From Verrucomicrobiales bacterium (lineage in GTDB: Bacteria > Verrucomicrobiota > Verrucomicrobiia > Verrucomicrobiales > DEV007), in contig JARGOP010000005.1 in the NCBI GenBank assembly GCA_029233965.1, positions 1 through 64,000 of the forward strand: DNA of 64,000 bases, in the 5' to 3' direction. Numbering within the stretch: the stretch's first letter is position 1; the number at the start of each line of letters is the position of its first letter. Positions 1 through 64,000 of the stretch are shown one piece after another. Below the pieces are notes generated by a model that searched no databases, was not told where the DNA came from, and worked only from the letters and a program-made list of their open reading frames with translations. The position numbers and the translations under genes are program-made.

Positions 1-77
1 GCGGTTTCGGCCGGGGTTGTGTGGGGTCGGAACCGTGGCCGGTTCCGCTACGGGGTGATTGAGGGCCCCTCCCTGTC

Positions 78-1094
78 TCAGCTCTTCCACGCGACCGGAT
101 TCGGATTGCCTCTCCAGGCGACGCGGCCGCGTTCGCCGGGTTGAATCCGGGCTCCTTCTTTGAGAAAGCAGAGCCAGCTTTCGTTTTCGTAGCCGTCCGG
201 AGCGACCCGGACCTCCCAGATATGTCCCATGGAGCGGACGGACTCGACGGTGACCATGCATCCTTCATCGGCGATTTCGCAGGAGATCCAGCGGGCGTCT
301 TCGGGGCGTTTCCAGCAGAGTTCCCCGCTTTCGGGATCCCGAACCCCATTGGCGGGGCCGAAGCGTTCGGCGCAGTATTGGTCGACGGGTTCCCGATAGA
401 CCTCGGTCGGGCTGCCGGTCTGAAGGACGCGGCCTTCGTTAAGAATGGCAACCCGTGAAGAAATCGCGAGGGCGTCCTCGGGATCGTGTGTGACCATGAG
501 TGCAGTCTGTCCGAGGGCGGAAAGGATGGAACGGATTTCCTCCCGCAATTTCCGGCGCAGAGCGGGATCGAGATGACTGAAGGGCTCATCGAGCAGAATC
601 AGTCTCGGCTGGGGAGCGAGGGCACGGGCGAGGGCAAGACGTTGTCGTTCGCCTCCGGACAACTCGTGAGGGAAGCGGTTTTCCTTCCCCTTGAGATCCA
701 CCAGCTCGAAGCACTCCGCGACGCGGTCGGCTTTCTCGCTACGGTTCTGCTTCTTCAATCCGTAAGCGACATTCTTCGATGCGTTAAGATGCGGAAAGAG
801 CGCACCGTCCTGAAAGACAAGGCCGAGTCGACGGCGCTCGGGCGGGATCTCGGCTCGTGGGTGGGCGGCGTCGGCCATCATTTTGCCTCCGATGAGGACC
901 CGGCCGACATCGGGGAACTCGAGTCCTGCCGCGAGCCGGAGGAGAGTCGTTTTTCCGCTGCCGCTCTCCCCGATGAGGGCGAGCACCTCCCCTTCCCTTA
1001 CCTCGAGGCTGACGTCATTCACAGCAGGGACGGCTTGCGCGTCGTACTGCCTCGATACGTTCTGAAAACTGAGGATGGGTTCCGATTCACTCAT
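78..1094 (-). CDS. fbpC: ABC transporter ATP-binding protein, Fe3+ type (FbpC-like)
   Basis: Walker A GESGSGKTT, signature LSGGERQRLALARALA, Walker B LILLDEP; overlaps permease ORF by 8 bp. Confidence 0.9.
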   Translation of the reverse strand: MSESEPILSFQNVSRQYDAQAVPAVNDVSLEVREGEVLALIGESGSGKTTLLRLAAGLEFPDVGRVLIGGKMMADAAHPRAEIPPERRRLGLVFQDGALFPHLNASKNVAYGLKKQNRSEKADRVAECFELVDLKGKENRFPHELSGGERQRLALARALAPQPRLILLDEPFSHLDPALRRKLREEIRSILSALGQTALMVTHDPEDALAISSRVAILNEGRVLQTGSPTEVYREPVDQYCAERFGPANGVRDPESGELCWKRPEDARWISCEIADEGCMVTVESVRSMGHIWEVRVAPDGYENESWLCFLKEGARIQPGERGRVAWRGNPNPVAWKS

Positions 1095-2760
1095 GCGAAT
1101 TTGCCGGGGAAAGCCATCGATTCATGATCAACAGGCCCACTGCCCCTGCTGCCACTATCATGAGGGAAGGCACCGCGCAAGCCTGGAGACGGGCCTCCTT
1201 CGCGAGGCTGAAGGCACTCGTCGCGAGGGTTTCAAAGTTGGCGGGGCGCAGGATCAGGGTCAGGGGAAGCTCCTTGAGGATATCCACGAAGAGAAGCATC
1301 GCGGCGGCGAGGAGAGGTCCCCGCAGGAGAGGCAGGTCGATGCGGAGAAAGGTCGCGAGGGGGGATCGTCCGAGAAGCCGGGACGCTTCGCCGAGGGAAG
1401 GTCCAAGTCGATCCATGCCGGCCCGGCTCAATTGCAGAGGAATCGCGAAAAAGCGGACAAGATAAGCGAACCCGATCAGGAACACGGTGCCGCTGAAAAG
1501 GGGTATCCAGGAGACTTCGAGATGATCGAGTCCGCCGAAAACGACGAGAACGCCCACGGCAATGACCGCACCCGGCGTCGCATAACCGAGGCCGGAAAGG
1601 CGAAAGCAGCCCTTGCGGAGCGGATTCTCCCTCAGGCGAACTGCGAAAGCGAAGATGGCAGCGAAAATCGTGACGATGACCGCGGTGGTTCCCGCAAGGG
1701 TGAGCCCCCGCGTGAGCGAGTCACCGAAGGCGAGGCTGACTCCCCGGTCGGAGGTGAGATTCAGCCACGACCAGTGAAGGAGGCGCCCCACGGGATAAAG
1801 AAAACCAATCGCCAGGGGAAGAAGGCAGCAGAGAAAAGCCAGCGCCGCCTTTCCTCCGCTCAAGCGCTTTCGCACCATGGGGACGGAGGTTCCCTCTGCT
1901 TCCACGTAACGGGCGCGACCCCGGAGAAGTTGCTCGACGATGAGGAGGATCGCCACAGCGAGCATGACGATGCCGGCGAGCCGCAGGGCCGACACTTTAT
2001 CCCCCATCCCGAACCAGGTCCGGAAGATCCCTTCCGTCAGCGTCGGGACGCCGAAGAAATGGACCGCGCCATAGTCATTGATCACTTCCATGACGACCAG
2101 TGCGGCCCCCGCAACCATGGCCGGCCGTGCCAGCGGGATCGCAACACGGAAGAAAACCTGTCCGGGGCGATCCCCGAGGCAGCGGGCCGATTCAATGAGC
2201 GCTCTCCCCTGCTGCAAAAAAGCGGCGCGGCAGGCGAGGTAGATGTAGGGATACAGCACCGCCCCCATCATGAGAATGAGGAGTCCGTAGCGGATCACGA
2301 GTTCCGTCTTCAGGAAGGCCTCGATGCTGACATTCGTCCGTAGCCAGATCAGCAGGGGAATCGCGGCTTCAGGGCCCTGATAAAAGACGAAGGCGGCGAC
2401 GTAGCTCGGCAGCGCGAGCGGGAGAATCAAGGCCCAGGAAAAGAGGCGGCGACCAGGAAAATCGTGGATCGTTACGAGCCAGGCCGGCAGCACCCCCATG
2501 AGGAGTGCGACCGCACTGACGCCAACGACGAGGACGGCGGTGTTGATCAGGTAACGGGGCAGGACCGTCTCGACAAGATGCCCCCATTCCGGACCGGCTT
2601 TGGTGAGATGGATGAGAACGGCAACGATGGGAAGACAGAGCAGCGCGGTAAACACACCGACGCCGATTCCCCAGGAGTCGGGGAACTTCAGCTTTCGCCA
2701 AAACCTCCCGCCTGTAGGGGAAGAAGACCGCAGGGCCTCATTCGTTTCAGCGTATTCCAT
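1087..2760 (-). CDS. fbpB: Fe3+ ABC transporter permease (FbpB-like, two fused permease halves)
   Basis: 557 aa multi-TM protein between the ATPase and the binding protein genes. Confidence 0.85.
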   Translation of the reverse strand: MEYAETNEALRSSSPTGGRFWRKLKFPDSWGIGVGVFTALLCLPIVAVLIHLTKAGPEWGHLVETVLPRYLINTAVLVVGVSAVALLMGVLPAWLVTIHDFPGRRLFSWALILPLALPSYVAAFVFYQGPEAAIPLLIWLRTNVSIEAFLKTELVIRYGLLILMMGAVLYPYIYLACRAAFLQQGRALIESARCLGDRPGQVFFRVAIPLARPAMVAGAALVVMEVINDYGAVHFFGVPTLTEGIFRTWFGMGDKVSALRLAGIVMLAVAILLIVEQLLRGRARYVEAEGTSVPMVRKRLSGGKAALAFLCCLLPLAIGFLYPVGRLLHWSWLNLTSDRGVSLAFGDSLTRGLTLAGTTAVIVTIFAAIFAFAVRLRENPLRKGCFRLSGLGYATPGAVIAVGVLVVFGGLDHLEVSWIPLFSGTVFLIGFAYLVRFFAIPLQLSRAGMDRLGPSLGEASRLLGRSPLATFLRIDLPLLRGPLLAAAMLLFVDILKELPLTLILRPANFETLATSAFSLAKEARLQACAVPSLMIVAAGAVGLLIMNRWLSPANSHE

Positions 2761-2781
2761 CCTTCGTTTCAGCCGGCAGGA

Positions 2782-3795
2782 TTATTCCCAGCCGGCGCGA
2801 TTGAAAAGGCGGACCGCTTCTGCGTTCAACTCCCCGAGCGTGGAGAGCGGCACGGGATCGGCTTTGAATTTGCCCCAGCGCTCCTGATTCTCTGACCAGG
2901 TCGCGGCAGGATTGACAGGATACTCAAAGGTGTTTTCCGGGTACCTGGACTGCACCTCTTCGGAGAGCAGAAACTCGATGACCTGTTCTGCCAGTTCGGC
3001 TTTCTTCGTGCCCTTGACGACTCCGATGCCGCTGATGTTCACGTGGGTCCCCCGCCCTTCCTGGTTGGGGAAATAGAGAGCCACGGCAGTGGCTGCCTCG
3101 CGGTCATTCGGCTCTTCGGATGTCTCGAGAAGTCCCACGTAGTAGGTGTTGGCAACGGCAAGGTCGGCAAGACCGGCAGCCACGGCACGGATTTGATCCC
3201 GGTCACTTCCCTGGGGAGGACGGGCCATGTTCTTTCGCACGGCCGCGGCCCATTCGCCGGCTTTTTCCTCGCCGTTGGCGGCGATGATCGTGGTCATGAG
3301 AGACTGGTTGTAGGAGTTGGAAGAAGAGCGGATCACGATACGTCCGCGCCACTTCGGATCGGCAAGGTCTTCGTAGGTGGAAAGCTCCTCCGGCTTGACG
3401 CGGTCTTTCGAGTAAATGATGACCCGGGCGCGATTCGTGATTGCGACCCAGTGGTTTTCAGGATCTTTCAGCGTCTCCGGAACGATCCCGAGCACTACCG
3501 GGGAAGTGATCGGCTGAAGGAGGCCGACTTTTTGCGCCCGGTCGAGGCCGGCACCGTCCGCGGTCATGAAGAGGTCGGCAGGCGTGTTCGCCCCCTCCTC
3601 TTCAAGCCGGGCGATCAGTTCATCAGCTGATGCCTTCACGACGTTGACCTTGATCCCCTTTTCTTTGAGAAGCTTATCATGAACGGCTTCGTCGAAGGCG
3701 TAGTGACGCTGGGTGTAGAGCGTGACTTCTTTGGTTTCAGCAAAGGCCTGCAGAGCGGCACCGAGAATGAGGATCGTGGAGAGGATTTTGATCAT
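2782..3795 (-). CDS. fbpA: Fe3+ ABC transporter substrate-binding protein (FbpA-like)
   Basis: N-terminal signal peptide, then EVTLYTQRHYAFDEAVHDKLLKEKGIKVNVV...; first gene of the operon. Confidence 0.85.
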   Translation of the reverse strand: MIKILSTILILGAALQAFAETKEVTLYTQRHYAFDEAVHDKLLKEKGIKVNVVKASADELIARLEEEGANTPADLFMTADGAGLDRAQKVGLLQPITSPVVLGIVPETLKDPENHWVAITNRARVIIYSKDRVKPEELSTYEDLADPKWRGRIVIRSSSNSYNQSLMTTIIAANGEEKAGEWAAAVRKNMARPPQGSDRDQIRAVAAGLADLAVANTYYVGLLETSEEPNDREAATAVALYFPNQEGRGTHVNISGIGVVKGTKKAELAEQVIEFLLSEEVQSRYPENTFEYPVNPAATWSENQERWGKFKADPVPLSTLGELNAEAVRLFNRAGWE

Positions 3796-3803
3796 GACGT
3801 TAT

Positions 3804-3818
3804 TGAGAATGAATCTCG
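3804..3818 (-). promoter_or_regulatory. candidate Fur-box-like operator
   Basis: TGAGAAT-G-AATCTCG resembles the 7-1-7 Fur consensus; 9 bp upstream of fbpA start. Confidence 0.35.
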
Positions 3819-3956
3819 ATAGCGGAATCTTCTTCGAATGTTCCGTTCTGGCAACTGCGAAATGGCGCTATATTTTTTTGCGCGGTATTCGATGAAGATC
3901 GCTTGATCCATTGCGCCTCTGATAAAAACGGCTAATTTCCCGCCCCTGCCCCGCTT

Positions 3957-5636
<1,680 letters not shown>

Positions 5637-5728
5637 TCTGATTTCGAGCCAAAAATCGCAGGAATCACGTCGTCATCGTGGTGACGATGAGGGTTGCAGG
5701 AAACTTCGGAATCAGGTTTCCTCTCCGT

Positions 5729-6319
5729 ATGAAATTCCCCCCGCTGCTCGTCGCTCTCTTTCTCGCTGCCACTTTCCCTGTCTCGACGGTTCAAGCCGAA
5801 GAGTTCCTGTTTAACGGAAAGGACCTTTCCGGCTGGAAGGTGCCGGCGGACAACATCTGGTGGCTCGTAGAGGATGGTGTCCTGCAAGTCAGAAGCGGCC
5901 CGGAGCAGAAGGGATCGATCCTCTGGACGGAGGAGGAGTTCGGGAACTTCGTGCTCACGCTCGAGTTCAAGTTCGTCAGCGGAACGATTGATTCCGGCGT
6001 GCACCTCCGGAATGAGGATCAGATCCAGATCGGCATCTCCGGCTCCCTGAAGCGCGACATGACGGCGTCACCTTACATCCCCAAAAAAGGGTATCCCGTC
6101 GAAGCGGAAGGGGTCGCCGAATTGCTGAAGATGGAAGACTGGAACGTAATGAAGATCGAGGTCAAGGGGATGGACTACGCGGTCTCCCTGAACGGGAAAA
6201 AGGTCATGACGTACACGACCGATACGGGGCAGGCAAAAGGGCCGATTGGCCTCCAGCTTCACGCAAAGCGCGACATGGGCATTGATTACCGCAATATTCG
6301 CGTGGCAAAACTGGATTGA
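5729..6319 (+). CDS. DUF1080 (3-keto-disaccharide hydrolase-like) secreted protein
   Basis: Signal peptide MKFPPLLVALFLAATFPVSTVQA then FLFNGKDLSGWKV; ORF track start 5678, internal ATG preferred. Confidence 0.8.
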   Translation: MKFPPLLVALFLAATFPVSTVQAEEFLFNGKDLSGWKVPADNIWWLVEDGVLQVRSGPEQKGSILWTEEEFGNFVLTLEFKFVSGTIDSGVHLRNEDQIQIGISGSLKRDMTASPYIPKKGYPVEAEGVAELLKMEDWNVMKIEVKGMDYAVSLNGKKVMTYTTDTGQAKGPIGLQLHAKRDMGIDYRNIRVAKLD

Positions 6320-6341
6320 ATCGTGCTCATTGTATTCACCC

Positions 6342-6713
6342 ATGGAATCCGAATTATCCCTTTATGACCGCATCGGCGGCGCTGAGACAATCTCCAGCCT
6401 CGTCGACAGTTTCTACGAGAAAGTCCTCGCTGACGGCGAGCTTTCCCCCTATTTCAAGCATGCCCCCACGGGCAAGCTCCTGGAAATGCAGAAAGAGTTC
6501 TTTTCCGCAGCAACCGGCGGTCCCTTGACCTACAGCGGAAGACCACTTCGGGATGTGCATCGCAACATGGCGATCAGCAAACGGGAATTCGGAAGGTTCA
6601 CGGAGCATCTCATCGAAACCCTCAAGGAAGTGGGTGTCAGTGAGGAGGCCTCCTACGAGATCATCAGCCACGTGAATCTTTACGCGGACGAAATCACCAA
6701 CGACGTCTACTGA
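6342..6713 (+). CDS. group 1 truncated hemoglobin
   Basis: LYDRIGGAETISSLVDSFYEKVLADGELSPYF and proximal-His segment DVHRNMAIS; start moved to ATG at 6342. Confidence 0.85.
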   Translation: MESELSLYDRIGGAETISSLVDSFYEKVLADGELSPYFKHAPTGKLLEMQKEFFSAATGGPLTYSGRPLRDVHRNMAISKREFGRFTEHLIETLKEVGVSEEASYEIISHVNLYADEITNDVY

Positions 6714-6761
6714 CGACATCCGGATCGCGGGAAAGCGGCTCTCTTCACCTCGATTCAGTGG

Positions 6762-7241
6762 TCAGCGGACCGGTGTGATCGGAGCGGTTGGGTCGACCGG
6801 TCTCTGCGGTAAGGGACTCTTGCTCCCTTCTTTTTCCTTCGGCTTTTTCTCTTTCGGCGGACCGGGAATGACTTCTTTTTTTCCGGCCCACTCCTGAACT
6901 GACTGCCCCGTGAAATAGTCCTTCAAGAAGGCTCCGGCTGCTTTCGCGATAAAATCGACCTCATCGGCGTGATGATGGAGCACAACGAGGCGATGCCCCT
7001 TCGAGAGAACGAGAAGAAGATTTCCGCCGTCGTAGCAGAAAGAGAGAATTTCAGGGCTGCGGCCTTCCTGATTGAAGTAGGCCACGATATCATCCAGAAC
7101 CGAGACCATCGCTTCGACCCGCTCGGGTGAATAGGCCAGGTCTGAGAAAATCTCCTCGGTATCTTTCGAGAAGAGAACGCCAAAGACAGATCCCGCCTGA
7201 CGCATGGATCCGAGGGTGGCGATGAGGGATTCCGGGCTCAT
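6762..7241 (-). CDS. hypothetical protein, possible Roadblock/LC7-like fold
   Basis: 159 aa ORF overlapping upstream ORF by 4 bp (ATGA). Confidence 0.6.
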   Translation of the reverse strand: MSPESLIATLGSMRQAGSVFGVLFSKDTEEIFSDLAYSPERVEAMVSVLDDIVAYFNQEGRSPEILSFCYDGGNLLLVLSKGHRLVVLHHHADEVDFIAKAAGAFLKDYFTGQSVQEWAGKKEVIPGPPKEKKPKEKEGSKSPLPQRPVDPTAPITPVR

Positions 7242-7591
7242 CGATTGATAAAGGCGCGGATGGAGCGGTTAAATTCGCGAAACGACATGCGGCGGTTCAC
7301 CATCCCCCCTGCCACCTGCGGATCCTGAGGGTTTGAATTCTGGTCGAAACAAAATCCCACGGTTTCCCCTTTTTCATAAAGCGTCGCGGAAGAAACCGCG
7401 TGCATTCCGAGCTGCTCCCCGAGAAGGATCGCGCACTCCTGCAGCGTCATCAGGTTTTCGGCGAAGAGTGCCGTATCCTCCCGACCGCTCTTTCCGCTGG
7501 CCGATCCGCGCCCGGCGGTAAAAAACCGGATCTTCCCCTGGGCGAGCGCTTCTTTCAGCACTTCATTCTCTGACTCTTCACCTTCGGACAT
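7238..7591 (-). CDS. hypothetical protein
   Basis: 117 aa ORF translationally coupled to the next ORF. Confidence 0.6.
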   Translation of the reverse strand: MSEGEESENEVLKEALAQGKIRFFTAGRGSASGKSGREDTALFAENLMTLQECAILLGEQLGMHAVSSATLYEKGETVGFCFDQNSNPQDPQVAGGMVNRRMSFREFNRSIRAFINR

Positions 7592-7691
7592 GGGCGTTAG
7601 ACTACCGTTTTTCGACAGGGGGATCTTACCCGAATTCGCCCGAATGTCGAATCCTTAAGCTTTCTTCACTATACTCGCAGTTTGAGCGGTG

Positions 7692-7806
7692 CTCAACTGT
7701 GGCGGAATGATGACTCGGCGAAGCCCCGGATTCATTGACAACGCCACCGGCACAGGGGTGGTAGAGCCCCGGTTCCGCATAAAATCCACCCCTCTCGACA
7801 GTTGAG
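7692..7806. other. possible structured RNA leader upstream of der
   Basis: Perfect inverted repeats CTCAACTGT(7692)/ACAGTTGAG(7798), GCGGAA(7702)/TTCCGC(7773), AGGGGTGG(7754)/CCACCCCT(7786); the last two cross. Confidence 0.3.
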
Positions 7807-7973
7807 TTGCGTCTGCGGGGTTTTGGTCGACTTTTGGAGGGTTGAGGCCCGCCCTCTTCCGCCGGTCACCCTCACTTTTCCGGCGGCTCCGTTCACCTTC
7901 GTTTCCGGCTGTCAAGATGCCTCCCGGGGGTTCAGGCAGTTGCGGGAACAGGGCCACACCACTCCAGATCCGC

Positions 7974-9365
7974 ATGTCCCGTAAACATCTTCCCAGTGTG
8001 GCCATTGTTGGCCGCCCCAACGTCGGCAAGTCAGCTATTTTCAACCGCCTCGCGGGGCGGAGAATCGCGATTGTGCATGATCAGCCCGGAGTGACCCGTG
8101 ACCGGATCGCCGCGGAATGCAAGCGCGGACGCTTTGCCTTCGAGTTGACGGATACGGGAGGAATCGGAGCGATTTTGAATGATGGTTTTGCCGGGCAGGT
8201 GCGGGCCGAGGCGGACATTGCGATCCACTCCGCTGATGTGATTCTATTCGTGGTGGATGCCCGTGAGGGAATTCATCCGATTGATGAAGAGCTGGCCAAC
8301 GTGCTTCGCAAGGAGGCCGGGCACGGCAAGGTCCTCCTGATTGCCAACAAGGTCGACACGGCGAAGACCGACAACGATGTCGATGAATTCACCCGGCTCG
8401 GGTTTCCGGACCTGATCGGCCTTTCCGCAGCGCATGGACGGAATTTTGATCAGTTGGAAGGCGCGCTGGAGGATCATCTCGCCAACCTTTACCCCGCCCC
8501 TGCCGAGGAGGACGAAGAGGCGAAGGAGGATCCCGTGAAGATCGCAATTGTCGGAAGGCCCAATGTTGGAAAGTCATCGCTGATTAATGCGATCCTGAAC
8601 GACGAGCGCAGCATTGTCTCGGATGTTGCCGGAACGACCCGGGATGCGGTCGATGTCCCCTATCGCTGCAATCACAAGCCCTACATCCTGATCGACACCG
8701 CAGGGATTCGCCAGCGAACCCGGCGCGATACATCCGTGGAGCAGTTTTCCGTGATGCGGTCGGAGCGCTCGATTCGCCGCGCTGATCTCTGCCTTCTCGT
8801 CATCGACGCCTCCTCCGGGGTTGTTTCTCAGGACCGTCGCATTGCGAAAATGATTCTCGACGAGAACAAGCCGTGTCTGGTTCTCCTCAATAAGTTCGAC
8901 CTCTACCACCCCGATGCTCACTTTCAGGACCGGATTGATCAGTTTCGCGAGGAGCTCGGGGACGATCTCTTTTTCATCCCCTACGCCCCGAAAGTCGCGA
9001 TCTCAGCGAAGAACCGCCAATACATCACGAAAGTCTTCGATGCAGTGGAAAAGGTGATCGAAACCGCCGAGCACCCCGTCTCGACGGGTATCCTCAACCG
9101 GCTCCTGCAGACTTCGATTGAGAGAAATCCCCCGCCGGTGCGCCAGGGCAAACGTCTCAAGCTTCTCTACGCGACCCAGAGGAGAGACGACAAGGCCGGC
9201 CCTGTCCCCGTTCCCGAATACATGCTTTTCGTCAACCACGCGAGCCTTCTCACGAGAACCTACGAGCGTTTCCTCGAGAATCAGATTCGGAAGGAATATC
9301 CGATGGAGGGACTTCCCTTTGTCTTCAAAGTGAAGTCACGGGTCTCGAAGAAAAAAGGCGCCTGA
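7974..9365 (+). CDS. der: ribosome-associated GTPase Der (two tandem G domains)
   Basis: VAIVGRPNVGKSAIFNRL and IAIVGRPNVGKSSLINAIL; start ATG at 7974. Confidence 0.95.
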   Translation: MSRKHLPSVAIVGRPNVGKSAIFNRLAGRRIAIVHDQPGVTRDRIAAECKRGRFAFELTDTGGIGAILNDGFAGQVRAEADIAIHSADVILFVVDAREGIHPIDEELANVLRKEAGHGKVLLIANKVDTAKTDNDVDEFTRLGFPDLIGLSAAHGRNFDQLEGALEDHLANLYPAPAEEDEEAKEDPVKIAIVGRPNVGKSSLINAILNDERSIVSDVAGTTRDAVDVPYRCNHKPYILIDTAGIRQRTRRDTSVEQFSVMRSERSIRRADLCLLVIDASSGVVSQDRRIAKMILDENKPCLVLLNKFDLYHPDAHFQDRIDQFREELGDDLFFIPYAPKVAISAKNRQYITKVFDAVEKVIETAEHPVSTGILNRLLQTSIERNPPPVRQGKRLKLLYATQRRDDKAGPVPVPEYMLFVNHASLLTRTYERFLENQIRKEYPMEGLPFVFKVKSRVSKKKGA

Positions 9366-9380
9366 CCACCGGCCTTCTCT

Positions 9381-10133
9381 TTATCGGGAGCGAATGTCGT
9401 TGATCTCATCCTCCGTCGCGGGGAGAACGTTCATCTTCACTTCGTTCGGAATTTCCACTTCCGGGTTCTCCTCGTAGAGATACGATTCCATGATCATGTA
9501 GACCTTCCCGCGACTGTTCGGGCGGAAGGTTCTCGATCCGAGGGCACGGGTGATTTTGATCGGCTCTTCCCCCGTCTCGATCTCAAGCACGAACTGCTGG
9601 CCGGATAACCCGAAGGTCGGGTCCACCTTGCGCATTTCGTTCTGAATTTCGACGAGCGGGCGGAAGAGTTCCTGATACGTGACCTTGCCGTCTTTGATCT
9701 CGGGCGGCGTGACTTTGGGAACTTCGAGTTCAACGTAGATATTCAGCGAACCACGGGGTTGATTGGCAACCAGGTCCGGGTTGGATTCGATGAGATCCTC
9801 ACGAAACGGCACCGTGACGAAACCATCGTTGTCGACAACGAGAACAAGAGGTCCTTCTTCGAGGTCCAGAAAAAGCTCGATGTCCTTTGACTTGACGCTT
9901 GAATTGCGACTCTGAATTCGAAGACGGTATTCCTCGGCATCCTTGTCCGAGCGGGCGTCGCTTTGGGCGATCTTGATGAGATGCTGATACGGAAGGCGGG
10001 CCAGATTGTTGAAATCGAGCGGACGCCCCGAAAGCGTTTCCGGTGTCGCAGTAGTCTCTTCGTCCTGCGCGGTGGCAGAAATTAACAAGGCACCGAGAGC
10101 GAGGCAGAGAACGACGGTGGCTTTTTTCATCAT
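9381..10133 (-). CDS. hypothetical secreted protein
   Basis: Signal peptide MMKKATVVLCLALGALLISATAQ; start inside the 266-aa ORF. Confidence 0.65.
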   Translation of the reverse strand: MMKKATVVLCLALGALLISATAQDEETTATPETLSGRPLDFNNLARLPYQHLIKIAQSDARSDKDAEEYRLRIQSRNSSVKSKDIELFLDLEEGPLVLVVDNDGFVTVPFREDLIESNPDLVANQPRGSLNIYVELEVPKVTPPEIKDGKVTYQELFRPLVEIQNEMRKVDPTFGLSGQQFVLEIETGEEPIKITRALGSRTFRPNSRGKVYMIMESYLYEENPEVEIPNEVKMNVLPATEDEINDIRSR

Positions 10134-10177
10134 TGATTTCAGAATCTCCGTAATTGAACACCCCCAGCGGATGCAAT

Positions 10178-11089
10178 TCAAGCCCGATGATCAGTAAGCT
10201 TCTCCCAATAAAGTCGAATCCCGTCGGCACACATCGCGGTTCCGTTGATCTCCTGCAGGGTGCTCCAGACCTCTGAAGGAATTTGAGCACGAAAGGCCTG
10301 CTCCATTTGAAAGGCTTCGTAGGCCACCCGGAGCGCCTCGGCATCCATCCCCTCCGCGAGGCGCTGCTGAACAAAGAGGGCGTTCAACTCCACAGCGTCC
10401 CGGTAGGAATCGAGATGGGGCCCGGGATTTTCAACTTCCCCGAAGTGAGTCAGGTAAAGTGATTTCGGACCCCGGGCGCTGAGATGCCCGATGCTGGAAA
10501 GGGTATGCTCGAGGTGAAATTGCGGAGGGGCGGAAGTGACGGAGATAAAATCAGAGTGATCGATTTTCGCTCCGGCGGCGTCCCCCGCGAAAATGACGTC
10601 ATCCAACTGGTAGGCATGGTGATGAAAACAGTGGCCCGGTGTTTCCAGAGTCCGGAGCTGTAAGCCGGCGACTTCAATGAGCTCGTCATTCGCGACAGCG
10701 ACAATACACTCCTCCGGCGCCGGAACCATTGCCCCCCAGAGTTCATCGAACTGCTCCCCGTAAACCTGTCTCGCACTCGCTTCGAGTCGCTCAGGATCGA
10801 CGAGATGCTTCGCGCCCTTGGGGTGAACGTGGACCGGAACGCCCTGCCCTGCCCACCAGCCCGCTGATCCCGCATGGTCGAGATGAATATGGGTCACGAA
10901 GACTGCCGCAATCTCTTCCGGTTTGATCTGACGGGACGCCAGTTCACGGAGGAGCGTTTCCCGACAGGATTCAGGTCCGGTTTCAATCAGAATGAACCCG
11001 TCCGGGCCTTCCACGAGGAAGGAAGCGATGGCACGCGCCCGGTTCCGGAACCGGAGATCTATCGTATGAACCTGCATCACTGCCATCAT
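10178..11089 (-). CDS. MBL-fold metallo-hydrolase
   Basis: THIHLDHAGSAG metal-binding motif. Confidence 0.85.
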   Translation of the reverse strand: MMAVMQVHTIDLRFRNRARAIASFLVEGPDGFILIETGPESCRETLLRELASRQIKPEEIAAVFVTHIHLDHAGSAGWWAGQGVPVHVHPKGAKHLVDPERLEASARQVYGEQFDELWGAMVPAPEECIVAVANDELIEVAGLQLRTLETPGHCFHHHAYQLDDVIFAGDAAGAKIDHSDFISVTSAPPQFHLEHTLSSIGHLSARGPKSLYLTHFGEVENPGPHLDSYRDAVELNALFVQQRLAEGMDAEALRVAYEAFQMEQAFRAQIPSEVWSTLQEINGTAMCADGIRLYWEKLTDHRA

Positions 11090-11156
11090 ACCGATTCCCG
11101 CTAACGAGCCAACTCAAACTTGCCGGATCGTTAGGGCATGTCTAAGTTGCGCGACC

Positions 11157-12290
11157 ATGAGCGCCGAAACCGTTTCTGAAATCCCTGTCGAAGCTGACGA
11201 CCCCATCAACACGCAAATCCTCGAGGTCTCGGAAGATCTTGTGAGTGGTTTTCAGCGCTTCCCTTTCCAACATATCGCCGAGAAGTCGGGCGTTGCCCTC
11301 GACGTCGTCCTCACCCGCATTCATGCGATGCAGGAGGCCGGTGTGATTCGCCGGACCCGGCAGACCCTTCTCGCCACCAAGCTTGCTCATGGTGCCCTCT
11401 GCGCCTGGAAGGTCGATACCGATAAGCTTGACGCGACCTTTGACTTCATGTTCAAGGAGGACCCATTCAGTGGTCACGTTGTCACGCGATCCACTGACCG
11501 TGAAATCTCCGGCAGTGACTACAAGCTCTGGACGACCCTGAAAGTCCCGCAGGGCGAGTCGCTTGAGGAACACGCCGAAGTGCTCCGGAAGCTTACCGGG
11601 GCTCATGAATTTGTTCTCATGCCCGCTCACGGCATCTTTGCCCTCGGCGTCGGCCACATGCGCCGTAAGTCGATGGAACCGGGCGCCCGCTACGACGCTC
11701 CTGTCGTGATGAACACGACGACGACGATCGAACTCACCCCGGACGAGTGGGAGGTGCTTCTTGCCATCAAAACTGAACTTACCCTCGACGAAATCAACGA
11801 GGATCCGTGGGGTCCCCGGGCCGACGCCATCGGAATGGAGCGGGAGAAGTTTTTCGAAATCGCGGAAAACCTTGACCGTAAGAAGGCTATCGGTCGTTTT
11901 TCCACTTTTCTTGAGCATGTAAAGCCAAGCGATACCGGGAAGCGCGTCACGAAATTTAATGCGCTCTTCCATTGGAAAGTTCCCGAAGGAATGCAGCAGC
12001 AGGCCGGTTCTGAAGTGGGTCGTCACCAGATCATGACTCATGCCTACTGGCGTGAGGGTGGCCCCCGGTTCGGCGGAGTGAACATCATGGGGGTGATTCA
12101 CGGCACCGATAAAGCCCGCGTCCTTGAGCACAAAGCGGCGATCGATGCTCATCTTGAAGAGGTGGGGATTCCAGTGGAATACACCAACGTCTTCTGGGGC
12201 GGCCGCAGTGAGATCAAACCTTCCGAAATTTCCCCGAAGGTTTACGCCGAGTTCCACGAGAAATGGAAAGATTCCGGACAGATCCTCTAA
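11157..12290 (+). CDS. tandem Lrp/AsnC-like protein, siroheme decarboxylase-like (AhbAB/NirDL-like)
   Basis: Two HTH-AsnC units; GHVVTRSTDREISGSDYKLWTTLKVP and MTHAYWREGGPRFGGVNIMGVIHG resemble the two Ahb/Nir substrate-binding segments. Confidence 0.6.
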   Translation: MSAETVSEIPVEADDPINTQILEVSEDLVSGFQRFPFQHIAEKSGVALDVVLTRIHAMQEAGVIRRTRQTLLATKLAHGALCAWKVDTDKLDATFDFMFKEDPFSGHVVTRSTDREISGSDYKLWTTLKVPQGESLEEHAEVLRKLTGAHEFVLMPAHGIFALGVGHMRRKSMEPGARYDAPVVMNTTTTIELTPDEWEVLLAIKTELTLDEINEDPWGPRADAIGMEREKFFEIAENLDRKKAIGRFSTFLEHVKPSDTGKRVTKFNALFHWKVPEGMQQQAGSEVGRHQIMTHAYWREGGPRFGGVNIMGVIHGTDKARVLEHKAAIDAHLEEVGIPVEYTNVFWGGRSEIKPSEISPKVYAEFHEKWKDSGQIL

Positions 12291-12312
12291 GTCCCCCCTT
12301 TTCCGGAAAGCC

Positions 12313-12591
12313 ATGAACGTAAGAGACGTCGCCCGCCTCGCCCGCATTCATCTCACCGATGATGAGGTCGAACTGTATCAGGATCAGGTCGGACAGATTC
12401 TGAAGTATGTTGAGCAACTGAAAACGATCAACGTCGAAGGCATCGAGCCGACCGCTCACGCCGGGGCCGTTTTCGACGTGATGAGGGAGGACAGGGCGTC
12501 TCTTGAGCATCGCCTCGGGCAGGAGAAAGCCATTGCGAATGCTCCCGCCACCGCGCACGGTCAGATCAAAATGCCGAAGGTGGTCGAGTAG
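12313..12591 (+). CDS. gatC: Asp/Glu-tRNA amidotransferase subunit C
   Basis: MNVRDVARLARIHLTDDEVELYQDQVGQILKYVEQL; ATG at 12313. Confidence 0.9.
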   Translation: MNVRDVARLARIHLTDDEVELYQDQVGQILKYVEQLKTINVEGIEPTAHAGAVFDVMREDRASLEHRLGQEKAIANAPATAHGQIKMPKVVE

Positions 12592-12628
12592 TCTCCTCCC
12601 CCCTTTTTCCTTTCCAACCTGAGCTTCT

Positions 12629-14056
12629 TTGCCTCCAGTGAACGCTGCTGACCTTTCCATCGCCCAACTGAAATCCGCCTATGCCGGCGGTGATCTTTCC
12701 CCCGAAGAAGCGATCCGTTCGATTGCTGCCGCCATCGATAAAACCGACGGCGACATCGGAGGGTATCTTTCCTACAATCTCGATCTCGCGCTCGCGGATG
12801 CCGCGAAAGCTGATTTGAGCCTGCCGCTGGGAGGGGTTCCGATTGCGATCAAGGATTTGATCAATGTCGAGGGGCATCCCTGCTCGTGTGCCTCCAAAAT
12901 GCTGGAAGGCACCTATGTGGCTCCCTACGATGCCACCGTGGTCCGCAAATTGCGCGCCGCCGGGGCGATTCCTTTCGGTCGCACGAACATGGATGAGTTT
13001 GCGATGGGCTCATCGAACGAGAACTCGGGGATCAAGCCGTGCCGCAATCCGCATGACCTCGATCGTATTCCCGGTGGTTCCTCCGGTGGTTCCGCTGCGG
13101 TCGTGGCGGCGAATACCGCGGTAGCCGCACTTGGAACTGACACCGGCGGCTCGATTCGTCAGCCGGCCGGCTTGTGCGGCGTCGTTGGTTTGAAGCCCAC
13201 CTACGGCCGGGTTTCCCGCTATGGGCTCGTTGCCTTTGCCTCATCGCTCGATCAGTGCGGCCCGATGACGAAGACGGTTGCGGACACGGCCCTGCTGCTC
13301 CAGGCTATTGCCGGTAGTTGTGATCGCGATTCCACCTGCCTCGATGATGCCGTTCCGGATTACACGGCGGCACTCGGAGAGGATATCAAGGGTCTGAAGA
13401 TCGGCCTCCCGAAGGAGTATTTCGCCGAAGGTCTCGACCCGGCGGTGAAGGAGAAGGTCGAAGCGGCGATCAAGCAACTTGAAGACCTCGGAGCGATACC
13501 GGTTGAGGTTTCCCTGCCGAATACCGAGCACGCCGTCGCCACGTATTACATCATTGCGACGGCGGAAGCCTCCTCCAATCTCGCGAGGTTCGACGGGGTC
13601 CGCTATGGACACCGGGCCGACTCGGACGATCTCCTCGGGGTCTACGAAGATTCGCGTGAAGAAGGTCTCGGGGCCGAGGTGAAGCGCCGTATCATCCTCG
13701 GCACCTACGTCTTGAGTTCCGGCTACTATGACGCCTACTATCTCCGGGCGCAGAAAGTCAGAACCTTGATCCGTCAGGATTTCATCAAGGCCTTCGAAGA
13801 AGTGGATCTGATTGCCTCACCGGTGTCCCCCACCCCCGCCTTCAAGGTGGGGGAAAAGACGAGCGATCCGCTTTCCATGTATCTCGCGGACATCTACACG
13901 ATTTCCGCCAACCTCGCCGGAATCTGCGGGATCTCCGTTCCCTGTGGGACGGTCGATGTCGATGGCAAAGCCCTGCCGGTAGGACTTCAGCTTCTCGGGA
14001 AACCGCTCGGTGAAGTTGAGCTCCTCAAGGTGGCTCACGCCTACGAGACGGCGTGA
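12629..14056 (+). CDS. gatA: Asp/Glu-tRNA amidotransferase subunit A
   Basis: Amidase signature [14 protein letters not shown]...[15 protein letters not shown] start. Confidence 0.95.
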
Positions 14057-14173
14057 CCTCTTGTGGTCGTCTGCGGAGGGGCAGGTTCCACCGTGCCCTG
14101 TGGGAACGGCCTTCGTCGACGCAGCGCGTAATCCTGAACGTCAACCGTACGCCTGAGCAGACAATAGCCCCGA

Positions 14174-16492
14174 CTACGGCTGAATCACCGCGTAGTCTCC
14201 GACCTGAAGCTTGCCGAAGAGATAGCGGGCACTTTCGTACGGCAGACGGATACAGCCGTGTGAGGCCGGGTAATTGGGAACGTAGCCCTGGTGCAAGCCG
14301 AAGGCACTGTAGCTGAATCGCTGAAAATAAGGCATGCTCGATCCATAGATCGACGAAGTGTGGTGACGGTTGCGGTCGCTGATGACATATTCGCCGGTCG
14401 GGGTGCGGTATCCGGATTTTCCGGTTGAGCAGCGCGTCGAGTAGGTCGCCACGCCGTTCTCGTAAAGCGTGACCCGCTGAGCCGAGAGATCGACGACCAC
14501 CTTGCGCGGCTGAACTTCCGGCACTTTTCCGAGGAGCGCAATCTGCTGCATTTTCGCATCTTTGTACCAGGACCCGATAATCGCCGCCATGAGATACTTC
14601 GGCGTGTAAGCTCTGCCGTTGGCTCCCCCATCCATGAGAATCTGAGCGATTTCATGATTGCGATGCGCTGCCGCCATCATGATGGGGCGGATGCGACGAT
14701 CGACCTGGAGATGGTATCGGAAGGTCTTGCTCTCAAACATATCGCGGAACTCGGATCGGGCAGGACTCCGCTCATCGGCGTCGGGATCGGCACCGGCTTC
14801 GAGAAGGGCCTTCACGACATCGGCCATCTGGTGGGCAACCGCCCAGCCCAGCAAAGTGTGTCCATCACGGGCTTTCACGCCCTCAACAGTGGCTCCTGCC
14901 TCTACCAGCGCCCTGGCAATCGGGGCATTCCCTTCTCGAACCGCTTTGGAAAGCCAGGTTTCCTCGGAATCAAAGCGCGCATCGGGATCAGCGCCACCGG
15001 CGAGGAGAATCCGGGTCGCTTTGTAACGATGATTGGTGAGGCAGTAATTCAGGGGATCCTGTCCCGCTGGTCCGGGCTGACGCGGGTCAGCGCCGGCTTC
15101 CAGAATCAGTCGAATGAGGTCATCCTGCTCCGTGAGGAGGGCGGCCCAGAGATTGTCACCGATCTTCGCTCCGGCATCGAGCAGGGTTCTTACCGCACCG
15201 GTTGCCCCGTCCTGAACCGCGAGATCAAAGACCCGGGTCTCCGTGCCGGGAAAAAGCGACTCCGGATCCGCCCCGGCGTTGAGAAGCAGGCTCATGAGCG
15301 GATCATCGCGACGTTCATAAGACGCGGCGAGCAGCGCGGCCGCATCGAGTTTCGCGCCCGCGACAATGAGCTGGTTCACGGCGGCGATGTTCCCGAGTTC
15401 GATCGCGGCAAGCAGCGGTGGATCCGCTTTGTCCGTGGCAAAGGAAGGATCCGCTCCGTTCTCGATGAGGAGATCAATCAAATCGAGCGACTCCTGGCGG
15501 ATCGCCGATTTGAGAGGCGTCATCCCGTCGCTCGAGGAAACATTCGGATCGGCCTTGTGTTGCAGCAGCAGTGCGGCGGTTTCAGCATCACCGGCGGAGA
15601 CCACTTCGTGAAAGAGAGGCTCTGCGTTCACACTGTGAACATTGGGAGAAGCCCCTTTCTTGAGGAGCACCGTTTGCATACGGCGGTTCCCGCTCTCAAT
15701 AGCGTAACTCAAGGCTGACATGTCGCGTCCGGCGGTCTCTCCGACAGTGGCGTTGACGTCCGCGTCGTTCGCAATGAGGAGGTCGAAGAGTTGGTCGTCC
15801 TCCCCCTTCACCGCTTCGATGAGCAGCGGTTTGCCGGAGAGGCCCCGTGCATTCGGCGTGGCGCCCCCTTTGAGGAGACGCTCCATGACTTTGAAGTCCC
15901 GGTTGGAAGCGGCCACAGAAAGAGCGCCGACAGGTTCGGCGCTTCGATATTCCACGCTTGCCCCGTTGGCTAGAAGGTAATCGATCATCTCCTCATCCCC
16001 TTTTCTCACGGCATAGCTCAGAAAAGGCAGCCCTGCCTCTTTATCGACATCCGGACTGGCCCCGGCGGCGATGAGGCGATCCGCGAGTTCGAAATCCCGG
16101 TCAAGAAGCGCAGCCGCCAACGGGGTGATTCTCTCCGTCGCCGTGAACTGATTGATGCTCTCTTTGACCGGGGCGCGGTTGATGAGGAAATTGATGGCCT
16201 GGAGATTTCTTCCCTGAACCGCGGCAAGAAGCGGGGTTCTTCCGCCGTCGTCGGAAAGGCCGAGTTCAAGCCCCGCCTGCTCCAATTTTTCCAGCAGCAC
16301 CACCTCACCCTTTCTGGCCGCCGCAATTGCACTCGCGGGAGTGAGTTCAATCTCGTTCTGAGCGAGGAACCGCTTCGCCTGGCGGGTCACTTCGTGCCGA
16401 AGGTAGTAATCGGTCACAATCGCCCCGGCGAGGAGCGAAAGCGTAAACAGAGCGAGAAGAGCTGTTCGGAAAAGAAAACCGGCTGGTTTCAT
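14174..16492 (-). CDS. membrane-anchored ankyrin-repeat protein with C-terminal L,D-transpeptidase (YkuD) domain
   Basis: N-terminal TM helix, many ~33-aa ankyrin repeats, C-terminal HQGYVPNYPASHGCIRLPYESARYLF. Confidence 0.85.
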   Translation of the reverse strand: MKPAGFLFRTALLALFTLSLLAGAIVTDYYLRHEVTRQAKRFLAQNEIELTPASAIAAARKGEVVLLEKLEQAGLELGLSDDGGRTPLLAAVQGRNLQAINFLINRAPVKESINQFTATERITPLAAALLDRDFELADRLIAAGASPDVDKEAGLPFLSYAVRKGDEEMIDYLLANGASVEYRSAEPVGALSVAASNRDFKVMERLLKGGATPNARGLSGKPLLIEAVKGEDDQLFDLLIANDADVNATVGETAGRDMSALSYAIESGNRRMQTVLLKKGASPNVHSVNAEPLFHEVVSAGDAETAALLLQHKADPNVSSSDGMTPLKSAIRQESLDLIDLLIENGADPSFATDKADPPLLAAIELGNIAAVNQLIVAGAKLDAAALLAASYERRDDPLMSLLLNAGADPESLFPGTETRVFDLAVQDGATGAVRTLLDAGAKIGDNLWAALLTEQDDLIRLILEAGADPRQPGPAGQDPLNYCLTNHRYKATRILLAGGADPDARFDSEETWLSKAVREGNAPIARALVEAGATVEGVKARDGHTLLGWAVAHQMADVVKALLEAGADPDADERSPARSEFRDMFESKTFRYHLQVDRRIRPIMMAAAHRNHEIAQILMDGGANGRAYTPKYLMAAIIGSWYKDAKMQQIALLGKVPEVQPRKVVVDLSAQRVTLYENGVATYSTRCSTGKSGYRTPTGEYVISDRNRHHTSSIYGSSMPYFQRFSYSAFGLHQGYVPNYPASHGCIRLPYESARYLFGKLQVGDYAVIQP

Positions 16493-16641
16493 GACAAATC
16501 AGGCTTCGGAAAGTGGATGGCTTTGGTTGGTCTGATTCATTTCGGTTTTATCGGAATGATACCACAGACGACTCATCACAAAAACCGAATCGTATCACGT
16601 CATCAGCTGATTGGATGCCAGGACGAAAAGTCCTTCTAACC

Positions 16642-17547
16642 TCACTCTTCAAGATCCAGTTCCGGCTTGAAGTCGGCCGCGTGATATGAACTCCGCACGA
16701 GCGGGCCGGAGGCCACGTGGCGAAAGCCCTTCTCCAACCCGATCTCTTTGTAGCGATCAAACAAGTCCGGATTGATGTATTCGACGACAGGCAAATGCTT
16801 CTCTGAAGGACGCAGATACTGCCCCATCGTCAGGACGGTCACGTCGTGATCACGAAGGTCGTCCATCGTTTTGAGGATCTCCTCCTCCTTCTCTCCGAGA
16901 CCCAGCATGATTCCGCTCTTCGTCGCGCAACGGTTCCCCATCTCCTTAGCCATCCGCTTCGCGGACTTGAGGACGGAGAGAGAGCGCCAGTATTCCGCTT
17001 TGGACCTCACCACCGGAGTGAGCCGCTCGACCGTCTCCATGTTGTGATTGAAGATTTCAGGGGTGGCTTCCATCACGACCCAGAGAGCATCGTCTTTGCC
17101 GATGAAATCAGGCACAAGAACTTCAATAACGGTGCCGGGATTGACCTCGCGTGTTTTGTAAATGGTATTCGCGAAATGGCAGGCTCCCCCGTCGGGCAGG
17201 TCATCCCGTGCCACCGCGGTGATGACGACATGATTGAGCTTCATTCGTTTGACCGCCTCCGCGACGCGGTCGGGCTCGTCTTCTTCCAGAGCCATGGGAC
17301 GACGGGTATCGACCGCGCAGAATCCGCAGGCACGGGTGCAGCGATCCCCTGCAATCATCATTGTCGCGGTTCCCTGTCCCCAGCATTCCCAGCGATTCGG
17401 ACACTGCGCCTCTTCGCACACCGTGACGAGATTGAGATCATCGATCAATCCCTTGGTATCCCAGAAGACAGGATTGTTGGGAAGTCGCACCCGAATCCAG
17501 GGCGGCTTCTTTTCTTGATGCAGGGTAGGATCGATTTTAACAGGCAT
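16642..17547 (-). CDS. lipA: lipoyl synthase
   Basis: CxxxxxC and CTRACGFCAVDT radical SAM cluster motifs; start MPVKIDP at 17547. Confidence 0.93.
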   Translation of the reverse strand: MPVKIDPTLHQEKKPPWIRVRLPNNPVFWDTKGLIDDLNLVTVCEEAQCPNRWECWGQGTATMMIAGDRCTRACGFCAVDTRRPMALEEDEPDRVAEAVKRMKLNHVVITAVARDDLPDGGACHFANTIYKTREVNPGTVIEVLVPDFIGKDDALWVVMEATPEIFNHNMETVERLTPVVRSKAEYWRSLSVLKSAKRMAKEMGNRCATKSGIMLGLGEKEEEILKTMDDLRDHDVTVLTMGQYLRPSEKHLPVVEYINPDLFDRYKEIGLEKGFRHVASGPLVRSSYHAADFKPELDLEE

Positions 17548-17593
17548 GAGATCTCTCGATTCGTTCGCGCAGACCGTTACGCCGAAAATCGGA

Positions 17594-18718
17594 TTATTTC
17601 TCTGGAAAAAGCGCGCGAATTGCGGTTTCCCGGGCCTCACAAATCCCCCGCTCCGTGATCAGTCCGCTCACGAGTCGTGAAGGAGTCACATCAAAGGCGT
17701 AGTTCGCGACGGGACTGCCCGGAGCGACAATCCAGACATCGGTTTCCTCATAGATCATTTCATCAGTCACGCCGCTGACCATGGCGACTTCTTCGCTTCC
17801 CCGTTTCTCGATCACGATATCCGCAACCCCGTCGCGGGTCTCCCAATCGATCGTTGAAGACGGCAGGGCCACGTAGAAAGGGACCCCGTTATCGCTGGCC
17901 GCGAGAGCTTTCAGGTAGGTTCCGATCTTATTGGCGACGTCGCCGGTGTGGGTCGTCCGGTCGGTTCCGGTGATGACGAGGTCCACCATGCCCCGCTGCA
18001 TGAGATGACCGCCGGTGTTGTCCGGAATGACGGTGTGCGGGACGCCGTGTTTGCCCAGTTCCCAGGCGGTGAGTCGCGCCCCCTGATTCCGCGGGCGGGT
18101 TTCATCGACCCACACATGAACGGGAATCCCCGCGTCATGGGCCGCGTAAATCGGCGAGGTGGCCGAGCCATGATCGACAAAGGCAAGCCAGCCGGCGTTG
18201 CAGTGGGTGAGGATCTGAACCGGTTCACGGCTCCCTTTCTTCTCAAATAAATCCCGGATCAACGGGAGCCCGTGGACGCCAATCTGTTTGCACCAGGCGG
18301 CGTCTTCGTCCGCAATGGTCTGCGCGAGTTCTCTCGCCGTGCAAACCTTTGCATCGGCGTCAGTTTCCCGCCGCACCGCCTCCATCTGCCGCTTCACGGC
18401 CCATTCGAGATTGACGGCAGTCGGGCGAGTCACGCAGAGTTCACGCCCTTTTTCGAGGAAGCGTTGATCAAAGTCGCCGGCGTTCCGTCCTTCATCCCGG
18501 CATTCTTCGGCGGCCAGATACATTCCGTGGGCGGCGACCGCGCCAATGCAGCCCGCCCCGCGGACGTACATTTCGAGGATCGCGTTGGCCGTCTCCGCCG
18601 TCGAGGTGAGCTGAACCGTCCTGAACGAGAACGGAAGCTTCCGCTGGTCGATGATCCCGACGCATCTCGTTTCAGGCTCAAGCCAGACTGTCCGGTAGGG
18701 TTTCCCGTCGACTAACAT
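17594..18718 (-). CDS. mtnA: S-methyl-5-thioribose-1-phosphate isomerase
   Basis: ILTHCNAGWLA, VWVDETRPRNQGARLTAWEL, GTDRTTHTGDVANKIGTY. Confidence 0.93.
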   Translation of the reverse strand: MLVDGKPYRTVWLEPETRCVGIIDQRKLPFSFRTVQLTSTAETANAILEMYVRGAGCIGAVAAHGMYLAAEECRDEGRNAGDFDQRFLEKGRELCVTRPTAVNLEWAVKRQMEAVRRETDADAKVCTARELAQTIADEDAAWCKQIGVHGLPLIRDLFEKKGSREPVQILTHCNAGWLAFVDHGSATSPIYAAHDAGIPVHVWVDETRPRNQGARLTAWELGKHGVPHTVIPDNTGGHLMQRGMVDLVITGTDRTTHTGDVANKIGTYLKALAASDNGVPFYVALPSSTIDWETRDGVADIVIEKRGSEEVAMVSGVTDEMIYEETDVWIVAPGSPVANYAFDVTPSRLVSGLITERGICEARETAIRALFPEK

Positions 18719-18727
18719 GACGATAGG

Positions 18728-19870
18728 CTACTCTGCACCAAGGCCGGAGCGCAAGGCCCCGATATACCAAACCCAGATTGCGGGACCGGCAAAAAGCCAG
18801 GTGAAGGCACCGAGCGCCAAATAGGGACCGAAAGGGAGAGGACGGGACCACTCCTCTTTGACGATAAATTTCTGCACAAGGCCGACAATCGCGCCCACAA
18901 TGGAGGCGGCGAAAAGGGTGAAAAAGGCGGACTCCCAGCCGAGGAAGGCTCCGATCATGGCGACGAACTTCACGTCACCGAATCCCATGGCCTCTCTGGG
19001 AACGACCGCGCTCGTGATTGTTCCCGAAACCTTTTTCACCGATTCCAGTTCGAGGCGCTTTCCATTCAATTCGAAGCCGTCACCAAGGACAACAAAGGAG
19101 TCGAAATCCTTCGCCTCATCATTGATGGAGAGGGATTTGATCTCCATGAGCAAACGGTCCCACTTTCGGAAGAAAACGTCCCCCCACTCATACTCGTGCT
19201 CGCCGAGTTTGATCATGATGGGAGCGTCTTCTCCGCCAGGCTGTGAAATCTCGAAGTCTGTCGGCTCCTCAAAGTCGTGTTTGATCTTTCCGAAAGCGAG
19301 CTTCCCCAGGAGGACGACGAGATACAGAAGTGCGAATCCGGCGGCGGCCCCTAAGACCGCCTGAAGGCCTCCTCTCCACCAGATTTCCTCACCGTGAAGG
19401 ACCGGGAAAGCAAGGCTCGCAAGGATCCCGACGACAGTTCCGCCGATCGTGATCCCGTCGGGAATGATGAAATGGTCGAAGTCGATGAACGTCGCTGAAA
19501 TCAGCAGCGAAGCGAGCACCCACAGGGCGACAACTCCACCCAATCCGACGCCCCCGACAGAGTTCTGCCAGATCGCGAGGAAACAGATTCCTGTAAGCAG
19601 CTCCACCATGAAGTAGCGGAACGCGATCGGCTCTTTGCACCACATGCACTTCCCGCGAAGCATGAGCCAGGTGATGAGGGGAAGATTGTAGAGGGCCGGG
19701 ATCTGCGTCTTGCAATTCGGGCAGAAAGACCGCTTCGGCTCATTCACACTGAGACCGTTCGGGACCCGGTAAATGACCACGTTGAGAAAGGATCCGATGC
19801 TGGCTCCGATCACGAATGCGAAAAACGGGAGCACGTAGAGGTAGACAAATTCGGGCTGTGAAAGGGCCAT
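18728..19870 (-). CDS. prepilin peptidase (A24 family) with inserted domain
   Basis: CPNC...CMWC zinc motif, FIDFDHFIIPDGIT, MGFGDVKFVAMIGAFLGW. Confidence 0.88.
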   Translation of the reverse strand: MALSQPEFVYLYVLPFFAFVIGASIGSFLNVVIYRVPNGLSVNEPKRSFCPNCKTQIPALYNLPLITWLMLRGKCMWCKEPIAFRYFMVELLTGICFLAIWQNSVGGVGLGGVVALWVLASLLISATFIDFDHFIIPDGITIGGTVVGILASLAFPVLHGEEIWWRGGLQAVLGAAAGFALLYLVVLLGKLAFGKIKHDFEEPTDFEISQPGGEDAPIMIKLGEHEYEWGDVFFRKWDRLLMEIKSLSINDEAKDFDSFVVLGDGFELNGKRLELESVKKVSGTITSAVVPREAMGFGDVKFVAMIGAFLGWESAFFTLFAASIVGAIVGLVQKFIVKEEWSRPLPFGPYLALGAFTWLFAGPAIWVWYIGALRSGLGAE

Positions 19871-19995
19871 AAGCGCTTCGATTATCGCTTAATAAACCCA
19901 AAAAGTCTAGTTTTTATAAGAATCGACCGACATCCTAGGGGGATGAATGACCTCGCGACTCCCTTGCGGAGAGCTGACGGGAAACGAAAAGAGGA

Positions 19996-20181
19996 TCAGT
20001 AGGCCAGTTCGCGAAAGGTACGATCCTGCCAGTTGTAGATGTTCTCCCGGGTCATGGAGCCGGATTGGGAAGCGCTGATTCCCTGAACTGCGGGATCTGC
20101 GTCCTGGTTCTTTGTCGTGCAGCTCGTCAACGCCGAACTGAGACCGACAAGGCAGAGAAGGAGGATCTGATAGGACTTCAT
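19996..20181 (-). CDS. small putative lipoprotein (61 aa)
   Basis: Signal peptide with lipobox-like LTSC. Confidence 0.5.
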   Translation of the reverse strand: MKSYQILLLCLVGLSSALTSCTTKNQDADPAVQGISASQSGSMTRENIYNWQDRTFRELAY

Positions 20182-20241
20182 AAGTGAAAAGGTTTTCTCA
20201 TCCTAATCACTGAATTCGGTTACGGTCGAGTGGAAAATGGA

Positions 20242-21780
20242 TCATTCAAGCGGCGCATCCGGTTCGCGATAGAACCATTCCGGAAAGCGGGCCGCTTCAC
20301 TTCCTCCTTTTTTCCGGTGGAGAAATTTCGTTCCCCGATCCGGAAGCAATGGCATTTCGCTGCCGCCGGTTTCCTCGATGAGTTGAAAAAGGCGCTCGTT
20401 CAGCTCGGCGACTTTATCGGCATAAGCAGGATCATTGATGAGATTGATCCGCTCTTCCGGATCCTTCTCAAGATCAAAGAGTTCGTCGACATCCCAGATT
20501 CCGTGATAGCGGATGTATTTGTAACGCTCCCCCAGCACTGCATGGGTCGTCGGGGTGTGCGGATAATTCCTCTCCCAGTAATACTCGTAGAGAAGGTAGT
20601 CCCGCCACTCGTCCGACGCTCCGGTGACGAGCGGCTTCATGCTGCGTCCATCCATGTGTTCCGGGATCTCCACTCCGGCGAAATCCAGCATCGTCGGGGC
20701 AACGTCAATATTCGCGACGACTTCAGTGAGCGTTTGCCCCCCTTTCACTTCCCTCGGATATCGCATCAACATGGGGATCCTGACCGAAGCATCGTAGGCG
20801 TTGCGCTTGTCGATGAGCCCCTTCTCCCCGAAGAGAAATCCATTGTCGCCCAGGTAAAGAATTACGGTGTTGTCCAACTCACCCCGCTCTTCGAGAAGCT
20901 TCAGGATCCGGTCCGTACTTTCATCGACCGCTTTGATCGTTTCGCAATAGCGTTTGTAGTAGGTGCTCAGATCCAGATTCGTGTAGTAGGCGAACACGGA
21001 ACCATGCCGACTGTTGTGTTGATTCTGAACCCACATCGGGACATCGCGGAACGCTTCCGGCATCTCTTTCCAGGTTTTCGGGGGATCAAAGCTTTCGTCT
21101 TCATAAACGTAGGCATGCCGGTTCGATGGCAGGAAGTCGGCATGAACCGCCTTGTGGGAAAGGTAGAGCATCCAGGGTTTGACCCCTGTCCTTTCGTTGA
21201 GCCACTCCCCGGCAAAGTCGCTGAGAACATCGGTGATGTAACCTTCCTGGGGAACTCTCGTTCCGTTGACGTTGAATCCATCACTATTCACCTGCGGGAC
21301 ATAGCGCCCTTTCACTTTCGCCTGCGAGGGATCGGCAAAATAAACGCCCTGCCCTTTGAAGGCGACCCAGTGATCGAACCCGGGCTGAGGATAATCAATT
21401 TCCCCTCCCATATGCCATTTTCCGATGAAGGCGGTTTCATAGCCGGCCTCCTGCAGAGAGGACGGGAAATACGCGAGCCCCTCTGGGATCGGGTTGTAAT
21501 TGTCGACGACACGATGGTTGTGCGCGTAGAGCCCGGTCAGGATCGAAGCCCGGCTCGGCGAGCAAAGGGACGTCGTCACGACTGCATTTTTGAAATAGAC
21601 GCCCTCTTCTGCGAGGCGGTCCAGAGCCGGGGTCTCAAGAAAGGGATGGCCGAGAAATCCCATCGCGTCATAACGATGGTCGTCTGTCAGGATGACGAGG
21701 ATGTTCGGCTTCTCCGCAGCGGTGGAGAGGGCGGGCAAAGAGATCAAGAAGAAGGCAAACAGGACTTTTATCGGCGGCAT
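20242..21780 (-). CDS. sulfatase (S1 family)
   Basis: NILVILTDDHRYDAMG and CSPSRASILTG. Confidence 0.92.
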   Translation of the reverse strand: MPPIKVLFAFFLISLPALSTAAEKPNILVILTDDHRYDAMGFLGHPFLETPALDRLAEEGVYFKNAVVTTSLCSPSRASILTGLYAHNHRVVDNYNPIPEGLAYFPSSLQEAGYETAFIGKWHMGGEIDYPQPGFDHWVAFKGQGVYFADPSQAKVKGRYVPQVNSDGFNVNGTRVPQEGYITDVLSDFAGEWLNERTGVKPWMLYLSHKAVHADFLPSNRHAYVYEDESFDPPKTWKEMPEAFRDVPMWVQNQHNSRHGSVFAYYTNLDLSTYYKRYCETIKAVDESTDRILKLLEERGELDNTVILYLGDNGFLFGEKGLIDKRNAYDASVRIPMLMRYPREVKGGQTLTEVVANIDVAPTMLDFAGVEIPEHMDGRSMKPLVTGASDEWRDYLLYEYYWERNYPHTPTTHAVLGERYKYIRYHGIWDVDELFDLEKDPEERINLINDPAYADKVAELNERLFQLIEETGGSEMPLLPDRGTKFLHRKKGGSEAARFPEWFYREPDAPLE

Positions 21781-21979
21781 GACGCGAAACTACGAAAGCG
21801 GACCGGCATGGTCAACGGAAAGGATATCCCCGGGTCCAGAGGTGGCGGGATGACCGGTAAGTCAGTTATCACCCCCTGGTTGTCGATTGCTCAACAGCGG
21901 GCCGGGAATCACGACCGGGAAAAAACTCGAAATTTTTATCGTGCTGATTGTCAATCAGTTAGAGCCATCTCGAAAAAAG

Positions 21980-21996
21980 TTGGCACAGCGAATGCA
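21980..21996 (+). promoter_or_regulatory. sigma-54 (-24/-12) promoter candidate
   Basis: TTGGCACAGCGAATGCA: -24 GG and -12 GC with exact 12-bp register of YTGGCACGRNNNTTGCW. Confidence 0.6.
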
Positions 21997-22058
21997 ATAG
22001 CATCGGTCAAGAGTGATAACCGCACTCAACAATTCACCAACCACAGAAAATAACGATC

Positions 22059-22247
22059 ATGAAAAACGAAAAAATCACTTATCGCGGCGCTTCCATTGAA
22101 CAGTCCGAGCGCACTCAGCAGCTCCAGCAGAAACAGCACACCCAACTTGTGAGCTACCGCGGAGCCAAGGGCAACGTTCAGGTCGGCCACAAGGCTCACA
22201 GGGAGAATGTCCAGTATCGCGGCGCCAAAGGCGAAGTTCAGCTGTAA
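22059..22247 (+). CDS. DUF4278-like YRG-repeat small protein (paralogue 1, basic)
   Basis: 62 aa: MKNEKITYRGAS...VSYRGAKGNVQV...VQYRGAKGEVQL. Confidence 0.75.
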   Translation: MKNEKITYRGASIEQSERTQQLQQKQHTQLVSYRGAKGNVQVGHKAHRENVQYRGAKGEVQL

Positions 22248-22294
22248 TCCGCCGATCCACCAATCTCCCCCTAACATTCAACCACATCAATAGT

Positions 22295-22483
22295 ATGAGC
22301 GAAGAAAAAATTACTTACCGCGGTGCTTCCAAAGAGCAGTCTGAGGACACCAGGCAAATGCATGAAGGCAAGCACACTGAGCATGTCAGCTATCGCGGCA
22401 TCGAAGGCGACGTCGAAGTCGGCCACGAAAAGCACACGCAGGAAGTTCAGTATCGCGGCGCCAAAGGCGAAGTCGAGCTTTAG
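22295..22483 (+). CDS. DUF4278-like YRG-repeat small protein (paralogue 2, acidic)
   Basis: 62 aa, 40/62 identical to paralogue 1 by hand alignment. Confidence 0.75.
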   Translation: MSEEKITYRGASKEQSEDTRQMHEGKHTEHVSYRGIEGDVEVGHEKHTQEVQYRGAKGEVEL

Positions 22484-22514
22484 GCCGATCGGAGAATTTC
22501 CCTCCCCCTACGAG

Positions 22515-22546
22515 AGAGGCAGCTGGAAACGGCTGCCTCTTTTTTC
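22515..22546 (+). terminator. rho-independent terminator
   Basis: AGAGGCAGC-loop-GCTGCCTCT followed by a T run. Confidence 0.85.
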
Positions 22547-22587
22547 GTCTTGATTGCATTCCCCCGGCGAATTTGCTACATCGAAGC

Positions 22588-23403
22588 ATGCTCCGTCCCC
22601 GCAAAAAATACACCGTCTACGATCTCCAGCAGCTCAAAGGAAAACGGGTTCTCAGTCACATTCACGTAAAGTCCCCCGAAGAGGCCGCAGCAGCGGAGGC
22701 GGCAGGGCTGGATCTTCTCAGTTGCAGCTATGATTCCCCCGGGGCGCAGGCCCGCCTTCCGCTTCTCGTGGAAGCGGCGCCGAACAGTTTTCTCTCGGGT
22801 GCGACACCGCACGGTCTCGCCAGTCGCGAGGAAGCGATTCGCATTGCCTTTCAGGCACTCGAAGCGGGTGCCAGCTCGGTCTATTGCTCCGCGAGTCCCT
22901 TTATCATCGAAGGAATGGCCCGCGAGGGTATCCCCGTCGTCGGCCACCTGGGACTGGTTCCCCGGCATGTCACCTGGACAGGATATCGTGCGATCGGGAA
23001 AACGGCAGACGAGGCCGCAAAGCTCTATGCGAGGATGAAGGAACTGGAGAGCGCCGGGGCGTATGCCGCTGAGTTGGAAGTTGTTCCTCATCAACTCGCC
23101 CGCTACCTGGCGTCGAAGACTTCGATGCTGCTCATGTCCCTGGGGAGCGGCACCGGATGCGACACCCAGTTTCTCTTTTCCGACGACATTCTGGGAGACT
23201 ACGACGAACGACTCCCCCGTCATGCCAAAGCCTACCGCAATTTCCGGGCGGAATATGAAAGGCTTCAAGAGGAACGTATCGCCGCTTTCAAAGAGTATGT
23301 CGCCGATGTCTCCGGCGGGCAGTTTCCCGGTGAGGAGCATCTTGTGACAATGAAATCCGCAGAGTGGGAAGCCTTTCTTGCGGGGGTGAGTGAACTGGAA
23401 TAA
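22588..23403 (+). CDS. 3-methyl-2-oxobutanoate hydroxymethyltransferase (PanB)-like, divergent
   Basis: GIPVVGHLGLVPRHVTWTGYRAIGKTADEAAKL and ELEVVPHQLA; start MLRPRKKYTVYDL. Confidence 0.7.
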   Translation: MLRPRKKYTVYDLQQLKGKRVLSHIHVKSPEEAAAAEAAGLDLLSCSYDSPGAQARLPLLVEAAPNSFLSGATPHGLASREEAIRIAFQALEAGASSVYCSASPFIIEGMAREGIPVVGHLGLVPRHVTWTGYRAIGKTADEAAKLYARMKELESAGAYAAELEVVPHQLARYLASKTSMLLMSLGSGTGCDTQFLFSDDILGDYDERLPRHAKAYRNFRAEYERLQEERIAAFKEYVADVSGGQFPGEEHLVTMKSAEWEAFLAGVSELE

Positions 23404-23508
23404 GAGCGTCCCTTCTCGTGGGACTGCCTGACCATCAAGCAGCGGTCACGATTTTTCGCCCTCTTGGCCTTCATTTTGCTGAATCAGGGAGTTTTTATTG
23501 AACTCCGC

Positions 23509-25683
23509 ATGTCAAATCCCCCTGAGAAAAAGAGACTGACAGACTGGGTTGATCCATTTCTTGGATGCGAGCCGGCCCGACTTCCCGAACCCGACGAACT
23601 TGCCGCGAAGTGGTGGTGCGCGAAGCCACCGATCGGAAACACCCACCCCGGGGTGACGATGCCTTTCGGGATGGTTTCCGTCTGCGCCTACTCCGGCGCC
23701 TACGTGACCGGCTACGGTCGCTATGCGGTTTCCCTCTCCGGAGACGAGCCGGAGACGCTCTACGACGACCATACTGCGATGGGCATCGCCCATTTCCAAC
23801 AGTCAGGGACCGGCCGGATCCGGATGTACTACAACTACTTTCTGACGACGCCTCTGACCGGAGACCGGCTGGACGGCATCGGCTCGCGCTTCCTGCTCGA
23901 GAATGAGACTTCACGCCCCGGCCTCTACACCGGAAGGTTCGCCGAAACGGGAGTCGATTTTGAAGTCACCTGTACGAAGCGAACTGCGCTGCACCGCTAC
24001 ACCTTTCCCTCCGATACGACCGGCAAGGTGGTGATCGATTTCACTTCGGGTGGGCTTCTCATTGAAGGGATGAAGACCTATCCGGAAAAGGCCCGGGCCC
24101 GGTTCCTCGACACGAATACGTGCGAAGGCTGTGTCACGATCGAAGGCATCCCCTTCTACTTTCATGCGAGAGTCACGACGCCGGTGAAAGCGTCCGGCTA
24201 CTGGGAAAACGGAAAGCCCGTCTCCTGCGAGGGCGAGTTCAGGCCCGGGAAAGAAACCCGCAGGGAACAGGAGCCCTACGGCATCTGGTTTGAAGCGGCC
24301 GAGCCGGGAGGCACCGTTGAGGTTCGGATCGGCTTTTCCCTCCACACGGCGGAGCGGCCCGGAGAGGCGGTTCGAATGCGGGAGGCACTTCCTTTCGGTG
24401 AAGTGCAGGGAGAGATCGATGAAATCTGGGAATCGATTCTCTCGCGGATTGAAGTCGAGGGAGGAGACGATGCCACCAGGGAGATCTTTTATTCCGCGTT
24501 CTACCATTCGACGATCAAGCCGGGCGACTTCATGGATGAAAGCCCCTTTTCCCCGGAACCGGGGCCCTTCTTTTTCGACCTCTCCACCCTTTGGGATCTC
24601 TACAAAACGCAACTCCCCCTCCTCATGACCTTCTGGCCGCAGTTGGGGGCCGACTTCGTCAAATTCCTCGTCGGGGTCGCGCGTCGCGAAGGCTCATTCC
24701 CGATCAGCTACCTGATGGACAACGCCCCGGAGCGTTTCGCGAAGCAGGCAACCGGACTCTGTCACATGATTCTAACTGACGCACAGATGCGGGGAATCGA
24801 GGCGAACTGGGACGAAGTCCTCATGCTCCTCTGGCAAACCAGCCTCAGCGGCAAAGGACGGGGCGGGAAGTTTGCCGAGTTTGCGCGGAACCATGTCGTG
24901 GAGCCCCTTTCGCACACGCTCGATCTCGCCTTCGCGAACTGGTGCATCTCGCAGATGGCCAAGCGCACCGGCGACCAGGTGATCTACGACAAGAGCATTC
25001 CCCTCTCCCACTACTGGGTGAATGCCTTTGATCCCCAGACCGGTCTCCTCAGCGAAGATTCCGATTATTACGAGGGGGAGTACTGGAACTACTCCTTCCG
25101 CTTTCTTCACGACATGGTCGGTCGCATCAAACTCGCCGGTGGTGAGAAGCGATTCGTCGAACTTCTCGACCTTTTCTTCGGCTTCCGGGATCCTGAGCCG
25201 GGGCAGGTCGTCCATCATTTCGAAGGCCTCAACAACGAGCCGGACATGGAGTCGCCCTATGCCTACCTCTTCGCGGGGCGCCATGACCGGACCGCCGAGG
25301 TCGTTCGCAAAGTGATGCGATATCAGTTTACGACGGGGAAAGGCGGACTTCCCGGCAACGATGATTCAGGTGGCCTCTCGTCCTGGTATGTCTGGAGTGC
25401 AATCGGGATCTTTCCCGTGACCGGTCTTCCCATCATGCTCATCGGCAGCCCCATCTTCGATAAGGCCTCCCTCAAGCTCCATGGCGGTGACTTCACCGTG
25501 ACGGCGCTCAATCAGGCTCCGGATCACTACTACGTGCAGCAGGCGTGGCTGAACGGCAAGCCGCTGAACCGCTGCTACCTGAAGCTTTCCGAGTTTTCCG
25601 CCGAAGCTTCTCTCGTCCTCGAAATGGGGCCGGAACCTTCGCAATGGGCCAATGAAACCCGTCCGCCATCCTTTGTGATGTAA
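23509..25683 (+). CDS. GH92 family alpha-mannosidase-like glycoside hydrolase
   Basis: IGNTHPGVTMPFGMV and GNDDSGGLSSWYVWSAIGIFPVTG; start chosen at MSNPPEKKRL. Confidence 0.85.
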   Translation: MSNPPEKKRLTDWVDPFLGCEPARLPEPDELAAKWWCAKPPIGNTHPGVTMPFGMVSVCAYSGAYVTGYGRYAVSLSGDEPETLYDDHTAMGIAHFQQSGTGRIRMYYNYFLTTPLTGDRLDGIGSRFLLENETSRPGLYTGRFAETGVDFEVTCTKRTALHRYTFPSDTTGKVVIDFTSGGLLIEGMKTYPEKARARFLDTNTCEGCVTIEGIPFYFHARVTTPVKASGYWENGKPVSCEGEFRPGKETRREQEPYGIWFEAAEPGGTVEVRIGFSLHTAERPGEAVRMREALPFGEVQGEIDEIWESILSRIEVEGGDDATREIFYSAFYHSTIKPGDFMDESPFSPEPGPFFFDLSTLWDLYKTQLPLLMTFWPQLGADFVKFLVGVARREGSFPISYLMDNAPERFAKQATGLCHMILTDAQMRGIEANWDEVLMLLWQTSLSGKGRGGKFAEFARNHVVEPLSHTLDLAFANWCISQMAKRTGDQVIYDKSIPLSHYWVNAFDPQTGLLSEDSDYYEGEYWNYSFRFLHDMVGRIKLAGGEKRFVELLDLFFGFRDPEPGQVVHHFEGLNNEPDMESPYAYLFAGRHDRTAEVVRKVMRYQFTTGKGGLPGNDDSGGLSSWYVWSAIGIFPVTGLPIMLIGSPIFDKASLKLHGGDFTVTALNQAPDHYYVQQAWLNGKPLNRCYLKLSEFSAEASLVLEMGPEPSQWANETRPPSFVM

Positions 25684-25731
25684 CGGAATTGCTACGCCGG
25701 AAAAGCTTAATCTTCCTTAAATAAATCAAAG

Positions 25732-25748
25732 TTGGCACGCAACGTGCT
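25732..25748 (+). promoter_or_regulatory. sigma-54 (-24/-12) promoter candidate
   Basis: TTGGCACGCAACGTGCT, same GG/GC register; 42 bp upstream of the ATG at 25790. Confidence 0.65.
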
Positions 25749-25789
25749 TCGTTCCGGGAATCGTTCTGAAGCTCCCAATACTTGATGCC

Positions 25790-27115
25790 ATGCTCAACAC
25801 GACTGATTCTACTATCGACACGTATCCCGGCCGGATTTCATCCGATCAGGAAGTCAATAATCTCATCCTTGTGGTGAGGGCCGACCCCATCATTTGCGGA
25901 CACTCGACTGAGGCCCGCAACCTCGCTGAGGCAGCGATCGCACGCGGATTTAAATCCGTTCACATCGTCACGTATCCCATCGAGACTCTGCAGAACAGCG
26001 GTCTTCCGCTCAAACCGCTCGATACGATCTCCGTCTACTCAGAGGGGATCGAAGTGGACCGTCCTGAGCCGATCGGCGACTACAAGGTTCTCGATGGCCG
26101 CCTCGGCTACGCGATCAGCGGACAACTGGTCGATCTTCTTCACAAGTTGCCCGGAAAAACGATGATCATGGATCTCTACCTCGTTCCGCACGGCCAGATG
26201 GTGCTCAACGCGATCGACAGCTTCCGGGGCCTCAAGAAGCAGCCTAACGTCGTCACCGTCGGCGAAGCGGTCGGATCGGACATCACGAATGTCGTCACGA
26301 ATGCTCTCGCCGCCGGCCGGACCGGGGCCGCTCAGGTCGTTCTTTCCAACTACCTCCAGCATGATCTCCCTGTCGCCGTGAGCCAATTCACCAAGGACAT
26401 GATCATTGACGCCGGTCACAAAGTGGACGCCGAAATGGGAACCGATTTTGCAACGCAACTGCGGGAGCGGGTCGAGATCAGCTTCCCCGCGATCGACACG
26501 AGCGCTTACACTTCGATCGAGAATGACCGGGAGAGGATTGCTGAAATCATGGAAGCCCGCCAGCTCGAAGAGGACGGCTACGTCATGTTCCTCTCCCGCA
26601 TTGCTCCCGCGAAAGGAGTCGATGATCTCATCGAAGCCTACAAGAGCAGCGAGCTTTATGGACAGAAGAAGCTCATCATTTGCGGCAACGGTCCGATGAA
26701 AGAAGAGATCCAGGCGATGGCCGACACGGACACCAACATCCGCGTCCTCGACGACATCAGCGACGAGGAAAAAGGCGTCCTCATGCATGCTGCCTTTGCC
26801 TACTGCCTTCCCAGCAAACCCAAGCCCGAGTTCATCGAGACCTTCGGCATCGCGGTGGCGGAGAAAATGCTCGCCGGGGGTCCCGGCCCCGTCATCACGA
26901 CCCGGACCGGCGGCATTCCGGAAGCCACGGGAGGACATTGCCTTGAACATGGCGCCGGCAATGTGCATGAGCTGCGGGAGTGCCTCAACAAAGCCTACTT
27001 CATGACCGAGGAGGAGCGCCTCGACCTTTCACAGCGCGCCCGTGAGTTTGCGATGAACTTTGATCGGGGCGCGATTCTCGATAACCTGATTCATCGCTCC
27101 CTCGCAGTGTCCTGA
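25790..27115 (+). CDS. glycosyltransferase (GT4-like)
   Basis: VMFLSRIAPAKGVDDLIEAY, IICGNGPMKEEI, EFIETFGIAVAEKMLAGGPGPVITTRTGGIPE. Confidence 0.8.
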   Translation: MLNTTDSTIDTYPGRISSDQEVNNLILVVRADPIICGHSTEARNLAEAAIARGFKSVHIVTYPIETLQNSGLPLKPLDTISVYSEGIEVDRPEPIGDYKVLDGRLGYAISGQLVDLLHKLPGKTMIMDLYLVPHGQMVLNAIDSFRGLKKQPNVVTVGEAVGSDITNVVTNALAAGRTGAAQVVLSNYLQHDLPVAVSQFTKDMIIDAGHKVDAEMGTDFATQLRERVEISFPAIDTSAYTSIENDRERIAEIMEARQLEEDGYVMFLSRIAPAKGVDDLIEAYKSSELYGQKKLIICGNGPMKEEIQAMADTDTNIRVLDDISDEEKGVLMHAAFAYCLPSKPKPEFIETFGIAVAEKMLAGGPGPVITTRTGGIPEATGGHCLEHGAGNVHELRECLNKAYFMTEEERLDLSQRAREFAMNFDRGAILDNLIHRSLAVS

Positions 27116-27150
27116 ACGGCGACCGTCTGATTCTTCGTAGCCATAGTCGG

Positions 27151-27191
27151 AGCCGGAAGGCGGGAAACCGCCTTCCGGCTCTTTCGTTTTT
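27151..27191 (+). terminator. rho-independent terminator
   Basis: AGCCGGAAGGCGG-GAAA-CCGCCTTCCGGCT then CTTTCGTTTTT. Confidence 0.9.
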
Positions 27192-27247
27192 GGGTGGGGC
27201 CGCGATGGAACATCTTGTTCGCCTTCATGAGTCATCTTGGGGCCAAA

Positions 27248-27502
27248 TCACGAAAGCAGGTGCTCGTATTCAGCGTGAGTTCCGATAAAGAACCAGATGA
27301 TCGTATCTCCGTCCATCACTCCAAGAGCTCGATAGCTGCCGGTCACACGGGCGGACCAGAAATCTCCCACCTTCTTGAATCGAAGGGAAGGATGATGTGG
27401 ATCCTGAATCCAAAGATCATACTGCTTCTGCGCCGCTATCTGAACCTTTTCGGGTAGGCGATTAAATCCCTCCCAGAAACCGGGAACTGCCTTGCTGTTC
27501 AT
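27248..27502 (-). CDS. RelE/ParE-type toxin
   Basis: 84 aa: LRFKKVGDFWSARVTGSYRALGVMDGDTIIWFFIGTHAEYEHLL; overlaps the partner ORF by 4 bp. Confidence 0.75.
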   Translation of the reverse strand: MNSKAVPGFWEGFNRLPEKVQIAAQKQYDLWIQDPHHPSLRFKKVGDFWSARVTGSYRALGVMDGDTIIWFFIGTHAEYEHLLS

Positions 27503-27708
27503 TTGGCGGGGAAATCCCTGGAATCTCCTGCACGGTACGCTGCAATTGCCTGAGCAGCGATATCAGTGAGGCGACCGGAACGAACGTCGGACTCAATCTG
27601 CTGATCCCACTGATCATCAAGACGTTGTCGAAGCCAGTCTCCGAGTTCAAAGATTTTTTCCGGAGGCAGCTTTTCAATTGCCTTTTCAATTTCCTCCAAG
27701 GTGGACAT
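27499..27708 (-). CDS. antitoxin component of a type II TA module
   Basis: 69 aa small ORF immediately upstream of the toxin. Confidence 0.65.
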   Translation of the reverse strand: MSTLEEIEKAIEKLPPEKIFELGDWLRQRLDDQWDQQIESDVRSGRLTDIAAQAIAAYRAGDSRDFPAK

Positions 27709-27824
27709 GCTCCCAAGATACGAGCAGGTACTGCTTGGGACAAGTCTCTCTTTTCAGCCAAACTGTTCGAGAGATGCCGGCCTGACCGGGCTTGAAATCC
27801 TCGTCTTCCTATGCCCGTTCAGTT

Positions 27825-29161
27825 TTAGGTGTTACCTATCCCTCTACAAGTTCGGAATTCGTTTGTGATAGGTGAAAGAATCGCCCAGAGCCGGTTGTAG
27901 ATCTGGTCCTTCATGTTCTGCGGGGACTCGAGGAAGGGGCGTGATTGAATCAGGTAACTGAGACGGTGCTCCATGAGGCGGCCGTTCAGGCTCAGGTCTT
28001 TGAGGCTTAATCCATCGGCCGTCGTTTTCCGGTTGGCACGGAAGTCCTCTTCAAATTCGGGATGACGGTTGATCCGATGACCGGCGAGCGAGGCTTCCTC
28101 CTTGAAGAGAAGATACCGGGTGAGGCGCTCGAAGAGCGAATCGGCGGACCGCTGTGCGCTTGATTCAGGCTTCCCCTTCTTTTCGGTCTGATAGTCGAGA
28201 TGGCGCTGCCGGTAGCGGGCCTCCATGATGAGGTTGTGCCCCTCGATCTGGTGATCGAGGAGCAGCAGCGGGACGACGTTGGAATCTCCCCGTGGAAACT
28301 TCTCCGGCTCAAAGTAGTCACTGAGACTGTCCTTGCTCCGATCCCTGACCGTATCGAGCAAGACCTCGCGCTTTTCATTCCGGGAGGCGAAGACATTCCC
28401 GAGATGCTTGAGCGTTTTCGGCGCGCCCGTCACAGAGTATCCGCCCCATCGATCCTGAAACGGCACCTTGTGCCCGAGGCGGATGTGGCCGCTCACGGAT
28501 CCGAGACGCCGTCCTGTCTCCGAGGTGAAGTGGGACCGTGCGAGCGGGCCCGGAAGGAAGTTCGTCGCCGATCCTCCGTGGCATCCAAAGCAGCGGCCCG
28601 AGTGCACAAAGCGAACCTTTTCTCCGGGCTCTTCCGGCGGCTCTTCGATGAAAAAGCGTCCCCCCGTATCCGGATCGAAGGAGATGATTTCGACCTTCCC
28701 TCCGGGCATCCAGGCCAGGTGAGTGTCTTCGTTGAAATACATCGCCCTCGGATTGTGTCAGGTCCGATCAGTTCCCGCTGGAGGCTCGTCTGCGAGAAAA
28801 CGAGGATTTGCGAGGACTCCGGGATGTCGAGATCGGCGAGCAGTTTCTTCACCAGAGGCAGACCGGTTTTTGTGCCGAAATCGTAGTCCCCTGCTTCGGC
28901 GCGCAGGATGAGTCGTGTCATCGGATCATCCGGGACCTCTGCGTTGTAGTTGTGAGGGGGAACCTGGAAGTCATTGAACGCCTGCGAGAAAACGGAAGAG
29001 GCGCTCAGGACCGCGAGCAGGAGGATGGAGAGGAATCTCCTCAAGCTCGGTAAGGATAACGCATCCGGCTCCCCTTTCGCAATCCCGCAATCAATACAGG
29101 TCGCTGCCGGGAGTGAGCCCGGCGAATCACTGATGACGTGAAAAGCGCCCCTCCGGCGCAC
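27825..29161 (-). pseudogene. frameshifted c-type cytochrome-like gene (CxxCH)
   Basis: ORF 28493..29161 gives ...LVFSQTSLQRELIGPD; reading continues in another frame as NPRAMYFNEDTHLAWM...CFGCHGG (ORF 27825..28742). Confidence 0.65.
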
Positions 29162-29190
29162 GGCTCACCGATGACAATCGCGTTGGTTTC

Positions 29191-32100
29191 CTACTCCACC
29201 GTCATTTCCCCTTTCATGATGATCCAGTGTCCCGGGAAAGTGCAGAGGTACGGGTAGACCCCCGGCTTTTTCGGGGCTTTGAAGCGCAGGACCTCGGCTG
29301 TGTCCGGCTCGAGCAGCTTGGTGTGATGCAGGATCTTGTCGCTTTCCGGGATAAATCCTTTCGAAAAGCCCTTGGGATCCTTGGCCATCTCATTTCCGGC
29401 CATGCCGACTTCCTCCACCGCCCCGGGCTTCACCATGACGAGATTGTGCTGGGTCGCGTCGGGGTTCACGAGGACGAGCTTGACCGGCTGCCCCGCCTTC
29501 ACCGTGAAGGCGGTCTTATCAAACATCATCCGCTCCGGCACACAGTTGATTTCGATGGAAAAGAGGTCCTTCTGGCTGTCGAAGTCGGCGTCCTGAGCGG
29601 TGCGCTTACTTTTCGACGAAGCCATTTTTTCATGGACTCCCCATGCTTCGTAAGCGGCGATGACGGCGGGATACTTTGCGGCAAAGTCAGGGTCCCCTTT
29701 CCAGTCTTCGGCGAGCGCTTCGGAAATCAGGGCCGTATGCGCCGCAAATTTCAAATGAGCCTCCATCGGCAGTCCAAACACAGGCGTGACGGCTTCCAGC
29801 GCCTCTCTCGTGCCGAAATAGGTCGCGGCGATGACGGCCTCCATCCGGACGATGCCGTCTTCATCGTTGGCCGACTGCGCAAGCAGGCTCAGGCCGCCGT
29901 CGGCAAAGGTCTCCTGTCCATAGCGAAGCTGTCGGGTCGCGGCGGCCCGTGCGTCGGCGATCGGTGATGCGAGGAGCGCCTGAACCAGTTCGGCCGGATA
30001 GGCCCCGACGCGGCGATAGCTCCAGAGTGCCTCGAGGCGATGGTGATCGTAGCGGTCCGCATCCGGATCGAGCGTTTGCACCCATTCGTCGAGCGCACTC
30101 ACGACCTCTTCCGGATCGCGGAACTGCAGTTCCCGTTTACTCCAGTAGCGGTAGCGGTACTCGCGACGTTTCAGGTTTTCGAGCAGAGCCGGGATCGGCG
30201 CGCCGTCAATCGCAGGAGGATCCTGAAGTTCGGCTCCTTTCGGCACAATCCTCCAGATGCGGCCGGACTCACGATCTCGTCGCGGATCGCGCAGGGAATA
30301 CTGGGCGTGACCCTTCACCGGGTTGTACCAGTCGCAGATATACATGGCACCACGCGGGCCGAAGCGAAGATCGACCGGGATGAAACTGAGGTTGGTCGAG
30401 AAAATCAGATCGCTCACGTACTCCTCAGTGTAGTGATCGTCGTGCCGGACCCATTGGTGGAACTCGACGCGGTTCGTCGGCTTGTAGCGAACTTTTACCA
30501 TGCCGCCCTGCATTTCCTCCGGCCACATCGGGAAGTCGACAAACTCGTGTCCACAGACTCCGGAGTAGGCCGGAATCCCCGCCGCCTTTGGCTGCTGCTC
30601 CGGGTAGAGCGGATTCAGCGAATGGAAGGCCGAGGCAAAGATGGGGTGACTCGCGACATGATTTCCCCAGTCGTCAAACGTGACGCCCCAGGGATTGGTG
30701 TTCGGGTAGCTGCCGAAAGAAACCAGTCGCTGTGTCCGCGGGGTGAAGCGAAACCAGGCCGAGTTCTTCGCCCGGACGGGGCCATACGCTGTCTCGACCT
30801 GTGAATTGTGAAAGATCGATTCGCGGAAGATAAGATCCCCATCCGGCGTCCAGACGAAGTCGTGCAGCGAATGATGGCTGTCCTCGGTGCCGAATCCGGT
30901 CAGCACCTGCGTGCGGCGATCCGCTCTGTCATCCCCGTCCGTGTCTTCGAGCAGGAGCAGATGGGGCTGGTCCGAAACGTAGCAGCCATTGTCCGTGAGA
31001 ACAAAGGAAAGCGGGATGTGAAGACCTTCGGCAAAGACCGTCGAATGGTCAGCCTTCCCGTCCTGATCGGTATCCTCGAGAATCACAATGGTGTCATTCG
31101 GCTCGTCCCCGGGATAGACATGCGGATAGGTTTTCGACGTGCTCACCCAGAGCCGCCCGCGCGAATCCCAGCGCATGGCAATGGGGCAGGCAATCTCGGG
31201 AAACTCTTCCTCGGTCGCAAAGGCACTCACCTCAAAGCGCGGGTCGACCTGAAAAGCAGCCAACTCGTCCGCCGGGGACATCCACTCATTCGCCCCACGC
31301 GCCTCGACGACCGCGTCCAGCGGCGGGATCGTCGAATCGTCGACCTCAATCACCGCATCAGGATTCTTCGACAGCGCGTGGATCGCCGCCTCGCGGTTCG
31401 TGGTCATCAGCTCGAAATTCCGCATCGCGGGGAGGAAATCGAGGTAGCCGTAGTCTTTCTTCCGTCCGCCGGTGTAGTAAAAGGAATTCACCGGGCGGTA
31501 GCGGCGCTGATACTGGCGGTTCTTGTCCACCACCAGTTCACGAATCTGTTCGTTCACCTGAGGAGGAGACTCATCAAAGGTCTCACTGAAAAGCTGCTCC
31601 GCGAAAACCTCGTAGCCGTCTTCCGTCATGTGCGCTCCATTGATCGTGAGATCCGTGCCGGGGTCATCGAAGGCGGTTCGGGTCGCGACAAAGACATTGG
31701 CAAAGCCGACCCCCATTTCCGCAGCGACTTCTTCCATTGCTTCGACGTAGAGAGCAAGACGCTCGTTGTTCATCGCCGCACCCGGAACTGATGCGATATC
31801 CTCATTCGCGATCGGGGAAATCAGGACGATCTTCGGGCCGGTCTCTCCATTGAAGAGCGAGGCCTTCATCTCCGTGAGGTAAGCAGTGAGACGCTCGCGG
31901 AATGCAGGGAGTGCCTCGATTCCGCCGAATGATTCGTTGTAGCCGAAGGCCGCAAAAATCACATCGACCTCCTCGCGGGTGAGGTGCTGCGCTACGGTGG
32001 CGAAATTGTCAGGGCGCGGCTGGAGGTCCACTTCGTCTGCTGACCATGCGAAATTCCGGATCTCCAGATCGAGGTCAGGATGCGCCTGGTAGAGCATTGA

Positions 32101-32391
32101 CTCGAAGAACCCGAACTGCCCGCCGCGGTCGAGAAGGGTATTTCCGACGAAAGCGATCCGGTCTCCCTTTTCCAGCACGAGAGGCAGCTTTGTCGTCGCC
32201 GGCGCTCCCTTCTCCGGTGTCGGCGCATTCTCTGCATAGATGCCATAGGCGGCGAGGGCCGGGTCGCGCGGGGGCTCCGGCTTGTCGATCATTTGATATT
32301 TGGCATCCTTCTTATCGTCGACAATGCCCGGCGCGTGTTGCCCCTGCCCTGCGGTGACCACAAGAAGGAGGAAGAAGATCAAATTTCTCAT
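29191..32391 (-). CDS. SGNH-like / PVC-type membrane-bound dehydrogenase / cupredoxin multidomain protein
   Basis: 1066 aa; N-terminal SGNH-like region, beta-propeller dehydrogenase region, C-terminal type-1 Cu pattern HNLVM...YLCTFPGHWIIMKG. Confidence 0.8.
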   Translation of the reverse strand: MRNLIFFLLLVVTAGQGQHAPGIVDDKKDAKYQMIDKPEPPRDPALAAYGIYAENAPTPEKGAPATTKLPLVLEKGDRIAFVGNTLLDRGGQFGFFESMLYQAHPDLDLEIRNFAWSADEVDLQPRPDNFATVAQHLTREEVDVIFAAFGYNESFGGIEALPAFRERLTAYLTEMKASLFNGETGPKIVLISPIANEDIASVPGAAMNNERLALYVEAMEEVAAEMGVGFANVFVATRTAFDDPGTDLTINGAHMTEDGYEVFAEQLFSETFDESPPQVNEQIRELVVDKNRQYQRRYRPVNSFYYTGGRKKDYGYLDFLPAMRNFELMTTNREAAIHALSKNPDAVIEVDDSTIPPLDAVVEARGANEWMSPADELAAFQVDPRFEVSAFATEEEFPEIACPIAMRWDSRGRLWVSTSKTYPHVYPGDEPNDTIVILEDTDQDGKADHSTVFAEGLHIPLSFVLTDNGCYVSDQPHLLLLEDTDGDDRADRRTQVLTGFGTEDSHHSLHDFVWTPDGDLIFRESIFHNSQVETAYGPVRAKNSAWFRFTPRTQRLVSFGSYPNTNPWGVTFDDWGNHVASHPIFASAFHSLNPLYPEQQPKAAGIPAYSGVCGHEFVDFPMWPEEMQGGMVKVRYKPTNRVEFHQWVRHDDHYTEEYVSDLIFSTNLSFIPVDLRFGPRGAMYICDWYNPVKGHAQYSLRDPRRDRESGRIWRIVPKGAELQDPPAIDGAPIPALLENLKRREYRYRYWSKRELQFRDPEEVVSALDEWVQTLDPDADRYDHHRLEALWSYRRVGAYPAELVQALLASPIADARAAATRQLRYGQETFADGGLSLLAQSANDEDGIVRMEAVIAATYFGTREALEAVTPVFGLPMEAHLKFAAHTALISEALAEDWKGDPDFAAKYPAVIAAYEAWGVHEKMASSKSKRTAQDADFDSQKDLFSIEINCVPERMMFDKTAFTVKAGQPVKLVLVNPDATQHNLVMVKPGAVEEVGMAGNEMAKDPKGFSKGFIPESDKILHHTKLLEPDTAEVLRFKAPKKPGVYPYLCTFPGHWIIMKGEMTVE

Positions 32392-32502
32392 GGAGTGGGT
32401 ATCTCATGCCGACAGCCTCCGGTCAATGCGCAGGAACAGCGTAAAAGAGCCAAAATCTTTCAGTGAGACCGAAGGAATCGATACGTCTGCGCCCGCATCT
32501 GC

Positions 32503-33378
32503 TTGACCCCCATCCATCCCCCGCCATGTTCTTTCGTGATCGACAGTCTTGAACTCGAACTGACACCAAAGCGCAAAGCGATGCTCGTCTGCTTTGCGCT
32601 CGCAACGGTGCTTTTGATCCCTGCGCATCAGTTCATTCTTGGCGGGATTTTCGCCATTGCGGCGACCTGGCTCATAGCCACCGATCCGGAGACCAAACTC
32701 CGCCGCCGTATGGGGATCCTCATGGGCTGCGTCATTCTCCTCGGGGCGATTGATATCAATCCCTCGCTCTCGAATGAAAACTTCATCGCTCTGACGATCC
32801 CGTTCACTCTCGTTATCGTCGTGCCGGCAATCATTCAGCATTTTGGCGACCGGGGCGTGATCCGCTACCGTTTCTGGCCGGTGCACTGGCGGAAGCATGA
32901 TGTGATCTACACCATTCTCTCGATCCCCCTCGCCTGGGTTGTCCTCAAATCCTACGAGTGGGGCAACCGCGAATTCTTCGACAACGAACTCTTCAAGCAG
33001 TGGTACATGCCGCCCGAAGCTGATGCCGGCGAGATCCGACGTCTTTTCATCGGAATCAATCTTGTCGGAATCTGGGACGAGCTTTTCTTCGTGAATACCT
33101 GTTTCGCGCTCTTCCGCAGCCTCTTTCGCTTTCGCATTGCCAACGCGATGCAGGCCGTGATCTACACGGCGGTTCTCTTCGACATGGCCTTTGTCGGCTG
33201 CGGGATTTTCATCGTCTTTCTTTTTGCCTGGACGCAGGGATCCATGTTCGAGAAATCCGAGAGTCTTCTCTGGGTGCTCATCGTCCACCTCATCGTCGAT
33301 TACTTCCTCGTCGCCTTCATCGTCCAGACCTACTACCCGGACTACGGGCTCGATTTCCTCTGGCGAAAGGGCTTTTGA
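32503..33378 (+). CDS. multi-TM protein, possibly CPBP/ABI (CAAX protease-like) family
   Basis: WDELFFVN and HLIVDYF segments in TM helices; family call weak. Confidence 0.5.
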   Translation: MTPIHPPPCSFVIDSLELELTPKRKAMLVCFALATVLLIPAHQFILGGIFAIAATWLIATDPETKLRRRMGILMGCVILLGAIDINPSLSNENFIALTIPFTLVIVVPAIIQHFGDRGVIRYRFWPVHWRKHDVIYTILSIPLAWVVLKSYEWGNREFFDNELFKQWYMPPEADAGEIRRLFIGINLVGIWDELFFVNTCFALFRSLFRFRIANAMQAVIYTAVLFDMAFVGCGIFIVFLFAWTQGSMFEKSESLLWVLIVHLIVDYFLVAFIVQTYYPDYGLDFLWRKGF

Positions 33379-33528
33379 TGGATCGAGCCCGGCCCTGCCT
33401 TTCGTGTGACAGGAGTCATGCAAGACCCCGGGGCGAACGGCCCTCCGCCTCTCCTGCAATCACGCCAATTTTTACATTTCCATTCTTCAGACCCCTTGCT
33501 AGGGTCGCGACTCTGAAATTTTTGTCCC

Positions 33529-35496
<1,968 letters not shown>

Positions 35497-35609
35497 GACG
35501 AGATCACCCTCACTCATTCTCCTGCTTGACGGAGGGGGATTTCTCCCCTACACTTCCGCCCTTCCTCGCAGGGGAAGATTCTGCACTCTCAAATATCCTC
35601 ATCGCTACC

Positions 35610-35837
35610 ATGCCACAAATCGAAGTTAAAAAAGGTGAACCTATCGATCGTGCCCTCAAACGTTTGAAGGGTAAGATGGAAGCGGAAGGAATTATGGAGG
35701 AAGTCCGTCGTCTTCGTGCCTTCGAAACGCCTGCTCAGCGAACCAAGCGCAAGGCTCGCGCGACGGCGAAGCGGAACAAAAACCGTTTTCGCTGGACGCT
35801 CAACACCCGCTCAGAGTCTTCTTCGGACGAAGATTGA
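35610..35837 (+). CDS. rpsU: 30S ribosomal protein S21
   Basis: MPQIEVKKGEPIDRALKRLKGKMEAEGIMEEVRRLRAFETPAQRTKRK; ATG at 35610. Confidence 0.93.
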   Translation: MPQIEVKKGEPIDRALKRLKGKMEAEGIMEEVRRLRAFETPAQRTKRKARATAKRNKNRFRWTLNTRSESSSDED

Positions 35838-35866
35838 TTCTTTCCGGGCTTGAACCGGAATTCGCG

Positions 35867-35894
35867 AAAGCCGCCTCAAGAGGCGGCTTTTTTT
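35867..35894 (+). terminator. rho-independent terminator after rpsU
   Basis: AAAGCCGCCTC-AA-GAGGCGGCTTTTTTT. Confidence 0.9.
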
Positions 35895-36960
35895 GTGCCC
35901 TGATGGCTGGGGCCCGGTCGAAAATCGATTAACTTGATCTTTCCGTCCGCGCGAATTTGGTAATCGATTACAAGATGACTTCCCTTTGCCGTCATGGACT
36001 CCGAAACCGGAATCATGATAACCTCGCGCTTACCCTCAACCTGCACCGTCTCCCTCGAGTGCGCCGCGACTTTGACCAGGGCATCTGTCCTTCCTATTCG
36101 CCTTGCCGATAGAATCGCCTTTCATCCGCCAGTTTCAAGAGCTCGCGGTCCGGAGCGCTTCCCCAGATCGTGTAGCTGAGACGGGAAGCGAGTTCGAAAT
36201 CACTCACGCGGCGGGCGCGATCACCTTGGGGAAATCCCCCGCCCCCTGAAAAGGTCCATTGCCCCGGGATCCGTAACGGCTCGCGGAAAGACGACGAGAT
36301 CACGAAGACTCCCTTTCCAGGGACGTCCTCCGGAGGCTTCATCACCGAGAATCAAAGAATATCGCGGAACCCACTCTCGCAGACTTCCCGGCACCGTCTT
36401 TTCCGTCTCTTTTTTGCCGTCCACAAACAGGACCATTTTGCCTCCCTCATGGCGGGTCAGGACGAGACGGGTCCACTGGCATTTTTTCAGAAAAGCTCCC
36501 GACGAAATTCCGGGAAGCCCGTTCCTGGCGGTTTTCGTGGTGCGGAGTCGAATCTCAATCGTCTCCCCCTCCTGGCCGATTATCAGGTTCCGGTGGCTGA
36601 TATCTTTTCAAATCGAGAAATTGCGGGCCGGACCTTTCTGCTCGAGGTCTTCAGTCAGGAACCGGAATGCGACCGTGAACGCTTCCGTGTCGCGGATCGC
36701 TTCGCTGAGCTTGGGGCCTCCGTCATAAACAGCACCATTGCCTCCCTCAAAACGAAACTCTCCCACACCACCTTCAAGGACGGAATGATCTCCACCTTTC
36801 CAATGATCCGTCAGCAGAGTCACGAGCGAATCACACGCTTGCGCCGATCCAAGACTACGGTCAAGGGAAAGGCCAATGATCGCGCTCCGGAACATAGCGT
36901 AGAGATTGATCAGTTCTCCTTGCTTTGTCACGGCAATAACCGACGCATCGCCGCTATTCC
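35880..36960 (-). pseudogene. degraded remnant of LamG / DUF1592-type protein(s)
   Basis: Coherent fragments in different minus-strand frames: LamG-like start, LamG-like end, and ELASRLSYTIWGSAPDRELLKLAD (cf. DLATRLSYALWALPPDQELLKSAA in the intact DUF1592 gene). Confidence 0.6.
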
Positions 36961-37019
36961 GGACGGATCCAATCGAGAGGGTGCTTGGCATCTCCGGGAT
37001 ATTCTGCTTCATTCCCGCC

Positions 37020-38558
37020 ATGCTGAAACGTCTCCTTTTCTGCCTCTTTCTCGTTGGATCGAGTGCCCCTGCGTTTCCCCGGGATGAGGAACCACCCACG
37101 CCGGAGGAGATGGCGGCACAAGCGGAGCTACTCAAGCTTCCCAATCTCGTTCTCATCATCGCCGATGACCTCGCGTGGGATGATTCCTCACCGTACGGAC
37201 ACGACTCGATCATGACCCCGAACCTGCAGCGTCTCGCCGATGAAGGGATGCGCTTTGACAATGCTTTTGTCACGATTTCATCCTGCAGTCCTAGCCGTGC
37301 CAGTATCATCACCGGTCGCTACCCGCACCAGACCGATGCCGAAGAGCTGCACTGGCCGGTGCCGAAGGAGCAGGTCACCTTTGTTGAAAAGCTCAAAGAA
37401 AAAGGCTACTGGACGGCGGCGGCTGGCAAATGGCACATGGGTGATGAAATCCGGGATCGCTTCGACGAGATTCGCGAAGTCGATACCTCAGGGTTCCAGC
37501 TTCCCAGCGGCGATACGACCGGCAAGTTCAAGGAAACGCTCGAAGGAGAGGCGCAGAGCGGTTGCGCCGACTGGGTTCCCATGATGAGAGACCGCCCTGC
37601 CGGAAAACCCTTTTTTCTCTGGCTCGCCGCGCTCGATCCGCATCGCCCCTATCATTCCGGCATTATCCCCGATCCATCGCGGCCGGAGGAAATCAAGGTT
37701 CCCCCCTATCATCCTGACACTCCCGCAGTCCGGGCCGACTACCAGGTTTACTACGATGAGATCACCCGCCTCGACCGCTACGTCGGTCTCGTCATGGACG
37801 AGCTCGAATCCCAGGGGGTCGCTGAAAACACCCTGATTCTCTTCATCAGCGACAATGGCCGCCCCTTTCCCCGCGACAAAACGACGATGTATGACAGCGG
37901 GATCCGGACACCCTGGCTCGTGAAGTGGCCCGCGAAAGTTCCGCCGGGCTCGGTCTGCACCAAGCTCGTAAGCACGGTCGATATTGCGAAGACCTTCATG
38001 AGACTCGGTGGCATTGGAGATCCGGGACAGACTTTCGAAGGGATCGATTTCTCCCCCCTCCTCACCGAGCCTGAAAAACCGCTCCGCGATTACATTTACG
38101 CTGAGAAAAACTGGCACGACTTCGAGGACCACGTTCGCGCGGTGCGAAACGAGCGCTACAAATACATCCGGAACTACTATCCCGATCTCCCTCAGACTCC
38201 CTCGGCAGACGGCCTGCGGAGTCCGACCTACGTTGAACTGCTCCGCCTTCGGGAGAAAGGAGAGCTCACCCCGGCCCAGGAAGCCTGTTTTGTTGCGCCA
38301 CGACCGGAGGAGGAACTCTACGACACGAAGCTTGATCCCCACGAACTGAACAACCTCGTCGAAGACGAACGTTTCGCTCCTCTCCTCCGCGCGATGCGGG
38401 CCGCCCTTGTCGACTGGGAGAAGAAGACCGGCGACAGCGCCCCGGAACTGCGCACCGCCGATGAGTTTGACCGGGTCACGGGCCTCCCCACCGATGCCAG
38501 AGTGAGGCCGCGGCTTTCCAAGGAAGAGATGGTAGAGAAAGGGCTTGTCGCGCCATGA
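37020..38558 (+). CDS. sulfatase (S1 family)
   Basis: LVLIIADDLAWDDSSPYG, CSPSRASIITGRYPHQ; start at MLKRLLFCLFLVGSSAPA. Confidence 0.9.
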   Translation: MLKRLLFCLFLVGSSAPAFPRDEEPPTPEEMAAQAELLKLPNLVLIIADDLAWDDSSPYGHDSIMTPNLQRLADEGMRFDNAFVTISSCSPSRASIITGRYPHQTDAEELHWPVPKEQVTFVEKLKEKGYWTAAAGKWHMGDEIRDRFDEIREVDTSGFQLPSGDTTGKFKETLEGEAQSGCADWVPMMRDRPAGKPFFLWLAALDPHRPYHSGIIPDPSRPEEIKVPPYHPDTPAVRADYQVYYDEITRLDRYVGLVMDELESQGVAENTLILFISDNGRPFPRDKTTMYDSGIRTPWLVKWPAKVPPGSVCTKLVSTVDIAKTFMRLGGIGDPGQTFEGIDFSPLLTEPEKPLRDYIYAEKNWHDFEDHVRAVRNERYKYIRNYYPDLPQTPSADGLRSPTYVELLRLREKGELTPAQEACFVAPRPEEELYDTKLDPHELNNLVEDERFAPLLRAMRAALVDWEKKTGDSAPELRTADEFDRVTGLPTDARVRPRLSKEEMVEKGLVAP

Positions 38559-39520
38559 GAAAACCAATCCTCGTTGCCACCCTGCTTATGGCCTGCCTTC
38601 CGCAGTTCGCGGACGCTCAGTTTTCCTGGAAAGACACCGGGGGGAAATATCTCGATCTCACCCACGGTTCGCGCTCCATTGCCCGCTACGTCTACGAACC
38701 CATCGACGATTCATCGACCGAACGGCGTGATGAAACCTACAAGCCCTTCTGCCACCTCTACGAGTGGTGGAGCCGGGACAGCTTCCTCACAAAAGGCCCC
38801 GGCGGCAAATACACACATCATCGCGGGATCTTCTACGGGTTCTCGCGAATCAGTTACACCGATGAGGCAGGCGTCGAGCATGAAAAAGTCGATACCTGGC
38901 ATTGTCGCAAAGCCGCCCAGGTGCACCGTGAATTCACCGCGCAGGAAGCTACTGCGGACCGGGCCTCCTTCACTTCGCGGATTGACTGGCTCGGTGATGA
39001 CGGAAAAGCCTTTGCGAGCGAAGAGCGAACCATGGTTTTCTCCCTGAAAAACAAAGATATCGTGGTGGATTTCACCTCGACACTGACACCGCTGGTTTCC
39101 TCCCTCCGGCTCGACGGAGACCCGCAGCATGCCGGCTTTCAATTCCGGGCGAGCCAGTCTGTTTTCGAAAAGACCGCGAATGCGACCACCTACATCCGGC
39201 CGGTGTCCGGTGTCGGAGAGCCGGGCGCAACGATCAACTGGTCACCCAAAACGGATAACGAGCAGACCCGGAATCAACCCTGGAAAGGCATGGCGTTTCG
39301 TTTGAACGATAAGACCTACGCGGTCGCCTACCTCGATTCGCCGGAAAACCCGAAACCGGCCCGCTACAGTGAGCGGAACTACGGCCGTTTTGGCAGCTAT
39401 TTCGCTACCGGGGTCACAAAAGAGAAGCCGCTCACCGTCACGTATCAGCTCGCCATTCGCCAGGGCGAAATGACGCCGGAGGAAATCGATGCGATGAGTA
39501 AGGCCTTTGCCGGAAACTGA
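38555..39520 (+). CDS. PmoA-like / DUF6807 family protein
   Basis: Secreted; HHRGIFYGFSRISY, WKGMAFRLNDKTYAVAYLD, TYQLAIRQGEMTPEEID. Confidence 0.7.
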   Translation: MRKPILVATLLMACLPQFADAQFSWKDTGGKYLDLTHGSRSIARYVYEPIDDSSTERRDETYKPFCHLYEWWSRDSFLTKGPGGKYTHHRGIFYGFSRISYTDEAGVEHEKVDTWHCRKAAQVHREFTAQEATADRASFTSRIDWLGDDGKAFASEERTMVFSLKNKDIVVDFTSTLTPLVSSLRLDGDPQHAGFQFRASQSVFEKTANATTYIRPVSGVGEPGATINWSPKTDNEQTRNQPWKGMAFRLNDKTYAVAYLDSPENPKPARYSERNYGRFGSYFATGVTKEKPLTVTYQLAIRQGEMTPEEIDAMSKAFAGN

Positions 39521-39532
39521 CTGCGCACCCTG

Positions 39533-40492
39533 ATGTCCCTTTTCAAACCCAAATCGAAATCGAAATCGAAAGCTCGCGAGGAAGAACACCTTTCCGAGCA
39601 CACGAGATCCGAGGTCACTGAAATCCTGAGGCGGGTCCGGAAGATCGAACTTCGAACCCGCGGGCTCGTGCGGGAAAGCTTCGGGGGCGAATATCACAGT
39701 AGCTTCAAGGGTGACGGGATCGACTTCGAGGATTTCCGCGAATATCAGCCGGGAGACGAGGTGCGCTCGATCGACTGGAATGTCACCGCGCGGATGGGGC
39801 ATCCCTTCGTGAAGAAATTCATCGAAGAGCGCGAAATGACCGTCTTCGTCTGCGTCGACATCAGTGCCTCCGGCAATTACGGAAGCCACGGTCCCAGCAA
39901 ACGGGAAATGATGGCCGAAGTCGCGGCGCTGCTCACCTTCAGCGCCCTCCAGAACAAGGACAAGGTCGGACTCATTCTTTTCACCGACGAGGTGGAACTC
40001 TACCTTCCTCCGAAGAAGGGCACCGGACACGCCCTTCGCATCATTCGCGAGATTCTGCTGCATGAGCCCAAGGGGCACAAAACCTCGCTCGAAGAGCCCA
40101 TTCACATCCTGAAGAATGCCGTTCGCCGACGCTCGCTCGTGTTTCTCCTGTCCGATTTTCTCTTCGAGGAAGATCTCGCATCCGACCTCCGCATTGTGAA
40201 CCGGAAACACGACCTCGTGGCCATCCAGGTCAGTGATCCCGCGGAACTCGCGATCCCGGCTCTCGGACAGGTCCGCCTCGAAGATCCGGAAACGGGGCAG
40301 CAGGTGGAAATCAATACCTCCAGCCCCCGGGTCCGGGCGGCCTATCAAAACGCAGCGGCTGAATGGCAGGAGGAAATTGAACAACAGTTCAAACGGCTTT
40401 CCATCGATATGCTTTCCCTGCGAACCGATGAGGAATACGTCCCTGCTCTCCACGGATTTTTTAAGCGCCGAACGAGCGCGGAACACGCCTGA
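39533..40492 (+). CDS. DUF58 domain protein
   Basis: RGLVRESFGGEYHSSFKGDGIDFEDFREYQPGDEVRSIDWNVTARMGHPFVKKF. Confidence 0.9.
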   Translation: MSLFKPKSKSKSKAREEEHLSEHTRSEVTEILRRVRKIELRTRGLVRESFGGEYHSSFKGDGIDFEDFREYQPGDEVRSIDWNVTARMGHPFVKKFIEEREMTVFVCVDISASGNYGSHGPSKREMMAEVAALLTFSALQNKDKVGLILFTDEVELYLPPKKGTGHALRIIREILLHEPKGHKTSLEEPIHILKNAVRRRSLVFLLSDFLFEEDLASDLRIVNRKHDLVAIQVSDPAELAIPALGQVRLEDPETGQQVEINTSSPRVRAAYQNAAAEWQEEIEQQFKRLSIDMLSLRTDEEYVPALHGFFKRRTSAEHA

Positions 40493-41052
40493 TGAATTTG
40501 CAATTCACCCAACTCCTCGCGCAGGCCGCCCCGCCCGAAGACGACATCTATGATATCGTCGTTCTAGCACCAAAGGATTCTTTCTGGCCTCTCATCATCT
40601 GGAGCACGATTGCTCTCCTCATCCTCGCGATGCTCGGGGCGTTGCTTTGGTATTTTCTGAAAGGAAACCGGAGCGCCGCCCCGCAACGCTCCCCTGAGTC
40701 CAAAGCCCTCGCACGCCTTTCTGCGGCGAGACGTGATCAGGCTGACTCTTCCGTGAATGAGTATGCGATGGCGCTCTCGGAAGCCTTGAAGGACTACTTT
40801 GCGGAAAAATTTGAAGACCCGATTCGATTCGAAACGACTCAGGAGTTTCTCAATCGCATCGCAACCGAACAGGCGCGTTGTCCCGCTGCTGCCCAGCAGC
40901 ACCTTCAAACCTTCCTCGTTCGAGCGGATGAGGTAAAGTTCGGAAACGCTTCCGACGCCGAGAAAAAGGCCGCTCCGCTCGGTAAGACCGCCGAGCAGAT
41001 CATTCAGCTTTGCCACGTCGTGAATGAGACGGACACGAAGGTCAGGCAGTGA
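40492..41052 (+). CDS. DUF4381-like membrane protein
   Basis: Start overlaps the DUF58 gene; single TM plus charged cytoplasmic region. Confidence 0.65.
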   Translation: MNLQFTQLLAQAAPPEDDIYDIVVLAPKDSFWPLIIWSTIALLILAMLGALLWYFLKGNRSAAPQRSPESKALARLSAARRDQADSSVNEYAMALSEALKDYFAEKFEDPIRFETTQEFLNRIATEQARCPAAAQQHLQTFLVRADEVKFGNASDAEKKAAPLGKTAEQIIQLCHVVNETDTKVRQ

Positions 41053-41104
41053 TTTCGCCACTTGCAGGACCCCGGAAATCCGTTTCATTACACCGAGTCG
41101 TCTC

Positions 41105-41548
41105 ATGAAATTCACCCCTCTTTGTTTCACCCTCTTTTCAGTCGCTATGCTGACAAGTTGCACCAGCTTTGAGAAAGAATGGAACGCTGCCGTCAGCGAA
41201 TATGAGAACGGCGCGGTCAAAAGCCCCGAAGGTCCCTGGACCGGGACGTGGAAGACGAATACGAACGGTCACACCGGAAATCTCCGGGCAATTGTGAAGG
41301 AGTCGAAGAAGACTCCCGGAGAATACGATTTCCGCTACCATGCGACCTGGGCGAAGGTCTTCTCCGGAAGCTATCGTGTGACCTATCCGGTCGTCAAAAG
41401 CGGGAGCGCATTTCGATTCGATGGTGAGCAAAAGCTCGGACCCTTCGGGACTTTCGGGCACAAAGGAAAGATCCAGGGAGACTCCTTTACCGCGACTTAC
41501 TCCAGCGACAAGGGAGATCTCGGTGACTTTCAGATGGAGCGTCCCTGA
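41105..41548 (+). CDS. putative lipoprotein
   Basis: MKFTPLCFTLFSVAMLTSC lipobox; ATG at 41105. Confidence 0.65.
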   Translation: MKFTPLCFTLFSVAMLTSCTSFEKEWNAAVSEYENGAVKSPEGPWTGTWKTNTNGHTGNLRAIVKESKKTPGEYDFRYHATWAKVFSGSYRVTYPVVKSGSAFRFDGEQKLGPFGTFGHKGKIQGDSFTATYSSDKGDLGDFQMERP

Positions 41549-41667
41549 TATTCCTGCCGGGGAACCAAACCTGTCGCTTCCCGGGAACCCTTTCTTCGAT
41601 CCGGTCATTTCCCGGGTTTTCCGGAAGGCTTGACGTGTGTTAGCGTCGTCCTTTTCTTTGCTGATCC

Positions 41668-44226
41668 ATGTCTCGCGACCGCTCGCTCCCCATCTTTGAC
41701 CTCGAAATTGATCTCGCTGCCGCGACCGCGAAGGAGCATGCCCGTATCGTCATCGAAGCGCCAACCGGCTCCGGAAAGTCCACCCAGGTTCCGCAGTTTC
41801 TTGCCGACTCCGGCCTTTGTGGCGAAGGCGAAATCTACGTTCTTCAACCCCGCCGCCTCGCCGCCCGGATGCTGGCGTCCCGGGTGGCCGACGAACGCAA
41901 CGGCCGCCCCGGTGACGAAGTCGGCTACCAGGTTCGCTTCGAAAGCGCCGTGTCCGAAAACACCCGGATCCGCTTTGTGACCGAGGGCATCCTGATCCGG
42001 AAGCTGATCGATCAACCGGACCTTGCCGGGGTTTCCGCCGTCGTCCTCGATGAATTTCACGAGCGTCACTTCTTTGGCGACATCAGCCTCGCCCGCTGTC
42101 TCGAAGTCCAGAAAGCACTCCGCCCGGATCTGAAGCTCGTCGTCATGTCCGCGACCCTCGAAGCCGGCGCGCTCAAGCGCTACCTCGGGGAAGGATGTTC
42201 CCATCTTGTTTCCGAAGGTCGCACCTTTCCGGTAACGACGCAGTTCGAGCCTCCCCGCGAACGACACAAAGGCGAACTCTGGGATCAGACTGCCCGCGTG
42301 ATCAGAGATCATCTCAAAACCAATGGCATTCAGGGACATATCCTGGTTTTTATGCCTGGTCGGTATGAAATCCAGAAAACCAGCCAGGCTCTCCGCAAAG
42401 CAAGCTGGAGCAGTGCCTTTACGGTCCACGAACTCTACGGCGAGCTCCCCCCCGAGAAACAGGATGCGGCCGTCTCCCGAAGTGATCGACCTAAGATCGT
42501 CGTCGCGACTAATGTCGCCGAAACCTCAATCACGATCGATGGTGTAACCCTCGTCGTCGATTCCGGGCTCGAGCGACGGTCCTCCTTTGATCATCGCCGC
42601 GCCATCACGACGCTTCATATCGAAAAGATTTCCCGCGCCTCGGCCGATCAGCGGGCCGGACGCGCCGGACGAACCGGTCCCGGCACCGCGATCCGACTCT
42701 GGAGCGAACGCGACCACGAAGCACGCATTCCGGCAACCCCCGCTGAGATCCAGCGCATGGACCTCACCGAGGCGGTTCTCATCCTTGCCTCCAGCGGGAT
42801 CGAATCGATCCGCGACTTTCCCTGGTTTGAAAACCCGGATCCGGCAGGCCTTAATGAGGCGATTGACCGGCTGCAAATCCTCGGCGCGCTCGATGCGTCC
42901 GAAAAGCTCACGGAGATGGGCCGGAGAATCAGCCACCTCCCCGTCCCCCCGCGCTACGGAAGGATCATGGAAGCCGCCGCCCGCACCGGCTGCCTCGAGA
43001 TCGCGGCTCTCATCACCGCCCTGAGCCAGTCACGCCCCCTCTTCCCCGCCCGAAAGCGACAACCCGATCACGTCCTCGCCGCAGACTTCGCTGATCCGGA
43101 TGACGTCACCGATTTTCAGGCTCTGATTCGTGCCTGGAGCCAGATGAAGCAAAACCGTTTCAGCCGCGAGGTCGGAGAGCGCCTCGGCATTCACGCCGGC
43201 GCCTGTCGCGACGTGGATCGCATCGTCGCACAGCTTACGCGCATGGCCTCCCGCTGGCACTCCAACCCGAACCGCGACGCGAATCCATCGCCCGAAACCC
43301 TCGCGAAGGTTCTCCTCACCGGCTTCTCCGACCGCCTCGCAATTCGCCACAGCGCCTCGACCCTCTCCTGCGCTGTGATCGGAGGCCGGAAAGGCCAGCT
43401 CGAGAAAGGCAGCCTCGCCAACGACAAAGAGGTCCGGCTCTTCCTTGCCGGGGAAATGATCGAAGTCGAAGGCCGCGAGGTAAACGTGAAGCTCAATCTT
43501 TGCACCCGCATCGAAGAGGACTGGCTCCGCGATCTCTTTCCCGACGACTTCGAGGAATACGACGGCGCGGTGTGGGACAGCACCGTTCGCCGCGTTGAGG
43601 CTCGCAAAGAGCGCCGCTTCCGCGACCTCGTCCTCGAAACCCGGGCCTCCGGCGAAGCTCCCCGTGAAATGGCCGCGTCAATGCTAGCGGGCCGCGTCCT
43701 CTCCGGCGAACTCAACCTCAAGGCGTGGGACGATAAGGTCTCCACCTGGATCGCCCGGATCAACCTCGCGGCCGAACACTGCCCGAACTACGAATTCCCC
43801 GCGATCGATGATGATTCGCGCCTCCTCATGCTCGAGCAGATCTGCGACGGCGCCCTGAGTTACAAGCAAATCAAAGACCGCCCCGTCTGGCCGGTGCTGA
43901 AACAATGGCTTCCACCACATCAGGCAAAAGCACTCGATCATCTCACCCCTGAGCGGATCACCCTTTCCAACGGCAAGGAAACGCGAGTGTTTTATCAAGA
44001 GGGTGAAAAGCCCAGAGTATCCGTTCTCATTCAACACCTTTGGGGGCTGAATGATTCGCCCACGATTTGCGAAGGCAAGGTTCCTCTCGTCATCGAAATC
44101 CTCGCGCCCAACTCCCGCCCCGTGCAAGTCACCGAGAATCTCGCCGGGTTCTGGACCGGGAGTTATCCGGCGGTGAGGGCGCAGCTCCGGGGGCGATATC
44201 CCAAGCACGAGTGGCCCGAGTTTTAA
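41668..44226 (+). CDS. hrpB: ATP-dependent helicase HrpB
   Basis: EAPTGSGKSTQVP, LDEFHERH, ATNVAETSITIDGV, DQRAGRAGRTGPG. Confidence 0.92.
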   Translation: MSRDRSLPIFDLEIDLAAATAKEHARIVIEAPTGSGKSTQVPQFLADSGLCGEGEIYVLQPRRLAARMLASRVADERNGRPGDEVGYQVRFESAVSENTRIRFVTEGILIRKLIDQPDLAGVSAVVLDEFHERHFFGDISLARCLEVQKALRPDLKLVVMSATLEAGALKRYLGEGCSHLVSEGRTFPVTTQFEPPRERHKGELWDQTARVIRDHLKTNGIQGHILVFMPGRYEIQKTSQALRKASWSSAFTVHELYGELPPEKQDAAVSRSDRPKIVVATNVAETSITIDGVTLVVDSGLERRSSFDHRRAITTLHIEKISRASADQRAGRAGRTGPGTAIRLWSERDHEARIPATPAEIQRMDLTEAVLILASSGIESIRDFPWFENPDPAGLNEAIDRLQILGALDASEKLTEMGRRISHLPVPPRYGRIMEAAARTGCLEIAALITALSQSRPLFPARKRQPDHVLAADFADPDDVTDFQALIRAWSQMKQNRFSREVGERLGIHAGACRDVDRIVAQLTRMASRWHSNPNRDANPSPETLAKVLLTGFSDRLAIRHSASTLSCAVIGGRKGQLEKGSLANDKEVRLFLAGEMIEVEGREVNVKLNLCTRIEEDWLRDLFPDDFEEYDGAVWDSTVRRVEARKERRFRDLVLETRASGEAPREMAASMLAGRVLSGELNLKAWDDKVSTWIARINLAAEHCPNYEFPAIDDDSRLLMLEQICDGALSYKQIKDRPVWPVLKQWLPPHQAKALDHLTPERITLSNGKETRVFYQEGEKPRVSVLIQHLWGLNDSPTICEGKVPLVIEILAPNSRPVQVTENLAGFWTGSYPAVRAQLRGRYPKHEWPEF

Positions 44227-44408
44227 TGGGTTCTTCAGGACTGTTTCGAACGGCATTCCATCCGGTCGGAACGGCTCGAAATTGCCAATTCACACGACGT
44301 GCTGCCAGAGCAGAAGGAAGGGATACCCAACCCGTCTTGACGAGGTGAAAGTATTCGTGATTTCGGCCCGAGCAAATCCACTAAAACGTAAGACACGGCC
44401 ACTTGGAA

Positions 44409-44458
44409 TAAAATTTTATATGATTTAAAATAAAAAGAGGGGCTAAATTAAAATTTTA
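44409..44458. promoter_or_regulatory. AT-rich island with two TAAAATTTTA palindromes
   Basis: Identical 10-bp perfect palindromes at 44409-44418 and 44449-44458. Confidence 0.4.
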
Positions 44459-44741
44459 ACTATTTTATCTCAAGTCTGCTTGCTGATTCGGATCCGGGGC
44501 TCTTTCGGGTCAGCGGCTTTTCTGTAATTTCAGTTATCCCGGCGTTCCTGCGGTAATGCTCCGACGCGCAGGCCCGGTCGCCCAACCCGTTCGGGCTATG
44601 CCCGTCTCCCCTTCTTCACGGAATAAAGAGGTTTACAGATGGTTAAGAAATCTTAAGTATCTAGTAGGGCTTCGCCGGAGCCATGACGGTGTCGGGCGGG
44701 TTACCCATCCACTCAATCAAGATCTCAGCCACTCATGCGTC

Positions 44742-46502
44742 ATGAACCAATCCTCTTACTCCCTCACGAGTTCGGCTCCTTCCGGGCCGGTTAAACATTT
44801 CTTCATCTGGCTTTCCGGAGCCGGTGCGGAAACATTGGAACAGTGCCCCGAATGGGAGCAGCGGAAGTATGTCGCCTTCGGAGCGACTGTTCTCGTGCCC
44901 ACGGTCTTCGCCTTCATGGCCTGCGCCTATGCGCTTTCCACGCTCACGGATGACTGGCGCGTGATCGCCCCGGTCGCCGCCGCCTGGGGTCTCATCATCA
45001 TGACGATCGACCGCGCCCTCCTTTCGATCTACCGCTCCTACCAGCGTTTTCATCGGAAGGTGAGCCAGTTCTTTCTCCGTATCGTCGTCGCTGCGCTCAT
45101 GGGCATCACGATTTCCCACCCCCTCACCCTCCTTCTTTTCAATGACACGATTGCCACAGTGATCGATGAAGAGCGGCAGCAGGAAGTCGAAGCGGTCCGC
45201 CTCGCGGCCAACGGCGAGAAAGCCACGGTCGAAGAAAAGATCGTCACCCTCGAGGCGCAGATTGCGGAGCAGCGCGCGAAGTTCGATGAAACTTTCTCGG
45301 CTCAATTCCTCGTCGAAGACACCTCCGTCGGCGAGGCTGATCCGCTTGCCGAACTCGATGAAGAGCTTCGGGCCCGGATGACCTCACGACTTGACGTCGA
45401 TACCGCCGGCTATCGCGAAAAGCTGGAAGCGGCAGTCAGTGAGTTTTCCACGATGCAGGCTTCCTACGCGACCCTGCAGACCGAACTGGATCACTGGCAG
45501 ACAGAGTTCGAGCGCGAAGTCAATGGGCAGCGCAGCGGTATCGTCGGACTCGGACCGAGAGCGAAGAGTATTCAGGCGGATCAGCTTGCCTGGCGTCGCG
45601 ATGAGGCGAAGCGCCTCGCAGATGTGCTGGAATATCTCACGGAACAGCGAAACGACCTCTCCGATCGCATCAAGGCGACCGAAGAAGGAATCAAAAATGA
45701 GTTTCTCGCCCTTGCGGCAGCCAAAGCAGACCGCGTGAAGGAGGAGCGTGCCCGGGTCGCCGACCTCAAGCGCCAGGTGCAACAGTCACAGGCCGGGGAG
45801 TTTGTTGAGCAGCAGAACACGATTCGTTCGACGATCGCTGCTCAGATCGATACCCGTCTCGGTGAACTGACTCGTTTGCAGGGTGAGCTGGCCGCGATCG
45901 GATCCCAGGAACAGGAGCGGATCGCGAGCATCAATGCAGAGCCGCGGCAGGATATCCTCACTCAAACCCTCGCCCTGCACCGGCTCTTCGAAGACGATGC
46001 CGAAGGCGGGAAGTTTGCTCTGATCGCCTACCTGATCCTCGCAGGACTCTTCATGTTGATCGACACGATTCCACTGGTAGTGAAATTCTTCTCGCAGCCC
46101 GGTCCCTACGACGCCCTTGTCGACCGCGACGAAGTCCGCTTTGCCCGCGAGCGTGAGGCATGGCTCAAGAGCTACAACGAATATATGGAGAGTCTTTCCT
46201 CCGGCCGCCTCCTTCACCTGACGCAGAACAAACCACTCGAGAAAGCCGTTATTGAAGGGATCGACAGCTCCCGTGCTGCGAAAGAGTTCGTCGAGAATTT
46301 GATCGATCTCGAAACGGCCTTTGAAGAGCGGATTGAAACGGAGAAGAGTCGCCTCAAGGAGGAGAAAAACCAGCGGGCCGGCGTGAGAGCAAAACGGTTG
46401 GAGCAGTTTTCCGAGACTTTCTATCGGGACCTGAACAAACGCATGGAATCTTTCTTTGATGAGGATGCCGCGAAACAGGCTGTCGCGAGAGGCGTTGCGT
46501 AG
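44742..46502 (+). CDS. DUF4407 domain membrane/coiled-coil protein
   Basis: TM region with IMTIDRALLSIYRSY, long coiled coil, C-terminal TM (FALIAYLILAGLFMLIDTIPLVVKF). Confidence 0.8.
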   Translation: MNQSSYSLTSSAPSGPVKHFFIWLSGAGAETLEQCPEWEQRKYVAFGATVLVPTVFAFMACAYALSTLTDDWRVIAPVAAAWGLIIMTIDRALLSIYRSYQRFHRKVSQFFLRIVVAALMGITISHPLTLLLFNDTIATVIDEERQQEVEAVRLAANGEKATVEEKIVTLEAQIAEQRAKFDETFSAQFLVEDTSVGEADPLAELDEELRARMTSRLDVDTAGYREKLEAAVSEFSTMQASYATLQTELDHWQTEFEREVNGQRSGIVGLGPRAKSIQADQLAWRRDEAKRLADVLEYLTEQRNDLSDRIKATEEGIKNEFLALAAAKADRVKEERARVADLKRQVQQSQAGEFVEQQNTIRSTIAAQIDTRLGELTRLQGELAAIGSQEQERIASINAEPRQDILTQTLALHRLFEDDAEGGKFALIAYLILAGLFMLIDTIPLVVKFFSQPGPYDALVDRDEVRFAREREAWLKSYNEYMESLSSGRLLHLTQNKPLEKAVIEGIDSSRAAKEFVENLIDLETAFEERIETEKSRLKEEKNQRAGVRAKRLEQFSETFYRDLNKRMESFFDEDAAKQAVARGVA

Positions 46503-46604
46503 GAGAGATTCTCTCCTCTCTGAAGCGAATAACGAGTGTGGCGGCTGTGATGGCCGTCAGCGCTCCTGCTTGACCATTCGTGCTTTTGCGCCACTTTCCA
46601 CGCC

Positions 46605-47960
46605 ATGAGCGTCCGCACCCGATTTGCCCCCTCTCCCACCGGTTTCCTTCACATTGGCGGGGCCCGCACGGCTTTGTACAACTGGCTCTACGCAAAACGT
46701 CACGGAGGAAAATTCATTCTCCGCGTGGAAGACACGGACGCGGAACGCAGCACCGCAGAGTCGATGCAGGTCATTCTCGATGGTCTCCAATGGCTGGGCC
46801 TGGAGTGGGATGAAGGCCCCGGGGTGGACGGAGACTTCGGTCCCTACTACCAGAGTGAACGCGTCGCGATCTACGATCGCTACCTCGCCAAACTGGCGGC
46901 GGCGGGACACGTCTACGAAGACGACGGAGCGATCCGCTTCCGCGTCCCTGACAAAACCATCACTGTTTCGGACCAAATCTGCGGGGAAGTCTCGACGAAC
47001 CTGAAAGAGCAGGGCTCGCGTCGCTATAACCCGGAGACGAAGCAGGAAGAGGAAGCGAATCCGGACATCGTCATCAAGCGGCCGAACGGCGGCTACATTT
47101 TTCACTTCGTGAATGTCGTCGATGATATCGAGATGGGGATCACCCACGTCATTCGCGGAGAAGACCATCTTTCCAATACCCCGAAGCATCTCGCTCTTTT
47201 CGAGGCATTTGGCGTGACACCCCCGACCTTTGCTCACATCCCGCTGAACCTGAACCCGAGCGGGACCAAGATGAGCAAACGGGACCAGGGTGCGCTCATT
47301 CATGAATATCAGGAAAGTGGATTCCTCCCCGATGCTGTGAACAACTACATGGCGTTGCTCGGCTGGTCGGCAAAAGACGATCAGGAGATCTTCAGTATGA
47401 AGGAACTGAAAGAGCGCTTTGACCTCAGCGGCGTGAACAAATCCAATTCCAAGTTCGACTACGACAAGTGCAAATGGGTCAACGGGGAGCATCTCCGTCA
47501 TCTCCCCAGTGGTGAACTCCAGGCATGGGCAGGGCCATTCCTCAGCCGTGCCGGGCTTCCGGCAGCGGACGAGCGTGTTCCGGCGGCCCTTGAGCTGACC
47601 CGTGACCGCGCTCAGCTTCTCAGTGAGATTCCCGGAGTGATTGCGACGATTTTCGAAACAGAGGTCGCCTACGACGAAGCTTCCCTCGCCAAAGTCGCGG
47701 GACAGGAGGACATCGCCAACAGACTCGCCGCTTTGATTAATGGCCTCGCTTCCTCCACCGGCTGGGATGAACTAGAGATCAAAGCTGCGATCACTGCCGC
47801 CGCAGAAGGGATCGGGGTGAAAATGGGCGCCCTTATGCTGCCCTGCCGCGTTGGTGTGATGGGGAGCACGAGCGGAGCGGACCTCGTTCCCGTGCTCGTT
47901 CTTCTGGGACAGGCGGAAGTGGTCCGCCGGCTCAAAAACTTTGCGACGAAGCTCAACTGA
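46605..47960 (+). CDS. gltX: glutamate--tRNA ligase
   Basis: TRFAPSPTGFLHIGGARTALYNWLYAK, GTKMSKRDQGA. Confidence 0.95.
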   Translation: MSVRTRFAPSPTGFLHIGGARTALYNWLYAKRHGGKFILRVEDTDAERSTAESMQVILDGLQWLGLEWDEGPGVDGDFGPYYQSERVAIYDRYLAKLAAAGHVYEDDGAIRFRVPDKTITVSDQICGEVSTNLKEQGSRRYNPETKQEEEANPDIVIKRPNGGYIFHFVNVVDDIEMGITHVIRGEDHLSNTPKHLALFEAFGVTPPTFAHIPLNLNPSGTKMSKRDQGALIHEYQESGFLPDAVNNYMALLGWSAKDDQEIFSMKELKERFDLSGVNKSNSKFDYDKCKWVNGEHLRHLPSGELQAWAGPFLSRAGLPAADERVPAALELTRDRAQLLSEIPGVIATIFETEVAYDEASLAKVAGQEDIANRLAALINGLASSTGWDELEIKAAITAAAEGIGVKMGALMLPCRVGVMGSTSGADLVPVLVLLGQAEVVRRLKNFATKLN

Positions 47961-50679
47961 TCCTTTGCCTGATGAGCTGGAGGATTTCCTCGCGCCGCAC
48001 GCTCCACTCATCGAACGCAACAGGAAACAGCTCGATTCCCGCGCGACGCAGAAGCAGGTGGTGATCCAGCTTCATCGCCTTCCCCGCCTCCCCCGGAAAC
48101 CCTACCAGATCGACCGCAAGGCAGGTTTGGCCCCGCTGGCAAAGAAGGTCGATCGCCCGCCCGCCCAGTTCGAACTGCTCCTCGACCTCTGCACCGAGGG
48201 CTTCGACCGCTTCCCGAATATCGACCAAACAGGGTTGGGTTGATGACTTGACCCTCTTGACCCGGTTCTCTCTCTCCCCGGCTGCATAGGCGAGAAAACG
48301 ACTCGTGAGCCGACTCGATCTTCCCGCAGTGCTGAAGGAGACAAAGACCCGGTTTTCGATCCGTGCCCGGGTAATTGCGACGTTGAAAATGTCCTCCTTG
48401 TCGAGAAAGCGAAAGCTGGCCGGGGGACTTTCATCATCGAGCGCGAACGAAAGAAACATGATGTCACGCTCCTCGCCCTGAAAGGAGTGGGCTGTCCCGA
48501 CGAGGATGTCATGCACCTCAAGCAGCCGGTGAACATCAGGGCGCGACTCCAGCTGTTTCATGATCGCATCCACCTGGGCCCGAAAGGGAGAAAGAATCCC
48601 GATGGAAAGTGGGTCCTCATTCTCTTCCACAAGAACGCTGATCTGCTCAAAGATCGCCTCGATCTCCTTCCCGTTGACACCATTCTCCGCTCTCTGCCCT
48701 TTGCAGGGAAAGACTCTGAGACCGTTTTCGGTGCGGTGATCGACTTCACGATGCCCGGTCATGATCGCAAGATTCCCACCGTAGAATTCCCGGTTGCTGA
48801 ACCCGATGATCTCCGGGCGGCTCCGGAAGTGTTCGTTCAGAAAGATGACCGCATCCTGGTCGCTGATCATGTCGGAAGCCAGGTCCACGAGACTCACGTT
48901 CCGGAAACTGAAGCGCGTCGCCTCGCTTTCCGTGAGGCCGAATTGCTTCGCAAACTCAAGCTGTCGCGCCACGGGAAGAAAGGAGATATGCCTGAGCTGC
49001 TTCGGATCGCCTGTCACAACGGCCCGCTTCGCCCGCTGGAGGGCGGGAAGAACCGCGGCAATGTCGCATTGCGAAGCCTCATCAATAATCACCAAATCGA
49101 ACATTTCCCGCTCCAGCGGGATGATCCGGTGAAGATCACTCATGTTCATGAGCCAAACCGGAAGGGCCCTGAAGAGAGTTTTCCACCGGACGTCGAGAAG
49201 ATACTCGTCGCGCTTCACTGAGGTTCGAGCACGGGTGCTTTTCGAGAAATTCTGGAAGGTCTTCCGGTCAAGGCGGAGAGCAGCACTGAGGTAGAATCCT
49301 CGTTTTGCAATGAGGAGGGCCGCAGTCTCCTCAACCTGCCGGGCAAGGCCGTCGCAGACCTCATCCACCAAAGAGGAGAGCAGAGGCCTTCCTGCCGCCG
49401 CATGCAAAATCCTCCGCTGCCGCCAGCGTGTAAAGAACCCCCGGCCAGACCGGATCAGGACAGCGCCACGACGTTCCGCCTGTGAGACCCGCGCATGAAG
49501 TTCCCTCTCCAATCGGGCAAGGGCCTTCTTTTGTTGCTTCAAACGCTTCGCGGCGATGGAGGGCTTTTCGTGACTCTCCATTTCACCCGCCCGAAAGCCC
49601 GCGAGGAGTCCTTCGAGATAAGACTTCAACTCTTTCAGGTAGTTTTTCCTTCCGGCTCTGACACAGACGCCGCCGAGATCGAGAGTATCCTCAATCTTGT
49701 CCGCCACGACATCCACAGCATGATCCATCTTCGACACCACGAGCACCGATTCGCCGCGGCTCACCGCTTCCATCGCGAGAGCGGCAATGGTGTAGGATTT
49801 TCCAGTGCCCGGTGGCCCGACCGCGAGGGTCAGGCTTCTTGTTCGGGCGGATTCGACCACCCGCTTCTGGGCAGGGCTCAGGAGCGCAGGGATATGTCCG
49901 GGGCGCAGACCTTGAAACGACTTCGCGGGACCGATACCGAGGAGCGCCGAGGCTGCGGAGGAGAGTTTCTCCACTTTTGCCATCGCCTGCAAATCGTTGA
50001 TGACACCGCGCATTTCCGTGGATTTATCCGCGAGAAACAAGACAGCGGCAGAATGGAGATGCCATTCATCAATTTCTCTCTTCGAAATTTGCGTAAAATA
50101 TCCTTTCAGCTCTTTCGCCGTGAGAAGGTTAGGATAGTTGAACAATCCCCCGGTGTTCGATTCAGGAAACAAGCGTGAGAAGAGCGTCCGCAATTCGCCG
50201 ATGCAACCTTCCGAGTGCCCCGAGGTTTCGATCGCCTTCTCCACCTCGAGGAGAAAGTCATCATCGGCCAGGTTCTCCAGGAGAGCGTAGTTGAGTATTC
50301 CCCGGCTTGTGTCGATGACGAACTCGGCCCCTCCCCCTTCAGAAATCTCACTGACGGCAGTAGGGTAAAGAATCAAGGGCGCGTAGCCAAAGCGGCTGCG
50401 CCCGTTCCCTTCCTCCAGTGCTCCGATGAAGAAGACCGAACCGCAATACAGCTCACGTTCTTTTTCGTAAAGGCGGGCCTGGGTCGCGAGGGCGGCAGCT
50501 TTCTTCCCGGGAACAAAATAGAGCCCCTCGAGAACTGCGGTGGAAACGATCGGATCCGTCCCCTCCAGGATGAGTGACTGCCGAACCCTGCTGCTCTCCA
50601 GGCTGACAATCCCGGCGCGGCTCCCGTTCTCCCGGTAGCACTCGGCCAGGTAATGAAGAATGCCGGACGCGTTGTTCAT
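47953..50679 (-). CDS. SF1 (DNA2/NAM7-like) helicase with DUF4011-like N-terminus and possible C-terminal nuclease domain
   Basis: GPPGTGKSYTIAALA, DLVIIDEASQCD, GDPKQLRHI, GTAHSFQGEERDIMFLS, FNVAITRARIENRVFVS. Confidence 0.8.
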   Translation of the reverse strand: MNNASGILHYLAECYRENGSRAGIVSLESSRVRQSLILEGTDPIVSTAVLEGLYFVPGKKAAALATQARLYEKERELYCGSVFFIGALEEGNGRSRFGYAPLILYPTAVSEISEGGGAEFVIDTSRGILNYALLENLADDDFLLEVEKAIETSGHSEGCIGELRTLFSRLFPESNTGGLFNYPNLLTAKELKGYFTQISKREIDEWHLHSAAVLFLADKSTEMRGVINDLQAMAKVEKLSSAASALLGIGPAKSFQGLRPGHIPALLSPAQKRVVESARTRSLTLAVGPPGTGKSYTIAALAMEAVSRGESVLVVSKMDHAVDVVADKIEDTLDLGGVCVRAGRKNYLKELKSYLEGLLAGFRAGEMESHEKPSIAAKRLKQQKKALARLERELHARVSQAERRGAVLIRSGRGFFTRWRQRRILHAAAGRPLLSSLVDEVCDGLARQVEETAALLIAKRGFYLSAALRLDRKTFQNFSKSTRARTSVKRDEYLLDVRWKTLFRALPVWLMNMSDLHRIIPLEREMFDLVIIDEASQCDIAAVLPALQRAKRAVVTGDPKQLRHISFLPVARQLEFAKQFGLTESEATRFSFRNVSLVDLASDMISDQDAVIFLNEHFRSRPEIIGFSNREFYGGNLAIMTGHREVDHRTENGLRVFPCKGQRAENGVNGKEIEAIFEQISVLVEENEDPLSIGILSPFRAQVDAIMKQLESRPDVHRLLEVHDILVGTAHSFQGEERDIMFLSFALDDESPPASFRFLDKEDIFNVAITRARIENRVFVSFSTAGRSSRLTSRFLAYAAGERENRVKRVKSSTQPCLVDIREAVEALGAEVEEQFELGGRAIDLLCQRGQTCLAVDLVGFPGEAGKAMKLDHHLLLRRAGIELFPVAFDEWSVRREEILQLIRQRIS

Positions 50680-51845
50680 TCTTTCTCAATTTCCCCCCGC
50701 GGTTTTCTCATCTGAAGAACACCCCAGATTACAAAGATCACGATCAGCATTACCGCCGCGTAAATGTGATGCGAAATCCTTGTCGAAGGCACCAGGTCGG
50801 CCGTGGCTCTGGTCGCCGCTGTCAGGAGCATGAGCCAGACAATCCACTGCCAGCTTCTGCTTTTCGGAGCGGGTACACAGTCGTGGTAATGTCCGGCCAC
50901 GACTCGATCGGCCACGAGAAGAATGAGTTGGGAGAAGCCGCAGAGAAACAGCAAGTGCTCGAAAGCAAAAGTCTCCTGAGGCAGGATCGCCCGGGTCAGG
51001 AATGCCGCGCCGAGCATCACAAAACCAACTCTCACCGCCCACGGCCGCGTCCCTTTTGCCGCCGCCCTCCCCCTGAACAGGGCGGGAACCAGTCCGACCG
51101 TCCATGCAAGGACCGCGAGCAAGCGAAGCAGGTTCCCCCAACTTACGGAAAGATAAACTTCGACAAGAAATGACCCGATGATGCACAGGGCCGTCAGCCA
51201 GACAAACGTTGCTCGCCGCTTCCTGGACAGGACCGCCTTCTCCTCAAAGAAGCGGGGAAAGAGGTAGGATCCGACACCGAGAATAGGAAGCAGGAGGAAA
51301 CTCTGATATCCCAGGAGCCGCAGGAGGTAGTCCGTGTTCGGCGAACTCCGGTGAACCTGAAATCCCCACGCAAAAAGCACCGTTACTCCAAGCCCCACGG
51401 AGAGAAAGGCCAGGGCAAATCCGGAAGGCGGGAAATCCCGTCCTCCCTCGAAGAGCCTTCCCGTGAGAATGATCAGAAGGAGACAGCCCGTCGCGGCAGA
51501 GAGGAGATCCCCGCCGGCGATCAAAGCCTTTGCGTAGGCCAACTGCGCCAGGGTCCAGCCGGTCACGAGGAGAATGACCTCGAACCGGTTCAGTGGTGAC
51601 GACTCCAGGAATCTCGGCCAGACCGTTGTCAGAAATCCGTAGAGAAACGCTGTGCCGAATCCAAAGATAAGAAGGCGTGGATGCTGCAGAGCCGGATAAA
51701 TCGGCCACCACCCCACGTAGTGCAGTGGCCAGAGAATGAGACCGAAGACGGACGCGGCAACTCCCAGAGGGAAGAGGATACGAAACGGCTCCGACGCCCA
51801 AACGGGAACATCCGTCGGAGGCGTCTCGTCTTGTTGTCCCCCCAT
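50676..51845 (-). CDS. NnrS family protein
   Basis: Multi-TM; FRILFPLGVAASVFGLILWPLHYVGW, HPRLLIFGFGTAFLYGFLTT; start MGGQQDETPP. Confidence 0.8.
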   Translation of the reverse strand: MGGQQDETPPTDVPVWASEPFRILFPLGVAASVFGLILWPLHYVGWWPIYPALQHPRLLIFGFGTAFLYGFLTTVWPRFLESSPLNRFEVILLVTGWTLAQLAYAKALIAGGDLLSAATGCLLLIILTGRLFEGGRDFPPSGFALAFLSVGLGVTVLFAWGFQVHRSSPNTDYLLRLLGYQSFLLLPILGVGSYLFPRFFEEKAVLSRKRRATFVWLTALCIIGSFLVEVYLSVSWGNLLRLLAVLAWTVGLVPALFRGRAAAKGTRPWAVRVGFVMLGAAFLTRAILPQETFAFEHLLFLCGFSQLILLVADRVVAGHYHDCVPAPKSRSWQWIVWLMLLTAATRATADLVPSTRISHHIYAAVMLIVIFVIWGVLQMRKPRGEIEKE

Positions 51846-51879
51846 CAGCCCGAAACCGTAGAAAGCACCGGGCCCGGGA

Positions 51880-53043
51880 TCAGATCGCCGGGAACTTGAC
51901 CCACTTCTGATCCGAAGCGGAGCTCTCCACCGCCGCCTTGATGAAGGCCAGACCGGCGACACCGTCATCGACGCCAGGGAAATCGTAGCCGCCTTCGGGA
52001 GCGGGATTCCCGTCAATCTTATCCGCCATCGCCTGTGCCGCCGCGAGATAGATATTGGCAAACGCTTCGATGAAACCCTCCGGATGCGCGAAAGGCGTCC
52101 TCGTGAAGCCGTGGCCGGAGGCCGCTTCGCTGATGTAGTCGTTACCCCGACGGTAGATCTTCCGCGGAGCATTCGCATATTTCACGATGAGCTCGTTGGG
52201 GTCTTCCTGGTGCCATTCGAGTGAGGCCTTTGTTCCGTAGACACGGATGTTCAGGGCATTTTCATCCCCGTTGGAAATCTGCGATGCGTGAATGATCCCC
52301 TTCGCCCCGCCTTCGAAGCGGACGAGGTTGTTCCCGTCGTCATCCAGCTCGCGGCCCGGAATGAAAGCGGTGAGGTCGGAGCAGATTTCCTCGATTTCGA
52401 GACCGGTGATGTAGCGGATCAAGTTGTGGGCATGAGTGCCGATGTCCCCCATGCAGTTGGAGATCCCCGCGATCTTCGGATCGGAGCGCCAGTTGTTGAT
52501 TTTGCCCTGCCCGTCCCCTTCGACATCGCCGACGGCGTAGCCCTGCGGGTATTCGGCCACGATTTTGAGAATGCGTCCGAGATCGCCGTTCTTCACCATC
52601 TGGCGGGCTTCTTTCACCATCGGATAACCGGTGTAGTTGTGCGTGAGGGCGAAGATCTGATCGCCGTTGTTCACGATGTCACGAAGCTCGAGGGCCTGCT
52701 CGTATGTCAAGGTCATCGGCTTGTCACAGATGACATTGAACCCGGCGTCGAGGAAACACTTCGCAACATCGAAGTGAAGAAAGTTCTGCACCACGATGGA
52801 GACAAAGTCGATCTTGTCCTCCCGGCCGGATTCCTTCTCCGCCATCTCCTCATAGCTTGCGTAAACACGGTCGGGATCGAGGAAAAAGTCTTCCCCGGAG
52901 AGTTTGGACTTCTCAGGGTCGGAGGAAAAACAACCGGCCACCAATTCGATTTTCCCGTCCAGGTTTGCCGCCATGCGGTGTACCTGACCGATAAAAGCTC
53001 CCCGGCCACCGCCGACCATTCCCATGCGTAGTTTTCGATTCAT
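51880..53043 (-). CDS. Gfo/Idh/MocA family oxidoreductase
   Basis: MVGGGRGAFIGQVHR, GFNVICDKPMTLT. Confidence 0.9.
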   Translation of the reverse strand: MNRKLRMGMVGGGRGAFIGQVHRMAANLDGKIELVAGCFSSDPEKSKLSGEDFFLDPDRVYASYEEMAEKESGREDKIDFVSIVVQNFLHFDVAKCFLDAGFNVICDKPMTLTYEQALELRDIVNNGDQIFALTHNYTGYPMVKEARQMVKNGDLGRILKIVAEYPQGYAVGDVEGDGQGKINNWRSDPKIAGISNCMGDIGTHAHNLIRYITGLEIEEICSDLTAFIPGRELDDDGNNLVRFEGGAKGIIHASQISNGDENALNIRVYGTKASLEWHQEDPNELIVKYANAPRKIYRRGNDYISEAASGHGFTRTPFAHPEGFIEAFANIYLAAAQAMADKIDGNPAPEGGYDFPGVDDGVAGLAFIKAAVESSASDQKWVKFPAI

Positions 53044-53155
53044 AGTTCTAATGAGGGTTTCCTGAAACAGGCTGCGCAGACCGTAGCAAAATCAGATGGA
53101 AAAGCAACCGGACCGAAAGGCGGGATCACTGGTATTGCCGACACAGAAGGCCGCG

Positions 53156-54589
53156 TCACCGCCCTGATCGTTTCCGCGCCTCATCGCCGAGTGACTTGAA
53201 ACGCGCCACCCCTTCTTCGGTCAGGAGCGGATCGCCGGTCTCCGCCCTCCATTCGAGAAGCGCGGATTTCATCCTCGCGATCCGCTCACCGTGCTCTCCG
53301 GAATCCGCCAGATTGATAAATTCGACCGGGTCATTCTTCAGATCGTAAAACTCCCATTCGGGGGGATCCATGTATCGCTGAAAAGCCTTCCCGGCCGGAG
53401 TGTTCCTGTATTTTTCCTCCGAAGCAAACGGAGCGGTCGGATCTCCATCGACCCGATAGACAGGGCGCGATTTTCCAGCGAGCTGGTTGTGGATCAGTTT
53501 ATAGCGTTGATCACGGATTGCCCGCCGGGGAAAGAAATCGCCAGAGCCGTGATAATGAAACTCGCCGACGAGATACTCACGCCATCCTTCGGGCGCTTCC
53601 TCCTGCGTGACCGCCTCACGAAGTGAGGCTCCATGAAATTCGCGCGGAAATTCCCGGCCAACCGCATCCAGGATCGTCGGGACGATATCGGCCGCCGATA
53701 CAAGAGCCTTGCTTTCCATCCCGGCCTTCGAAACGCCCGGCCAGCGCACGAGAAACGGAACCCGCAGCCCTGATTCGTAGCAGGTCGTTTTGCCACGGTT
53801 GAAGGGCGGTCCGTGATCACCCAGGAAAATCACGAGGGTATCTTCCGCCGCGCCCGACTTTTCCAGCTCGTCGAGGAGAAGCCCGACCCCGACATCGAGA
53901 CGCTTGATCGTGTTGTAGTAATTCGAAGCCCGTTCCCTCGCGACCGGTTCATCGAACCCCTGGAAGTCCCAACCCGGGATCGTGTCCTCTGCGATCGGAT
54001 CCTCAGGAATTCCCTTCCACTGCGCTGGAAAGACGGGCTTCCCTTTGCCCCCCTCTTTGTAGAAGTGGGGATCCGAATAATTGACCATGAGAAAGAAAGG
54101 TTTTCCGTCCGGCCCATTCAGAAAAGCGGCGGCGTTTGCCGCGACCGCTTTGACATCGCGGGTGTCGCCCTTCTTCGGTCGATAGTCGAAGGGGAAGCTG
54201 CTTTCAGGGGAAACATGCAGCTTGCCGAGAATTCCGGTCCGGTATCCGGCCTCCTTCAGGTAAACCGTGAGATTCTTTCCAACTTCCGCCGGATCGAGGA
54301 CAAAGCCCCCGTTTGCCAATCCAATCTGACCGGTCGTATGAGGATACAATCCGGTAAACATGGACGAACGGGAGGAACTGCAACTTGCCTGCGTCACATA
54401 GGCGGTGCGGAACATGACTCCGCTCGCAGCAAGCGCATCCAACTCCGGTGTCTCAATATAGGGATCGCCGTAGCAGGACAGCTGCAAACCGAGATCGTCC
54501 GCCGTGATCAACAGCACATTGGGAGCCGCTTTGAGCCCGAATCCTCCGGCAAGATAAAGGAATAAAGAACAGACAACAGCACGCTTCAT
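53156..54589 (-). CDS. sulfatase (S1 family)
   Basis: NVLLITADDLGLQLSCYG; active-site-region sequence CSSSRSSMFTGLYPH. Confidence 0.88.
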   Translation of the reverse strand: MKRAVVCSLFLYLAGGFGLKAAPNVLLITADDLGLQLSCYGDPYIETPELDALAASGVMFRTAYVTQASCSSSRSSMFTGLYPHTTGQIGLANGGFVLDPAEVGKNLTVYLKEAGYRTGILGKLHVSPESSFPFDYRPKKGDTRDVKAVAANAAAFLNGPDGKPFFLMVNYSDPHFYKEGGKGKPVFPAQWKGIPEDPIAEDTIPGWDFQGFDEPVARERASNYYNTIKRLDVGVGLLLDELEKSGAAEDTLVIFLGDHGPPFNRGKTTCYESGLRVPFLVRWPGVSKAGMESKALVSAADIVPTILDAVGREFPREFHGASLREAVTQEEAPEGWREYLVGEFHYHGSGDFFPRRAIRDQRYKLIHNQLAGKSRPVYRVDGDPTAPFASEEKYRNTPAGKAFQRYMDPPEWEFYDLKNDPVEFINLADSGEHGERIARMKSALLEWRAETGDPLLTEEGVARFKSLGDEARKRSGR

Positions 54590-54598
54590 TCGGAAGGA

Positions 54599-57088
54599 TC
54601 AACGGGACCGGAAAATCTCACTGGAAACGCATTCGACGATGAGAGTGCGGAGGCCGTAGTTTTTCCCCTTTACCCTCTTGAGAATTTCATCGATCTCATA
54701 CTGATCGACCGGCTCCATATGCCGGCCGATGCCGTAGCTGAGCGCCAGACTGATGAGGTGTTCGGCAAAGGCGTCCTTTCTTGTCTCAAGGAGGACTTTC
54801 CTGAATTCGCGGAAGTCCTTGAAAGTCTCGCCGGAGGAAAGCTCCCCGGCGGTGTCAATTTTCGGGGCCGGGGCGTCGCCTTTCGGTTTCGGGTAGTTCG
54901 ATCTCCAGCGCCCGATCGGATCGAAGGTCTCGAGACCGAAGCCGAGCGGATCAATCTTGCGATGGCACTCGGCACAGGTTTTGTCGGAACTGTGCAGGGC
55001 AAGTCGTTCCCGGATCGTCGTCGCAGCAGTGACATCAGAGTCAAGCGCAGGGACCACGTCGGGCGGTGGCGGGGGTTGCACTCCCAGGATATTCTCCAGA
55101 ACATAGACGCCCCGGGTCACCGGTGAAGTCTCGACTCCATTCGCACTCACGGTCAAGACCCCGGCCATGCCGAGGAGACCGCCCCGCTGGTTCACATTTG
55201 CGAGTTTCACCCGTTTGAATCCGTCGGAGAGTCGCAGGCTGTCTTTCTGCGGGAGCTGATACAGTTCTGCGAGCTTCTTATCGACGAATGTATAATCGGC
55301 ATCGAGAAACCGTGCGATTGACCCATTCCGATCAAGCAGATCTTCGAAAAACAAGGCCGCCTCCTTTTTCATCGCTTCAGGAAGGTTTTCCGCGTAGAAG
55401 GAGCGATAAGAGCCCCGCGGAGGGGGCATTCCCCCAAGGTCCCGGAGATTGAGCCAGCTTTCAAGAAATCCAGTGATGAATCCTTCCGCGCGCTTGTCGC
55501 CGAGGAGGCGCTCCGCCTGCTTTCTCAGTTCAACCGGCTCCGTGATTTTCCCTTCAGCCGCAGACTTGAGCAGTTCCTGATCGGGAGGCAGCGCCCATAG
55601 CGCATAGGAAAGTCGAGTGGCGAGGTCGTAGGGCTTCAGTTGTCGCTCACCCTCTTCGGTGATCTCAGCGAGATACAAAAATGAAGGGGAACAGAGAATC
55701 ATCTTCACAGTGTCGAGCGCGGCCTGTCTCGCTTCCCCGGTTTCTCCAAGACGGCTCTCGTAGGTCTTTCGGATACTGTTCCTGTCCGCATCCTCCAGAG
55801 GACGGCGGAAGGCGCGTTCACCGAATGCGAGCAGCTGCGTCAATGCCTTCTCCTCCCGAAATCCACCGGGACCAAAAACGGCAATTTCCTCCTTTGTTCC
55901 CTCTTTTTCCGGAATCGGACCGTGGACCTTGATCTCCCCGATCTGAATGCGAGGCAAAGCACCCTGCTTCAAGATGTGGGAGCGACTCACGCCGGAGGAA
56001 GATATGTTCCCGGTGAACTCGTCCTTGTACTTTTTGTTCACCGCAATGACCGAAGCCCGTGACTCGTAGGGCCCGTTCGGGAAAATGAAGCGCGGGGTCT
56101 GTCCCTTCTCAAGCCAGACCCGGAAGGTAATCCACTCCGGCTTGTCGTCGGGGACGATTTTCTGTGCAAGAACAGGTTCGATCGATTGAGGGTAATGAAT
56201 GTGACCCGCAGTGACATCTCCGGGGACAATGCCGAGAATAAAGGGTTCTGAAAAGTCGATCCCGAAGATGGCTGGATCGTAGTGGGTAAACCGATGCTTT
56301 GCCTGGGCGAGAGCTTGAATGTCGTAAAACCCGGAAACAGGAACTCCCTCGAGGAAGTCCTCAATGTGCCCGTAGCCACCCTGCCTCGTGTCAGTGTTCG
56401 GCTGCTCGTAGAGGCAGAGATACTCAAAGTTAAAGGCCGATTTGTGGGAGCCTGTCAGCTCTTCGTATTGAACGAAATTATCTTTAAAGTGCCAGGTCTT
56501 CGGCTCCATCTCCGGCTTACCAAGCCGCGCTTCAACAAGGCGATGGGCTGACTGGAAATACTGATCAAGAAGAAAGCCGGAGGTGACGAGAGACTTTCCG
56601 ATTGTGTCGAGGTGGCGGCTCGTTTTCTCCTTGGGAAAATTGGCAGTCAGCCCGAGAGTATCGACCCGTCGATCAAAGAGTGTTTCGATCGTGTTCTCAT
56701 ACTCCCGACTTGAAAGCCGCCGCATCACTGTGAGCGCATCGGAACTTTCGATCTTGCCCTGTGCGAGGGCTATGCTGTCGCGGAGAGCGCGAATCACCGC
56801 GACGCGTTCCTCATCGCTCGGCTGATCCGCCTTTTTGGGAGGCATCTCTCTCAGCGTGACCTGATCGATGATGTCCTTGGCGATAATCAAATCATGCACG
56901 GACTCCAGCGGAAGATCGAAGCTTTCAAATTCGCGGTCCGCCTTTTGCACCGCCGTGTCATGGCACTCGAGACAGTACTTGCCGACGAAGTCGAAAATGA
57001 CTTCCTGATTCGCCGCCTCGTCCGCCTTCGCCCCGCAAAGAGTGACGCCGAAGAGACAAGCCGCCCTGAATGTCGAAGAAAGATTCAT
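54599..57088 (-). CDS. DUF1592 family protein (planctomycete/verrucomicrobial cytochrome-like)
   Basis: YCLECHD and CAECHRKIDPLGFGLETFDPIGRWR; start MNLSSTF at 57088. Confidence 0.9.
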   Translation of the reverse strand: MNLSSTFRAACLFGVTLCGAKADEAANQEVIFDFVGKYCLECHDTAVQKADREFESFDLPLESVHDLIIAKDIIDQVTLREMPPKKADQPSDEERVAVIRALRDSIALAQGKIESSDALTVMRRLSSREYENTIETLFDRRVDTLGLTANFPKEKTSRHLDTIGKSLVTSGFLLDQYFQSAHRLVEARLGKPEMEPKTWHFKDNFVQYEELTGSHKSAFNFEYLCLYEQPNTDTRQGGYGHIEDFLEGVPVSGFYDIQALAQAKHRFTHYDPAIFGIDFSEPFILGIVPGDVTAGHIHYPQSIEPVLAQKIVPDDKPEWITFRVWLEKGQTPRFIFPNGPYESRASVIAVNKKYKDEFTGNISSSGVSRSHILKQGALPRIQIGEIKVHGPIPEKEGTKEEIAVFGPGGFREEKALTQLLAFGERAFRRPLEDADRNSIRKTYESRLGETGEARQAALDTVKMILCSPSFLYLAEITEEGERQLKPYDLATRLSYALWALPPDQELLKSAAEGKITEPVELRKQAERLLGDKRAEGFITGFLESWLNLRDLGGMPPPRGSYRSFYAENLPEAMKKEAALFFEDLLDRNGSIARFLDADYTFVDKKLAELYQLPQKDSLRLSDGFKRVKLANVNQRGGLLGMAGVLTVSANGVETSPVTRGVYVLENILGVQPPPPPDVVPALDSDVTAATTIRERLALHSSDKTCAECHRKIDPLGFGLETFDPIGRWRSNYPKPKGDAPAPKIDTAGELSSGETFKDFREFRKVLLETRKDAFAEHLISLALSYGIGRHMEPVDQYEIDEILKRVKGKNYGLRTLIVECVSSEIFRSR

Positions 57089-57107
57089 CCCGGGAAACAC
57101 GAGTGCA

Positions 57108-58391
57108 CTAGGAAAAGGTGCCCGTGCTCGATCCGAAAGCCTCGATCTCAACTCCCATACGCTGGGCGATGTCCACGTAGAGATTGCAGAGCGGAACCTT
57201 GTTGATCCCTGAATCAGCCACCTTCTTGAATTCACCATGGCGGTAGCCACCACCTGCGAGGATGATCGGAAGGTCGCTGTTCTTGTGCGAATGCGCATTT
57301 CCAATACCGCTTCCGAAGAGCACCGCCGTTGAATCGAGCAGAGTCTGGTCACCGTCCTCAATTTTGGAGAGTCGCGTGAGGAAGCGATTGAAATGCTCGA
57401 TCTGGTAAGTCTCGAGAGTGAGGAGGTGTGCGATCGCCTCCTCGTCATTCCCGTGGTGGGAAAGACCGTGGTAGGATTTATCGATCCCGAGATTCTGAGG
57501 AAGAAAACATCCGCCGATTTCAAGCGTGGCGACACGCGTCGAGTCCGTTTGCAGGGCAAGCGCCATCAGTTCATACAGCATCGGGAGATCCTCGACGGTG
57601 TTGACGTTAGAGGGCTTTTCAAAAGGCGCCTTCGGCTTGGGATGACTCGCCCAGCGCTCGCGTAGCTCAAGACGCTTTTCGACATCACGGATCGAAGTGA
57701 AATACTCGTCGAGCTTGTCCTTGTCCTCGCGATTGACGCGCTTCGAAAGCCGGTTCGCCTCTTCAAGGACCGAATCCAGAATCGATGCCTGAATGCGGTT
57801 TTCCTCGATCCGTTCGACTTTGCGTTGCGCGGAATCTTCGACAAAGAGCTTTTCAAAGAGTTCGGCCGGTCCCGTAATCGGCGGGACGCGCACTCCGGAC
57901 TTCGTCCAGGCAATCTGGCAACCGCCATGAATCCCCCCTTCGGAGCCCACGGTCAGCGACGGAAAGCGCGTTTCAACGCCGACCTCATCAGCAATATATT
58001 GATCGAGAGAGACATTGCCGTCAGGGCGGTTCTGCGCCTCGGAATTGAGCACCCCGGAAAGAAAGGAATGCACCGCAAAGTGTCCGCCCTTGATGCCATG
58101 GTCCAGGCCGCGGTAGACGGTCATCTTGTCGCGGTTCTCCCAAAGCGGTGCGAGGAGCGTCGTTTTCTCGTAACCCCTGCCTTCGGTCTCAGGGAAAAAG
58201 GACTTCTGCTGGTAGCCGAGGAGGTTCCCCACCGCGACGAAGCGCCTCGCTCCGACTCCGCCCCCCTTGACAGCCTGAACTGCACCGGATTTAGCAACTT
58301 CTTTCGCCATGAGAGATGGCAGCCCGGGCAGGGCCAGTGAAGCGCCCACTGTTTTCAGCAAAAAGCGACGCCGATCAATCTTGTTTCCCAT
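57108..58391 (-). CDS. DUF1552 family protein
   Basis: DRRRFLLKTVGASLALPGLPSLMA Tat-like N-terminus; paired with the DUF1592 gene. Confidence 0.9.
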   Translation of the reverse strand: MGNKIDRRRFLLKTVGASLALPGLPSLMAKEVAKSGAVQAVKGGGVGARRFVAVGNLLGYQQKSFFPETEGRGYEKTTLLAPLWENRDKMTVYRGLDHGIKGGHFAVHSFLSGVLNSEAQNRPDGNVSLDQYIADEVGVETRFPSLTVGSEGGIHGGCQIAWTKSGVRVPPITGPAELFEKLFVEDSAQRKVERIEENRIQASILDSVLEEANRLSKRVNREDKDKLDEYFTSIRDVEKRLELRERWASHPKPKAPFEKPSNVNTVEDLPMLYELMALALQTDSTRVATLEIGGCFLPQNLGIDKSYHGLSHHGNDEEAIAHLLTLETYQIEHFNRFLTRLSKIEDGDQTLLDSTAVLFGSGIGNAHSHKNSDLPIILAGGGYRHGEFKKVADSGINKVPLCNLYVDIAQRMGVEIEAFGSSTGTFS

Positions 58392-58524
58392 CGTGCAAAA
58401 TCAACTGAAGTAGTGCCAATGCAAGCATTGTCGGGGGGCGCTTTAACGTGTCATCCAATGGGTCGTTTCACGATTTTTGAGGATATAATCTGCAACCAAC
58501 CGGCTCCTGCGCCGTTCTATTGCT

Positions 58525-59790
58525 ATGCGACCATTCCTTGCCCTTTTCAGTCTCTCGCTCTTCTCTTCGTCCGCGATTTTTGCCGACTGGGAACAATTCC
58601 GCGGTCCAAATGGACTCGGGGTCACTGACGTTTCCGTTCCCACCACCTGGAGCGCAGAGGAAAACATGAAGTGGATTGCCGAGCTTCCCGGGAATGGCAG
58701 TTCGTCGCCCATTGTCTCGGGCGATGCCGTCTTCGTGACAAGCTACACCGGCGAAGGAGACGGTATCATGCGCCACCTCCTCCGAATCGATCTTGCAAGC
58801 GGTGAAACGGTCTGGCAAAAGTCGGTCGCCGTTGGCTTCCCGGAGGACCCCGACAAGGGCTACATCGGCGAGCACGGTTGGGCCAGCAATACACCGGTAA
58901 CCGACGGCGGGGTGGTCTATTGTTTCTTTGGAAAAGCCGGAGTCCACGCTTTCGATTTCGACGGGAATGAACTGTGGAGCGCAGAGACCGGGCCGCAATC
59001 TTCCGGAAAACGCTGGGGGTCCGCCTCCAGCCCCATTCTCTACCGCGATCTTCTCATCGTTCCTGCCGGTGACGAGGCACGCGCGATCATTGCTTTCAAC
59101 AAGACTACCGGGGAGGAAGTCTGGCGCTTCGAGAGTGCCACGACCGAGGAGACCTACGGCACGCCGGTGATCGTGAACGTCAATGACTCGAGGACGGATC
59201 TCGTTTTCGCCGGGGCGACCCGCTGGAGCGGTTTGGATCCGGCGACCGGCGAGGAAATCTGGTTCGCGAACTACAACCTCCCCGGCAACATGTCGAACAC
59301 CACATTCGTTTCAGGTGACATCCTCACTGTCTCAGGAGGCTTTCCGAGAACGGCGCGCGTCGCCGTGAAGACCGGGGGGACCGGTGACATCACGGATCAA
59401 ATTCTCTACGACACGCAGAAGCCGACGACCTACATGACGATGCCGGTAGAGCACGAAGGGATTCTCTACTGGATCTCCGACAGCGGAATCGCCTTTGCCG
59501 CTGAACCGGGCAAGGCGGAAGAACTCTGGCAGGAACGCGTTCCCGATCTCGCCGGCGCCGGGGGTCGCGGAAAGCCGTTCTACGCTTCCCCGATTCTGGC
59601 GGGCGGAAAGATTTACGCAGTGAGTCGCGCCAACGGGACCTTTGTCATCGAGCCTTCGAAGAGCGGGCTCAAAGTCGTAGCGCAGAACAAGATCGAAGGA
59701 GACGACACGATCTTCAATGCTACCGCTGCGGTCTCCGATGGCAACCTGTTGATCCGCTCTCAAAACCGGCTCTACTGCATCGCGGAGTGA
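58525..59790 (+). CDS. PQQ-like beta-propeller repeat protein
   Basis: WEQFRGPNGLGVTDVSVPTTWSAEENMKWIAELPGNGSSSPIVSGDAVFVTS. Confidence 0.9.
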   Translation: MRPFLALFSLSLFSSSAIFADWEQFRGPNGLGVTDVSVPTTWSAEENMKWIAELPGNGSSSPIVSGDAVFVTSYTGEGDGIMRHLLRIDLASGETVWQKSVAVGFPEDPDKGYIGEHGWASNTPVTDGGVVYCFFGKAGVHAFDFDGNELWSAETGPQSSGKRWGSASSPILYRDLLIVPAGDEARAIIAFNKTTGEEVWRFESATTEETYGTPVIVNVNDSRTDLVFAGATRWSGLDPATGEEIWFANYNLPGNMSNTTFVSGDILTVSGGFPRTARVAVKTGGTGDITDQILYDTQKPTTYMTMPVEHEGILYWISDSGIAFAAEPGKAEELWQERVPDLAGAGGRGKPFYASPILAGGKIYAVSRANGTFVIEPSKSGLKVVAQNKIEGDDTIFNATAAVSDGNLLIRSQNRLYCIAE

Positions 59791-59792
59791 GC

Positions 59793-60938
59793 TCAATGTG
59801 GGGTGGTGAAGCGGACGCAGACCGGCTTCGCCACCTCGATCGACTGACCGGTGAAGTCCAGTTCTCCGGATTCCTGATTCACCGAGAAAACGGTCACCGT
59901 ATTCGAGTTCTGACCCGCCGCGAGGAGCCACTTCCCGGTGGGATCGAGCGCAAAATTTCGAGGTGTCTCTCCCCGGATCGGCTCGTTCTCGACCCTGGTG
60001 AGCTTTCCGTCCTCCTCGCCGATTCGGTAGACTGCAATAGAGTCATGTCCGCGGTTTGATCCGTAGAGGAATTTACCACCCGGATGAGCGACGACCTCGG
60101 CAGTGGAGCCCTGGGCCGCGGTCCCTACAGGCAGCGTGCTCACAGTCTGGATCGCAGAAAGCATCCCGTTCTCCGGATCGACGGAAAAGGCGGTCACGGT
60201 CAGCGTCATTTCATTGATGACATAGGCGTATCTACCGTCGGGGCGGAAGGTGAAGTGGCGCGGCCCGTCCCCGGGTTTCATCGCGACCTCGCCGGCCCCG
60301 GTCAGCGATCCGGTTTCGCTATCGACACGATAGATGAAAATTTTGTCCGCTCCCAGATCGGCGGCGTAAGCAAAACGACCGTCCGGCGAGAAGTTGATGG
60401 AATGAGCGTGAGGACCGGCCTGGCGCTTCGGATGGATGCTTGATCCCACGTGCTGAATCACCGAAACAGCCGGCTGAAAGATGAACGGATCGGCAATGAG
60501 ATAGCTTGCGACAGATCCGGCTCCATAGTTCGCGACCCCGAGAACTTCCGATTCTTCGCAGATCGAAAGATGGCAGGGCCCGCTCCCTCCGGATGGCTGT
60601 TTCCCGATGAGGTTCAATTTCTCATCGTCGATCAGAAACTTGAATACAGCACCACCCCCCTCAAAATCGGCCACTTCGGAAACGGCATAGAGATGCTTAC
60701 TGTCAGGATGAATCGCAAGGAAAGAAGGATTCACCACTTCGGCAACAAGTTCCGCTTCACTCAATATTCCCGTTTCTGAATCGAAGTCCGCCCGGTAAAT
60801 CCCCTCCGAATCCGATCCTTTTGTGTAAGTGCCGAAGTAAACATGATGCTTTCCCGCGAAGGCAGAGCTGAGACCGACGAGGAAAGCAAAGACGAAACAG
60901 AGGGATATGCGCATGCCTGAGGGAACAGCCGAAACCAC
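59793..60938 (-). CDS. lactonase (6-phosphogluconolactonase-like beta-propeller)
   Basis: YFGTYTKGSDSEGIYRADFD, GPRHFTFRPDGRYAYVINE. Confidence 0.9.
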   Translation of the reverse strand: MVSAVPSGMRISLCFVFAFLVGLSSAFAGKHHVYFGTYTKGSDSEGIYRADFDSETGILSEAELVAEVVNPSFLAIHPDSKHLYAVSEVADFEGGGAVFKFLIDDEKLNLIGKQPSGGSGPCHLSICEESEVLGVANYGAGSVASYLIADPFIFQPAVSVIQHVGSSIHPKRQAGPHAHSINFSPDGRFAYAADLGADKIFIYRVDSETGSLTGAGEVAMKPGDGPRHFTFRPDGRYAYVINEMTLTVTAFSVDPENGMLSAIQTVSTLPVGTAAQGSTAEVVAHPGGKFLYGSNRGHDSIAVYRIGEEDGKLTRVENEPIRGETPRNFALDPTGKWLLAAGQNSNTVTVFSVNQESGELDFTGQSIEVAKPVCVRFTTPH

Positions 60939-60955
60939 GACCGGACAAGAGACGC

Positions 60956-60986
60956 AAAAAAGGGGCGAAGGATCTGTCCCCGCCCC
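60956..60986 (-). terminator. rho-independent terminator after the Gfo/Idh/MocA gene
   Basis: Minus strand: GGGGCG-loop-CGCCCC-TTTTTT. Confidence 0.7.
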
Positions 60987-61012
60987 GTCTTTGAAATGGA
61001 TTTGAAAACGGA

Positions 61013-62089
61013 CTAAATCGCGACCGGCTTGCCGCTCGCAGCCGACTCGTAAACCGCATCGATGATCTGCATGAGAGCGAGCCCCTGCTCCGCGTTGTTG
61101 AGCGGAGCGGACTTGCCTTCGATTGCTTCGATAAAGTTGGCGGCTGAGTTGATTCGACCCATGTCCTCACACTCTTCAACCTCGATGACTTTGTCGACGG
61201 ACTTGCCGTCTTCCTGGACATACAACTCGCAGGTATCGATCGCAGTCTCGTCGTCACCGTCGGAGCCGAAAAGGCGCTCCACTTTTCCACCGGCGGTGAT
61301 GCCCTGGAAGACAACGGAGACTTCCTCTCGTTTCACCATCTCAGCCCAGGACATCTGAAAGCTCAGAGTCTGGCCGGTTTCGAAAGTCACAAAGCCGTGA
61401 GCCGCAGACTCCACATCCGTTACACCGCCTTCGCGGTCAGGGATTCCCCAGGGACCTTTGAAATCCTTGTTCGTGATATGGTCATCGAAAGTGTTGCCGA
61501 TGACGTATGACGGCTTGGGATTCCCCATGAAATACATGGCCAGATCAAGCATGTGCAACAGGTCGATGACCGGACCACCTCCGGAAAGCGCCTTCGTCGT
61601 GAACCATCCCCCGAAACCCGGAATCCCGGTGCGGCGACACCACTTCGCCTGGGCGGAGTTGATTTTCCCGACAATACCGGACTCAATGAACTTCATCATC
61701 TCGCGCGACTCAGGACGGGCACGATTGTTGAAGTTAAACATGAGGTGCTTCCCTGATTTGTCGCGCGCGACGATCATTTCTTCAACCTCGGCAGCACTGA
61801 TCGCCGGAGGCTTTTCGCAGAAAACATGCTTCCCGGCCTCAAGCGCCTGAATCGCAAGCGGGGCATGAAATTTATTCGGAACGATGATGGATACTGCGTC
61901 GATATCGCTCGCGAGCATCTCGGCAACATCCCCGTATGAGGTTGGGATGTCATTGGCCTCTGCCGAAGCCCTGGCGGCTTCAGCGTTCACATCCGCCATC
62001 GCGACGACTTCAGCGCCGGCCTGACGAAATCCTGCGATATGATAGTGGGCCATTCCGCCCGCTCCGATCACTCCTACTTTGATTGCCAT
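61013..62089 (-). CDS. Gfo/Idh/MocA family oxidoreductase
   Basis: VGVIGAGGMAHYHIAGFRQAGAEVVAMADVN, GKHVFCEKPPAIS. Confidence 0.92.
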   Translation of the reverse strand: MAIKVGVIGAGGMAHYHIAGFRQAGAEVVAMADVNAEAARASAEANDIPTSYGDVAEMLASDIDAVSIIVPNKFHAPLAIQALEAGKHVFCEKPPAISAAEVEEMIVARDKSGKHLMFNFNNRARPESREMMKFIESGIVGKINSAQAKWCRRTGIPGFGGWFTTKALSGGGPVIDLLHMLDLAMYFMGNPKPSYVIGNTFDDHITNKDFKGPWGIPDREGGVTDVESAAHGFVTFETGQTLSFQMSWAEMVKREEVSVVFQGITAGGKVERLFGSDGDDETAIDTCELYVQEDGKSVDKVIEVEECEDMGRINSAANFIEAIEGKSAPLNNAEQGLALMQIIDAVYESAASGKPVAI

Positions 62090-62136
62090 AGATGAAAAAT
62101 TTGCTCTGAATTTGGAATGTGGCGGGAGTTCCGAAA

Positions 62137-62751
62137 TTACTCTTTCGCCTTTCCTTTGGCCTTTTCCCCGCCGCTTGGCTCGATGCCGCCGGTAGGAGTA
62201 GCCACCGGAGCGGCCGGTTCTGCAGGAGATTCCACTTTCATGCCGGCGTCCTCAGCCATCTTGGCAGTTGCCTCCGTGATGTCGACGGAGGATGCATAGG
62301 TGAAAACAGGAGGAGTCACTTTCATGAGGACAACGTCGAGTCCTTTTTCTTCAGCCGCCTTCAGCGCGATCGGCTCCAACTGGATCCTGAACTCGTTGAT
62401 GAGACGGACACGCTCCTGAGCGAGCGTCTGCTGCGCCTGGGCCTTGAGGCGGTTGAACTCGGCATTGAGTTGCTGATTCGTCGCGAGAATCTGGCGGCGC
62501 TGTTCCTCGGTCGGATTTGCCCCGGCAGACTGCTCCACGCCCGTCATTTGGTTTTGAAGCTGACTCTGCGTTCTCTGCAATTCCTGATTCAACTGGTTCT
62601 GCATGCCGATGAGATCAACACGGACCTTCTCCTCCACCCCTAACTGGCGGGCAACGGCGTCAATATCGAGAACCGCTACGCCCCCTTGTTGGGCGCCGGC
62701 AGAAAAGAGAAAGAGGGTGGTCGTGAGGGTTGCTAAGACAAACTTATTCAT
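62137..62751 (-). CDS. OmpH/Skp-like periplasmic chaperone
   Basis: Signal peptide, coiled-coil NQELQRTQSQLQNQMT...VRLINEFRIQLEPIALKAAEEKGLDVVL; start at 62751. Confidence 0.75.
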   Translation of the reverse strand: MNKFVLATLTTTLFLFSAGAQQGGVAVLDIDAVARQLGVEEKVRVDLIGMQNQLNQELQRTQSQLQNQMTGVEQSAGANPTEEQRRQILATNQQLNAEFNRLKAQAQQTLAQERVRLINEFRIQLEPIALKAAEEKGLDVVLMKVTPPVFTYASSVDITEATAKMAEDAGMKVESPAEPAAPVATPTGGIEPSGGEKAKGKAKE

Positions 62752-62909
62752 AATCAAGATTCGCATATTTAGGAAGGCGCAGAGCCTAGACCAGACTCGG
62801 TCGGAAAGTCCAGATCTTTTCATGGCCTCTTCACAGAGGTTTCGGTGCATGAAACGGCCGCCTGAAACGTCTTGGGAAAAGATGCGCGTCTTCTCAACAC
62901 GATTCCGTT

Positions 62910-64000
62910 ATGAGTGAAACTTCGAGGAATCTCTCCGCTTCCTGCCTTGTTGCGAGTCCCTTTGATGAAAGCCTGATTCAACAGGCGGCCTCCGCCTGTT
63001 TGAAAGAGCTCGGCACCGATCCCGATCTCGTCATCGCTTTTGTCACCTCGGACTATGGGCCGCATCTCAAAGCGCTGATCCAAACCCTGCAGATCGACGG
63101 ACACGCCGCCACCATTGTGGGAGGATCGGCGAGCGGTCTCGCCGGTGTCGGAAGGGAGCAGGAGCAGATCAGCGGAATGACGCTTCTTTTCCTGAAGATG
63201 CCCTCCACCGCTGTCCATGTATCTTCGGAGATCGGCAAGCGCCGTGGCGCGGATGCAGCCGTCGTTCTCTGCAATCCGCTCAATGTTTCCTTCAACTCGA
63301 TCCTAAACGACTGGAATGAACAACTCCCTGCCGTTCCCCTCGTGGGCGGAAGCGTCACCGGAGGCCCGGATGAAAACGATCTCTTCATTTTCACCGCTGA
63401 AGGAAAGTGCAAGAAGGACAAGATCTTTGTGGGATTTGAAGGAGGAGTCCGGCTTGAACCCCTCGTTTCGCCGGGATGCCGTTCAATCGGGAAGCCATTC
63501 GTGATCACCGCCGCAAGAGGGAACGAAGTGCTCTCCCTCGGACAGCGCGAGCCCTTCACTATTCTCGAAGAAGCCTTTGAAAGTCTCGGTGAAGAAATGC
63601 AGATCGAAGCGGAAGGAAACATCTTTGCAGGACTCGCGATCGAGGAGGAAATCGACGAATTTAAGAGCGGTGATTTCCATATTCACCAAATCGTTAGCGC
63701 GACACTGAACGATGGTCGGCTCATGCTCGGCGCACCCGTTCGAGTGGGACAAACCATGCAGTTTCAGTTGCGCGACCCGCTCGCAGCCGAATCACTCCTC
63801 GAGTCTGAGTGCCGTCGCATCAAAGATAAATCAGGAACCCCCTTCGCTTCGCTTCTCTTCATGGGACAAGGACGCGGCAAACAACTCTTCGGGGCCGAGG
63901 ATCGGAATATTCGGGTCTTCGAGGACGTCTTTGGCCAAACCCCGCTCGCCGGGCTTTACTCCTACAGTGAAGTGGGGACGGTCGCCTCGAAGCACCTGCG
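62910..64000 (+). CDS. FIST domain sensory protein (truncated by window edge)
   Basis: Open frame from ATG 62910 to the window end: MSETSRNLSASCLVASPFDESLIQQA...LLFMGQGRGKQLFG; absent from the ORF track because no stop is in the window. Confidence 0.8.
   Translation, partial: MSETSRNLSASCLVASPFDESLIQQAASACLKELGTDPDLVIAFVTSDYGPHLKALIQTLQIDGHAATIVGGSASGLAGVGREQEQISGMTLLFLKMPSTAVHVSSEIGKRRGADAAVVLCNPLNVSFNSILNDWNEQLPAVPLVGGSVTGGPDENDLFIFTAEGKCKKDKIFVGFEGGVRLEPLVSPGCRSIGKPFVITAARGNEVLSLGQREPFTILEEAFESLGEEMQIEAEGNIFAGLAIEEEIDEFKSGDFHIHQIVSATLNDGRLMLGAPVRVGQTMQFQLRDPLAAESLLESECRRIKDKSGTPFASLLFMGQGRGKQLFGAEDRNIRVFEDVFGQTPLAGLYSYSEVGTVASKHL

Follow-up and report, generated by a model that had tools for sequence, protein, structure and literature searches.

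The tandem genes p1 and p2 of a marine Verrucomicrobiales genome probably form a short unit of an NtrC/RpoN nitrogen regulon whose products are DUF4278-like effectors, a reading to which we give a probability of about 0.6. Its firmest part is the regulon membership itself, which the upstream sequence makes highly probable. The proposal that both proteins act as effectors on glutamine synthetase, PII or another nitrogen enzyme or sensor is drawn by analogy and stays tentative, and a contact between p1 and p2 is somewhat more doubtful still. The DUF4278 theme is known; the phylum and the regulatory tie to the PII/NtrC switch are new. Coordinates without a contig name refer to the window, that is, the whole 64,000-nucleotide stretch of DNA that was analysed.

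Tandem genes for YRG-repeat miniproteins

The p1 gene (22059–22247, + strand) encodes a basic, DUF4278-like YRG-repeat miniprotein of 62 residues, and its tandem paralogue p2 (22295–22483, + strand) encodes an acidic one of the same length; both begin with ATG and follow each other head to tail across a gap of 47 nt. Sequence comparison gives 40 identities in 62 positions (65%), and the YRG motif falls at the same places in both proteins (Y8-R9-G10, Y33-R34-G35 and Y53-R54-G55). With 11 K/R and 5 D/E, p1 has a net charge of +6, and p2, with 9 K/R and 14 D/E, one of −5, while a 26-nt stretch (cagtatcgcggcgccaaaggcgaagt) is identical near the 3′ ends of the two genes. An earlier note on this DNA had reported the lengths, the 40/62 identity, the motif positions, the charges and the 26-nt identity, and every one of these figures was correct on recount. 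Reading the alignment directly, we found six columns (residues 3, 24, 29, 37, 45 and 61) that are acidic in all p2 proteins and non-acidic in all p1 proteins. The alignment also displays QLQQQQ tracts in many members of the family; p2 has lost most of its Gln residues, and no signal peptide is present in the miniproteins by inspection. AlphaFold2 single-chain models of p1 and p2 were poor (pLDDT 48.5 and 51); the three hairpins that these low-confidence models suggest, with YRG at the turns, should be taken as a hint and no more.

The only Pfam match of either protein was DUF4278 (PF14105), with 21.8 bits for p1 and 19.7 bits for p2 against a gathering cut-off of 25.3 bits, so that both fall short of it. 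The match nevertheless spans profile positions 2–55 of 57 in both proteins, the pair of YRG motifs that spans the domain is present in each, and YRG is invariant or nearly so throughout the alignment. All 24 collected family members matched DUF4278 at E < 1 (best 2.3e-5), mostly just under the cut-off, and a homologue from another genus (G083) rose above it with 26.8 bits. The resemblance to DUF4278 suspected in the earlier note is borne out by this profile search, and on these matches the YRG miniproteins are a divergent sister branch of DUF4278 that stands formally outside the family. An NCBIfam match to MARTX (E 0.0094), with 13 bits where the cut-off is 700, was set aside as chance, and a PDB profile search returned no solved relative (best E 0.68, ribosomal protein S15).

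Our search, which uses a loose first look and may miss distant members, located the YRG family in 11 of the 76 genomes that share the taxonomic family of the present one, and nowhere in a sample of 389 other genomes from the phylum. A single-protein scan of the genome collection gave four Verrucomicrobiales loci, and the named records with family members are Verrucomicrobiales metagenome-assembled genomes. Members occur as single genes (one copy each in G030, G032, G014, G009 and G083), as tandem pairs of the same sign (+3/+3, +2/+5, +5/+4, +6/+1 and +8/+1) and, at the p1-p2 locus, as pairs of opposite sign. Given how common lone copies and same-sign pairs are, a complex that requires opposite charges does not hold for the family at large, and charge complementarity as a family rule is rejected. 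The earlier note had made its idea of a complementary assembly depend on whether basic/acidic pairs are kept among relatives or give way to single or same-charge copies; the opposite charges are kept at this locus in three species, while across the family the single and same-charge copies count against it. A different arrangement was seen in a distant genus (G091:C37, locus L198), where two tandem YRG pairs at 7301–7737 and 9405–9830 each consist of a basic protein of 48–49 aa followed by a near-neutral one of 70–71 aa with a terminal WRG repeat, each pair having its own dyad and sigma-54 promoter.

Selection and duplication history

Two congeneric species (G012 and G006) carry a syntenic pair, flanked by an opposite-strand sulfatase gene and a PanB-like gene, with net charges of +3/−6 and +4/−5, respectively, in the same basic-then-acidic order as here. 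This synteny of both genes argues that p1 and p2 are not chance. Differences between orthologues fall mostly at third codon positions (for example, 5/4/21 and 3/3/25 at positions 1/2/3), and NG86 dN/dS is about 0.06–0.3 across the two genes where it is computable (0.08–0.12 for the computable pairs of p1 and 0.06–0.29 for p2). On this codon-level evidence, purifying selection acts on both p1 and p2, and their similarity and conservation exceed chance.

In the tree, the p2 proteins form a group apart from the p1 proteins (support 100/99); some long acidic rows join this group, and their joining may be a long-branch effect. Because p1 and p2 separate in this way, the duplication predates the split of the three species, and the within-genome dS between the copies is 1.1–1.7. 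These two results rule out a recent duplication. The 3′ ends of the copies differ in G006 and G012, and the 26-nt identity is special to the present genome, which points to a recent and local homogenisation of the 3′ end on an old duplication. Of the two explanations that the earlier note had offered for the identical stretch, recency falls and homogenisation holds, for this genome. A more distant species (G027) carries one basic copy (net +4, L190:6862–7050) at the same syntenic place, which makes it probable that the acidic copy is the derived one, and the simplest history would be a single basic gene, a tandem duplication and then the acidification of p2.

Promoter, enhancer and terminator of the p1-p2 unit

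A sigma-54 (−24/−12) promoter (TTGGCACAGCGAATGCA, 21980–21996, + strand) that matches the consensus at 13/13 positions lies 79 nt above the p1 ATG. About 124 bp further upstream is an enhancer dyad (GGTAAGTCAGTTATC, 21856–21870, + strand; GGTAA-N5-TTATC, consensus GGTAA-N5-TTACC), a putative site of an NtrC-like enhancer-binding protein, which together with the next half-site is also readable as a 17-bp dyad TTATCA-N5-TGGTTG (21866–21882). A second, weaker dyad (GGTTGTCGATTGCTC, 21878–21892, + strand) follows 22 bp, or two helical turns, after the first; most family promoters have such a copy in matching register, and in the present genome it is weak. A terminator scan placed a Rho-independent terminator with a 14-bp stem and a T tail at 22512–22543 (+ strand), no sigma-70-like promoter was found in 21700–22700, and no promoter of any kind belonging to p2 itself was found. 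From the sigma-54 promoter, the lack of a sigma-70-like site and the terminator after p2, we infer one transcription unit that runs from the promoter through p1 and p2 to the terminator. The Rfam scan of 21700–22700 gave no match of any kind at E ≤ 1, and so no glutamine riboswitch, and control of p1-p2 by such an aptamer was rejected.

Across the family, the same arrangement of enhancer and sigma-54 promoter stands in front of 19 of 21 units, spread over 11 genomes and three genera; the two units without it are outlying acidic or neutral copies (G025 C281 and G027 C8). The spacing from the enhancer to the −24 element of the promoter is 122–125 bp in 15 units and 113–114 bp in four, so that the two classes differ by roughly one turn of the helix. 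When dyad and promoter were sought together under strict settings, the 64-kb window returned one match, namely p1-p2, compared with a mean of 0.0 over 40 simulations of equal length.

Elsewhere in the window, a second sigma-54-like promoter (TTGGCACGCAACGTGCT, 25732–25748, + strand) precedes a group 1 glycosyltransferase gene (25790–27115) by about 40 nt, and a site of the sigma-54 type also precedes its orthologue in G012, G006 and G027. No GGTAA dyad is present at 25732–25748, so this promoter probably answers to another activator. A ParE-like toxin (27248–27502, within 27248–27708 on the − strand) scored 27.9 bits, above the Pfam cut-off, and the 69-aa ORF upstream that overlaps it, which has no Pfam match, is probably its antitoxin.

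A regulatory architecture shared with PII

Throughout the whole genome, dyad and sigma-54 patterns coincide within 140 bp at exactly three places, which are p1-p2, a second YRG gene (C98) and the PII/NtrC-like locus (C8), with a chance expectation of about 0.005 by hand estimate. Since YRG promoters had supplied the dyad motif in the first place, the PII coincidence alone of the three is independent. At this locus, the dyad (C8 60117–60131) is accompanied by a sigma-54 promoter (60207) that points at the PII gene (C8:60265–60582; P-II family, 119 bits), and on the opposite side of the intergenic region starts the divergent gene of an NtrC-like enhancer-binding protein (L040:5163–6590, also on C8). 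GGTAA-N5-TTAYC is thus common to the p1-p2 upstream region and the PII/NtrC-like locus. Among the 13 genomes examined, 11, including all nine YRG-bearing genomes of the set, have the dyad at the PII promoter, adjoining a sigma-54 site oriented towards PII; the same 11 have the divergent NtrC-like gene beside PII, and the remaining two have neither dyad nor gene. The spacings of the PII dyads are 68, 77, 90 and 101 bp, and their helical phasing is suggestive, dependent on the helical repeat that is assumed. Taken together, the PII set provides strong independent evidence, at the level of sequence, for a shared switch.

The PII-adjacent activator comprises a receiver, a Sigma54_activat domain containing GAFTGA, and an HTH_8 domain. 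Among the NCBIfam models it matches NtrC (TIGR01818) best, at 455 bits, short of the equivalog cut-off of 558.6, and it is therefore termed NtrC-like. At the phospho-acceptor position of the receiver, Asn takes the place of Asp in the present genome (G000) and G006, as do Ser in G012 and Glu in G009, G025 and G030; Asp is kept in G001, G004, G014 and G032. With Asn in place of Asp, the signal may not be classical phosphorylation; as a separate observation, the receiver appears to be losing phosphorylation within one genus. The genome also encodes RpoN and three further enhancer-binding proteins. The features of a sigma-54 regulon are accordingly present, from the −24/−12 promoter and the enhancer shared with PII/NtrC to RpoN and an enhancer-binding protein with GAFTGA, and the earlier suggestion of a possible link to stress can be narrowed down, since the promoter is organised like that of a PII/NtrC nitrogen switch.

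Conserved sigma-54-like promoters were also found at the amt genes and at a short GSII-like glutamine synthetase gene, with no clear dyad at either. The latter gene (338 aa, C56:85672) has orthologues in G012, G027, G030, G032 and G083, and its conserved sigma-54-like site lies about 120 nt above the ATG; the long glutamine synthetase genes of the same genomes are mostly without one. The neighbourhoods of the YRG genes revealed no link to nitrogen enzymes.

Proposed mechanism and alternative explanations

We propose that the PII-adjacent activator would bind the GGTAA-N5-TTACC array and loop to the RpoN-RNA polymerase, so that p1-p2 would be switched on with PII upon a change of nitrogen status, most likely nitrogen limitation. 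The products would be miniproteins built of DUF4278-like beta-hairpin repeats in which YRG occupies the turn, and most likely they would bind glutamine synthetase or PII as effectors or adaptors, a guess that derives from the DUF4278 half of cyanobacterial IF17, which accompanies glutamine synthetase inactivation. As p2 would be a tandem duplicate of a basic ancestor that turned acidic, it may partner or counteract p1. The evidence as a whole suggests that the YRG miniproteins are nitrogen-control proteins distantly related to DUF4278.

The most serious competitor, though an unlikely one, is that p1 and p2 complement each other electrostatically as the two halves of a hetero-assembly, and that this pairing is their function. 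The shared operon with one promoter and one terminator, the basic-then-acidic order in three species (+6/−5, +3/−6 and +4/−5), the six consistently acidic p2 columns and the purifying selection on both genes all fit such an assembly; against it stand the same-sign tandem pairs elsewhere, the single-copy genomes, the lone basic copy at the syntenic G027 locus and the folding, which gave low-confidence monomers only. Moreover, a charge order conserved among three closely related species is little independent evidence. A different objection accepts RpoN control and assigns the activator to another response, such as exopolysaccharide/PEP-CTERM of the PrsR type or envelope stress, with PII a mere neighbour. 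The PEP-CTERM response regulator model indeed gives the activator 386 bits (neither this model nor that of NtrC reaches its cut-off), the usual Asp is missing from its receiver and three further enhancer-binding proteins are available; yet the NtrC model is better by 69 bits, no PrsK-like kinase at cut-off adjoins the activator gene, and the dyad with its PII-directed sigma-54 site recurs in the PII/activator intergenic region of 11 genomes, which leaves this objection improbable.

The miniproteins could also be structural or cross-linking substrates, rich in Gln and Lys (for transglutaminase, for example), that are made when nitrogen status changes. The QLQQQQ tracts of many members suit this role, as do transglutaminase-like genes divergent from a YRG gene in two genomes, but no such gene lies beside p1-p2 or at most other loci, the proteins lack a signal peptide by inspection and p2 has given up most of its Gln, so we consider it very unlikely. 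In these two genomes, a bacterial transglutaminase-like gene (L191:814–1692 in G030 and L192:6163–7035 in G025) was observed divergent from a Gln/Lys-rich YRG gene. Least credible is that p1 and p2 are chance ORFs or decaying, functionless duplicates; they are very short and their family match is below threshold, but selection on both copies, the conserved promoter, the three-species synteny and the 11-genome family contradict this so thoroughly that it hardly needs to be entertained.

Within the preferred reading of a nitrogen-regulon unit, a bolder extension can be formulated, which we regard as a long shot: NtrC/RpoN-induced DUF4278-like effectors outside cyanobacteria would bind glutamine synthetase or PII, and in one clade the charge-inverted duplicate would serve as an antagonist or sequestering partner, yielding a two-protein electrostatic switch.

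Comparison with known systems

To our knowledge, the only biochemical role established for DUF4278 is that of a dispensable, stabilising half of IF17. If our reading is true, an unrelated phylum has wired a DUF4278-like family to PII/NtrC, which would be independent evidence that the fold belongs to nitrogen control, and the question of what DUF4278 binds would become testable with a handful of proteins of 62–67 aa. The p1-p2 locus also offers an orderly case of a tandem duplication with subsequent charge inversion, both copies being served by a single promoter.

In cyanobacteria, the glutamine synthetase inactivating factor IF17 (gifB) has DUF4278 as its N-terminal half, and DUF4278 genes, including those of picocyanobacterial small proteins, carry glutamine riboswitches (PMC6316151, PMC7760959). 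The YRG family resembles DUF4278 in its YRG motifs, its length of about 57–67 residues, its match to profile positions 2–55 and its small, charged proteins, and it resembles the cyanobacterial members in a control by nitrogen status that is here deduced from the promoter. It differs in having three YRG motifs, in falling mostly under the Pfam cut-off and in belonging to Verrucomicrobiales, DUF4278 being mainly cyanobacterial. Control also differs, with an NtrC-like activator and sigma-54 in the YRG family as opposed to NtcA and a riboswitch in cyanobacterial DUF4278. Unlike IF17, p1 and p2 end after the third YRG repeat, with no IF7-like inhibitory region following the DUF4278-like part. The cyanobacterial inactivating factors are made at nitrogen excess and are NtcA-repressed under limitation (PMC7760959), so that an NtrC-activated gene would have the opposite sign; this probable reversal argues against p1-p2 being a simple inhibitor made at nitrogen excess.

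With the known NtrC/RpoN regulon that includes PII (glnB/glnK), the present system shares enhancer pairs above −24/−12 promoters, an activator of the NtrC family and the placement of PII and amt under sigma-54. It departs from that regulon in its GGTAA-N5-TTACC enhancer, in an activator gene divergent from PII and in a receiver whose Asp is missing in several species. It also includes YRG miniproteins, with which we found no NtrC regulon described in the literature searched. In their proposed role, the YRG proteins would join IF7, IF17 and archaeal sP26, which are likewise very small effectors of glutamine synthetase made according to nitrogen status.
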